In this document: positions 1 to 64,000 of the stretch, one piece after another
How the letters are laid out: every line of letters starts with the position of its first letter
Position numbering within the stretch: the stretch's first letter is position 1
Origin: Lobosporangium transversale
Lineage: Eukaryota; Mortierellomycota; Mortierellomycetes; Mortierellales; Mortierellaceae
Length of the DNA stretch: 64,000 bases
Reading direction: 5' to 3'
Assembly: GCF_002105155.1 (NCBI RefSeq)
Contig: NW_019028986.1
Span: 264,501-328,500, forward strand
Program-made: the position numbers and the translations under genes
The notes under the pieces: generated by a model
Seen by the model: the letters and a program-made list of their open reading frames with translations, nothing else
What the model was told of the DNA's origin: nothing
Databases searched by the model: none

Positions 1-715
1 TTCTCTCTTCCTCCGTTTTCTGTCTCTTCTCTTTCCGTATCATTCTTGTATGGCTCAGCTTACATCTTAGCAGTGGTCGAAACAGTATGTCATCATACAC
101 ACGCCTGCAAGTCATATTCTCTACAAAAAGAAATTAAAATATGATTTCGCGACATTGGAGATACGATTGGCCTTAAAGGACCACCAGTATTGAACGAACA
201 CCTGAGTCGTTCAAGCAAATATATCATGCCAAACTGACCTTTGAGGCTGTCAAGATTCGCTAAAAAGCTGTGATCAAAACTCAATTCTTTTATACAGACA
301 AATGAAAAAAAAAAAAAAAAAAAAAGGACGAATATAAAGATATAGTAGAGCAAATGATTTCTGACAAAACATTGGGGCCTTCAGATAATGCTTAGGTCAT
401 GGAGATGAAGTGTAAAGTAGTCAATACCATCTTCACTCCCAGAGCTATGGGCGTTTCGATTCCCAATTTGTAAGAGATGTTCACCAGACATCTGAGGAGG
501 TCCTGAATATTAGTCAACATCAAACATAGCCTCAAAATATTGGATGGACAGGGAACATATTGCTAATAGGAAGGGTTCAGGACAAGCAAGATGATCAATG
601 TACAATGTAAAACATTACGAGCACAGCGTAAGTTAATAGTTAACAAAACGGCACAGTTTACTTTTTGTACAAAAAAAAAAAAAAAGAAAAAAAAGAAAAA
701 GGAAAAAAAGGATAT
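1..715. other. 3' flank of CBK1, no gene seen
   Basis: No open frame here looks like a protein. The stretch is downstream of the minus-strand CBK1 stop and would carry its 3' UTR. It contains A-rich runs near 303-325 and 670-710. Nothing else is recognised. Confidence 0.5.
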
Positions 716-3392
<2,677 letters not shown>

Positions 3393-4576
3393 CGAAAACG
3401 AAGAACAATGATGTTCTTGATGTATTCAACTGTTTTAGAAGGGAAACTGTTCTAGTGTGTATGTGCTACTGTTGTTTGGACCTTGAGAAAAAATAAATTC
3501 AGATAGAAAGAGGAGGGAAGAGAAGAGAAGAGGAAAGAAAGAAAGAGAAGAAAAGAGAAGAAAAGAGAAAAGTAGATGTAGTGATGAAAAGAGATGAGAG
3601 GAATCTAAATGGGCGAATGCTGTTGAACACAGATGATGAAGCTCAGAAAAGACAATGAAAATATTGTTTCATAAATATGTGGGTATAGTTTTTAGTTCTA
3701 GTTCAAGTATTCTAAAGCAATAGCTCGCCATTTCATGCCCTGGCAATTAATGTTACGGCTACAAAGCACAATCCTTTTGATCAGCATGTAACCTTATCAG
3801 AAAAGTATCTTTGGACTCCAAATTATATCTCTGTTCACAGCCTGCACACACAAATGTAATATCATCCAAATGCAATATTATCATCCATGAGGAAAGGGAG
3901 TCGATTGCAAAGAACGCAGATCAAGATGGCTTAAATCTGCCGCCGTATATCGTAGTCACAGTTAAAGAAGACAAGGTCAGCTCAGCAATAGTGAAGGCTC
4001 GTGTAATATAATACTATAAACTCTTATGCTTTCATTTCGCGTGTTGTGTTTCTCGCCAAAGAGGAATTTGGCTCGGTGGAGATCCTCGAAGAAAAAAAAA
4101 AAAAAAAATGTCCTACAAACTATTTTCTTGAGGTAATTTTTTTTTTTTTTTTTTTTTACAAATTGTACGACCCAAGCTAACCTGGCAGGCCTCTTGGCCA
4201 AGGCAATGGAGCTTGTATTTTACCCATTTTATTTTTTTTAATAAACATGTTTCCAGAGTAAAATGGAGTAACATGTCTGTGCTATTAAGAAGTTAGGGCT
4301 GTCAATCCATGCATTACTCAGTGAGCATGAGATCCAATATCAGCGACGCGTACGTATGAGGATGCCTGGGACTGGAAAACAAAAAGTTATTAATGCTCTC
4401 GCCTTGAGGCCTTCCAGCTGTAGACAAAATATCATGCATGCATTGTTACACAAAGAATGAGTAGAAAAAAGTAGGAGTGGACTCATCATAGAGTGCAAGA
4501 TTAGATCCTCATTTTTATTTGAGTGAAGAGACATAAAGTTTTTCCTGTTTTCTTTGCCATCTTTGCATGCCTCAGT
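3393..4576. other. CBK1 promoter side and COP1 3' flank
   Basis: No convincing gene. Positions 3500-3575 are GA-rich on the plus strand, i.e. a pyrimidine tract just 5' of CBK1 on its coding strand, as seen at several other genes here. Homopolymers occur at about 4090-4108 (A) and 4138-4157 (T). The COP1 3' UTR should lie in the upper part of the stretch. Confidence 0.5.
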
Positions 4577-6277
4577 TTAAACTAACTCGAGAACCTTGAT
4601 GACTCCAGAACTATTGGCAGCCAGTAAAATATTATTTGACGTATTTTTCTTCCAGCAAACTGAGCTCACGAATTGGCCGGGATCTTCATCTGCAGTATCT
4701 TCACCCTGGTGATATGGATGATGTAGTCGAATGGTTTTTGTGTGTATGTGAGAGAGAAAGAAAGAGAAAAGGATTGAATTTAATACACTATGTCATGAGC
4801 ACAAATGTCTAAAAAACACTGCAAAGAAATATCGATGATACTTACCGTAACAGGATTTGAGTTGCCAAACTTGACAGTGACAACTGGATCTCGAAGCTCT
4901 TTGTAGTACGTATAAACGGCGTTATTCTCGCTACCACAAGAAATCCAATCGCCAGATGCACTGAGGCCGACAAAGTTCTTTTCGTTTACATGGCCAGTAT
5001 ACGTTCTCGCACAATTCATCCGTAACGTGTTCCAGAGCTTAAGAGTGCTGTCTGTTGAGGCTGACACCAATTCATCCCGTCCGAGAAACTTGACATATGA
5101 TACAGCCTTACGATGGCCTTTGAAGACGTACAGGGGTTCATTTGCTTTACGAAGATCATAGTAATGAATATGATGATCCGCACTTCCAAACGCAATGTGA
5201 TGACTGCTCTCAGGATTGAATTTGACACAGCAAATGTTGGCCTTGCTCTCAATGGTACACACAGATGCTTTTGATATTGTGGACCAGATCTTGACCTTAG
5301 TGTCATCACTGCCACTGGCAAGGCGTGTTGGATCTGTGCGCGAAAAGTCAACACTCCATGCCCGCTTTTCGTGTTCGTCATAATTGAGTGTGTTAATGCC
5401 AGTTTGCGCATCCCACAGTGATACGATGCCCTCGTAGTCAGAACTTGCGATTTGAGCTTTAATATATGAGTTCCATGAGAGACAGCTGTGGGATATGATA
5501 TTCATTAATGAATCAAGGGTTAGATGCTATCAAATATATATGGTTGATTTAGAGAGTCTGACATCAAGTAGACTATTAGCTTTTCACGTAATTTGTGGCC
5601 TGACCTTATTTTGCTCCGACACATCATTTCACGCACTGGATAATGAAGAACTGATGTTATTGGTCTCTTGTTGGATGAGTATCGTGAGTGTCGACTAAGA
5701 TCACTAGGGTCATACATCTCTGATCTATCATCTTCTCGGAAGCTCGTGCCCGCAAGACCTGTCTTTTCAATACATCCATATTCAAAAATTTTGATCTTCC
5801 GCGTCACACCCGCTGTTGCAAAATATTCGTCGTCTCGGTCAAACTCGATGGATGATACAATTGACGATGCGTTGAAAATGTCGCCATATCGCAACGTGTT
5901 GATATGCTCAAAGTGAGAGAACCGCGTGAATTTAGAGATCGTAGAGCAAAAGCTTGACAGCGCTGACTCTCTTTTGGTTGATGCTGTGTGATGCGGAACA
6001 GAAAGCATGACATGGATTGAAGTATTAATACTCAGAAACAGAGAATGCGCAAACAGCCCCCTTCGTGAATAAATAAGGAAAGGGGAACCAAGCATCCACT
6101 TACAGTTAAGGGATACGTCAAAGTAGCACCGCTGCAAGTCTTCGAAATGGGTTGCTACACGTTTTTTGTTGACATTGACTTGTTTAGCAATACTTAGGCT
6201 CTGGAGATGCGCTTCTGTATTGAGCTTTCCTGAATTGATTCCATCGTTTTTATCATCCTGCTCAAGTTGCTATCGTC

Positions 6278-6312
<35 letters not shown>

Positions 6313-8193
6313 GAATCAGGTTAAAATAATGATTTTGCATCAAGGAAACGAGAACATAAGATGGTATAAATAAAGAGAGACAGCTTACAGAGTGGCTTCT
6401 CTTGGTCCCTGCCTGCGCTGGGACAGTTTCATCCTCTTCTTCTGAGACCTCATTAGGGACTTGTACTCCTGCTGAATTTCCAATGCACTCGAGAGAGTCA
6501 TCGTCCTCTTCCTCTAGACTCTGCGTGGTTTGGTAGCCATTTTGTCGCTTTAGCATGTCCAGTTTCTCCTGAGCTTTCCTCATATCGTTATCAAGACATT
6601 GAATTTGCATGTTAAGTTCTTTTAAAGCCTGGATTAATAATACACATATATCAAATGTATTAATACACTGTATATATGAATTTCATTTAACATCCTGTCG
6701 GAACCATGATATGTTCTAGCCATGGCCTGTTATGGAGTTGATCGGTGGTGTAAGCGGTGCATATTATAAAAAAAATAAACCTGCCTTTTCCTTCTCTTCT
6801 CGAGTATTCCTAAGAAAGTCCAATAGTACTTCCAGTTCAACCTGCTGATCAGTTGACTCCAGTTTCCGTTTTTTTGCTTGCAAAGTCGATAGTAACTCAT
6901 CGAGTTCTAAATAAAAATAAAAAAACATTTCTTGATTAATCCACCATCCTCCACGTGCATTCTAATAGTCCTAGTATTTCTTAGCAATGGCCACAGTCGA
7001 AGCATACCTTCCCGCGTATAATCATTTTGGGTGAGAAGGTCATGTTTCAGCTTAATACGAGGCTCCCGTGTCCTACTTTCAGCAGTTGAGTCCTGTAATT
7101 CAGCGGCTGTGCGCTCAAATATACTATTGACTAATCGAGATGATAGACAGCAAACAAAGGGTGTGATTTGTCAGGCACAAAGCGCCGTGCAGTCACGAGA
7201 TGGATAGGCTCAACTATGATTCTTGGCCCGTTTGAAAAGACGGAGCGACTTACGTAAAAAGTTGGGGAAGATCTGATCCCTTGTCAGCGGCGCTCGACAC
7301 GTTGGGCAATCCTGCCTCTCGTTCAGATGCTGGGATATGCATAAGTAGCTACAAGCAATAGTCCTATTAGTAAAAACCCTCTTCAATGGTTGTTTTGTTT
7401 TATAATCTTACTAGGCCTAGACTTACCAGAATGAGTGACCACATTGCGTTAAAAATGTCTCTTTCATTAATGATAAACAGATAGGGCTGTTTCGTCAGAG
7501 TAAAATATGAATATGTATGTTTGTATATATAAAAAAAAAAAACGGCTATTGTGAGTACGACGTAGGATATTACTGCACAGAGTCGTTAAATATTTTTAAT
7601 CAACATAGGCCTTTCTAGGACCAAACCTACCAATGGAAGTCGTTTGATACAGCTGTAAGCAGGTCAGCTGGGATAGGTGGATGTAGGGGGCGAGGACTGG
7701 CTGTGGTAGAGGTCGATGCAGAAGACGATGAGCTCGCACCTTGACTGTTCTCAAAGGCTTCCATAATGGCACCTATCCGTGATGCTGTGAATCGTTGTCT
7801 CTTTCGAACAGCTGTTCTCAGGTTTGTGTCAATACCACTGCTTGCGCTGTTGTTAGTGTAGCCATTGTTAAGAACAGTAGAGGATGAGGGTGAAGACGAG
7901 AACGAGGACGAGGTGGCAAGGGTATCTTCAACAGCAGCGGCGGTGGTAGTGGTAACAGCAGAAGAAGGGCTGTTGATTAATGTTCTTGCAGGGTTAATAC
8001 TATCATTGTTGTCATTATTGTTGCCCCTGTCATTGTTGTGGGTGTTGTTGATATCATTAATATTTCTAGTGTTATTTGTCGTAGTTAATGAGACAGATGT
8101 AATGACATTGGCTGTATTGTTCATGTTGTTGTGATGGCTATTGCTACAAATTCTGCTGCTGCTATTGTTGTTATTGTTGTTACTGTTATTCAT
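4577..8193 (-). CDS. COP1: COP1-like E3 ubiquitin ligase (RING, coiled coil, WD40)
   Basis: Homologue of CONSTITUTIVE PHOTOMORPHOGENIC 1, the RING/WD40 ubiquitin ligase that works with CUL4-DDB1/DET1 assemblies in plants and animals. The first exon (8193-7631) encodes an Asn/Ser/Thr-rich disordered N-terminus of about 187 residues. It is followed by a C3HC4 RING split over small exons ([20 protein letters not shown], then [17 protein letters not shown] and [12 protein letters not shown]). A coiled coil ([16 protein letters not shown]) and an acidic linker come next. The C-terminal propeller carries COP1 signatures: [72 protein letters not shown] and VIKVLELV just before the stop. Splice sites join in frame from RING to stop; the acceptor I prefer for exon 6 is at 6619, since the nearer one gives a stop. 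Divergent from PEX5. Confidence 0.94.
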
Positions 8194-9376
8194 GATTATT
8201 AATTAAGTAGAAAAGGAAAGGAAGGAAATATTAGAATAAATGAAAAACAAGTCGATCGCACGACGAATTGTATGGAGCGAAAAGAATAGGAAAAGAACAA
8301 AGAGGAATATGAGCTGAATTACCAGCCTTCTTTCAACAGTCAGGTGCAGAGTAATTTTGGTGGCAACCACATTTTGCTGAACACATTTTAATGGTTCTTC
8401 TCTTTTGTTGCCTATTTTTATCATTCCTTCCACAGTTTCTTCTCCTTTGCGTTTGGTCTCTCGAGCCCTGAACGCAATGAAACTGTCCCTGCGTCCATGG
8501 TGCGGATGGAATAAAGCAGGTGGGTGACTGTGTCAGCCGCAGCCGCATACTTCGTACCTTCAAAGTATTCAAACCCTACAATTATCAAGGTACTTTGAAA
8601 TATAATCATGATTCCACTGTTGAATAGTTTCTTTCCACGATATGGCCTCCATATCTGGATAAACTAGCTATGGGGAAAGTTGTCGATCTGATTTTTGGAT
8701 TAATCCTTGAGCTGGCCTAATTACTGCGCTATTGGAGCTTCGATGCCTGGTGCAGGATGGTTTCTCGAAATTTCACATAAGAGATAGTAACTATTTGATC
8801 TCCGGATAAAGCTTGTCACCGAAATCAGGCTCTTACTCAGCAAATGTAGAATGATGGTGTACGTTAATGCTGGGAAAATACGCATTAGACTAAGCAGAAT
8901 ATTTCTATACATGATAATGTATACTACTATGGCAAGTAAAGGATTCATTTACTTTGTAGGACCTCCATAAAGTGCAGCCTGTAGCAGCAACTGCCTGGAA
9001 GGATAAGCAGGTCTTTTATTTGAGACGCAATCATCTCGGAGCTTGCAAGATCCATCAGTACACAAAAATGTTTCAAACTCATTGCTTGCTGGTGCTTCCG
9101 AGTCCACATGTATTTCACGTGATGCCTTTTTGGACTTTCTGTGTTCACTTTCTGTCGGTGTCCGTCTTCAATTGACTTTGAGTTGTCGCTTTCATGTCTT
9201 TCTACTGCACTACTTACCGAACACCGAACCGCATCCCGTTTTTTTCTTTTCTTTTCTTCCTTTCTTTTTTCTTCCTTTTCTTCCTTTCTCCCTATTCCCT
9301 TCATTTTCATATTTCTTCAAACCTCTTCAGACTTCTCTAGACTTGTTCCTAATTTCTCACAAAGTGCGCATACAAA
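8194..9376. promoter_or_regulatory. Divergent promoter region between COP1 and PEX5
   Basis: About 1.2 kb between two head-to-head start codons, so it must hold both promoters. The PEX5 side (about 9239-9300) is a long pyrimidine tract on the plus strand. No open frame inside resembles a known protein. No specific binding site is claimed. Confidence 0.5.
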
Positions 9377-11821
9377 ATGGCATTTCAAAGCGGAGCCGAA
9401 TGCTCTTCTGGCTCCAATGCCATGAGGCAATTCACAAAGCACTTTGACCGTGACCTAACTGTTCAACAGGTAGGCAAACCAACAAACATATTCATTAATT
9501 TTTTTATTTTGTAACAAAGTTATTGATTCTTTTTTTTTCTTCTTTTATCTTTAATGTATGACTTTACTTCTCTTAGGACCGGTTCAGGAATGCTGCATCA
9601 TCATCTGCTGGCCCTTCAATGCGTACAGCACGGCCTACCATGGCTGGTGATGATCAACAGGTATGTATGGGACCAATGTGTTTGCTTTGTATACTGAAAA
9701 TGCCAAGCTACTCTCTCCAACTGCGCCTTTTGTTCTTGTGCTCCGAAACTCGCTTCGGTTGTGGGGTGTTTCCCCGTCACTCGTATACGATTTACAAAGC
9801 TAACTTTTTTTACTCTTTATATTTCGTTTTTCCCCGTACATCTGTGGCATTTGTATGATCGACCAATCGAAATTCTGTATGCTCTCTCATTTTCCCGATC
9901 AAATTCTCCTTAATGTAGCTTTTAGATGAGTTTTTTGAGCAACAGAAGCAGCAGGGGGATCCCGGAGCATTTAGATTTAATGACATGCATCAGGAACTGT
10001 CAGCAATTCATCGTCCTCCGGGATTTGAAATGGCTCCAGGTAATTAGGAAGAAAAAAACGAATATTGAATTTATCGCAGGAAGGTATCAATCGATATTGG
10101 CAGTGGATCATATCCACATCCATACTAATATCTTTTATATAAACAATAATCGGCTTCTTCACAAATAGGCGGCGACTGGTCGCAAGAGTTTCAAGCCCAT
10201 CAACCTACAGGAGCTCGTCTCTTTGAGTTGAGTCCTGAAGAAGAGGCTGCTTTCTCAGCTGCATTTCAACAGCATCAACCTGCCCCACATGGTAAGCTTA
10301 AAATCCGCTTTAGTAATATTGCTATTATATAATGTTATAATGCATGGTGCTAACCACTATATTATGTTCTTATCATAGAGTGGCAAGAGGAGTTCTTGCA
10401 GCGTGAGCATGTTGTTGGCGAAATGCCTCCAGAGTTCGAGGCCGCCTTCCAAAAGAACTTTGATTGGGCCAAAGAGTTTGAACTTGTAGAGGGTAAAGGA
10501 AAAGGACGAGCTCTTGATAATGCCTCATGGGAAGCTCAATTTGAGACCGCACAACGAGACACCGAGGCAGCCAATGCAACGAAATCTGCAAATCCCATTA
10601 ACTTTGATGAACACGAGCAGCTTGAGGATCTCTGGAATACACTTCGGGATAACTTGACAGATACGGATGATGTGCAAAATATTCTTGATGATCCCTCCAG
10701 CTGGGAGACAGAGTTTTCAGATTTGAGTGCTATCGCTGCTCCTCAGCTTGGACCTTACACATTTGAGTCCAATAACCCTTATCTGACTCATCCTGATCCA
10801 ATGGCGGAGGGCATTCGGCTGACAGAGGAAGGCGGTAGTCTATCAGAGGCTGCTCTGGCGTTCGAGGCTGCTGTACAGCAAGACGAAAGCAATAGCCGTG
10901 CATGGATGATGCTTGGAAATGTTCAAGCTCAGAATGAGAAAGAAGAACCTGCCATTCGTGCCTTGGAGAAGGCAGTGCAAGTAGATGCCAATAACCTTGA
11001 CGCATATATGGTAAATTCAATAACATGTTCTTGTACTCTGGAGATAGCGATGTGATATTCATGGATGTATTTTTTTTTTCTAAACTATCAATGCATTGTT
11101 GGCGCTCACTTCACATGCTTTTTTTTTTTTATTTTTATTTTTTTAACCTTCTATTCAGAACCTTGCCGTCAGTTACACGAATGAGGGTTACGATCACCAA
11201 GCTTATGTCACGTTAGAGCGCTGGCTGGCAACGAAATACCCTGATATTGTTGCAGCGAATGGACCAGCACCTACATCCATCAGCTCATGGGAAACCCACA
11301 CACGTGTTACGGACCTGTATTTGCAGGCAGTCCGCAATGGATCAGCGGGTGCAGAAATGGATGCGGACCTTCAAGTAGGCCTTGGTGTGTTATTCTATGG
11401 CAGTGGAGAGTATGAAAAGGCAGTGGATTGTTTTGTCGCTGGACTGAAGGTTCGTCCTGACGATTATTTGCTTTGGAACCGTTTGGGAGCTACATTAGCC
11501 AATTCCGGAAGGAGTGAGGATGCTATTGAAGCATACCACAGGGCTTTAGAAATTAAGCCTTCATTTGTCCGCGCGCGATACAACTTGGGAGTCTCATGTA
11601 TCAATATTGGATGTCATAAAGAGGCAGCTGAGCATTTGCTAGGTGCACTTAGCATGCATCAGGCCGATGGAGAAGGTAATGGTGGTGGGTCTGTCAATGT
11701 AAGCGGCAACCTGTGGGAGACACTTCGCCGTACATTTATTATGATGAATCGACCCGATCTTGCGGAGCGTGCAGTTGTGGGAGCCGATACAAACCAGTTC
11801 CGCAACGAGTTTGAATTTTAA
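9377..11821 (+). CDS. PEX5: Peroxisomal targeting signal 1 receptor, PEX5
   Basis: Cytosolic shuttling receptor that binds C-terminal SKL-type signals and delivers proteins to the peroxisomal docking complex. Six exons (9377-9469, 9577-9660, 9919-10039, 10169-10291, 10379-11010, 11159-11821) give 571 residues. Near the start is Cys9 (AFQSGAECSSG), in the position of the conserved cysteine that is monoubiquitinated for receptor recycling. The disordered half carries five WxxxF/Y-type docking motifs: WSQEF, WQEEF, WAKEF, WEAQF and WETEF. The C-terminal half is a TPR array (SRAWMMLGNVQAQNEKEEPA, VGLGVLFYGSGEYEKAVDCF, LWNRLGATLANSGRSEDAIE, ARYNLGVSCINIGCHKEAAE). The length is normal for fungal PEX5 and no defect is visible. 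It shares its upstream region with the minus-strand COP1 gene. Confidence 0.97.
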
Positions 11822-12034
11822 GTTTTGGCCAACATATGACATGTAAAGTAGTAAAGAAGATATTCATAAGCATTTATATATATTTATTTATTTGATCGCT
11901 GGATGTTATGAGTTTTAAGAGAGTGCTGTTTCGACATTTTAAGAAAGTCCTAGTGCGATTATTAATTTATTGTGTTTCTTTGTTCCTCTGACACTGTGGC
12001 TGTGTACGATTCTACGTGAGACTTGAAGGGCTGA

Positions 12035-12070
<36 letters not shown>

Positions 12071-12833
12071 GAACAAGGCAGTAAAGTGAAAGAAAAAGGG
12101 GTTTATGTGCATGTCAAGTGTATTGAGCGCGTCTCGCACGTGAAGCGCAAGATACAAGGCCATCTATTTCATCTAGACAGGTCGAAAGAGATTCACACCC
12201 ATCAGCAATATACACTTAATGGATGTACATGTTACGTTCATACGGATAAATGATTTAATTCAAAGAATAAAAAAAGACGACACAACTGACACTAAAAAAA
12301 GACGTGGGACCCTTCCAGAGAAAAGCAGACGAAGTAGACTAGAATCTTGGGAAGCTACCATACCTTCCACTCGAAAAAAAAAAAAAAAAAAAAAAAAAAA
12401 AAGCAGAGGACACATAAAAGATGCATAATCCCTTTGACTCAAAGTGGATAGCGGGGCTGCTCTTAAAGTTGAATCCGTACTTACTGTTCCACTGTGTCAA
12501 ATCCTGTTGACCAAAAATCACTCTACAGATTAATTTCCCATGCATTTTTTGCGGCAGTGCTCTCCTGTATCCTCTGTTCTGTTCTACCTCTGAATCTTGT
12601 TTCCCAATGAAGTTGGAAAGGACATTGTGCAACTGGAACAAATGGTCTGTTCTGGGGAATAAAAATAGATGAACTCCTGTTTCTCTTTTTTTTTTTTTTT
12701 CTTTTTTTTTTTATACTTGTGTAGTCGTTGTATTTGAATGAGATTGATTGGCAAAGAGGAAAAGAAAAAGCAATAGTATACCAGGATCAATGTAAAATTT
12801 ACACTATGTTCTCTCTTTTATTTATCTTTTTTT

Positions 12834-12862
<29 letters not shown>
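11822..12862. other. Convergent 3' flanks with long A runs
   Basis: No gene seen between the PEX5 stop and the desaturase stop. The stretch holds A30 at 12038-12067 and A29 at 12374-12402, with a T/TC run near 12688-12712. The longest open frames are translations of these runs. Confidence 0.5.

Positions 12863-12864
<2 letters not shown>
12837..12864. repeat. T28 run abutting the desaturase stop codon
   Basis: Twenty-eight consecutive T on the plus strand. On the desaturase coding strand the TAA stop at 12865-12863 is followed directly by about 26 A, so the run replaces a normal 3' UTR start. Confidence 0.9.
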
Positions 12865-12867
<3 letters not shown>

Positions 12868-14326
12868 GGTCTTTCTTGGTATCTGGGCGGACAATCCTTT
12901 GCGCCTCAACGAATTCATTTGCCTCATGCTTCGCGACCTCGAGGAAGAATCCTACTTGATCTGCAACATCCTTGAGCGCTGAATATACAATGTGGTTGCC
13001 CTTGGCAAAGCCATGGATGTGATAGGTCAAGCCAACTTCGTCACAAAATTGTCTAACGAAGGGCTGGGCCGAACGAAGGTTGTGGCGGGGCATACGGGGG
13101 AATAAATGGTGGATGGCCTGGAACTGAAGGCCTCCGTGGAACCAATCAAGCCAAGTAGGACAATCCACATCCATCGTTGTCCTGAGCATCTTGGCTGCAA
13201 AAGATTCTGTATCGCCCAACTCTTCGGTCGACATACCAAAGTGTGAGAGCGTGATCTGAACATGCAGCATGAACGTGAACATATGCGAGACGAGCACATA
13301 GGCAAGGATCATGTTCCATGTGGGCAGCTGCTTTAGGAAGTAAGGATACCAAATCCAGTAGATGGCCAGACCAAAAACCTCTTGCTTGCGATATGGATAA
13401 TTCTCTTCATTGATCAAGAACAACATAGATTGGACGTACAGGTTGAAGCGTCCAAACATCATGACGGGGTAATAGAGATAGTGCTGATACGAGACAAAGA
13501 ACTGGGCGATACGGTCAAAGACCATTTCCTTTTGATGGTAGGAAGAGAAGAAGCCGCGGAAGATCCTGGTCGTGACGGCAAAGAAAGGCAGATGTTGGAT
13601 ATCTGGGTCATGAATAGGGTGGTTAGTGACGATGTGGTGAACATAGTGCGACTTTTTCCACCATCCGATTGACAGACCGCCCAAAAAGTCGGCCAAAAAG
13701 ATGCCAATTCCATTGTCCATCTGTAGGTTGTGAGTGATGGAATTGTGGCCTGCATCGTGTGCAAAAAACGAGATCTGATGCCAAAACATGGCGAGACAAA
13801 GAGCCGAGGCCATGTAATGCATCGTGCATGTACCATAAAGGTTGAGAACAATGGCCATGGTGAAGAGGGTCAGATAGCGCGAGAACTCCCAGGCATAGTT
13901 GGTATAGTTGGTTTCGAACAGATGTTCCGCGCGGAGACGGGCCTCTAATTGGCGATATGCAGCCGAGACCTGAACGCTCTGTGCCTCAAAGATCTCTTCT
14001 TTAGTGCGAGGGAGTGAGTTGAGGATTGGAGCGAACTCTGGGTCAGATTCACGGGGAAGAAAATCTGCGATTTCAAAGTACTTGATTTTTTTCTCCAACA
14101 CATAGTCAGGGTGAAGAGCCTTGACTTCGTCTGTACAGTCGCGGCCAATGCAATGGCGAATGGCTAATTGACCACCAGGATGATGTTTGATCCATTTGTC
14201 GAGCTTGTAGACCTTTTGGTTAACGACGATGAGGATCTCGCCAGCCTTGCATCTTGCGTCGAGTTCTGAGCGCGAGATGATGTTCTTCTTGGTGTGAGGT
14301 TCCACGTAAGTTGATTCTGGTGGCAT
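12863..14326 (-). CDS. Cytochrome b5-fused front-end desaturase, delta-8 sphingolipid desaturase-like
   Basis: Membrane desaturase of the cytochrome b5 fusion class. These enzymes introduce a double bond into fatty acyl or sphingoid long-chain-base substrates in the ER, using NADH via the b5 domain. The single exon encodes 487 residues. The b5 domain has HPGG at 49-52 and a second likely heme His at 72. The desaturase domain has the three histidine boxes HDAGH (190-194), HYVHH (227-231) and QAIHH (403-407). The Q in place of the first H of box three is typical of front-end desaturases. Between the boxes are hydrophobic segments around 150-182, 205-222, 283-305 and 318-360. Overall features (SHYVHHIVTNHPIHDPDIQH, PRMPRHNL) fit fungal delta-8 sphingolipid desaturases better than the delta-6 acyl enzymes of Mortierella, but substrate choice cannot be read from sequence. 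It is the only intronless complete gene here. Confidence 0.9.
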
Positions 14327-14728
14327 CTCAGTCGAAAAGGGCGTGGTATGTTTGTGTTATTTGATAGGTCAAGAATCAGTAAAATTAACACAATTGACCT
14401 AGGTTGGAGACCACCCTTTAACAGACAGACAGAAAGAGAAAGGGGAGAAAAGAGAAAGAAAGAGAGGAAGGAGAGAGAGAAAGGGAGGGGGATGGATGAG
14501 GAGAGAGAAGAAGAAAGAGAAGGAAAAGAAAAAGGCACTTTCAACCTTTTTCTTTTTCAATGCTTTTCGATCGAATGATATTTTAGCTTTGGTATTTTGG
14601 CGCCCTTTTTTTATTATTTTATTTTATTGTTTTCTAGTCTGACACAACTGATACGTACAATCGTGGCTCTGTCAACATGCTTCTCCCTTATTTTGGGTAA
14701 GATTTTCGCAAAGCAAAAGAAACAAAAC

Positions 14729-14761
<33 letters not shown>

Positions 14762-16655
14762 AAATGCAATCCTCATAACATTCACAGAAGAGAAGAACCC
14801 TTCCCTGGCCAACCACAGACACAAAAACATGGAAATAGACAACAGATTGTACTCTCACCTTCGGATACAGACATTGGATTCAAATAAAAAAAAAAGATGC
14901 CTATCCATCTCTTCTCACTCACTCGCCTACTTTGATTCACACGACCACGTTCATGCCTGCAACTCACCAAAGTCCAAATTCTGATTATTATTTTTTATTT
15001 TTTCTGGCTGTTCATTCATCATAGTATTTACATGGACGATAATGAAGATTACTCAAGCCAGCACAAATGTATATACAGTAGACTGACAAAGAAATTACAA
15101 CAGCCCAGTGTCTAACTGGAAATAGGAACGCATGTTTCAAGAAAGAGAGAGACCAATCCTGGGCACCATGTTCTTGTACTTGTTTTATCATAAATCAAAA
15201 GGATTGGCAAAAGAGAAGAGAGGTGTATATTCGTGTACATGAACACAAACTTTTATTCCAATTTAAAGTTCCTCCTGTCTTCCGGTTTTTCTATAACTTT
15301 TTCTCTTGTCCAACCAAAGTGAAGAGCTAGGCAAATGCCTGGATTGACCACAGCAGCACGCCCATCTTTTGCTGGATTTGTTCTTTTTTGTATTAAGATT
15401 TTGAGGCTATTTTGCTCTTGTCCGCAGGGTCTCGAGGTCCGACGGTCATCCGAGGTCTATCTGACCATTCATATAGTAGACGCAGCTATAACCAATTGAT
15501 CTCTCTGCCTTGCTTATTCCCCCGGAAAGGGCTTGAATATCCCCTTATCTTTTTCTTTTTTCTTGGTGCAAGCTCAGAAAAGGGTCTGCCTTTCCTGTCT
15601 CTCTCAAAAAAAAAAAAAAAAAAAAAACTCTGCTGCTTTTTTCCACGATTAGTATGAGCTCAAGCAGCGGCTACTACAGTACGTCCTTTGAGCAGAGCAA
15701 ATTCCTAATTCCTATTGATCATTTGTTTTACTTATAACAGAGACAACCGAATTCAAGACAGCTCGGTCAATCTTCAGGGGTAAAATCCTCAATATGAAGC
15801 CAATAACTGTTCTTTTTAGTGTCGCACGAAGTTTTATCACCACGTGGTAACTTGCATGGAATAGATAAAACAGATTAGAACCATTCTTTACTCTTTGTCC
15901 TACTCTTAACAATTATTTTTTTTTTTTGTCTCATAATCTATTATTAGAGGAACTTTTACAATGGCTTGCATTTTTTTTTTTTTCTTTCGGTCATTTAAGA
16001 AAGGAAGAAGGATGTGGTTTTCGGTGTCTTGAACCACGAATTCATGTTATACTGAATGCATGTTTGTTCTGGACTATAAGATGTGGGTGTGCATACGCTG
16101 CCGAGTAGAGCGCTCAGAGCAGTAGCCTACAAAAACTCTTTTTAGATTTGTTCACACATTGATAAAATTGATATGTAATATAAAAATATGAGCCGTAATT
16201 CCTTAGACGCGAAGATATCACAACACGCCACTTTTTTTTTTTTTTTTTTTTTTTTCCAAGTGAGGAACACTGCATGGAGTGCATAGCAACTCGGGTCTCC
16301 TTCAAATGACATCTGTACTTCAGCGTATAATAATAGCTATAAATGTAAATATATATACATGCCAGCGGATGAGGTGGACGAGGAATGAAACCGGGAGAAC
16401 GAGCTATTCTAATATGCAGTCTTGATGGTGGCCAAGAGTGGAAATACCTTCTGCTGCGGCAGTAACCTTCACTTGTTTGTTTGATCACCTAAGCCACTCT
16501 GCCACTTTTTTTTTTTTTGTCGCCTTTAGCATTCAAGAAGAGGAAGAAGAGAAGTCCTAATCCAGTCCATTGTCCCTCAAAGACACACATACAAGGATAC
16601 ACAAATACACACAAAAAATAAAAATAAAAATAAAATAAAATAAAAACCTAGAGCC
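14327..16655. other. Divergent intergenic region between desaturase and RRP6
   Basis: Some 2.3 kb without a recognisable gene. Positions 14425-14535 are a strong purine tract on the plus strand, i.e. a pyrimidine-rich leader for the minus-strand desaturase. An A31 run lies at 14730-14760, and other runs at about 15607-15626 (A) and 16231-16255 (T). The leader just before the RRP6 ATG (about 16615-16648) is a row of AAAAT units. Confidence 0.5.
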
Positions 16656-19600
16656 ATGGCTGCCAACACCATTGTGGCCGATTTTGAAACATGGCAGACA
16701 TCTCTCTTTGCGGCTCTTGTCAAGGCTACAAAAGCATCTAAAGCCATGTCTCCGGACGACGTTGCCTTCTACCGAACACTTAATCCTTCATTTGCTACCA
16801 ATATGGAGGATGTCTCCTCTGCCACTCTTGACCTCTGTAACGGGTTACTGATACAGGCAGGTGGCCAGTCCGCAGAGGTGCTTAATGACGCAGACGATTT
16901 CACAGACCGGTTTAATATTATTACCGACGTTGTCGATAATATGCTTGAGAAAGTGGTAAATAATAATAGTGATAATAATAATAAAAACCTCCCTTTGGTT
17001 GCAATGGGCATTAACCAATTTTGTTTTATTTTCTGACTCGGACTGGATTTTACAATATATACAAAATGCACTATAGGATGTAACAATTGACGAAATGAAA
17101 GATCCTCGAAAGAAAAGTGGTCCAGTTATCCCACAAAGCGCTCCTGTTGTGGCCCTAGCTAAGGTAAGGATGAATATTAATGTATTTATTGAATATAATC
17201 TAGATGCATGATAGTAATATTTCTGAATAATATATTAACATTGTCGCAATTGTTTAACTTTCTAGAGCGACAAGTTGCAATACAAGTTGATCCATGCTCA
17301 AAACATTGCTAGACCTCAGTTGAGATTCCCTGATCCAGTTGACAACTCAAATGCACCATTCATCCGCAAGATCACTTATAAGCCAAATGCCAAGGTTGAT
17401 CTTAATTATGGCATGGATCGTCTCTTGACATCATCATCGTCTACGCCATCAGAACTTATTCAGCAGCCACATCCGTACGAATACGAGATTAAGCATCTAG
17501 AATATCCACAACATATGTTTGAACAACGACCGGAACAGCTCTATTTACCATTTGATACTACTACAGCCATTTGGATCGATACAGAGGAAGCGTTGAAGGA
17601 CATGTGCAAAGATCTGGAAATGCAGCGAGAGATTGCAGTAGATTTAGAACATCACAACTATCGCTCCTTTCAAGGCTTTGTTTGTTTAATGCAAATTTCA
17701 ACTCGTGATCAGGATTATATCATTGATACACTCGAGCTCCGGGGTTCGTTACATCTCTTGAATCAATCATTTACAGATCCCAACATTGTCAAAGTGTTAC
17801 ATGGTGCAGAGAGTGATATCATCTGGCTTCAACGGGATTTCGGTGTCTATATCGTCAACCTTTTTGATACATACCATGCCACCAAGCTGCTTGAATTTGA
17901 GAGCCATTCATTAGCTCACCTTCTGAAGTTGTATGCCAATTTCGATGCCGACAAACGATATCAGTTAGCGGATTGGCGTATCCGTCCATTGCCCAAAGAG
18001 ATGTTCAACTATGCTCGCTCTGACACCCATTTCTTGCTTTATATTTACGATCGCATGCGTAACGCTCTCTTGGACAAATCCAACCCTACAACACATAATC
18101 TGTTACATGCTACTCTTCAGCGCTCTGCAGAGACAGCACTTCGAGTGCATGAGAAGGAGGTTTATGACGCTGAGGGTGGAGATGGCCCCAATGGATGGAG
18201 GAATATGTACTCTAAATGGAACCGGGCCCTCAACACAATGCAATTTGCAGTATTTAAGGCCCTTCATGCCTGGCGTGACCAAACAGCTCGGGATGAAGAC
18301 GAGAGTATCCGATATGTGTTACCCAACCACATGTTATTTACATTGGCAGAACAGATGCCTGAGGATGCAGCGGGTGTACTCGGGTGCTGTAACCCTGTTC
18401 CACCTCCTGTCAAGATGAATGCATCCGATATTGCTCTTCTGATCAATCGTACAAAAGCAAGTGTACAGCCTGTTTTAGGAACATTCAAGAAAGTAGAAAT
18501 TGAAGTTCCTACACACATACGTTTCGACCCAAAGACAGGATTGCAGGGGGTACAAGAACATATTGACAACCCATCTGAAAAAGATGCTGTTAAATCAACA
18601 TTAACACCTTTGGAGAAGGCAGCACAACAGAATCAGTCCGGCAGTGTCATTGCAGCAACTTCTTCTAGCATGTTTGGAAATGGTTCTATCCATGCATCAT
18701 CATCATCACCATCATTAGCGTCCACCATGGTCAGCAAACCTTTAATTCATCCCACCTCCTTCATGGCATCGCGATCTAACTTGTTTGGTCAAGTCAGCAC
18801 TCTGTCAAATAGTTCTCGGATGGAAGAGGAAGGAAAGGAACTTGCTAAACGGATCATGCTCGAATTTTCAAACAGGCCTGCAGGGACGGCTCCTATGTTC
18901 AAGGAGCTTACTATAGGCGTAGTACAGCATGCCGATAACGTGCCTATAGAGGCAAACGAAGAGAAGACTAAGGACGAGGCCAAGGATGAGATGCAGAACA
19001 AGGAAACAAATGAAATCCTATTCACACCAAAGGAAGAACGTGAAACAAAACAGAAGAGGACTGATGTTCTAGTGCTCTCATCTATGTCCAAGAAGCGAGC
19101 ACGAGCTATTGATGAAGAGCGTGCAGAGCTCGTGAAAGAGCAGTCAGAATCTGCTGCAATATCTAGTAATGGGGCTGCAGACAACGCAGAGAAGGAAGAG
19201 GTGGTGGTGTCAGTTAAGAAGAAGAAGGCAAGGAAGGAAAAGAAATCGTCGTCTACTTCCGCCACCCCTTCATCCTCAGCACCAGCCTCGGGTGATGAGT
19301 TGCCAGAGTCCTTTAAACCCTTTGACTACAACAGTGTACGCTCTGTTGTTGATGAGAATATTGAGAGCATGACTACGGGCAAACGAAAAAAGAACAAGAA
19401 GAAGGCGACACAAGACTCTAGCAATTCCGAACCTGCTACGCGTATGTTTTATTTATTGCTTATTACTTTAAAAAAGTTTGTGTGTGTTACAAATTCGACC
19501 TTGAAGACATTTTCATTGATACTAATTAATTCTCATTCTTTATTCAGCATTCGATCCTTATGCTAAGCTGATCGAAAGTGCAGATCTCAAGAAGAAGGAT

Positions 19601-19660
19601 GCTTCATTCTCTCGTAACCCCAAATCAGGAGCACGCAGTATGACCTTTAGTAAAAATTAA
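16656..19660 (+). CDS. RRP6: Nuclear exosome 3'-5' exoribonuclease RRP6 (EXOSC10)
   Basis: Distributive 3'-5' exonuclease of the nuclear RNA exosome, acting in rRNA and snoRNA maturation and in RNA surveillance. Four exons (16656-16955, 17077-17163, 17266-19441, 19548-19660) give 891 residues. The N-terminal ~125 residues match a PMC2NT-type domain that binds Rrp47/C1D. The exonuclease is DEDDy: DLE at 255-257 (AVDLEHHNYRSF), D313 within LHGAESDIIWLQRDF, and Y378/D382 in NYARSDTHFLLYIYD. An HRDC domain follows (ALHAWRDQTARDEDESIRYV). The C-terminal tail is lysine-rich and disordered, ending at a small last exon joined in frame (PATPFDPYAKLIESADLKKK). All catalytic residues are intact. It is convergent with the histidine kinase gene, with only 193 bp between stops. 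Confidence 0.96.
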
Positions 19661-19776
19661 ACTAAAAGAATGTGAAATAATTTAATTTTTATTTTTGTCA
19701 AAGAGATGTCTATAGCACAGAGTAAAAATACAAGAAAAAGCAATGCTTTTAAAATTAACTTAACAAATATAAATCA

Positions 19777-19782
19777 AATAAA
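19777..19782 (+). terminator. Putative RRP6 poly(A) signal AATAAA
   Basis: Canonical AATAAA hexamer 117 nt after the RRP6 stop, in the short gap before the convergent gene. Confidence 0.45.
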
Positions 19783-19853
19783 GAGAATTAAACATGGAGC
19801 CCTCGGGGGGAAAAGATGACGAATAGCCAATAGTAATGATTAATTAGCTGCAC

Positions 19854-22800
19854 TTAGTTATCGCGCATCCATTGACGACGTAGAGGTGGCATTCGAATGG
19901 TGCCTGTACTTGACGAGTCCGACAGCACTCCTTGGCTGCTGCTCCGATGAACTTCATTTCTGGACGTGGGCCTTGTGTGTGTCTGCGCGGTGTGGAAGGA
20001 GTCCGTGGTATGGATGGTATCCACAGTGTCCGCCGTCTTATTGGACTCAATCCGGTCTAGCTTCGGTCGTCCAGAGTGTCTTTCTTCATCACGGCCCTGA
20101 TTCGTATCGCTCTCTTCCGATACTTCGTCCACGTCTTCATCTCCATCATCATCGCTGTCATCGTCATCGCTTGAATGTGAAGCTACTATGGCGGGATGGT
20201 TCAGCAGAGGGGAGATGCCCGTCGTAGGATCAACCGAGAATGAACCCAGTCGGCTACGGCTCCCTTCGCGGAATTTCTCCTTTCGTTGCTCTCTATGAGA
20301 CTTGCTTCGATCTCGTCGTTCCTGTTTCTGCTTTGCGGACTGGCGTCTGGCAGTTCGACTCGCATCTACAGCAACACTGACCATTTTGAGGCCACCTCCA
20401 CCGCCATCACAACCAAGAACACCCTCACTATCACTCAGTAAAAGCTCGCCACGATGCCTTCCCCTTCTTCCTCCCCGTCTTGAATGGCGCGAGTGTGAAC
20501 CCTTCCTATGCCTCGCGCCGGCAAGCTTTTTGTTGATCAACTCAAGATCGTTCTCTTCTACGACACCTCCTTGAGATCCTGCAAGGCTGTCCTCATCATC
20601 CTCCTCTTCTTGACCATCTAGTCTCTCGATCTCTTCATCCTCATCGTCCTCATCGTCCTGTTCCTTCTGCCAGTTCTCCTGTTCAGAGACCGCTCCAGGC
20701 GGTAAAGGAGACGTGCCTTGTGCATTATTATTACCATCGTTGCCAGTTACTTGGGCTCTAGAAGAGTGCCCACCCTCCAGAACAGCCATACTTTTCTGTC
20801 GAAGCATCTCACGCTTCTTTTTCTGAATCAGCTTTCGTTCTTGGCTGAGTTTCTTGACCAACTCGGTTTGAGTTCGGTTATCAAGCCATTTCTCCAAAAT
20901 TGTGCAAAGCTCTTCTTTCTTAATTGGCTTGGAAAGATAAGCATTCATGCCGCTGGCAATACACTTTTCACGATCTCCTGGCATTACACAGGCCGTCATG
21001 GCAATGATAAATGGGTCCGTGGCCGTGACACCTTGCACCGAACTTCGAATCTCGCTTGCAGCCTCCAATCCATCTTTAACAGGCATCCAAACATCGAGAA
21101 AAACAATGTCGTATTGTCTCTGTGGAACTGTTTCCGGGCTACCACTGACTTGTTGGGTATCGGCAGCAATATGCGCTCTGGCTACAGCTTCTGCGCGTGC
21201 TCGACACATGTCCACAGCCTCCTGGCCATTGTTAGCGAGCTCAGGTGTGATGCCAATGCGGCTTAGCATTCTGGAAATCACCCTTTGGTTCACAGGATTG
21301 TCATCTACTAACAAGCAGTGCAGTGACTCCAACTGGCGCTTACGCTCGCACTCAGGGAGATTCGTGCTGGGAGCAGCAGAAGGTGCCAAAGGCAATGAAC
21401 CCGTCATCAGCCCATGGAACATATTGAACAGTTTGGCTTGTTTCACTGGTTTGATCATGTGCCCTACAGAAGGATCAGAGTCTATAGGAGTAGATTGTGT
21501 TTGCGTCGTCGAACCTGTCTTTGCAGACACGCCAGAATTCCAAGGTTTGGCTGTCAACATTCCACTGTTGACAATGTTGGGCGTGTATGTGCTAGCTTTG
21601 GAGTACACACAGGAAAATAATGATTCTTCCTGAATGGATGAAGAGTCCTTGTTATCCGAGAATCGGCCATGGCCTCTCAGGCTATCAGAGAGGCTTTCAT
21701 GACTACTGCTAGCGTTGATACTCCTGGCAGACCGATCATCCGCATGCGTCATAGCAGTCGAAATGGAGCTTGGAGGGCTTGCTTTTACAACGGCAGTGGA
21801 TCCTACAGACGCCTTATTGAGCTGCAGCGACACATATTGACTACGACGATGGTATGAGACCAATACACAAGGTATGGGCTTTTCTTGCTTCCGTCTGGCC
21901 TCCTCGTTCTCTGGTTCATCATAAGGAATACTTCGCACCTGTTGCAGGACAGCTATACCGGGATTGATTTTGGCTTGAAATTTGTCAACATCAATCATGA
22001 TCACATCGACCTGGTTAGGATTCTGCTTCAGATATTCCAGGCCCTTTGTGACGTTCAACACCAACACCTTCTGGAAGCCCCATGTAGATGATTGATATTG
22101 CCAGGATGTTCGGCTCACACGGCGGTCATCCAGAATTAACAATTGCTTGTCGTTAAAGAAGGCCAAATTGAGTTGTTCAGCCACCGTGGGACAAGGTCCA
22201 GGCAATTCCAACAGTGTTGTAAAGTAGAACGTCGAGCCCACGCCTTCTTCAGATTCTGCCCACTAGATGTAACAATAGCAACAAAGCAAAAAGACAGTAA
22301 GTAACCAGCACGAATAATGCAGATTAACATTACTAAAGCACAAAGTCAGGGATGCAGAGTCCCTTGTCATGATCTTTTACCATTTCTCCATCCATCAGCT
22401 CGACTAGCCGCTTCGAGATAGCGAGACCGAGCCCTGTGCCACCAAAATTCCGAGTTACAGAGTCATCCGCTTGTGAGAAGCTCTTGAAGAGACGGTCCAT
22501 CCGTTCGACTGGGATACCACATCCCTGATCGACAACAGACCAAAGCAAATCGACCTGGTTCTTTTGTTCATGCTGATCATGGTCCTTCATGGCCCGGTCT
22601 TGGTATGGGCCACGGCCTGTAATTACCACTGACTGTCGGTGTCGTCCTGATACTCTGAAATCATTATAATTATTGCTATTATTTTTACGAGAGCGATTTG
22701 GACTGGATATTGAATCCAGCATCAAGTGGGATGATTCATGAACCGCTTCGTCATCATCGGTCTCATAGACTCGAGCTCCAGTACCGGGTGGTAGCTTAGG

Positions 22801-25800
22801 CTTGGGCTGAAGTTTGACAACAATGTTGCCCTTCCCTGTAAACTTGATGGCGTTGCTAAGTAAATTCAAAAGAATCTGTCGAATTCTGACTAGATCTCCG
22901 AGTACTTGTGTTGGTGTGTCTGGATGAAGCACAAAAGTAAGACCCAGATTCTTACTGGCCGCCTGCACCGAAACCAAGTTGCACACGGATTCCAACATTC
23001 GTGGGAGATCCAGAGCTTCAGGCACTAATTTGAGCTTGCCAGACTCAATCTTACTAAAATCCAGGATATCGTCAATCACTGCCATCAGTTGGTTTCCGCT
23101 AGACTCGATTATCTCAACGCAATCCATCAGGTCCGGGGAGAGATCAGATTCGAGTAAAAAGCGTGACATACCAATCACAGCATTCATCGGGGTTCTACAT
23201 TATCCAGTCCAAAACAAAAATAAAAAAAAAAAAAAAAAAAAAAAAAGAATTAGAAAGTGCAACTATAAAAGAACATCCTAGCTTGCCGAATCGTATGCCG
23301 AGAGTTTAAAACAAATGCCCAGTAATACCTTATTTCATGCGACATATTAGCTAAAAAGTTGGATTTTGCTCTAGCAGCTTCCTCAGCATGGTTCTTGGCT
23401 TGACTTAGATCCACTAAGAGTGCCTCTGTTCGAAGTCGCTCTTCTTCCAACTCAGCTGTCCGGGCCTGGAGATGCATGGTTCTAGTCCTGACCAACTCCT
23501 CCATATCATTGGCATACTTCTCTAACAGAGCGGCCATTCCACCAATCATGTCACCATCTGGGCTTATAAGCCTTATACGATGCAGGATATGTGCAAACGA
23601 GGGTCGCATACCAGGATTGGGCTGCAAACAACTACGAATCAAATGATTGACTGCTCCAATACTTTCATCCGAACCGTTATCTAACAAAAAGTCGGGTCGT
23701 AAATTTTCATACTTGATCATATCTAACAACATGGTGGGACCATTTATAGGATCCATCGTGGCCAATTGTCGAGCATAAGGTGTCTTGCGGGTCATGATCT
23801 CGTTAAAGACGATGCCCGCACTATACACATCGCCCGCCATGCTCGCAGTTTTGATAAACACATCTCCTCTTCGAACCAGGTTTTCAGGCGCGACCCACCG
23901 ACTATCGTGAATTTCCTTAGTTGTCTTTGCTACATGATATGAAATATCACTCAATTCAAGAGTTTCTTCCGTAGTGAGGTGCTGTAATGGAAGCGAGCCG
24001 GAGGAGCCGCTTGTGAAATGAGTATCATTACTTGTGCGCAAAGAATTGCGCTGTTGGCTGTGGCCGGTTTCTCCTAGGCCTGTCTCTGCTTGCGAAGACG
24101 CGCCATAGCTAGACTGTTGTGATTCATAGAGCTGCCATAATCCATAGCCACCAACTTTGACCTCCCAGCGACTTGTGATCAAACAATTGGCCGACCGTAG
24201 ATCACCATGAAAGTGGATTTTGGATTGATGTAAAAACTCCATGGCTCGTGAAATATCGGTCATAAATGAAAGTTTGAACAGCCAATTGAAATTGAGATCT
24301 GGGTTCGCTAAAACTTCTGTGAGTGTTCCTTTTGAACAATGCTCCGTCACAATGCAGATATCAGGGGGTTGGAGGCATATACCGATAAGCTCTACTAGCT
24401 TGGGATGGCGCAGCTCCATTACATCCATGATCTCAATACGCATCTTGCGTGTCAAGTTCACCTTCGTCCCTCCGATACGGCGAACAAACACTGGAAGATT
24501 GCGATATACTCCAATAGCTCTCCCATTTTCGTCCATAGGTTGAATACCGGAGGGACCTCCAACAAAAGTTGAATGGCTACGCTGAAATGCCCCAGTAGGC
24601 CTCGTGGCATGTTTGCTATGGTGGCCTAACCCTTGCTCTGCTATAGAATCAGAATCTTGTGTCCCTACACCACTATCTAGTTCGTGATACACGCCCATTA
24701 TCCTCTTGAAGTCAAGTATCCAAGAGTCGTCTCGAAGTCGTGAACGGCGCTTTTGTTTCCGACGGAGACAGAATACGAGTGTAACAATGATAGCTGTCAA
24801 GAAGACAAGTCCCAAAGGGAGAAAGATGGCCAGGTTGATATCGAAAGCTCCCTGTTTTTCGAGGAAGTAAGGTTGACATGCAGGATGTGCTTTTCCATAT
24901 TCATCGCAACTCAGGCAAGCTCTCGATCCTGTTTGGTTAGTGAATGTACCACGCGCACAGGCGGTGCAGTTGATGCTGTCTCGTTTATCACTATAGTAAT
25001 TTAATGGGCATGGTCGACAATATGGAACACTGGCATGGGTTCCTGAAGGCAAGCGACAAAATAGTGACGTTTGGTTGGTGCCTCTGGCGCGCTCCTGGCC
25101 CTCTTCGCAGACATATTCAACTTTAGTTGGCCCAGTTTCAATAATATCCCAAGCCCTGTCCTGCAGGGCTGTTGACATAGCCATCTGAATCACTGCCATA
25201 TATCCATTGAGGTACGACTGCTGAGTCCAGACCTTGTGAACTTTCTTCTCGATGAGATCTGTCAATGCTGCATACGATCGCCCTGTTGTGCTGACGAAGA
25301 GGGTACTACTGTTGATGTTATTTGGTAAAGAAAATAAATATTTGATATTATCATAGAGGCCGGATGACGTAGTGTGGATGCTATCATAATCGTAGATTTT
25401 CTTGAGCTCGATCATCTTCCTGGTCCCCGCAAAATCGCCGGGTGTCAGCTGTACGAGGAAATACTCAAATGGAGGGACTGAATTATCTCCTAATGTCTCT
25501 TTCAACCTGTAAAACAGCCCATCACACATCTTGATTTGCTGAGTAACCTTGTAATTTTGAACGACACAAACTGGTCTCTTACGACCGTTCCTTATAATTT
25601 CGTCTGCATATTCCTGACCAGCCCTATAACCATTCTCACCAACCCAAGAAAGGCTAGGATGACGCTGACCGCCGTATGGGTACCCAATCCCAACAACAGG
25701 CAAGGGGAGTACCTTGCCGAGAGTGTGGTTCCATGGTGGCAATGACTCACATCTCAAGCCTAAAGTTGGTATATTTGGATCCTGTTTATCACATTGCTCC

Positions 25801-27869
25801 CGAATGGTGCTATTCACGGCTCTTGTTCGCCAGTCGACTTGCTGTAGTGTTTTGTTTAAAGCATACTCAATGTATGTCTCGTCGGCGTTGCTTACGATTA
25901 GCCCTCTAGTAAGAGTATCGTTGAATGTGACATCGATGCTGAACTTTACAGATTCTTGTCGAATGGTTTCATACCGATACTCTGTCATAGTCCAGTTTAA
26001 GTGCATGGAGGCATCTCGAGCCCCAGTGGCTACGATATCCCAATACTCGTTGACTGCCGGGCTAGAAAATTCAGACGGGTTCAATTTTAGTTAAACAGCT
26101 CATGATGTTGCCACAAAATATATGATCAGATAGGTTGGCCAGACATAGCAGCAAAGGTCTGTATACTTGCCTGCCAGTGATCAAACTAAGTTTACCACCA
26201 TGCCCTTTTGTATTACTAAATCTCCATGACTCTTGTGCCAACATGTCTTCTGCATTTGACTTTGTAACCAACATAGGGCCTGTGCGAATACTTTGTTTAA
26301 CTTTTTCGCCAACCGTAAGCTAAGAAGAGGAGCAACCGACCAGTAACGATGTCAAAAAGTAATCAATAGTAATGATACAGTCAGAGTTAGCATATAGCAA
26401 GGTCTGTCAAAGGAGGAAGGAAAATAAAATAAATAAATAAATAAATAAATAAGGGATATTATGCAATATCCTACTATACCTGGATGTTGAGAAGCAAATA
26501 AGCGATGAAAGTCTGCAAATACAAAAGACTGGAGACCGAATAATGAAGCACTCCACTTTCTAGTTGATTCATCATATCTTTATTAAAGTCGAAGGCTGCG
26601 ATTTTGAACGAGCGTGTATTGTTGAGGATATATGTCACTCCGCTGGATAAGCCCGAGAACACCGGCGCTGTGAGATAGACAATCCCATTGACAGAGCTAC
26701 GCTCCCGAATGGTGTTCGCAACCGTGGTGCTGTTTATCCCGTCAGAATAGATCATATAATCAGCAACATTAAAGGAGATACTTCTACCTGCACTCAGGAA
26801 TGCATTGAGTACTCCTCTGCATCGATCGAGTAGAGCAGTCAGATGATAGATGCCGTTGATGCAAACAAAATCTTTGACGCCTGAGTGTATGAAATCGTGA
26901 GAGTAACAATAAGTCAGGAGTAAAAGGGGTCGATTACATGTTAATGTGGAGGAAAATGAAAGCAATGCTGAGATAGAGCCCATTTTTTGGTTCCCAATTG
27001 TATGTCGCGTGGGATATCAACTCTTACCATCTTTTATCAATTGCTCACCAAGAAGCTGTCCGGCTTCAACCTATGATTTGTTGCCAAAACGACATGAGAA
27101 AACATCATTCCACTTAAAAATAATGCAAAATAAAATAAAATATAATAAAATTACCTCGTTCGACATTACTGCAGGGATACCAAGCTCCTTAGCAGCCTCC
27201 CAGCCCGAATAGACCGCAACAATGGGTATACCTCTGTTTTTGGCTTCCTCGAGAGGTCCTTTGAGTGCCTCATAATCGGGAATGGAAACAATAAGTCCAT
27301 GTGTAGGTGTAGAGGATTTAATGGCATCGTAAATTTTGTTCACCATACTTTCAATAGTGAAGTCAATATTAGAGAAGGCGTCGTTTAACTCCAAACCGAT
27401 AGGAGTCATCAAGTCAAGCTTGATATTGTCTTTTAGAAGAACACTTCCTATAGTTGCAACAGTAGTAATAGTCGTAGCGGCGATGTTACTCATAAACAAT
27501 TCATGAAGTACAAAAAGGATCATTGACATTAAGATTTTCAGACTAACGTTATCACACTGTTCTCTTACCATGGGTGATAAGCCATGTATTAAAATCGTGT
27601 TCATTGCCGGTGCAATTGGACGGTTCATTTTGAAGGGCTGTTAGGGTTACGATACCCTGAGTGTCAACAAAGCCCGTATTCTGAGGAGGAAGTGGTGATG
27701 TTGGCGTGGAGGGGATAAGTACACTTTCACTGCTATGTGCTTGGGCCGTTACAGTGGTGATGGTGGTACTGAAGAGCATGAAGAGCAATATTGATAAGAG
27801 TAAGAGAAAAGGGGGAGAAAACCATGCTCTGGATGCCCTCAACTGAGGGCGATAAGTCCGCGGAAACAT
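19854..27869 (-). CDS. Receptor-type hybrid histidine kinase with tandem PBP ectodomains and guanylate-cyclase-like pseudokinase
   Basis: Predicted plasma-membrane phosphorelay receptor of 2,380 residues from eight exons (27869-27569, 27447-27155, 27070-27028, 26880-26480, 26319-26171, 26061-23329, 23194-22381, 22262-19854). The joins keep frame throughout. Domains: signal peptide about 1-44 (ending TVTAQA); two type-1 periplasmic-binding-protein-like domains (about 60-390 and 396-705, the second opening NEYWDIVATGARDAS); Cys-rich GCC2/GCC3-like stalk 713-792; membrane span about 805-828; pseudokinase about 910-1228; signalling helix about 1236-1283; HisKA with His1304 (NMSHEIRTPMNAVIG); HATPase with N box (Asn1421), G1 DQGCGIP and G2 GGTGLGLA, with an ~85-residue insert; degenerate receiver about 1617-1740; intact receiver about 1892-2040 (D1898/D1899, phospho-acceptor D1968, K2023); acidic then basic disordered tail. 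The pseudokinase reads HGDLRSANCL, with VGGYGL replacing DFG, close to receptor guanylate cyclase kinase-homology domains. An in-frame ATG at 28139 would add 90 low-complexity residues ahead of the signal peptide, so I prefer 27869. Confidence 0.93.
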
Positions 27870-30610
27870 TAATAATAAGGAGTCAAGGTCAAGTGCTGCT
27901 GATGTTAATGCTGACAGAGTAGTATAAGGAGAAATATAAGAATGGCGACGACGATATCGGAGTAATGGAACATTGAGTGTATGGATAAGAGTGTGTGCCG
28001 TAATAGTGGTAGTGATGGTAGTGGTGATAGTCGTAGTATATGAATGTAGAGGTGGGCGAGGTGGGGGCAGTTTGAGCAGCATCGAGGGTTGTGGACAAGA
28101 GGCCAATGGTGCTGCAAAGCATGTGCCCCTCATATCCACAATGGCAACAGCGACAGAAAAGATATGGGGGTAATGCTGACTAAGAAGATTAGAGAGAAAG
28201 GGGGGAATTGGAGAGAAGGGGAAAAGGAGAAGGGAGATACTAGAATGAGTGAGGTGAATCTATGCAGTGTGTGAAAAAAGAGAGAAGATGAGCAAGTTGG
28301 ATCCAATCTGATTGATTAGAATGAATGAATGAATTAGGAAATTGAATTCAACTTTTTTAGATTCAACAATGGAATTCAAATTTGAATTCGATCGTGATGA
28401 GGAAATGAATGTAAAGAAAAGAAACAGAGTAAAAAAAAAAATAAAAAAAACGTAAAAATGTGGGAAGTGCGTATATATTTCGAAGGCTCAGAAAATCCAC
28501 TTGTAGACTTGTAGGGATTATTAAAAGATATAAAAAAAAAGGCGCAAGGCCTCCTTTTCCCTAGTCCAAACTGTATGCACGCCAATGCAAGGCTACGACA
28601 GAGCTACTGGACTGTTCAGCTTCGGAGGAATACAATCTGTGTCCATTCTCTTCTCTCTGTTCTCCTGCAATGCTGCTGCGAAGGATTTCCTTTCTATTCC
28701 CAATCACTCTTCTCATCCTAAGCACAAGGTCTGGTATTATATACAAAGAACCGCCTCTTCTCTTTCAGCTTCACAAAATCGATTTCGTGAGAACACTGTC
28801 TTTTCTTTCTCTGTTGGTACCTGATATTTATTTTTAATTTAAAGTTTAAGCAATCCCCGTCATCAGATTTGTCTTTTCAATTGAAATAAAATACAAAAAA
28901 TACATGCTGAATGTTGTCTGTAAACAAGGGACAAATGCTATTTCCTTTCAATGTAATAAAAAAAGGGGAGGGATGAAAAATAATAAAAGGAACAAGCACA
29001 ATGGAGTCTAACGGATGGGAGAATTACCCATGAAGATAGTTTGTCAGTCCTCTATGTTTCTTCAAAACAGGCATGCTCTAATGATCTGCAAATATGAACA
29101 AATGATATTATATATATATATATAATATATCTTTCTATTAAAAATTGGAGCGATATCTTTATATTTTATGAGAGCCTTCAGCTATTTCATGTCATGTTTC
29201 ATTTCTGCCATTTATAATGTGGGTCCTCAGACTTCAATCGTAAACTATGATTATGTTATGCTGTTCGTGTCCATGTGCCCAGCAGGAGAAAGATTGGCTA
29301 TAATAAAAATGCTTTTTTTAAGAATACTTAGTAAGAGGAGTTGATAAATATAGCCCTAAGCATAAATGTATCATGTCCATGATTGACGTAACCGACTCCA
29401 TTTCAAATAGTAAGACCGTCTATACCCAGTGAAATCCCTTACCTTGTCATACTCATCTGCTCCACAGCCGGATTAACGTATCTTTTTATGATTTATAGAT
29501 TTGGAAAAACAAACATCAGGATTGTTTCACACAATGACCAGCTCAGCTGCGTGCTGCGTATTGTATTTAACACTTCCCAAATTCTGAATTCACATAGCGA
29601 GACAAAAACTGTTCATGGAGCATGATATTTTTTAAATTGAATATTACTATTTACACATAGTGCATATTTAATTCTGAATTCTACTATGTTCCCCTTCCTC
29701 CACTCAATATTGGGATAGAAAGATTAAATCTCCATCCGATGTCCTTTGTTGGCTCAAAAAATTTGTGCTCTGGATGATGGAATCAACAAAAGCACAGACT
29801 CAAAAGTTGGTTCGTCTTGGCTTGTGCGTTAGGGGAGTAATTGCTAAGCTTTACTTGACCAGACTCCAGATACATGATCGCCACAAACAAAGGCATTTGT
29901 AGCACGACAATAGCCTTACATACGAGGAGGTTTATATTATTTATCTTAATCAGACAACGACGTGAACTCAATGGGGTTTTGGATGTTGAAGCTGCATAAC
30001 GAGAAGCAACTTACCGTAGTTTTTACCATAAAAGGCAGGATGGTGAGGTTGTTCGAAACTCACCATGGATTCATGCTTCCTTTCCAGCGATCGGTATACA
30101 TCACGAATTACAAATGTATTAGGCAGGACTAGATACATAGAACGAACCGTTCCAAGTTTGAGCTATTCACATCAATGATCTAGAGCCTATTACAGACGAG
30201 TGTACGCTATCTCTGTCGCTTTTCTGATCACTAATGACCATAGTCACCGCTCTCTAGTAAGATAACTCTCTCATATTAAGTATATGGTTGGCGCCCCAGA
30301 GTTCATCATTACTGATGACATTCAGGTGGGATATAAGGGCATTCGTAAAGTATTTGAACAGGAAGTAGCTGCTTATTTGCGCCTATGGCATGTATGAAAG
30401 CCTGGGTATTGCATATTCAACAGTTTGCATAGTTGATGGGCTTGTTGGCTACCAAAAGCAAAGATGCACACTCAATAAAGAGTCAATACCTTGCTATGTA
30501 CAGCAGTGAAGCATACCGATATATTTTTCATACAAACATGACCATTTTTTAGGTAAAATATAGGTAAACTTTATAATATATATATGTCAGGTCCAGCAGG
30601 AAACCAACTT
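27870..30610. other. Upstream region of the histidine kinase; gene-poor
   Basis: No gene recognised. Positions 28190-28240 are purine-rich on the plus strand (a pyrimidine tract on the kinase coding strand). A TA microsatellite lies near 29108-29132. Short open frames here match nothing known to me. Confidence 0.5.
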
Positions 30611-31415
30611 CTATCGTGTCGCTGGTATGCTATCCAGATCAAAATTCTTTTGCAGGCGACTGACGAACTCCGTACGGAGAGCTATGGCTCTCGGGAATGT
30701 CAACTCTTGCTCTTCAGTTATGGTGGAGTAGATCCTTGGGTATAACTCCGTCACAACTGGACCTCTACCGCTCATCGTCTCTGTGAAAGCCATCGTAGGT
30801 CGGGAAACTTCGATTATCTCTTTGAGATATTTGAGCTTATCATCACAAAGAAAGGTGTCTCTATTGTGCCAGGCGTCGTTTCCTTCACCGGTTTTGTAGT
30901 AACCAGCGTCGCTAAAAAATTGGAGAGTTTCTGCCAAGTACTCAAGAACGTTGATATCGTACGCCTGTGAAGCAATGGGCGAGCGTTTTCTAGAACCTTT
31001 TCATTTCTGTTGGGGCATCTGACTGGTCAAGAATTTCCATCATTTCTGCGGCAGCCCCGGACAAAACTACAATGCGCTCGGCTATGATGTATAATAGGAG
31101 TTCCAGTGCGTCTCAGTGTATCCTAACGCTTTATGCTCAGTTACCCCTAACGACTTCTGTGCTGCTTTCAGGTACATACTGTCGTTAGGGGCCTGCAGCA
31201 AGCTCGACAGCTTCCGGACTTGTTCCAGTAGACTCCACATCCGCGACTTGAGCAATGGACTTTTTGACGCAAAGTTGCATCATGTGTACTACGCATAGGA
31301 GCCAAGTTACATGTGACATCTCTTCATCGTCCTCGAAAAGGTTCACCGCAGTTGCCTTGATGTTAGCGCCTTGATCAGTTGTGTTGCTTACGACTTTATC
31401 GAAAAGATCCCTTGT
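30611..31415 (-). pseudogene. hAT-family transposase relic
   Basis: Degenerate coding stretch on the minus strand. Fragments read in order RDLFDKVVSNTTDQGANIKA, then CVVHMMQLCVKKSIAQVADV, then ERIVVLSGAAAEMMEILDQS, then LKYLKEIIEVSRPTMAFTET and a last piece ending SIPATR. They lie in several frames with internal stops. The order and content (CxxH-type His-Leu-Cys stretch, then a segment on building up to the dimerisation region) resemble the middle of hAT transposases. Neither terminal inverted repeats nor a full catalytic triad could be fixed. Family assignment is by resemblance only. Confidence 0.6.
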
Positions 31416-32018
31416 ATTTTGAAATATATTTCTCCATAAACTCCTTCGGGAAAAATAAAGTTTAGGGAGCTAGAACTCATAGTAAGAGTTGTATTAGCGT
31501 CACGAACTTCAGCGTGTTCTAAATAAACGGTAGTATATATATATATAATACTCACAGAATATCCCCAGGCCGTTTCAAGTCAGCATCTACATTTGGTCTA
31601 TTATTGTTATTGTTATTATTAGTGTTAAATACAAGTCAAATCGGATCGATTCGTTGGTACAACATTTGTCTGTTCGACGCTTATTTCTTCTTGCTTCTTT
31701 TGTAGACTGATATAAGTCCTGAGTGCATTTCTCTCAAGGCCTAGTTGTAAGTCTCTCAGTGTCCTTTATAGACTTTTACCAAAATAGAATCACTATTCTT
31801 GGCCCGCGTGACAATTCTGATCGCACTAACGGTCTTTTTGAAGCAGTTAAAATTATAATTCAGATCGTATAAGTTGACGACCCATTCAACGAAATGGAAA
31901 ATGATAAGAAGGGTTGGCCACTTGTCGACTGGAAGTTGAGATATCATGGTATCCAAATCGACCTTGACCTTTTGAGGTTTCTGAAGGATTGTCTTGGTGG
32001 CCATTTTGTTTGGTGAGG
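31416..32018. other. Between transposon relics
   Basis: No intact gene. A minus-strand open frame of 82 residues (32004-31756) may be a displaced part of a neighbouring relic but is not recognised. A short TA repeat lies near 31533-31550 and a TTATTG repeat near 31600-31625. Confidence 0.4.
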
Positions 32019-33193
32019 TTATCTATGAGGTTTTGTGAAGAGATTTATTAAAGTGTTGTGAAGTTGGTTCAGTAATTCCTTCTTGTATATGAAAGCGACA
32101 ATGCTTGTGCTTGTAACATTTGTGCAACATGAGACAATGCCTCGCCTCCAGGGCAATATAAGCAGACCAAACTTACCAGATGACCCGTTAGCACTGGGTG
32201 GAAATCCAAATCGATGTGATGTGAGCCAACCCACTATCTCTGATTTCTTGCTGGCTGCCGTTGACTTCTTACTAGGGCAATGAAAACGATATCTGGCATC
32301 ATCCATGTGTATTTTACAAGGACCGAGATTCATCTTCACCAGACTTTGGCAAACCGTCGTAAACAGCTCTTTGAACACCTCATGATTAAAATGACCATGA
32401 TAGTCATGATCATTTGCAAGAGCCTGACTATTGAACTGTCTATGATCGGTGTTTCCCTGAAGAGACGCCTTGCTGTTCGCTGACCAGATGTGAACACTGT
32501 TCTCAACAAACTTCCCCATCACCTTCTACTCGTCACGGCCATAATAGATAACAAATGCAGCGAACATGACGAGAGGTGATCGCCGAGACGGTTCGCACAC
32601 AGTGCCTCCACCCTGTTCTACCCATCAATTTTTTGAGGAATGGTCCAGGTGATAATAGGACTCATCAAGAAATACCTCTGGCATGCATTATCATGCATTA
32701 TAGGAACTAAACTATCGTCAAGCTCCACCAGATTCTTGAAACGCTCTGTGCGGTATTTTAGTCGGTATTCCACGATGTGAGGTGCATCGTGCATAAAGTT
32801 CCTATGAACCCCCTTTCCCCAGTAAAAGTTGCTTGCATGTAAGTATCGATGAACTGTTGTCCTTGACGTCCTGATGCCATGCTCATCTCTGAGCGCATTC
32901 ACTACCCGTCCAAGCGTGTTCGAGATACCCTTTTGATTGGTTCCCCTGATGATATCCGCAATATGGCCCTCGGTAAGCTTAGCCATCTGCACACACTCTT
33001 TCGTGCCAAACGATTGTTTCATCCATTTCTGAAGCTCTGGCGGCGCTTTGCTGAGCTTCGCGTAAATATGTGCGATAAGGCGGTATTCCTCCTCCGTTAC
33101 GGTTGTCTTACTAAGTCGTATCGGCGTTTGAAAACCATTCCCATCCATGCCGATAAGGAAGGGATTATCAATCTCATGTTCTTGAGAAAACAT
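32019..33193 (-). pseudogene. Tc1/mariner-like DDE transposase, broken
   Basis: The 5' part (33193 down to about 32700) encodes a helix-turn-helix region with typical wording (KLTEGHIADIIRGTNQKGI, HGIRTSRTTVHRYLHASNFY). It then shifts frame into the catalytic start PEVFLDESYYHLDHSSKN, followed by a TGA, then WVEQGGGTVCEP and a TAG. The last part runs DYHGHFNHEVFKELFTTVCQ and CKIHMDDARYRFHCPS. The D in LDES and the later IHMDDA segment fit the first two acidic residues of DDE transposases common in fungal genomes. With one frameshift and at least two in-frame stops it cannot make a full enzyme. The frameshift coincides with a tandem 10-bp duplication. Confidence 0.7.
32682..32701. repeat. Tandem 10-bp duplication inside the transposase relic
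   Basis: CATGCATTAT occurs twice in direct tandem. The extra copy shifts the transposase frame exactly between SLVPIM and PEVFLDES. Confidence 0.9.
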
Positions 33194-34779
33194 AGATTCG
33201 TTCGACTCTTCATAAATAAAAAAGTTCCGCCTCTGTCTGATCGATCTTGTACTAAATCCTACGGGAGATCCTGGAGAGCTGTACCTTGACCTGTTGTTAT
33301 TGCTATGGTGAGGGATAGAAGGAATTTACATCGAAGACGTTGTAAAAATTTTGCTATGATGTGAAGGAAGACAAAAGTTGTTTATTATTATTGTTAAGCA
33401 TGAGCCTTTTATTGAACCCCACCAGAGCTGTCACTAATATCAGTATGAGCTGCTGTAATAATTCAGATCTAAAACAGCAGGAAAATAGAATGCTAAAATA
33501 CAGCCACATGTATATATTTTCACATCCATATGAAAAACATATTAACGTTCATATGATAACCTCAGCAACATACTTTGAGGATGGAGAGGATATCGGCGAG
33601 AAAATTTTTAAATTGCAATTGGATGCCATTGACCTCGTCAACAACCCAACTGTCGTGTCTACAAGCAAGAATTTAGTCTGTTCCTTGTATGGTCAATTTG
33701 AATATTTTATTGGGTTTTGATATTTTAGAACGATACCATAATAATCATAATGAACTTATTCCTTGATGCATTTAGCTCTGTGGACTCAATTGGGATACTA
33801 CTTATAACCCTGGCCTTGAGCAAGGTGTCATTGAGCATATCCGGACATTGCTGACGCGTCCATCATTCAAGCTTATTCTTGAGGATCAATTGCAATTTGT
33901 AGGCCTGGATAAAGGCCTTAAGGCCTCGTCGATGTGATCACGGATAGGACCTCCGATAGGATCTAATCCACATCTTTACATCATTGTAAGCGCATTGTAC
34001 TTTTGGCATCTGCGATACTGTGCTCAAATGAAGTGAACAACTATCTATTTGATTATTACCTTATATTACTATAGTCTTAGGACGAATGAACTCTCTGCAG
34101 TGTACTTCCCATTTAATAAAGATATCGAGGGCACAGACATTACAGACCTTATTTTCAATCGTAATGACATCGTTTACCTTGGAGTGGCCAAACAAGCATG
34201 CAGAAAGTTCACGAGAATGCCGTGGAAATAACTACAAGGGAGACTTAGAGCTAGATTTACAGTTCTCTCGAAAGGGTCCTCTTCTTAGGGTTAAACTTCC
34301 AGGGGACCGATTCAACAGAAGCCTGATTTCCCGGTCAATAAGTGGAAAATCCTTAACCTTGCTAAGGATGAGATTGACCGAAACATGGGTGTTGCATTTG
34401 TAAACACTTCCCATTTCATTTATCATAATAAACACGTCTTTCTTTCGTTCTCGTTACTTATTATGATCAAAGACGGGGTCTACTGTATCTAAACTAAGGC
34501 ATAGACGTATTTATACCAATGTCTTCATATCGGATGGAGATTAGGATGTGGCTTTCAGATTAGAAATATACTCCGCCACGAGCAGCTTTCAACACATCTA
34601 CCTCATGGGAAAGAGAATTCACATGTACTCCACTATACTTTAGAAGCCTTGTAAGTGAGAACTATATAGTAATATATTATATTATATAGTTATACCACGA
34701 GAAAACAGAGTTTGAGAACTGTGCAAACTCATGATCTCGTCTTATATAGCATATAAATAATCCAGGTATATATAGTATA
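33194..34779. other. Gene-poor, with unassigned coding-like fragments
   Basis: Two plus-strand stretches look protein-like but have no family I know: 33568-33690 (YFEDGEDIGEKIFKLQLDAI...) and 33778-33935 (NWDTTYNPGLEQGVIEHIRT...). A third is at 34080-34200 (ELSAVYFPFNKDIEGTDITD). They are not joined by clear splice sites. They may be one decayed gene or further transposon debris. Confidence 0.3.
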
Positions 34780-35216
34780 CAGTGGAACCTCGATAATTGT
34801 ACACTTTTGTACAATTTTCGAATTTGTTATATTTCTTAGTCATTGGTTGGCTAAGAGCCTTACTCTTTTTAAAAAGGTGAAAAAAACCCACACTCAGCTG
34901 GAGTAGGGAAATCAGTAGAGGATTTTTAGAATAGTTTTTCATGAAAGTGGACTTCTTAACCAATCAATAACCGAGAAATATAACCAATTTGAAAATTGTA
35001 CACTCGCTATAGAAAACGTTCGGATGTGCAGTTAGGGGAACCTATAAGTGCAAGGTCACCTGAACATATATATATATATATATATATATTTTGTAAAATT
35101 TAGAATACAGCTCAATTTAATAAAACCTAATTTTTATCCGAACGTTTTCTATAGCAAATCGTTCGGATAATCAAAGTTCGAGTGTACATGTATATACAAA
35201 AGTGTACAGTTATCGA
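34780..35216. mobile_element. MITE-like hairpin element
   Basis: Non-coding element built from nested inverted repeats. The outer pair is 34790-34812 against 35194-35216 (21 of 23 positions match; TCGATAAYTGTACACTTTTG). A second pair is 34808-34835 against about 34972-34998 (AGAAATATAACMAATTYGAA core). A perfect 20-bp pair is 35006-35025 against 35136-35155. The left end CAGTGGAACCTCGAT, preceded by TA, is like the ends of pogo/Tc1-type elements. The right end lacks the matching GGTTCCACTG, so it has decayed or a second element is nested. A TA microsatellite sits at about 35067-35090. Confidence 0.65.
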
Positions 35217-36107
35217 ACAAAATTGGCAAGCGACGATCAAAGCAAAGTCACCATGTTCAGGTTGAAATTGAAACGTCTTGCTGAGAAGATATTTTGGGAG
35301 GAGATTCATGTTGAAATTTAATAGTGTGTGTGTCCAAGCAAGGGCTTTTATTTGCCCGCCTTTTTTGGTTTTTTGAATTCAGCCAATCCCCTTGGATCAT
35401 CCCAAATTGAAATTTTGTTTAATGACGCAAGTGCAGCATTGAACCCATTTTCCATCATCCCCGCCTTTTCTTTTTTTTCTCCGATTCATTCCGGGGTATA
35501 CAGCTTGATTTTCTGTCGATCAGGTGAAAGACATGCATTGGCAAATGCAACTATCCCAACTGTTTGCAGCCCAAATAGCATACCAGTCGTGGATATGCTA
35601 AAAAAAAAAAATTATAATATATAATTATTTATGGTGCTGCAATACTGTATTATTATACAAACACGATTGTGTTCTGACCAATTCGTATATATACGAAGTT
35701 CAATGGGTCACTCACAGGAACCAGGCACGCATGAACAACAAACACGCACGAACCATTCATGAAAGTTTATGTAAAAAAAAAAAAAAATAGAAGTTGCAAA
35801 GTCCTGTGGAGAGCTTTTCAGTATAAATACCATCAATAGATCGCAACTCCATAAATATATACTTTCAAGTCATTGTCTGTATTAGAGTTTTCTATTCATT
35901 TATTTCTTTAATTTCTTTGTCGCTATGGATATGTACTTATTAAGGACTCTGAAAATGAAAACTCTGGGTTATAAATCACGACTTGTTTCAAAAAAAAAAA
36001 AAAAAAAAGACATCTCAAAGAAATCGACTGCTACAAACTGTTATAAGCGATGTTATGGCCATGGTTATACACTATGATTAAATCTGTCTTGGAGGTTGAG
36101 GAGCCTG

Positions 36108-36138
<31 letters not shown>

Positions 36139-36645
36139 TCAAAACCGTTGTATATAGAATATTACCCAGTCTAGACATAGTAAAATAAAGAAAGAAGAGT
36201 GAGGTTGGTTAAGCGGGCAATTTTTAAAATGTGCCTGTGCCAAAAGTAGCTCCTCAAAGGTCAAGAAAAAGAACGAAGGAGGAGTACAAAACCAAGGACA
36301 GGGTTAAACTAGGCTGTGAGAGTGTGAGAGTGCTGTAATAAAATAATCCGCTTTCTTGCAAAGTGAAGGACTTGCCCGTGGACAATTGAGCCATGACCAC
36401 TGTAGTCAGCAAAGCTAAAAAAGAAGGGCAAATGTAAAGCAAAGCGGCGGGGGAATTAAAAAAGGGGAAGATCAATCAGAACGTTAAAACAGTACCTTGG
36501 ATCTGTATCCACTTTTTTTTTTTTTTTTTTTTTATATATATATAAAGAGGAGCATTTCCATTTTTCTTCTCTTTTCTCTTCTCTTCACCTTTTCTACATT
36601 CTCACATTTAACATCATATCTTAATATCCATATCAACATCCAGCC
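35217..36645. other. Gene-poor; allantoicase promoter at right
   Basis: No gene recognised. A-runs occur at about 35772-35787, 35990-36008 and 36108-36136. A T-run at about 36512-36533 leads into a TATA stretch upstream of the allantoicase ATG. Confidence 0.5.
36533..36546 (+). promoter_or_regulatory. TATA-like element of the allantoicase gene
   Basis: TATATATATATAAA about 100 bp ahead of the allantoicase ATG, directly after a poly-T run and followed by a pyrimidine-rich leader (TTCTTCTCTTTTCTC). Spacing suits a TATA box; not tested. Confidence 0.5.
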
Positions 36646-37942
36646 ATGACTCAAACTGCTGCTGCTCCCGTTAACACCGTTGTCCCCAATGAGAAGATCA
36701 GCGAGACTTTCAAGGACAATATCGGTATGTCATCTCTTTCCTTCATTTAATTTTACTCCCGCATATGTTTGGAATAACTGTCCCTAACTCTTCTCGTCAT
36801 TCCATCTCTGTATCCTGTCCATTGGTCTCTGATAACATCAATCATGTTGGCATTGTATCGTTACCCCACACTCCACCCTATTTTAACCGTTATAAATTCA
36901 AGACCTTGCTGTTGCTACCCGTGGAGGCAAGGTCTTGACCGTTTCAGACGAATGGTTCGCTGAGGCCAAGAATCTCTTGACTGCTGCTGCACCCATCCAT
37001 GCCCCAGGACGCTTCGTTCCCACTGGCGCTTGGTATGATGGCTGGGAAACTCGCCGTCACAATGCTCCCAACTTTGACTGGTGTGTAATCCAGCTCGGAT
37101 ATGCTGGTCACATTGCTGGTTTTGAAATCGACACTGCTTACTTCACTGGTAACCACGCACCCTTCGTCTCTGTTGAGGGCTACACTGAGACCTCGGCTTC
37201 AAAGGCTAGCGCTCGTACACATGAGGAGTGGGCTGCAGTTGAATGGGCCCCAGTCTTGACCAAGGTTCCTCTCAACCCCGGCTCTCGTCATGCTTTCAAG
37301 CTTGAGCAGCCCACAACCGATTATTATACCCACATCCGCTTCTGCATGTACCCTGACGGTGGTGTTGCCCGTCTTCGCGTCTATGGAAATGTTCATCAGA
37401 TTCACCCCGCCAACAAGCACGAGATCTATGACTTGGCTTCAGCTGCTGCAGGATCTGTCGTCACCGACTTCTCGGATGCTCACTTCGGTCACCCCTCCAA
37501 CATGCTTCTTCCTGGACGCGGCCATGACATGTCTGATGGATGGGAGACCAAGCGTTCTCGTGCTCCTGGCCATGTTGATCACTGCACAATTCGTCTCGGT
37601 CAACCTGGACATGTTACTGACATTGAAGTGGACACTGCTCACTATATGGGTAACCCCCCCAAGGCTGTCACCATTGCTGGATTTGAGATTGGCTCAGATT
37701 CCCCCATTGTGCTCTTGGATCAGGCCCCTATGACCCCCCATCGCCAACACTTCTTCAAGGTTCCCGCCGACTTGACCGAGAAGCGCATTGCCAAGATTCA
37801 GGTTGTCATGATCCCTGACGGCGGTATCAAGCGTGTCCGTATCTGGGGTGCTGCTCAGCTCCCTGCTGTTGAGCCCGAAAATTCTTTGATCGGTGTCCGC
37901 CAAGAATTGCCTGATGAGCACACCTGGAACCAGAAGAAGTAA
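36646..37942 (+). CDS. DAL2: Allantoicase
   Basis: Hydrolyses allantoate to ureidoglycolate and urea in purine (allantoin) catabolism, supplying nitrogen. Two exons (36646-36724 and 36903-37942) give 372 residues. The family's two tandem repeats are clear: the first with AWYDGWETRRHN, DWCVIQLGYAGHIAGFEIDT and YFTGNHAPFVSVEG; the second with DGWETKRSRAPGHVDHCTIR, GHVTDIEVDTAHYMGNPPK and MIPDGGIKRVRIWG. This length and architecture match fungal allantoicases. Codon use is strongly C-ending (GCC, ACC, AAC, GTC) compared with neighbours such as COP1, suggesting high expression. No other ureide-pathway gene is nearby. Confidence 0.97.
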
Positions 37943-38009
37943 ATTAATCAAGGCGGTTTGCATCATGAGCCATATAGAATAATTGAAAATGTACAAAACT
38001 TGTAAATTC

Positions 38010-38015
38010 AATAAA
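38010..38015 (+). terminator. Putative allantoicase poly(A) signal AATAAA
   Basis: AATAAA hexamer 68 nt after the allantoicase stop, followed by an A run. Confidence 0.5.
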
Positions 38016-38219
38016 AAAAACAAAGTATAATCTCAACTTGAAAATATACTGCATTTGATTTGGCGTTTTACACACTCGATTATTTTATGATATATTAAAC
38101 TAACATGTTTATTTGTCATACGAAAAAAAAGGGGGTGCAAGCTACAGGTAGCAAGATTTATTTCTGCCATTGAAAGAGACCTCCATGATATGATATATTA
38201 ACTAAGCTATCTACAATGT

Positions 38220-39538
38220 TCATGATGATTCCTGCTTGACTTCCAAATGGGCCACGATATCAGCCAGCTGACCAAATTCCTGCAAACCCACAGATCGGTT
38301 GGGCGTAGGTCCTAAATAATAGAAAGAAAAAAAAAATTGTCAGAAGGATATTAATTGCTTCTCTTTGTTTGCTTGATAAGCTTTGTTATTCACATTGTTA
38401 GAGATTGCTAGATCAAGTGGCCATACCTGGAGCCTTGGGATACAGTAGACCCGTTGATGCGTCATATCTCCATCCGCGCGTAGCAACAAGCTCTATCATT
38501 ACATAAAGCAAAATTAATAACACCCCATTAGTGTTTGTTCAACCATTCTCTAAAATAAATGTACATGTGCATGGGTAGATGGAATTCTCACGTTCTGCCG
38601 CAGTATTTTCGTCGAGTGAAATGCGAGATGCAGCCAACTGTACGGGTAGTGAGGTGTATGCCTTGGCCAAAAGATCTAACTCCCTGTCCTGAATTGAATC
38701 TATAAATAATAGATGAAGATCTCAACGATATAAGCAAAATGGCTTTTCTGAAAACGATACGCCATAATATTCACCCTTTTTTTTTTTTTTTTTTTTTTTG
38801 CCGTTTTTCTTCCTGTAGTGCTTATAATGGGATGATTTCATGCTGTGTGGCAAAGTAATGGACTTTACCTTGCAACAAGGCAATCAGAGGTGCGAGTGAT
38901 GAATTCCAGCGCGACTGATGTAAAAGGGCATAAATGTCCTTCAAGTTGCCATTCTGTCGCTCCCATTGTCGCATCTTCTCCAAAACCTGGATCAATGTTG
39001 CTAGTTGTGGTGCTTGTGCCCTATATTCTTCTGGAATGCGATGAACAAGACTCCGTGCTGAGTACCTATATTAAAAAAAGTCACAGGTGACATATAGAAA
39101 TATGAGTTTGTGCCAGCATATGATAGGTAAAAATATAAAAAACCAAAGACGATAGACCGTCGCTTCTTTCTCTTAGCTCCCTGCTATTGCAAGTGTCCTT
39201 TCGCTTGCTACATAGACTTGCTTGCTACTGTTTCATAACGCCACTTACAGATCATGGGTCACAAGGTACGATGCAAGAAGTGGTTCATAAACAGTATTCA
39301 GAGGAACGGCATCGATTTCGATGGCCGAAATCTATAATATGAATGTTTGAGGACAATTGCTGGGGTTAACATCATGTTCATCCCTGTTTTTCATTGTAGA
39401 ATAAGATATGTGGACGTGGTCAAATGAAGGCGCCATTACTAGAAATTCAAGCTGTTCATAAAGAGGGATAAGCTCCTGATAACGTCCAGCCTTGAGAGAC
39501 GCGTCCGCTTGTTCGAGAAGTTGCTGAGCTTGTGTCAT
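38220..39538 (-). CDS. CSN8: COP9 signalosome subunit 8
   Basis: Smallest PCI-domain subunit of the COP9 signalosome, which removes NEDD8 from cullins and so controls cullin-RING ligases. Six small exons (39538-39440, 39331-39249, 39065-38869, 38699-38592, 38492-38427, 38311-38220) join in frame to 214 residues, the usual size. Family-like stretches include VYEPLLASYLVTHDLYSARS (helical repeat), WERQNGNLKDIYALLHQSRW, LDLLAKAYTSLPVQLAASRI, RGWRYDASTGLLYPKAP and, near the end, LADIVAHLE. Human CSN8 shows the same order of YGQLLALYLL, AYTSI, GW and a closing YVAFLE. It is divergent from GPI2, with 417 bp to the first upstream ATG there. Confidence 0.9.
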
Positions 39539-39955
39539 TTTTTTGTGTGGCTATGGTTGTGAGTGATGAAATTGAAAGAAAGGACAATGGGCAACTGAAC
39601 TATACGCGTTCAATTGTTCTCTACTAAACCATGGACTGTTCTTTGAGTGGCGTAGTTTCAATTTCAATTGTCAAATTGTCAAACAAAGGGTTGACAGATG
39701 CCATAAAACCATCTCTCCATCTTTTATATTTGGAATTAGAGAAGGCACCATCAGAGTCAGGAATTAGGAATTGGGGGTCGGGAATTAGGGATCAAGGATT
39801 AGAATCAGGGAACAGGAATCAAAAGAGCAGCAGATAATAGCTCGAGCATAATCTAGTTTAGCCAATAGTACCAAAAGTACCATCAAAGTCAAGCAAAGTG
39901 TAACTGAGCCACTGCCTAGTATCGTAGAATATCCAGAGCAAAAACAACGTCTCAC
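39539..39955. promoter_or_regulatory. Divergent promoter of CSN8 and GPI2
   Basis: Short shared upstream region. Positions 39755-39830 are an irregular purine-rich repeat of GGAATTAGG / ATCAAGGATTAG / ATCAGGGAACAGG units, unlike the CT tracts elsewhere. Confidence 0.45.
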
Positions 39956-40050
39956 ATGGAGCAAATGCCAACTGTCTTCAACTACTGCCCACGCGATGGC
40001 AGGCCGTTCCGGGAGGGGGAGCAGTTTTGTCCTCTTTGTGATTGCCAAAG
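39956..40050 (+). other. Candidate upstream coding exon of GPI2 (zinc-ribbon-like)
   Basis: Opens with ATG and encodes YCPRDGRPFREGEQFCPLC, resembling a zinc ribbon with one degenerate knuckle. It ends at a good donor (CAAAG/GTATAG). A possible 13-nt micro-exon bounded by CTACAG and GTAGGT (about 40162-40174) would carry the frame exactly into GPI2 ahead of its ATG at 40295. Either GPI2 has an extended N-terminal isoform or this is a separate short frame. Confidence 0.4.
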
Positions 40051-40294
40051 GTATAGGTGGACTAAAAAAAAAAAAAAACGTTTTTGGTTTCAGTTGACAT
40101 CAAAGAATTTTACTTATGCCCAGTTATACATGCTGACATGATCTCCTTGCGCTTCACTACAGGAGTATAGACCCGGTAGGTAATGTTAAAGAGCAGTATG
40201 CTATTCAGTAAACGTATTCTTGAGTAATGTCTCCGTCGAGTTATCTAAATCACTGTTGACCATATTGTCTTAGTCCCCAAGTTCACATCCAGGA

Positions 40295-41661
40295 ATGATA
40301 TCTACACCACTGCGGGCACCATGGAGAAAACTGCTTTATGTTAAACAGGATTACCCTGACAATTACGTGGACGAAACTTTTCTTGAGGAGCTACAAAAGA
40401 ATGGTACAGTTTGAGAGAAAGGGAGTAAAAAGAGAGTAGCGAAAGCCAGATCATGGCAATACGGCTGTCAAAACGTCTTTAATTGACTTTTTTTTTTTTG
40501 CTTATAAAAATGGAGGTTAGCAAATGTCCGGCAATACGAATATTGGTCCGTCGTTCTCGAGTCAACCATCATTAGTCAACACATCTCATCTATTGTCATC
40601 TTTGTAGCTATTTTCATCTATCTTCATTTCGGGATGCTTAGCTCGCACGCGCTTATTACGATAGGAACTGTTGGCTCAGCTATTGGATATGGATTTTGGG
40701 ATTGGAGTAACACGATGCTGACGCCGGATTCCAACTACCAGCGTAAGAATCTTATGCAAGCCCGGTTTAATAAGATTGTACAGTAAAAAAAAAGGCTCCA
40801 CTAAACGCCCCCAGTGATTTTTTTGTGGGCTGATGGACACCATAGGACGGAAAATCTTCAAGGGTGCAGTACTATTCTTTCTGACGTTGCTTGGGCTTAC
40901 CCCGATCCTCAAGACCTTGACAGAAAAAACTTCAGAAGACACAATTTGGGCGCTGACAGTGATATTGTTTTTAGCAAATCTAGCGTTTCATGATTATGGA
41001 AGTGGTAACAGACGCAATATCAAATATCCCGGATCTTTATCAACCAACGCTGCCATCTTCGCTTCGGTGGTTTTAGCCTCAAGGTTCAAGACGAATTTAC
41101 ATGTGTTCGGACTCATGTCCTTTGCTGTTGAATGGTTCGCACTCTTTCCGATGCTTCGACGGCAAGTGAGGGTAAAGAAAGAAAAAAGGCAAATAACCTA
41201 TTCATATGTCATAGCTATGATCGTATAGCCTTTTTTTGTATGGCGATTAAGATCATAATCTATTTGTATTCACTATTAGAGCATATCCAACCGAGGTAAT
41301 CTAGCGCTGACGATCATATTATTCCTAGCAGCTACGACGCTGTTTAGCCAGATATCCCCGGCGATTGTCGTTATCTACATTCTCGGAATGGCTTTCTTGA
41401 CATTTGTCTGTCCGTTCTGGCTAATTTGGATTCAGCGATACAAAAAGTAAGCCTTCCTTCCTCCTTCATCTGTTGCTTATTCTAATTGCATCGAGAGAGT
41501 GATATTGTTTGCGGTCGGATCAATTTTCTGAACTCTCCTTTTTTTTTTTTTTTTTATTCTTAATGCTTTGTCTGATATGTTTGGGAATTAGTGAGATCCA
41601 TGGGCCATGGGATGAAGCTCGACCAAAGATCCAGCACGGACGCTCGTTCGATTACAACTAA
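40295..41661 (+). CDS. GPI2: GPI-GlcNAc transferase subunit PIG-C/Gpi2
   Basis: Multi-span ER membrane subunit of the enzyme that makes GlcNAc-phosphatidylinositol, the first step of GPI-anchor synthesis. Exons 40295-40403, 40521-40742, 40846-41171, 41280-41446 and 41592-41661 give 297 residues, the same length as the human protein. Conserved stretches: [88 protein letters not shown] and, near the end, [10 protein letters not shown]. About eight hydrophobic segments are visible. I chose the ATG at 40295 because it sits as far from the DNYVD motif as in animal PIG-C, and because an in-frame stop lies immediately before the exon. An upstream coding exon is possible (see 39956-40050). Confidence 0.93.
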
Positions 41662-41675
41662 AACAAAAGAAAATT

Positions 41676-41681
41676 AATAAA
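41676..41681 (+). terminator. Putative GPI2 poly(A) signal AATAAA
   Basis: AATAAA 15 nt after the stop, followed by a T29 run at 41684-41712. Confidence 0.4.
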
Positions 41682-41914
41682 CGTTTTTTTTTTTTTTTTT
41701 TTTTTTTTTTTTGGAGTCCCAAAAACAAATAGGCCAAGCACATGAAATTAGCAGACATTTATCCAGGCACAGCCCCTGCCACGGTTGCTTGTCTTAAAAT
41801 AGAACAAGTCAGAGATTCATTCTTTTTTTTTTTTTTTCTCCTTGCATCTCCATTTGACGTGTCTGGTTTATTACTGCAAGAGTGCATTCACATTGCATAG
41901 TACTTTAGTACAGG

Positions 41915-43356
41915 ATGGTCATCATTCCTTCGAGCTACCCTGGTACATTGCCTTCCCTTAATCTCAGTTCTCCCCCTTCAATAAACCCTAGTATCGATTA
42001 CACACTGTGTCACTCACTTTTTTTTTTTTTTTTTTTTTTTTTAAGCACAGGGCATTTTTTACATGTTAGGACATCCCTCCCTTTTCAAAAACTTGATATG
42101 TCCTATTCTATTAACGATCATTTGGGGACTTGCTATGCTTATTTTTGGGTTTGCATACTTGCTCAAGTTGCAGGCTCATGCCCTTATTAATGTAAAGTGT
42201 CCTGCCGCTGTCGCCTGGTGAGTAAGAGAGGACAAGGAATCTTATTTCCTTTCGCCGTTTTTATCCCTGACGATTCACTCTAAATTGATGGCTTTATTTA
42301 CTTTTTTTTTTTTTGTCCTACTAGGATCGTATGTATTATTTTTGTACTGCTTGAAGTAGGAGTTTTGTCTATCCTGTTCTATCTCATTATCTTGCCGATT
42401 TATCAGGATGGTCTTTTTGACCGTGTTCTCAAATTAAGAGGCTTGAAGCACGTCCTGAAGGCAAACGAAGGCAATGACTTGGTCAAGTGTATGCGCGGTG
42501 TTTCGGGTGGCCTTTGGATCTTATTCTTTCAGGTGAGGGTTGTTATTATCCAAGTTTGATTAGACTCGGTTTTCCTCTCATGAAAGTCTTCTTTTCCATG
42601 CGTGATTTGTCATATGCATAAAGTGAACAAATTAAATGAAAACTGATAAAAAGAAAAAAAATTATTTACTTTCCTGCAGATCCTCGTATTGATTTTAACG
42701 CTACCACTCAACATTGTGCCTATTCTTGGTCAAATGGCATTTGCAATCATCAATGGATGGGTCCTGACTTTTGGTCTACGATTTCATTATGATGCAGAAA
42801 TCCGCAATATTTCAGTCTTACAATCGAGACGAGAAGCATGGCAGCGGCGAAGTGATTATACATCGTATGTTTTTTTTTTTTTTTTTTTTTTTTGTTTTGC
42901 TTATAACCTTACGATACAACTTTTTAAGCGGTTTTTAATATGTGATACTCAAATTACTATCACAATGAATTGACCTTTTTTATCCCTCTTCATCGAATGT
43001 ATCAACACAGGTTTGGTGCAGTTGCAGTAGGCTTAGAAATGATTCCTATTGCCAATATCTTTTTCGTCTGGACAAATATTGTGGGCTGTGCACTCTGGGT
43101 TGCAGATGAGATTGAGAAGAGCGAGGCGCAGTTGCAGTTGGAGCAGTCGTCGCAGACCCTTATGGGAACCCATCAGAACATTCCTCTAAAGGTGAATACT
43201 CTTAATTACAGCCCAGGAAGCCGTGTCACGGGTGTGAACTCAGGATTACCATCCTATACGCCTCAGATGCAACCACAGTATCAACCGTCGGACCCATATG
43301 CACATCAAGGATCGCCACGTGTACCTCCCAAGAACAAGAAGCATCCAGAAGTTTAG
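41915..43356 (+). CDS. EI24/CysZ-family membrane protein (RRT8/LDS-like)
   Basis: Integral membrane protein of 304 residues in five exons (41915-41942, 42070-42217, 42325-42532, 42680-42864, 43011-43356). Hydrophobic segments include CPILLTIIWGLAMLIFGFAY, IVCIIFVLLEVGVLSILFYL, ILVLILTLPLNIVPILGQMA and GLEMIPIANIFFVWTNIVGC. The pair PLNIVPILGQ...FHYDAEIR and ...SFGAVAVGLEMIPIANIFF is characteristic of the EI24-like domain found in yeast Rrt8/Lds lipid-droplet and spore-wall proteins and fungal relatives. Its biochemical role is not established. The cytosolic C-terminus is Pro/Gln-rich and disordered. The first exon is only 28 nt but ends at a GT donor in the right phase, so the start is moderately sure. 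It lies in tandem with GPI2 and the MATE gene on the same strand, with no sign of shared function. Confidence 0.82.
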
Positions 43357-43627
43357 AAAAAAGATTACTGAAAAAAAAAAAAAAAAAAAAAAAAGACTAA
43401 TGAATGTGACATCATTCTGCTCGTGTGCACAGACCAAGCCAAGCATCAACCCCGTAATTCCATCGATGAGATCAATCAAAAACCGGATTCCGGATTATTT
43501 TGTCGTGATTAATAAAAGCTTGCATGTCACATCAATTTTTTTTTTTTTTTTTTCCTCTCTTTCTTCCTATCTTTTTTTTTTTTTTTTTTTTTTTGTCAAG
43601 TCCTTCTTGAAGGTTGATTTTAAAAAC

Positions 43628-45608
43628 ATGTCATCGTTTCCAAAACACTCCTATGAGCAAGCATATGATCATGCCTTCCCTCCAAGTCCACCTCAACTAC
43701 ACCAGTATATCTCTGTATTTCCTACGGTCTCAGAGCGGACACCACTCATCACTAAAGCTCCCACTACTCCTACTGGCCCTACTGCTACTAGCAGCAGCAA
43801 TAATAACAACAACAGCAGCAACAGTAACAGCAGCAAGCCTCAACTCTTACCATCTTTTGTAACACCTGGACCTTTAACACCATCAACAGCAACAGCATTA
43901 GTAACAGACACTGATGCACTTCTTGGATATGAGATTGAATATCAGCAGCAACAACAACAGCAACAACACCAACAATACCCCATCACGAATGACGGTTACC
44001 CTACATCTCTGTCAGCGCGAGAAACAGCTTTAAAGGAGCTTAGAATCTTATTGCGATACTCTGGACCGGTAGTATTGACTTATATACTTCAAAATTCGCT
44101 CCAGCTTGCCAGCTTAGTTTCTCTTGGACATTTGGGATCTATTGGTAAGTAAATGATTACTTATTGTAAAAAAAAAAAAAAAGTCAATGGATCGAGAGAG
44201 GACGACCTTAATGAATGGAATGACGATGGGTCACAAAAAAATAAATAAATAACAATAATAATGACTCTGTCTTTATCGCTATTTTTGTGTCATGTTTAAT
44301 TAATTCACTTCTTGAATGTTTATTATAGAGCTGGCGGCCTCATCGTTGGCCTCCATGTTTGCTTCTGTGACCTGTTGGTCAGTATCCCTTGGCACTGCAA
44401 CTGCACTCGACACTCTCTGCTCACAGTCGTTTACCAGCCATCATCCCCACACCCTTGGATTACATCTTCAACGTGCAATCCTCATCCTCATGCTTCTCCT
44501 TATCCCTATCGCAGGTGTCTGGTTATCTTCAGAACAAATATTTCTTTTATTGGGACAGGAGCCCGCACTTGCTCAGCATGCTGCCATTTTCATGAGAGGC
44601 CTCTTACCAGGTGCTCCTGCTTATTTGATCTTTGAGTGTGTCAAGAAATTTTTGCAGGCACAGGGAAATATGCATGCTAGTACCTTAGTCCTCTTGATTG
44701 CTTCGCCTATTAATGTCATCCTCAACTACGCTTTGGTTTGGAACAAATATATTGGCATCGGATATATCGGCGCGCCCATCGCCACGTCAATCTCATACTG
44801 GAACATGCTGATCTTGTTGCTCCTTTATGTTCGCTTCGTGGATGGGTATCAAGGTTGGGGAGGGTGGACACGGGATTCATTGACGGGTTGGCCTGCATTT
44901 ATGAAACTGGCCATCCCAGGGATATTGATGGTCTGTACAGAGTGGTGGGCCTTTGAGGTCCTCTCCTTGGCTGCCTCCTTTCTCGGCACAATTGCCTTGG
45001 CAGCACAGTCTGTTGTGGTACAAACGTCTGGACTTCTGTACACCATTCCATTTGGTATTTCCATTGCTGCGTCAAATAGAGTAGGCAACTTGATCGGCAT
45101 GGGTGATCATCGATCAGCTCAGATCTCTAGTCATGTCTCCATTGTACTGGCAGTCCTCTTTGGCGTCATCAATTCCTTGGTGCTCCTCACATTCAAGGAT
45201 CATTGGGGCCGTCTTTTTAGCGAGGATGCCGATGTCGTTAGCACAGTGGCCATGGTTTTGCCTTTTGTGGCTCTTTTCCAGATCAGTGATGGCGTTGCTG
45301 GCGTTGGCGGAGGTGTTTTACGTGGTGTTGGTTTGCAACATCTGGGCGCCTACTTGAATTTAATCGCCTATTATCTTGTAGCCTTTCCGATTGGTTTTGT
45401 CATGGCCTTCAAGCTCGGATGGGGTTTGCGAGGCCTTTGGGGCTCTCTGTGTATAGCACTTTCTTTGGTCAGTTTGGGAGAGCTGTGGGTGATCATCAGA
45501 ACTAACTGGCCATCCGAGGTCCGAAAGTGCAAGATCCGTAACGATCAGTTGGTAAAGCGCAGGGAATCCTTACAGGCTGAGATTGAGGCTACAATGCCAA
45601 CACATTAA
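43628..45608 (+). CDS. MATE-family multidrug/organic cation antiporter
   Basis: Twelve-span MATE (multidrug and toxic compound extrusion) transporter that exports organic compounds in exchange for H+ or Na+. Two exons (43628-44144, 44329-45608) give 598 residues. The first ~125 residues are a Ser/Asn/Gln-rich cytosolic tail with a poly-Q run. The core begins RILLRYSGPVVLTYILQNSL and includes the MATE hallmarks SLGTATALDTLCSQSF, GAPAYLIFECVKKFLQAQGN, PINVILNYALVW and, in the second bundle, KLAIPGILMVCTEWWAFEVL, PFGISIAASNRVGNLIG, GVGGGVLRGVGLQHLGAYLN and, at the last span, GLWGSLC. Substrate cannot be told. No frameshift or missing segment is seen. The gene is convergent with the zinc-finger gene, 378 bp apart. 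Confidence 0.96.
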
Positions 45609-45986
45609 AACATTAACTATAAAATACATGTATACATATTATACTAACAATCTACTCAAGGCTTTGGAGGGAAGTTTTTCCCTAATTCCTATGCATTCCA
45701 CTAACAATAAAATAAAAACCATTGTACTTCATTCACACAACAAGCAAACTTACATCCAATTACTTCATATTTCATTTCATGGCATTATATTATATTATTT
45801 TAAAAGATCGTGTCTATGTCTATCAATAAGATAAAAGAGAGAGAAAGGAGATGAAGAAAGGGGAGAATGATCATGAGTGTTTCTCATATCATACAGATTC
45901 TTTAGAGTAAAATATATATATTATAAGTAAGAAAGAAAGAAAGAAAGACAGGAAAAAATAAAAATAAAGATAGAAAAAAAAGTAAA
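45609..45986. other. Convergent 3' flanks of MATE and zinc-finger genes
   Basis: Contains only 3' UTR-like A/T-rich sequence with purine repeats (GAAAGAAAGAAAG near 45928-45948). No gene. Confidence 0.5.
45706..45711 (+). terminator. Putative MATE poly(A) signal AATAAA
   Basis: AATAAA 98 nt after the MATE stop. Confidence 0.45.
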
Positions 45987-48900
45987 TTACAATGAAGAGA
46001 GATTGGCCATTGCTGTGCTATGGCGCCTCGCCACGCCTTGCTCCTTGGCAAGATAGTTGTTATTCTCGGTCATCGAGCTGGTGTCAGATATGAAGAATCC
46101 ACTCTCAGAAGAGCTTAAGCTCTGGCCATACATTGGCATTGGCATACTCTGCATACCAAATATGTCGAAACAGGGACCTTTGGATTTTGTGAATGAAAAG
46201 ACGGTATTTGTGTTATTGTTTGAGTTATATTCAACACCCTTAGTATTCTCCTCATCGCCAGCTTGTTGATGGTTCTTATTAGTGGGGTTGGATCCACCTG
46301 CTGTGGGCGAAGACAGTGCAGCAGACAGTGGCGAACGAGTCATAGGCGAATGCTCCTGACGGCTGACCGTTGTTGATTCTAATGAGGCTGCAGAACCGCC
46401 TACAATCTCGTCTGCAGTCCCATTAGAATTAGTGGCATTCATCCCGTTGATCCACTGGTTGGGATCCAGCGGATGCTGTGGAGGGATGTCTAGCCGAATG
46501 CCTGCAGCGCGAGCGGGCTCCTTTCGATCACGGATCACTGGGAAGGGAAACCCCTTCGACCCATCATCTTGCTGAGTGGAGCCTTGGAGATTCTGCGCAT
46601 TATAAGCTGCCGAAGGAGCCAGCCAGGCAGAAGTATCACGATCCCCATAAATACCTCCAGCGGAAGCAACTGTGTTCGGGTTGATTGGATTTGTGGTCAT
46701 ATCCATTGCCTGGCTAATTTCCATAGCCTCAACAACTGAATCAAGGCTTTCATGACCTGATTGTTCTTGTTGCTGCTGCTGCTGCTGCTGCTGCTGTGAT
46801 GATGCTTCATTCTTATTCATCAATATGCTCTGAGTAATCGATCCAGAGTTATACTTCTGTTCCAGCATTTGCAATTGCTGGTTTGAGTCCATGTAGCTGG
46901 AGTAGGCTCCACCAACAATATTAGGGTAACCGTGGATAGCGCTAGAGCTCGAAAAGGTCTGGTTATCATGGAAGGCCCCCGATGCACCACTTGCAGAGCG
47001 CTGTTTCCTGAGCCGACGGGGCCGTGTGCTGGAAGAACTATAGCCATAGTAATTGGATGCAAGGCTGTCGGCATATGATGCTAACGAAGTGAATGGATTC
47101 TCTTCCGGACTCTTAAATGGGACAGAGCTACTAGGAGTGGTGCCAGCACCAGCAGCTGGCGCAGTACTAATCGTAGGACCGGAGTTGATGCTCGAGTGGC
47201 TGTTTCCCTTTGATTGACTTGCAGCGTTATTGCCTGTAGCATGGATGATTGAGCGTGAACGGCGTCGAGGAGGTAGTCTGTTCTCCTTTAAATCTTGCAG
47301 GAACTTTGATTCATCGGGCTTCTGTCTTTCACTCTTAGACACAGCTTGAACAGAAGAAGGTATACTACTAAAAGGGCTATAAGCGGAAATCTCCTGGCTG
47401 TTTACCATGGAGGATTCCGACTCATATTGGTTTGTAAACATAAAGGCGGTTGTGTCTGGCATTGGAAAACCAGATCCCGATGTGCTGGATACCACAGGGG
47501 AGTCTGATGGAGAGGAAGGGGATTCAACCGATCCCCTGTTATTATTTGCGGTCTGATTTGCCCATTCTTGACGACGGCTATTGCGGATGATCATATTTTG
47601 TTTGCGACGCTCAATCTCAGTGCGAATATACTCTTCTTTGGCCTCAGAGTATCCTTCGCCGTAAATCTTTCGAGCATTTCGGTACACGCGACACCGCATA
47701 TCGTTAAAGCGATCTATTGGTCAGTAGAATGACGACAGTGTACATGATGAGTTAAAAAACGCATTGAACATCATTTGAACTCTCCTCACCCTTGATTCTC
47801 ATCCCTTTTTTTTTTTTTTTTTTTTTTTTATAGATTTAGATTTTGAGCATTTGCGAGCGATAGGAATGCGACAACTTACTTTTCTCAGGGTTACAATTCC
47901 TCCACTTGCGCATCCGCAGGGTTGTCTCATCGCGACTAACCTGCTTCTTCTCATGACCTTGCCACCGTTTCTGATCACGTTGGCGCTCATAAGGTGTGCT
48001 TGAAGGATGTAACAAATGGTCGAGTTTGGTAAAAGGTTGGTTAGAAGAGCATTCTTTCAGTGCATAGAAAATGACAATAATAATAAAGTAGATAAATAAA
48101 ATACATACTTATGAATGTTCTTGTTCTCAAGGTGTCGCTTCAAATTCGACTTTGTGGTGAACTCTACAACTTTAAAGAGAAACGGAGAATCACATTAGTC
48201 TCTTTCTTGTTCAACAAATTAGTTTGTTCGAGGTTACACCTATTGCCAGGGAAGGTGCACAGCCCTTCTCGTAAGGATTGCAGGGATTTCAGAGGTCTGT
48301 GCATCATTTGTTTGTGTCCGTGGGGGAGTGGAAATGTCTTTAAAAAAATATGTTTGTGTATTGTTATTGGTGTTACCTTTGCTCGGATCACATTTTGGAC
48401 AGATATACACCAGGGTCTTTCCATCTTTACCAATAACGGCATGGATGTCATCTACAGTTTGAAGAGGACCTGAAACAGAAGGAATGCGCTTCGACTGTTG
48501 CTGTGGCTCTTGCTGGGACTCTTGCTGTTGCTGACCACTTTCAACGATATTGTTGTCAGGGGATGAAGGCCGAGCTAAACTGTTTGATACCAAGGCGCCA
48601 AGACTTTGTTGCGATTGTTGGCCATAGCACTGCCCCTGTGATGTCTGGTATTGGTCATTATAGTCGAACGAGCGAGCTATACTAGGACCAGCGGCCGATA
48701 GCGGCGAGGACGACTCAAATGGATGTTGCGACATGCGGGAACTATCCGTATCCGAATAGAGCGAAGGACCCAATGGGAGGATAGTGCTAGACCCATACCG
48801 CACGGTGCTGTTGTAGTTTTGGGCGGATGTAGACGACATGGATCCATAGTGTGAGGAAGAGTGGTACATCATATCATTGTTAGCATGGGCTGGTGAAGTG

Positions 48901-49694
48901 GTTCCATAAATATTGCTAGCAATCTCGGCGGCAGTCATGGAGAGGCTATCGTATTCAGTGCCCTGAGATTGGGATAAAGGGCTTGTGAATGGGCTGTGAT
49001 AGGGGTATGAAGTTTCCGAGGAGGATGGCTGCTGTGGCTGGTAGTGATGCTGGAATCCATTCTGTTGAGGAGAGCTATTGTAAGATTGATAGGGAGAGTT
49101 GGTGGCTGATTCTTGCTGTGAATGTTGGACACTCATGGCTGCCAGGGCTGGTGTTAGATGACCCAGGCCTACTGAACTAGCATTACTGTCAATGCTGCTC
49201 GTACTTAAGCATCGGTTTCGATTACTGCTTCCGGCAGTGCCGGCTGCGCCAGGCCACAGGTAGCTAAGCCTTGCCTGATGAGAGTACAGATTAGCTACTC
49301 CACTCGAGACATTGGAGTTATTATGGCCCAAGATGGGTGAGAACGCGGTAGAGCTCTGTTGAAATGAGTCTCTTCGACCTCTCATGCGGCTACTGTAGCC
49401 TGATCGTGCGCTCAATGCTGCACTGTTGCTGGCGCTGTTGCCTTGGCTGGTGAAGCCCATGGCGAGTGGAGAGCGGATTTGCGGGACAGAGGAATGTTGT
49501 ACAGAGAGTGGGCTTAAGTAGCCAGCACTAATGCTACTGCTGTTATTATTACTATTACTGCTGTTGTTGGTGCTATCATTGGTATGATCATTATTCTGTG
49601 CGTGCAGTTGCGTATAGGTAGGGGTATAACCCGTCAAGATATTGCTGTTTGTTGTTGTGTGCCCTGAAGATTCAGGCGCGGATGATGAGGTCAT
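45987..49694 (-). CDS. Large disordered protein with a C2H2-like finger; probable transcriptional regulator
   Basis: Four exons (49694-48377, 48169-48109, 47998-47880, 47713-45987) join in frame to 1,074 residues. Residues 1-430 and about 580-1074 are low-complexity, rich in Ser, Gln, Asn and Pro, with poly-Q runs. The only folded-looking part lies around 425-570 and is spread over the small exons. It starts with an ICPKC knuckle, then FTTKSNLKRHLENKNIH, giving a C2H2-like arrangement with a longer C-to-H loop than normal. It continues into a strongly basic segment (ERQRDQKRWQGHEKKQ, DMRCRVYRNARKIYGEGYSE, RRKQNMIIRNSRRQEW). This fits a DNA-binding regulator with activation-type tails, but I do not recognise a named family. 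The upstream region has CT-rich tracts on the coding strand. Confidence 0.75.
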
Positions 49695-51072
49695 GGCAAT
49701 AGAATCTTGAACACTTTAAGTTGAGGCAGAAGGAGGTGATGGAAGTATAGTAACCAATATGTTTGTCTGTTGATTTGCGGTAATGTGCAAAGAAGAACCT
49801 GAAGATTGGAGAAGAAGAAGGGAAAAAGAAAGAAACGCTCAATAGAGCTTTAGTTCGCTGTGGAAGTAGATTCATGATATGCCTAAACAGCAACAAGCAC
49901 TTGCTATCCATGCACGCTCCAAAAAAAAAAAAGGGAGGCATGACAGGAACACGCAGATGATGCGGACACAAAAAGAAAATAAAAAACATACCTGATGTGG
50001 TGCAACCAAAATGTTGATGTCAAGGAAAAGGGGTATTTATGAATACGATTATAATGGGCGGGAAGCTTGGACAATGGTGTTTAGGATATGGTAAATGGTA
50101 GGATTAGCGGCTAAAGGGCAATTGGGATGAACAGAAATGAATTATTTTATTCTACTGATTGTAGAGTTATCCACAATAAGAGTAAAAAATAAAATAAAAT
50201 AAAAAAAAGGAGCCACAAGGGGTGTGCTAAAAGACAAGATCGGGGGCCGGTGGCGCAACGGAGGACAAGGGGAGACAGTCAGTCAACAGAACGCGGATGC
50301 ACGAGGGGACAGAGAAAGAGAAAGATGTATAAATGAATGAAGATATTTGCTGAGCACACTTTGAGATGAAGGAGAAAAGTGAGGAACAGAAATAAATGAA
50401 TGGATGAGGTTAAAATATGTCGAGAAAAGAAGCGAGAATAACAAAGAGGAGAACCAGAAAGTGTAAGGTTTGGGGTGATGAAGTAGAAATAAAGGAGAAG
50501 TGAAGGATGACAAAAAAAAAAAAAAAGACTAATGAAGAATCAATGAGATTTGGAGGGATAGAGCAGGTTTTATAAGCGAAGAGTGTCTGCAGTGCAAGCC
50601 GAAGTTGGTAGGGGAGGAAGAGAGGGGGTCGCAGGAGTGTGAATAAAAAAAAAAAAAGATGCATTTGGGGCATGTGCTACATAATGGTGCTCAATTTGGT
50701 CTAAGCAAGGATAAAATAAAATAGACATATTCATAGATTAGTGGTGCATGCAGACAAAGGAGGCATTGACTACATATACTCGACTACACTGGATACAATA
50801 CTTGTCTACTCAATCGAGGCACGAGATGAATATATGATTATGTTAGAAAGAACTACCATTACTCTATTATTTGTCTCTTTGTCTATGCATATTTGGTTTG
50901 CTTTTTTTAATCGTCTTTTGTGCTGACTTCTGTGAATGTGGTACGACTGAGGAGACAGAGGACATGGTTGCACAGAAATACACAAACAAACATCACACAC
51001 GGACGCACAACTCAACAAACAACAGACTTATGCGCGCGAAAAAAATAAAATAAAAAAATAAAATAGCAATAC
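49695..51072. other. Upstream region of the zinc-finger gene
   Basis: No gene seen. Purine-rich tracts on the plus strand at about 49800-49835 and 50300-50480 are pyrimidine tracts on the gene's strand, probably promoter/leader. Open frames here are low-complexity. Confidence 0.45.
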
Positions 51073-51116
51073 ATAATAATAATAACAATAATAATAATAA
51101 TAATAATAACAACAAC

Positions 51117-51153
<37 letters not shown>

Positions 51154-51172
51154 GTAATAGTAAGAATAATAA
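51073..51172. repeat. (AAT)n microsatellite
   Basis: About 100 bp of AAT/AAC units, slightly interrupted (AAC and AGT variants). It explains the poly-Leu and poly-Ile open frames on the other strand. Confidence 0.95.
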
Positions 51173-54100
51173 TATACACAGCATGCTCCTTCTCATCATC
51201 ACCCGCCATCAACCATGATTTGATTCCCTGCTTGTCTGCCTGTCAGTGTCAGGCATTTAGTTCTTTCATAACTGAATTCCTCACGTTTGAGCTAGAAGCA
51301 TCTCCATTTATCCTTGTAGCTAATTGACTTGATTTGAATAACCTTACAAGAGGCATGTATATATCATTTCCGACTCATTACAGTATTGGAATAAGGTCAT
51401 ACACTGTGAAGGAAAGCAAACTAACCTAGACACTATCCATACGCGATCATTAAGACATCAGAGTTAGAAGTTATTGAGGTGTTCAAGTGATAGTAACAAG
51501 AACAATTGCATTTACTTGACAACGTTCTGATGGATGTGGTCTTTTTGCCTTTTTTTTCTAAAATTTCCTGCAACTTAATCGCCTTTTTTCTTTTTTTTTT
51601 TTAGCAGGAAAAAAAATCGTGTAGGATAAATTGGAAGAGAGTGCGTGATGCTTCGTCATCAAAGACAGCCAAGTCCAAGGCTCGGAGGAGATCCGGAGGA
51701 ATATCTAAAAAGGAAAAAGAAAGTAAAGCAAAAAAGAATAAGAGATGGAGTCCTAGTCGTCAGTTAGCCGGACTGGGCGAGTATTCGTAGATCTGTCCCT
51801 TCAAAGTCGTTGGCGGACCTCCCCAACTATTTTTCATAGAATGAGAAGTGGGATGGATGAGCCGTACTGTATGGACAGTAAAAGATTAATGAAGGGCTCG
51901 TCCTCAGCATCAGACCAAGAGCAAGGACCATCCAAATAATAGATGTCGGCAAGGACCCCGAATGAAATGGACTAGTTTGCAGATATTACACCTTGTACGA
52001 CCGTCCTCATAAAGAGAACGCTTGTGTCATAAGCAAACCAAGACGCGTACGCGAATTACTGTCATTACATTTCGCAATATATGAAATCCAACTGTCTATT
52101 TTTCTAAAAGACGGTGGAATCTAGGATAGCGCAGCCATGTCAATGCTTCATTTCGGTTTTTTATTTATTTATTTATTTTTTTCTACATAGCCGTTTTGCA
52201 CTGGCCATATATCATATTGCAAAGCGTATCTCAATTTATTGACACAGGGACCAATAATGGAGATATACCTTTTGGGCTTTTCTTCTCGGTTGACAAACTT
52301 TTCTATTGTTCTACACGCTATACAAAAGAAGCACGGCGTTTGTTCCTTCTGCTTAATCGAAGCATTACTATCTTGCATCTGGACACGTAGCTAGGATCAT
52401 GGTCAGACTTCATCCTGCGCTCTGGCGCTGTAAACAGAATGTTCATGTCCTTGCGGCTTATGACGTACGGAAATAAAAAAATAAAATAAAATAAAAAAAT
52501 AAAATAAAAGTTTATTATACCTTCCAATGTCGGTGGGATAGAAGGAGCAATCAGTCGTCGACAGCACTTTTGATGTATAAATTGCAATACATGAGGCAAA
52601 TGCGCCGACTACGTTTGCAATCCATACAACGGATTGGTTCCTGCGATTTGTCTGGTGATAGACGAATGTCTGAGAACTTGGATTATGCAAGCCTTCCCTT
52701 GCAGACATTTCGCTTTTTTAAAAATCCAACGTTGATAAAAAAGGGATGAGTAGCCCTATTGGACATATGACGAACGATATATCTCTTTATTTTTTATCCC
52801 TTGATTACCTCTTGGCGACTGCACACTTCACATGTAGTCCTCAGAAAAGAAACGGAGAAAGAGGCTGAGTTTAGGGCTTTAATCATTCTCAGTCTGATAC
52901 CAATGCCATTATTCCTTTGTCTTGTAATCCTAAAAATATGTTGGTCAAAAGCCTGTGGTTCTATTGCATAATGAGTCTGACACGAGATAAAAAATGTTTG
53001 TTGTTCTGAAAGGATTGGCCACCTTTGTCATGTGGTGAAAAAGATCATAGACTTAGCACTGTAACAATAGTTTTACGATCACATAGGGCATACGATGGCC
53101 ATGGACACATTCCTGTGGGGGTAAAAAAAATAAGAAAAAAAAAAATAATTGCGATGCATCCTCAATCAGTGGCTACCATTCTCATTGCCTTCATAATTCA
53201 GTAATCATTTTGCTTGTTGACAATCTCATTACACTGACAATGTCAAGAAGGGTCCTTGTGATACTTCGTATGCATAAATGCTCAATAATCATGCGTCTCT
53301 GTTCCATGTTTATTTGAATGTAATGAATCTGAATGGCTCCCCTGTGGACCTGATCGGACACTTTGATTTATTATACCGATGTATCCCTAGCATTGATTAG
53401 TGTTTCTGGTTGTATGTACATTTATATCCTAAATGAGATACCACACAAAAAGAGCCCGCCCCCTCTAATCTCTGACGCCCCAACCATGCTGTGCCATTTC
53501 ATTGCCTTCCTCTAAGAATCTGATAATGAAATTATAGAACATTATGAACATAATAGTTTAAGGTCTCAACTATCCAAAACCAAGTTGCAGCATGAATCCA
53601 GTCTGCAACAGGCAAGCTGGTTGAATGAGTGGAGCCGATCTAAGAAAGTTGTTTGTTGACAAGAGGAGAGCTGGTATATGCTTTCTTTTCTTTTCTCTTC
53701 TCTTCTCAAAGGGCAGCAACACAGCATGTCGCTAGTGTCTGTCATTCAGTGGTCTTTCCGTCATCAACACCATGATTTTTGGATTGGTTGCTTTATTCTT
53801 CAGCAACAGATCAAAAAGAATACTATCTAAACTGAATTTTTCTTGACTATTGTCGATCCGTTCCTTAATATACAATCGTTTGGCTCTATTATACTTCTGG
53901 CATCAATACGATGTGTTTTCTCACACATGTGCATTGTATACTTTGATTCAACAAGACTATCTTTGCAACGACAAACTATGTGATTTCTGCTGTAGTTCTT
54001 GGTTTGGTGGCATATTCGATATTCGAGTGAGCGCAGTGTTTCATAGAGAGTTTACCTTATGCGTTGGAGATTTAGGGCCATCCTCATGACTACTATAGCA

Positions 54101-55433
54101 CTTGTTAAGTTGCTGGCCATGCTTATTGCACTTTTGCACCGAATACCTCGATTAGAAATTTGTCGTTGAAGGCTCTCATTTGCCGATCGTATTGGTTGTA
54201 GTCATTGTAGCCTCCGATACGCTGTAGCTGGTGGTCTTTAGTTTCCATTTTGGCCGATGTTATTCAAAGAGTCTTGGGTGCCATTGACCACATCATCATC
54301 TGCTTCCTATACGATTTCGGTGGATACTTGGCTCTCTAGGCTGTTTTCCTCAGTCAGACCATATGCCTCGACCGCGTTTTTTATCTTCTTGATACTAGTA
54401 AAGACGCTGCTTCAGTATGGACTGCTGCTACTGCAGCGCTATCGACTGTCGCAATGAATGAAGAATATGTCGATACTCTCCAGAATTCTATTATCAGCAC
54501 AGTTGCTTCGCGTTTCTTCCGCGGAATGAGCATCTAGTACCCTCGCGTCTTGGACTCTCTGGCCAATACCCCTGTTGTCTTTGTGCTATTGAGGGCCTCC
54601 AGCGTCATCGCTCTCTTCCTGATTGGGAACTTTGTGTGCCCAATCTTTGCCGTACCTCTCTTGCTGGAATTGGTTATTCGCTTGGAAGGTTTTGCTACAG
54701 GATGATCAGTGGTTTTGGTCATCATCACTGGATTCTTTTCGGTTGTTGGCTTTGGTTGTTTCAAGGAAGAGTCCTTCAGAAGGCATGCGCTATGCATTTG
54801 TAAAATCATATTATTTAGACTTCCTCTCATATGTTCAGCGATCACCGTCCTTCTGGCTGGGTTAGCTGAGGTGAATGTTCGTAAAGCATGTGGGTTCGCT
54901 TATCATGTTCCTCTAAATTTAAATTGAGTGCGGTGATGAAGGTACTGTTTTAAAGTCGGGCTCCATCCAAGATGTGGAGGTCTCGTCCAGAACGCATATT
55001 TACATGAAAGAAAGTAGACGTTGCACAGTAACAGCAACTGTGTCAACTGTAACTCACACGCCATGTGCAATAGATTAATTTTCTACTGATCACGGGATTA
55101 AAATAAACCAATTGCAACATCGTGGCAGTTTCCATCGCTTCCATCACTTCCATCACTTCCATCTTCTCTTTCATTATTGTTAACACGATTAATTTCTCTC
55201 ATCTGTAAGTCTTGCCTCACGACTTTAGCTCGACTACGGCGCCTCCGCTCTCTCTTGTCCCCTTTTGTTCGACCCTTTTCACTTAACTTTCCATCGAATC
55301 GCGTTTTAGCCTTTTTGCAGGAACCATGCGTTATGTGCGACACGTCAGAGTGTCTTATTTTGTACACTGACTCGTTGTTACTCAATTTGAACGTTCATAG
55401 GCAGCATCGGTAAATACAGTACATTGAACCAGC
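51173..55433. other. Gene-poor region with decayed coding fragments
   Basis: About 4.3 kb with no intact gene. Coding-like relics: plus strand 51612-51790 (SSKTAKSKARRRSGGISKKE and a Lys-rich run ending LAGLGEYS), preceded by a strong acceptor-like poly-T/AG; plus strand about 52250-52390, with a leucine-repeat-like piece LLLNRSITILHLDT; minus strand 54840 down to about 54110, with pieces such as AVEAYGLTEENSLESQVSTE broken by stops. None is assignable. AAAAT repeats lie near 52470-52510. Confidence 0.4.
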
Positions 55434-56655
55434 ATGGACGACTTTTCATTTGATGCACCAGCTTCCAAAAAGACCGACTTTGGGTCGGATGATCCCACAG
55501 CTGATTTCCTTGCTCGTGAGCAGGCTATTCTCGGTGACGATGCTGACTTCCTTGCTGGTCTCTCATCTGGATCTGCTGTAGCATCACTATCCAACAACCC
55601 CAGCGATGACTTTGAGTCGAACTTCCCTAGCTTCGCAGAACACGAGGTTTCACTCAGTTCCCCTCCTGTCAGTGGCAAGAACAACGATGCCACTGTCCCC
55701 TCAGTTGCTGTTGCTGCAGACGATGATTTTGGTGCATTTCACAGTGATTACCCTGTTATCGAAACTACTGATTCAATCCCTGTGAGCCAGGTATGTATAT
55801 CCATATCTTCAGATCCAATCCTTATCTGAACTCGCTTTTTCTTTGTTAGCGTTTTAACCAATAGCGAAGATGGTATAACGTTGATATTGACCTTACGATT
55901 GGTATATTGAAAAGGCGTATGCTGCTAGTATCCCAATTCAAGCCACTGGAGCTAGTTCTGGATTCAGAAGTCCAAGTCCTTCATTGAGCCGTACGCCTCA
56001 ATTCAAAGCTCAAGAAGTTCCTGAGGTCATCAGGTAGGAGCATGGGTTCAGAATATTTTTGAGCAGGAGACTTTTCCATGAAATTGATTACATTTGTCAT
56101 TCCATTATTTTGCTACTTATATTTGTTGCTCTTGACTAATAATAATAAAAAACAATACTATGAATTAGAGAATGGCGTGAAAAGCAGGCGGCCATCATTA
56201 CAGAGAAGGATGAAAGATCAGAGACTAAACGTCAAGAGACGATTGGGGCTGCACATGAGGCAATTGATCGTTTTTATGAGGATTACAATCAAAAGAAAGC
56301 TAAATCCATTGCTGAGAACAGGTACTCTATCATGCTCTGAACATGGACGCTGTAAACTCCATATGTTCTCTGTTTTTTTCTATTTTTTATTTTTTATTTT
56401 TTATTCTTTCATATTCTTGGTGGGACACTAAACATTTTTTATTTTATTATAAAAAATCATAGAGATAAGGAAGCAGCATTTTTGGCCAAGCGTGATGATG
56501 TTTCTTCAGGAACTCAATGGGAGCGCATCAACCGCCACTTGGACAATAGCCCCGCAGCTGTCGCTGCAGCACTGAAAGCCGGCCGCCGTGACACTAGCAG
56601 GATGAGGGAGTTGCTTCGAGATCTCGAGAAGGACCCCAACGCTCCTGGAAAGTAG
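55434..56655 (+). CDS. CLC1: Clathrin light chain
   Basis: Regulatory subunit of clathrin triskelia in endocytic and trans-Golgi coats. Four exons (55434-55790, 55915-56033, 56169-56321, 56463-56655) give 273 residues. The N-terminus is acidic and disordered (MDDFSFDAP, ADFLAREQAILGDDADFL), with repeated small clusters. The centre carries the heavy-chain-binding helix (EWREKQAAIITEKDERSETK, AIDRFYEDYNQKKAKSIAEN). The C-terminus has SSGTQWERINRHLD and SRMRELLRDLEKDPNAPGK, standard for fungal light chains. Splice phases are consistent. An AATAAA lies at 56825-56830, 170 nt past the stop. Confidence 0.96.
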
Positions 56656-57398
56656 AGAGCCAGTGAGAGAAAATGTGTACGCGAATGTGTATTAAGGAAA
56701 CGTAGACAGTACAGAGACGTAGAGATATCATGGAAAGTAACTTGGACTGGATCCAATACCACAAAAGCGCACACTTATCATTTGCATAAAATGATTTCTG
56801 GGCCATTAGAAATGACCGAAAGCGAATAAACAAACTATGTGTTTACAGTGAAGAGTCTTTGCTGATTTCTTTCTGCCGTAGGTTCTACAGACTTTAGAAA
56901 CTCGTTTCACAGGCAGTGGATGAAAAGGAACACGAAAAGCAATAATGATCTCTTGTCTTGGGTCGTGGCTAATAGTCAAGATATTGAGGGAATGTTTTCC
57001 TTATCTATGTTACCAAGTAATCAAGTAGACCTTGACGTCTGATGGGCTCTAGCCGTAGTCCTTTATTCCCCCAACTCTAAATTGACAGCCGCAATGGGAT
57101 AGTGTGACCTAACAGATGGTCTCTTACAGCTCTCGAATGCGATACGTAGACACGACATTGATTGTTCTGTAAATTTAAGTCTTGCACATATTACGTCAGC
57201 CCAAAATTTAGGGTGGTGAACATGCCAAGGACCTTGATATGCGAGGTCAAGGGTGTCAATAAAACGCGTATTGCCACGACAGACGCTTCGTGTACATGCT
57301 ATATTTTGAACTTTAATTATTAGGCTCTCAACTTTAGTTTTCATGAAAAAATCCTTTGAAATTGAAATGCACTCTGATCAAGTCCATTCACAACCACC
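56656..57398. other. Gap between clathrin light chain and REX3
   Basis: 3' UTR of the clathrin gene and promoter of the exonuclease gene. No coding sequence recognised. Confidence 0.5.
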
Positions 57399-59593
57399 AT
57401 GTTTGCATCATCCGGCCTATTTTCCTCAATTCCTTGTCCATTCATGCCCTCATGCCCACGCAAGGCATATTGCATTTATTCTCATAATCCGCTTCCGCAC
57501 GAAATATACTCAGTCCCAACTTCTTCAACGGTGACATCACCTTCAACGCCTATAAAGACTAATACCAAACGCAAACTGGACGATGCAGAAAATGCAAGCA
57601 TTTTAAAGAAAGATAAACCGACAACGACTACCAGCAGCTCTCGAGAAACCCCACCTCAAAAGCAGAGCGGTATTTCATCGGCCTCCACCACATATCAGAC
57701 ACCTGTATCTGCTATGGAAGCAGCAAAAAGACGACGACAAGCAATGGAGTCTGTCACACCGGCTTCAACCTCCTCCACCTCGGGAATAACCGCGACAAAT
57801 GCGAAAAATACAAGCAACGCTGCACTTCTTGCTAGACCACAGGCGGCTCTGAAGAAAGCATCGATGCCCTCAGTTGCTAAGGTATACATGCATGCGGCGA
57901 TATAGAGCTTCCAAATTTTGATATCATAAACTTATGGATCTCACTAAAGATGGAGGAGATATTTATACTTTTTACAATAGGCATCTGGGACAGGGCCAGA
58001 GTTATCAGGGCCACCAGTCCTAAAAATTGATCTTCGTGCGCATAGCAAACCACAGTTTCGGCAGGCGGTGGCAATGCAGTTTTACAATGAATTTTTACGC
58101 ATATATGGCCCGTTATCCGAGAAAGGTTCAAACCTTGCTACGGCTCATGCTATTGAACAAGAAAAATTGGTACATTCTAAAACAAACCAAGGCACCTATC
58201 GCAGTTTAGCTGCCACGACCCTGCAGCGGTTGAAAAAAAGACCAATTGCTACGAGCCAAACCGATACTGGGATTGATGGGGTTTGGATTGATCCAAGTTT
58301 GCAGTCAAAAGAAGATTCAAAACAGAACGAAATATGGAAAAGAGCTCCCGAATACATCCATCCTTTGGCGGATTTAGAGGCTAACGGCTACCCAACATCA
58401 ATTCCTAGAGGTACACCACCACCACTAGATATTCTCCAGATCTGTGAGCGATGCCAAAAACAATTTGAGAGGACTGCTTCGCTAACTGCAGAAGACAAAT
58501 TGGCATGCCGTTTTCATGGCCGACGGCTAAGAACCAAGACTCAGAATGGTAAAACATAGAAATAGAGCGATACTAGCCAAGCTATGATTATTATAGTAAG
58601 TCTGTGATAATCATTAATTTTGTCCGATAATGTATAGGCGATAAAATCAAGTATTTTCCTTGCTGTGATGCACCTCAAGGCAGTACAGGGTGTCAGGAAG
58701 GGCCACATGTATTCAAGGAAGACGACTTTTTGTGTTTGCATGGCCGAGTCCCTTTCGTTGAAACACCTTTGAGAAGCAAGTCAAATCTGCAGCCACATGC
58801 TGTTATTGCTATGGATTGCGAAATGGTAAAGCAATGCTTTTGCTTTTGCTAGGTCATGCATCTAACTTTGTGCAATGTAAATGAGGTTTATCAATCCGAA
58901 GAGAGCCTGCCGACATTTTTTGATTTCTTGGGTACTTTAACATAGTGCTATACCACAGGGGGATTTGAACTAGTCAGGATTTCTGTTGTTGATAAGACAG
59001 GAAAGCCCATTATGGATGAGCTGGTGAGGCCAAAGAATGCTGTCTTAGATCTTAACTCGCGCTTCAGGTAAAGGTTTGATATTGTCACATATCAAATACT
59101 TTTAAGTTATTCTTCAAACTCACAGAATTACCCATATGAACTGTAATTAGTGGTATCAAGTCATTGGATAATGCTAAACTCAGTCTAGAGCAGGCCAGGG
59201 ACCGCCTTTTCGAGCTCATCAATAGAGAAACAATCATCATTGGTCAGAGTCTGGAGAACGACTTCAAAGTCCTTCGTCTAATACACAATCGAGTCATCGA
59301 TACAGCAATAGTATGGAAACCTACCATGTCCAGTGAATCACTGATGGAATACTAGCCGTTACCACAACAATCAGTCATTTAACTTCTATATGCCTATATT
59401 TATGTATTTTTGTGCATAGCTTTATCCGCATCCACAGCGGCTCCAAAACATCCGATACTCACTCCAGGTATTGGCAAAGCAGCACCTTCAAGTACTTATC
59501 CAAGACTCTGAACAGGGACATGATTCATTCGAGGACGCCAAAACTTGTCTTGATCTTGTTCGCCTAAAACTTCAAAAGGATGAGAGCAAATAA
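57399..59593 (+). CDS. REX3: RNA exonuclease REX3-like (REXO1 family, DEDDh)
   Basis: 3'-5' exonuclease of the REXO1/Rex3 family; in yeast these trim the 3' ends of non-coding RNAs such as RNase MRP RNA. Six exons (57399-57881, 57981-58548, 58638-58825, 58946-59067, 59151-59310, 59420-59593) give 564 residues. The N-terminus (GLFSSIPCPFMPSCPRKAYC then IYSH) is a CCCH-like zinc finger typical of Rex3-type proteins. A Cys/His cluster (ICERCQKQFERT, and FPCCDAPQGSTGCQEGPHVF) precedes the nuclease. The catalytic core has ExoI MDCEM joined across an intron to CYTTGGFELVRISVVD, ExoII IIGQSLENDFKVLRLIH and ExoIII in HDSFEDAKTCLDLVRL. All four DEDD acids and the His appear present. The REX3 symbol rests on the N-terminal finger and overall layout; REX1 is less likely. 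Confidence 0.9.
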
Positions 59594-60967
59594 ATTGCCA
59601 TGTTCGCGCTAAGTTGTCGGCGCTCTCTTGAGTCCATTGTCTTGGTCTAATGGACCGAGTTTAAAATGGCCCTTTCCAACAACTTTTGGTCTCACCGAGT
59701 TGCTGTTGTAAGACAAAAAACAAAAACAAAAACAAAACAAAAAAAGGTAAGCAACTGAGTCGATAACCAAGACAAACTGGTAAAGGGTACTTCAGCTCTG
59801 ATAGGCTTCATCCGACAGTGAGACTGATTCTTCCATTTAACTTCATCTCGACATTGTAGACCTAACACTTTACTGCCTCGACCGCAATGTTACACAGGCA
59901 GTCAGCCCAACTGAGTAGGAGTATATATGATGGAACTCATTGGCTAAACACTCTATGAATATAAACCGTTTTTGTTTATTATACCTCAAAAGCTGATCTG
60001 CCCGCGCCTGGAAGGCGTTCGGCTATCGACGACCAAAATCGTAAATCAGCCCCCTAAATAAATAATGCTTTAAAAAATGCCTCACACAAGAGTATCAATA
60101 CGCCAGCGCCCAATCAATATTCGCGAACAGCATGTCCTTAATACAGTCTGAGTGGATGCGGCTCAGAAGGAGGAATCAAACATTGATTCATAAAGAACAA
60201 ATGCTCTCCAAATACTGTTGAAACTATTTTGAAACGCCCATTTTCCAACTATGGGATGAAGACAACTGCCAGTTACGATCATTGAAAAGTCTTTACATTT
60301 TTCTGACATAAAAGGGCTTTTGTATGATCTAAGCCTACATTATTTTACATTGCTTCGTAAGACGATGTGGTTACGAGCATCGGGGCCAGGGTGAACTATC
60401 ACTCCTAGTGAGGATGAGGACCAAGGGAGTCACTGAGGAGACAGTGTGGTTGCATGAAAAGAGAGGGAACAAGGAAAAACAAAAGAGAGACCAGTTGAAG
60501 AGGCAGATTTAGTAAGGAGACATGTACGGGGAAGATGAACGTGTTTACATATTAATACGATAAAAATAACTGCTCAAGTGTACGCAAATTCAAATAACAC
60601 ATTCTGCTTGAGAAACCACTATCCCACACTTTCGTAACCTCGAAAAGATAATCCCTGATGCATAAAACTCTAAAAATGGGATGTATGCGGAGAGTTACTT
60701 GGGTCAGGGGGCTCCTCCAACAACAGACAGTTAACACAGAGTGCTAGTAGCAGTTGAGGCGGCAGTGATGATGCAGGGGATCATCTATCCGACATAGGTC
60801 GAATGAACTTACTCCTGAGACCTTGGTCATCTTGGTGTCCAAAGCATTTTACTTCGCGCAAGTTGGGCTCTTCCAATTCCTAACAATTCCTGCTGTTTAT
60901 GCTCTCAGGAGGACCGATACCTTTGGTACTTGTCATGGCACCTGCTCGGGGCATGCTTATTATATTG

Positions 60968-61002
<35 letters not shown>

Positions 61003-61288
61003 GTGTGATAAATAGTTGCAGATGGTTGCATTAAGTCTTCTTGGCTATTGAGAAGCCCGGTGCACAATGGTGAGGGCAGGTAGAGCCTGTATATGACTGC
61101 GGCTTTGCATGAGTTTGGAATCAACTCATCATGTACTTTGCTTGCTGATCATCAGCAATCTCCATTCACAAACAAGGTAAACAATCCCTTCTTGTCTCCT
61201 CTCTAACTGCCTTGTGAATAAGAGCATCTTTCATAATCTATCGAAGCTCACTTTCACAAACTCTTTACAGCGTACTCAACCTCTAAAA
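59594..61288. other. Intergenic, no gene seen
   Basis: No frame resembles a protein family. An A31 run lies at 60970-61000 and an AAAAC repeat near 59715-59742. Confidence 0.5.
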
Positions 61289-61834
61289 ATGGCAGCTTTA
61301 ATCAAAAGAGAATACAATAAGTGCCCTGATACGCCTGGTACCAAAATGGTTCATGTCTTCATGGAAGCCAACAACAATATTTTTGAAGAACGCCATGTTT
61401 ATGTTGGTTGGCGCAATTCGCCTAGTTTGCAGCAACAAATACATTTGACTGGGCTTGGGAACTATGCTTTTTATCCTCAAATGCTTGGACGTATGAATCC
61501 GGCTATTGCGGATCGTCGAGTACCTTACAGCTTGGTAAATTCGATTATGATACGCGTAATCAGATTGCAAGGTTGGCGAGCGATATGACAAACTCGTTTT
61601 CTCTGACTGGAGAAGACGGCAACTGTCAGGCTTGGCTACAGCGCCTACTTAGACTTATGTCCGTCCGAGAATGGTATTATTCCTTCTAATATCAACGATG
61701 TGTATGCGAAATTCATCAAGACAGACAATACAGAGCTGATTATTGCAGAGCAACAAAAAATTGATGCTGTGTTCGACCCAACCGGTACTCGGCTATTAAA
61801 TGTTGATAGAACACTTTTCTATCACGACTTGTGA
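61289..61834 (+). pseudogene. Frameshifted gene, possible papain-like fold, family unknown
   Basis: Coding sequence runs in three successive frames. The first (61289 to about 61530) begins MAALIKREYNKCPDTPG and includes ERHVYVGWRNSPSL. The second (about 61530-61645) has FDYDTRNQIARLASDMTNSF and GEDGNCQAWLQRLLRLM. The third (about 61640-61834) has ENGIIPSNINDVYAKFIKTD and ends FYHDL before a TGA. Each switch looks like a one-base change, since no splice pair bridges them neatly. The His in HVYVGW followed later by Cys in GNCQAWL recalls permuted papain-like folds (PPPDE/LRAT type), but this is only a pattern match. A TTTACAG acceptor lies just 5' of the ATG, suggesting a once-spliced 5' leader. 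It could also be an intact gene with sequence errors. Confidence 0.45.
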
Positions 61835-61907
61835 AGAGATCCCAAGTCAATTGGGATTCAGAATTTTGGGTTTCTGAGAATCCAACCACAAAATATATTT
61901 CTTTGTC

Positions 61908-61938
<31 letters not shown>

Positions 61939-63306
61939 AAAGTATAAGAAAGACGTATTGAAAGAAAGGTACAATCTGAAAACCGCTACATTGCCTTTGA
62001 ACGGAAGTTCGCCAATATACAAAAGGCAGCTCATCACGTACCTCTGCCAAAAACCTTCAGATACAACAACATCAAGCAGTAATATTTGATAAACGAAGAA
62101 TCGACCGCTAGCCTCAAAGTCCCTTTCAAGTCTTTTTGGGATAAAATAGCAACAGTGACGAAATGGGCATAATCCAGAGGCGTCAAGAGGAAGATAGGAC
62201 TGGTAGAAGAGAAGGCGAAGATGAAGGTACTGTGTTGGGACAGGCGCAAGATATGATGGCAGACTAATTAGACTTGCAATGCACTATTGATAATGAGGCA
62301 TGACAAGTAAAGATCAGGGGCACTCAGGGATTGAGATGGCGGAAATATTAGGAGAAGGACTGGTAGAGGTGATAGCGATGCTTTCACTGCTGTGTCAATG
62401 ATACTGAGACTGGGTACACATATTCGCGCTTCATCGCCCTACATCACATGTATCTGCGCTATAGCCGATGCCACTCACACGATTTGCAAACCTGCTCGGC
62501 TTACTCAGGAGAACCATGATCCATTAAAGTTAGAGCAAAATGAAATCGCGCTTTAGTTGAGTTGTGAAAGTTTGCAGGGAAAATTTTAAATTTCAGGGGC
62601 AAATAGTAAGATTTACTTCGCCAGACTTTTTTCACAATAACGCGTCTGACGCGTAATTTTCTTTTGTTTCAACTTCCCTTTAGAATATGCGATCGAATTG
62701 CTGTGTTGAACTACCTCCCTAGACGAAACCGGGTTGATGGCGAAGCACATTTTGATTTTTTTTTTTTTAGAAAAAAATATGACGGAGACAAAATACATGA
62801 TAAGTCTTTATGCCCAATAATAACTTGCTTCAATTCACTGTTTTCTAAGCATGCTATCAAGCCTTTTCCGCGTATTTTGTATGCAGGAATATCTTCGTCT
62901 TGGCATTTGGATACGCCATACCATTTCTATGACTCCTAGGCCCCCCTAATCATGACATTTGGGTAAGTTTGAGCACATGCTGAACATATTGAACCGAGGC
63001 TATCGCCCGTCAGACTGTAGCTTAACACCTCGAAATTAGTATAAATAGGACCATCCCGATTCAGCTACCAACCTGCAACGCATCCTCTCTTCCACACTTG
63101 CAAGCACACTAATCCCCTCGCTCTCTAACAAACCCCCTCCCTTCATAAATCGAAAGAAAAAAAAAAAAGAATCAATCCACACTATCACAATTCAGAAATC
63201 CAAGTCAGGTAATTCTTCTTTACTTTGCATTTTTCTCCTTCTTTTTTTTTTATGCCTGAGCTGGGAGATTGACACTCTCTTTCTATCTCAATTAGCTACA
63301 AGCTGT
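61835..63306. other. Intergenic; dynamin-like gene promoter at right
   Basis: Holds A29 or so at about 61908-61935 and no gene I can recognise. The last 270 bp include a TATA element and a pyrimidine-rich leader with an intron-like GT...CAATTAG just before the next ATG. Confidence 0.5.
63040..63047 (+). promoter_or_regulatory. TATA-box-like element upstream of the dynamin-family gene
   Basis: TATAAATA about 260 bp before the ATG at 63307; the distance is compatible with a leader containing a small intron (GTAATTCTTC near 63209 to TTAG at about 63294). Confidence 0.45.
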
Positions 63307-64000
63307 ATGAGCCGATTCAGCTTTAAGGTTTCGGTCCAAAGCGAGCATCTTCAAGGCACTAGTTCCAATACAGCATCGTCGCTCTCCTCTAACTTGAGGT
63401 CCTCATCCATATCATCGTCAGCCCTTGCACAATACCGACAAACCACTATGTTTGAGAATTCGGAATACCAAGAACTTATTGACAAGATTAATAGGGTTCG
63501 CAGCTATGGCCTGAACACAATTTTAACCATACCACAGATTGCCATCGTTGGCGACCAGTCCAGCGGCAAATCTAGTGTCCTGGAGGCTATTACGAGACTG
63601 GCATTCCCTCGCAATATGGAAACCTGCACACGCTTCGCGACACAAGTGAGCATGCGTATGGGCGAGCGTAATGAGATATCAGCACGTATCGAGGGTGAAC
63701 CTGAGTTCAACGAACGTTATGCTCATGGCTCGTCATGGGATATCCAGCCGATTATCAGCGATGCCAACAATATCCTGTGTCCCGTAGGTTCAGGCAAAGA
63801 CATCAGTGAAAGAGTGCTAGAGATTACCATCTCAGGACCCGAGATATCTCCGCTAACGATCATTGATCTCCCCGGATATATCAACACTGTTATTGATGGG
63901 CAAGACAAAAGTATGGTATCAACAATCCGTGCAATAAACACAAGATACATTCAAGACAACCGAACAATCATACTGGCTGTAGTCCCTGCCGATAATGATC
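63307..64000 (+). CDS. Dynamin-family large GTPase, cut by the window end
   Basis: GTPase domain of a dynamin/Mx-type protein; such proteins polymerise on membranes and use GTP to remodel or sever them. 231 residues are visible in one open exon that runs off the window. After a ~40-residue Ser-rich N-terminus come the G1 loop GDQSSGKSSVLEAI, G2 Thr within TCTRFATQVSM, and G3 DLPG in LTIIDLPGYINTVI, followed by a hydrophobic strand (TIILAVVPAD). The G4 and G5 motifs and stalk would lie beyond the edge. Whether it is closer to Vps1, Dnm1 or Mx-like proteins cannot be decided from this part; the short TRLAFPRNMETCTRFATQ section is more Mx-like. The start was chosen as the first ATG in frame; an untranslated first exon is likely. 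Confidence 0.9.
   Translation, partial: MSRFSFKVSVQSEHLQGTSSNTASSLSSNLRSSSISSSALAQYRQTTMFENSEYQELIDKINRVRSYGLNTILTIPQIAIVGDQSSGKSSVLEAITRLAFPRNMETCTRFATQVSMRMGERNEISARIEGEPEFNERYAHGSSWDIQPIISDANNILCPVGSGKDISERVLEITISGPEISPLTIIDLPGYINTVIDGQDKSMVSTIRAINTRYIQDNRTIILAVVPADND

Follow-up and report, generated by a model that had tools for sequence, protein, structure and literature searches.

A predicted fungal receptor joining a guanylate cyclase-type kinase-homology domain and signalling helix to a hybrid histidine kinase

Receptor guanylate cyclases have commonly been regarded as having arisen in animals. Group X hybrid kinases have a kinase-like domain with an AAA region and no membrane span and, to our knowledge, Sln1p, BarA and TorS-type hybrid kinases have no kinase-homology domain (KHD) between the membrane and the signalling (S-) helix. 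In the text of a 2006 S-helix survey, this helix stands immediately ahead of DHp in Sln1p, BarA and TorS-type kinases, as it does in the protein described here, follows a kinase domain only in animal receptor cyclases, and changes the behaviour of Sln1p and of receptor cyclases when deleted or mutated (PMC1592074). Passages of another study place group XVI among the hybrid-kinase groups with transmembrane regions and give most fungal hybrid kinases as predicted cytoplasmic proteins (PMC8510515), and part of a third describes early fungi as holding 'unprecedented' hybrid kinases, of which most have transmembrane helices (PMC5285503). The trypanosomatid DAK (Tb927.9.3120) also unites a eukaryotic-type kinase with a histidine kinase cassette, and further two-kinase-type proteins, mostly bacterial, are present in UniProt; in DAK, however, the kinase domain comes after the histidine kinase cassette, and the passages concerned state no link to a cyclase KHD (PMC8519429).

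The window analysed in this study is a 64,000-nucleotide stretch of the genome of Lobosporangium transversale (Mortierellomycota). On its minus strand, to which all coordinates below refer, lies a gene with its ATG at 27869 and its stop ending at 19854, exactly the limits (19854..27869) given for it in an earlier note made from the sequence. The gene comprises 8 exons and 7 introns (6 GT-AG and 1 GC-AG), and its predicted product of 2380 aa contains, in this order, a signal peptide, two PBP domains, a Cys-rich stalk, a membrane span, a pseudokinase, a signalling helix, HisKA-HATPase, a degenerate receiver and a receiver.

The start codon and signal peptide (aa 1-42; 27744..27869) include a hydrophobic stretch (aa 22-40) and then TVTA and QA on either side of a cleavage site placed by eye; a similar hydrophobic stretch precedes ..AQ in the orthologues P0003 and P0014. 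PBP domain 1 (aa 127-350, exons 2-5; 26308..27370; Peripla_BP_4, Pfam match E 5.9e-15), PBP domain 2 (about aa 397-709; 25122..26060) and the stalk (an Ephrin_rec_like domain match with 9 Cys within aa 710-792; 24876..25109) follow. The signal peptide, ectodomain and Cys-rich stalk claimed by the earlier note are thus borne out by sequence and domain matches and, beyond that note, the ectodomain consists of two PBP domains of the CUT2/Peripla_BP_4 sugar type. The note had also spoken of a single span. Scanning for hydrophobicity alone yielded three candidates, aa 22-40, aa 331-349 (weak, 1.57) and aa 808-826 (2.73; 24771..24827); the last of these stands, and its being the only one is a reading of the scan in which aa 22-40 is taken as the signal peptide and aa 331-349, because it lies inside the Pfam match of PBP domain 1, as part of that domain.

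The ectodomain fold of animal receptor cyclases is PBP-I-type, likewise outside in the fungal protein. However, domain search of the window protein (E up to 1) found no ANF_receptor, the type of the animal ectodomain, and gave Peripla_BP_4 and a weak Peripla_BP_1 instead. Since the fungal ectodomain is a sugar-type PBP pair, the receptor-cyclase chassis proposed earlier is common to both only from the membrane inwards. ANF_receptor matches were seen elsewhere in the L. transversale genome (C36 and C73). In sequence and fold the PBP domains resemble CUT2 sugar/inositol-type periplasmic binding proteins (PDB 4ru1; rhizopine-binding family NF052284), although here they are fused to a eukaryotic receptor, and their NCBIfam scores reach 111.7, the cut-off of NF052284 being far higher (420). 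The ectodomain structure model was that of orthologue P0135 (mean pLDDT 67.7), PBP domain 1 was left uncovered by most VIA rows, and the PBP-2/stalk piece of the window protein itself, searched against PDB sequences, gave 4 matches, to Cys-rich proteins only.

Inside the membrane, the features shared with animal receptor guanylate cyclases (GC-A/ANP receptor 1, and the Trichoplax and fish homologues P0140 and P0139) are the span, a juxtamembrane Trp motif, a KHD pseudokinase with HG replacing HR of HRD, and an S-helix with EKYANxxExLVxxRT. The Trp motif, SWILDFK (aa 842-848; 24705..24725), is alike in animal cyclases (e.g. SWKIDMKDV) and can be recognized by eye in all of the 9 proteins compared except P0141. 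The pseudokinase (aa 914-1228; 23565..24509), which has a PK_Tyr_Ser-Thr domain match and is assigned as an RGC-type KHD by profile, PDB-sequence and structure comparisons, contains the wording quoted by the earlier note (e.g. LTRKMRIEI). Against PDB sequences it scored 133 bits with GC-A, 86.5 with GC-C and 67 with ABL1, and a Piromyces homologue scored 178, 105 and, with the next match (JAK), 93. A KHD profile built from fungi only gave 152-202 bits on 4 animal cyclases and 52-73 on 7 ordinary L. transversale kinases, and the reciprocal search and Foldseek order pointed the same way. Trees placed RGC and fungal KHDs on one side of a branch supported at 86/85 with 7 kinases and at 100/100 with 5, the two longest outgroup rows having been dropped for the second tree after the first had been inspected. 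Across these comparisons the predicted pseudokinase is nearer to the receptor-cyclase KHD of animals than it is to the other kinases tested, as the earlier note had held for pseudokinase and helix; the opposite outcome, a pseudokinase nearer to ordinary kinases, was one of two that it had named as refuting.

In the pseudokinase the beta3 Lys is changed to Arg, HRD to HGD and DFG to GYG, and the beta3 Lys, HRD Asp and DFG Asp are kept together in 0 of 126 KHD rows (122 fungal-type, 4 animal; the window protein counted twice, as WIN and P0001). As it is without catalytic residues, the KHD would not be expected to phosphorylate protein.

The S-helix (aa 1236-1281, LLEKYANDMEELVRTRT..EALLVDL; 23406..23543), identified by profile, is modelled as one continuous helix (model residues 405-476), and a fungal-helix profile gave 27-38 bits on 4/4 animal cyclases, the best of 7 ordinary kinases reaching 2.2. 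It runs, as the earlier note had read, into HisKA/DHp (aa 1294-1363, interrupted by intron 6; 23026..23369), with the phospho-acceptor His1304 (23337-23339), HATPase_c (aa 1404-1598, containing intron 7; 22203..22905) and a receiver (Response_reg, aa 1892-2038; 20883..21323), all by domain match. The His, the N, G1, F and G2 boxes and the receiver residues (DD, Thr and Lys; Asp1968 at 21093-21095) are intact. Sequence reading adds a degenerate receiver-like region ahead of the true receiver (about aa 1617-1857; 21426..22148), and a low-complexity tail, acidic and basic, extends to the stop (19854..20882). Receiver_CRE1-like matches were found in relative P0061 and in the paralogue. At least 14 HisKA and at least 2 HPt matches are present besides in this genome.

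Unlike animal receptor cyclases, the window protein ends in HisKA-HATPase-receivers; domain search found no class III cyclase domain in it, and PF00211 occurred in 0 of the first 112 proteins listed in the family search. Two cyclase loci found in the L. transversale genome are of the LRR-PP2C type. Some members of the family bear the database labels 'RGC/RGC protein kinase', 'Receptor-type guanylate cyclase' or 'guanylate cyclase' (P0027, P0096, P0058, P0145).

The survey proposed in the earlier note, for this architecture beyond L. transversale, found it in Mortierellomycota, Mucorales and gut fungi, which are all included in one fungal KHD clade (100/98). At least 112 fungal-type proteins of the same kind, the window's own included, were among 120 matches listed in a protein search; the first 112 of these matches have kinase and HisKA domains together, and 101 of them combine kinase, HisKA, HATPase and receiver. 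In a search with a Mucorales/gut-fungus alignment, aimed at chytrids and Holozoa, the best 120 of 7860 matches belonged, with few exceptions, to the family already found or to its histidine kinase half. The open literature searched, figures and supplements aside, described no histidine kinase fused to a cyclase-type KHD; this covered the text passages of PMC5285503, PMC8510515, PMC4965123, PMC1592074, PMC12394161, PMC8519429, PMC5795050 and PMC4897934. The earlier note knew of no characterised protein with this layout, which may nevertheless have a place in group XVI (PMC8510515); the family may also be drawn already in a figure of PMC5285503.

We consider that the window protein is probably a transmembrane hybrid histidine kinase receptor, in which a cyclase-type cytosolic cassette couples the PBP ectodomain to kinase and receivers. 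The sequence shows the receptor-cyclase cytosolic cassette (juxtamembrane motif, KHD and S-helix) joined in helical register to DHp, and a putative ligand and function can be proposed. A small sugar- or cyclitol-like ligand would close a PBP domain and alter the dimer at the membrane; the KHD, as an allosteric coupler (the role it is held to have in animal cyclases), would relay this change to the coiled coil of the S-helix, whereupon the DHp/ATPase core would toggle between kinase and phosphatase states, with phosphate passing from His1304 to Asp1968, an HPt protein and response regulators. The same pseudokinase and helix with a histidine kinase output in fungi would make the coupler portable between outputs, and the family offers a yeast-tractable route to how a KHD transmits a ligand signal. 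It also points to an outward-facing family of small-molecule receptors in early fungi.

As to origin rather than working, it is conceivable, though on the unlikely side, that fungi acquired the cassette long ago by transfer, from a cyclase of the animal lineage, and that it was then fused to a resident histidine kinase. Outside the fungal family, one search gave only animal cyclases (3/34), and the four animal rows do not form one clade in either tree, the fungal clade lying among them; the node uniting fungi with three animals, P0139 excluded, has support of 81/59 and 94/84, and the animals group together in 2% and 3% of 200 bootstrap trees. However, a single animal clade is not rejected by the AU test (p 0.176), branches are long, only four animal rows are in the trees, and the fungal clade is so broad that any transfer would be very old or repeated. 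These small trees lean, weakly, toward fungi among the animal rows. If transferred, the cassette would make the transfer itself notable; if vertically inherited, it would be older than the split of gut fungi from Mortierellomycota. A more doubtful proposal is that KHD and S-helix form an ancient coupling module of opisthokonts whose first output was a histidine kinase; the S-helix, which is often found next to histidine kinases in bacteria, would have arrived with that kinase. Animal receptor guanylate cyclases would then have arisen later by a cyclase replacing the kinase half, and gut-fungus-type proteins, which have the animal helix spacing (13 residues from Thr to LeuLeu) yet a histidine kinase at the end, would be the closest surviving ancestral form.

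The KHD might also stand outside the signalling line as a docking platform for partners, with the histidine kinase answering the span and stalk directly or being constitutive. KHD active sites degenerate in different ways from clade to clade, and the activation segment of the window protein is interrupted by a long insert modelled at low confidence (about aa 1042-1116; pLDDT <50, model residues 218-272), both of which would suit docking. We regard this reading as unlikely, as the heptad register is kept through length changes of the linker from KHD-helix to DHp, which would be needless for a mere docking domain. The distance from the helix Thr to the phospho-His is 47 residues in 126 of 131 proteins, 61 in 4 and 64 in 1 (the window protein again counted twice), and 47 and 61 are two heptads apart, as expected of a register-locked coiled coil. 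Among 15 H-boxes of 9 bacterial-type histidine kinases, 4 have an RT-x-E/Q-L motif within 75 residues, with a spacing of 26 (1) or 33 (3); 26, 33, 47 and 61 are each 5 modulo 7. Thr-to-LeuLeu is 13 in 4/4 animal and 2/2 gut-fungus-type proteins and, with the same double count, 20 in 110 of 130 others, 34 in 2 and without the pattern in 18, so that the fungal helix, unlike the animal one, is usually one heptad longer, except in those two gut-fungus-type proteins. In two longer helices a heptad like LQARTAD is repeated literally. The helix/DHp junction of the window protein is matched by BarA and TorS profiles.

It is quite improbable that the protein is an ordinary fungal hybrid kinase of group X or XVI, its generic Ser/Thr-kinase-like domain resembling cyclases by general kinase similarity. 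VIA-align would allow this, as it did not discriminate between kinase families and ordinary kinases tied with GC-A; the about twofold gap to ordinary kinases in profile and PDB scores argues against it, as does the branch uniting RGC and fungal KHDs. Group X is similar in that a kinase-like domain precedes the hybrid histidine kinase, but the window protein has a span (aa 808-826) and, by domain search, no AAA match. In two L. transversale loci, which we take to be group-X-like, an AAA_16 match and a HisKA match lie on the same strand at a distance of about 5 kb; the kinase-like frames of these loci gave 20.3 and 18 bits with Pkinase (below cut-off) and, against the KHD profile, 6.4 and 0.4 bits (C-lobe exon only), which also speaks against an ordinary kinase. 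Ser/Thr kinase domains are reported for groups X and XVI, and group XVI, compared by description only, shares such a domain and a transmembrane region with the window protein, although the passages describing it name no cyclase KHD, S-helix or PBP domains (PMC8510515). The layout may already be catalogued there as group XVI; such membership is a label and no rival to the KHD assignment.

That adjacent receptor and kinase genes were merged by a gene-model artefact is hardly credible: the deposited model departs at the N-terminus and at one intron, and splice choices underlie the signal peptide and PBP domain 1 (encoded on exons 1-5), but relatives show the same fusion, and from PBP domain 2 onward the artefact is already refuted, at the level of the sequence, by exon 6 (26061-23329), a single open frame across the junction. 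As this exon carries PBP domain 2, stalk, span, pseudokinase, helix and the H-box His1304 together, the receptor/histidine kinase junction is independent of splicing. The model deposited for this gene, P0001 (BX616_008460, 2339 aa), agrees with the present one at all 2339 aligned residues and is without residues 1-30 and 388-398 of the 2380-aa model. An alternative exon 1, from an ATG at 27870 with the acceptor at 27488, was rejected due to a frame break, and the ATG at 27869 with the acceptor at 27447 was adopted.

In the window family, a receptor guanylate cyclase (RGC) cassette is coupled to a histidine kinase output, and this output swap is real, conserved and striking. The window protein is encoded by one gene (27869-19854, minus strand), which in the window translation comprises 8 exons and 7 introns (6 GT-AG and 1 GC-AG) and yields a product of 2380 aa, whose start and stop match exactly the ends given in the earlier note. 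Its deposited counterpart, BX616_008460 (P0001), is identical across 2339 of 2339 aligned residues and is missing residues 1-30 of the window model, including part of the hydrophobic run of the signal peptide, as well as residues 388-398 (11 aa), located at GC-AG intron 5 (window 26170-26062, minus strand). The 910 codons of exon 6 form a single open frame that takes in the second periplasmic-binding (PBP) domain, the stalk, the membrane span, the pseudokinase and the helix and reaches the phospho-acceptor His1304; for this reason, the fusion from PBP domain 2 onward is independent of splicing. The signal peptide and PBP domain 1 sit on exons 1-5 and are hence splice-dependent. Intron 6, which interrupts the HisKA domain, carries close to its acceptor a 36-base A/T homopolymer-like run (88% match; window 23211-23246), and similar runs occur in other frames of the L. 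transversale genome. The convergent neighbour (17266-19566, plus strand) encodes a 3'-5' exonuclease with an HRDC domain, presumably of the Rrp6/EXOSC10 type by its domain pair. Ordinary neighbours are genes for a fatty acid desaturase with cytochrome b5 (12863-14356, minus strand), an allantoicase (36896-37942, plus strand) and a MATE transporter (44316-45608, plus strand).

The earlier note proposed that the pseudokinase tracks the kinase-homology domain (KHD) of animal cyclases, and several comparisons bear this out. In a PDB sequence search, it scored highest with GC-A (133 bits), followed by GC-C (86.5) and ABL1 (67); with the gut-fungus (Piromyces) homologue P0110 the values were 178 bits for GC-A (KHD and helix), 105 for GC-C and 93 for the next hit, JAK. 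A KHD profile built from 122 fungal-type rows alone gave 152-202 bits on 4/4 animal cyclases and 52-73 on 7/7 ordinary L. transversale kinases. Conversely, the KHD and helix of the Trichoplax cyclase P0140 found the window gene as the top hit in the L. transversale genome, split into two pieces that scored 71.2 and 66 bits, the best ordinary kinase reaching 59.8 and the paralogue pieces, at 52.7 and 51.3 bits, ranking below two ordinary kinases. Foldseek, queried with a model of mean pLDDT 76.7, gave intracellular chains of GC-A the first five ranks, with E-values between 8.0e-17 and 7.1e-15, against 2.5e-14 for the best kinase of any other type. Fold alone decides nothing on kinase family, since VIA-align gave a tie between RIP2K (28.8), BRAF (28.3) and GC-A (28.2). 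Two group-X-like loci of the L. transversale genome, with AAA_16 and HisKA matches, reached only 0.4 and 6.4 bits with the KHD profile, these kinase-like frames covering the C-lobe exon only and having their own Pkinase match below cut-off. The β3 Lys, HRD Asp and DFG Asp occur together in 0/126 aligned rows; β3 Lys is replaced by Arg in 61/61 rows of the window protein's clade, and HRD Arg by Gly in 4/4 animal and 119/122 fungal-type rows (the window protein being counted twice among the fungal-type rows).

In the first KHD tree, 27 of the 38 rows were taken from the 122 fungal-type ones, 4 were animal and 7 were ordinary kinases, the outgroup of both trees being drawn from L. transversale, with animal and plant TK/TKL kinases left out. 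Fungal KHDs formed a single clade (100/98), and the branch separating fungal and animal KHDs from ordinary kinases received 86/85 with a long-branch warning from the program, rising to 100/100 once the two longest outgroup rows were removed (second tree). The animal rows were monophyletic in neither tree (together in 2% and 3% of bootstrap trees), the fungal clade being placed among them (81/59 and 94/84); an AU test did not reject animals as one clade (p 0.176). Given this placement, the fungal KHD may descend by an old transfer from an animal-lineage gene.

The window-family helix retains the signature of the RGC signalling helix (S-helix). A survey of 154 proteins left 23 uncounted, 18 without the motif and 5 (4 of them animal cyclases) without a downstream H-box. 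The spacing from the RT-motif Thr to the phospho-His was 47 residues in 126 of the 131 proteins with both motifs (window protein counted twice), 61 in four (P0110, P0111, P0022 and P0125) and 64 in one (P0145). In nine bacterial-type hybrid kinases from the homologue searches, an RT motif lay within 75 residues before 4 of 15 H-boxes, at a spacing of 33 in three cases and 26 in one; the spacings 26, 33, 47 and 61 are separated by multiples of seven. The distance from Thr to the LeuLeu pair was 13 residues in 4/4 animal and 2/2 gut-fungus-type proteins; among the other 130 proteins (window protein again counted twice) it was 20 in 110 and 34 in 2, and the pair was not found in 18. Literal heptad repeats were found within two long linkers. 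Because most linker lengths are inherited, the register evidence that counts as independent comes down to some three changes in length, all of them by whole heptads. The repeated heptad (like LQARTAD) in P0022 and P0125 is a natural two-heptad extension that could serve to test coiled-coil length tolerance.

As for the spread of the design, the first homologue search was analyzed for the best 120 of 2943 matches, with the family counted by hand from the table. The first 112 of these, P0001 included, belong to the KHD-histidine-kinase family: 92 with names we assign to Mortierellomycota, 18 with names we assign to Mucorales, the Piromyces finnis protein and P0111, its sister in trees. Among the matches listed, kinase and HisKA domains were present in 112/112 members, HATPase_c in 109, a receiver as well in 101, Peripla_BP_4 in 97 and all of these in 87, several of the members without the full set being marked partial; a cyclase domain was listed in 0/112. 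The match directly after them is a nematode guanylate cyclase, and the last seven of the 120 are bacterial-type histidine kinases with no eukaryotic kinase domain listed. In a second search 34 proteins passed; 3 of them are animal cyclases and 31 fungal-type relatives, 4 of which have no kinase domain listed. P0038 (Mortierella sp. GBA30) lists PF00781 and PF19279, presumably of lipid-kinase type, beside the receptor kinase set, which is either a real fusion or a model error.

Having neither a cyclase domain nor an ANF ectodomain, the window protein does not count as a receptor guanylate cyclase, but its layout between the membrane and the helix end is that of one, and this part probably works in the same way. 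Trypanosomatid DAK combines both kinds of kinase in one protein but, as far as described in the part of PMC8519429 available to us, in a different domain order. The accessible text of PMC1592074 states an S-helix after a kinase domain for animal receptor cyclases only. In the corresponding part of PMC8510515, Ser/Thr kinase domains are given for hybrid-kinase groups X and XVI, and XVI is counted among the groups with transmembrane regions; the window family is therefore probably already catalogued as group XVI, a match by description only, and no link of this group to receptor cyclases was found in that part.

At the level of sequence, the parts of the window protein, their order, kinship and helix register are established, and the His, N, G1, F and G2 boxes and the receiver residues are all present. 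A ligand bound outside would signal through the KHD to the S-helix, which would set the kinase/phosphatase balance of the HisKA/DHp domain, and phosphate would exit via Asp1968 to an HPt protein. A sugar or cyclitol is a lead for the ligand class. S-helix lesions alter the activity of both Sln1p and receptor cyclases, according to the accessible part of PMC1592074.

The L. transversale genome contains at least 14 HisKA and 2 HPt matches, and a paralogue of the window gene (contig C62, 1190588-1195126; L034, L039) with PBP, Cys-rich stalk, KHD, HisKA, HATPase, a Receiver_CRE1-like domain and a true receiver, its KHD pieces being 48-63% identical to the window protein. Two cyclase loci were found (C67, 271763, and C51, 1706640), a duplicated LRR-PP2C-cyclase that we take to be a Cyr1-type adenylate cyclase, neither being a receptor of the window type. 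ANF_receptor matches above cut-off occur at C36, 292739-293279, and C73, 929794.
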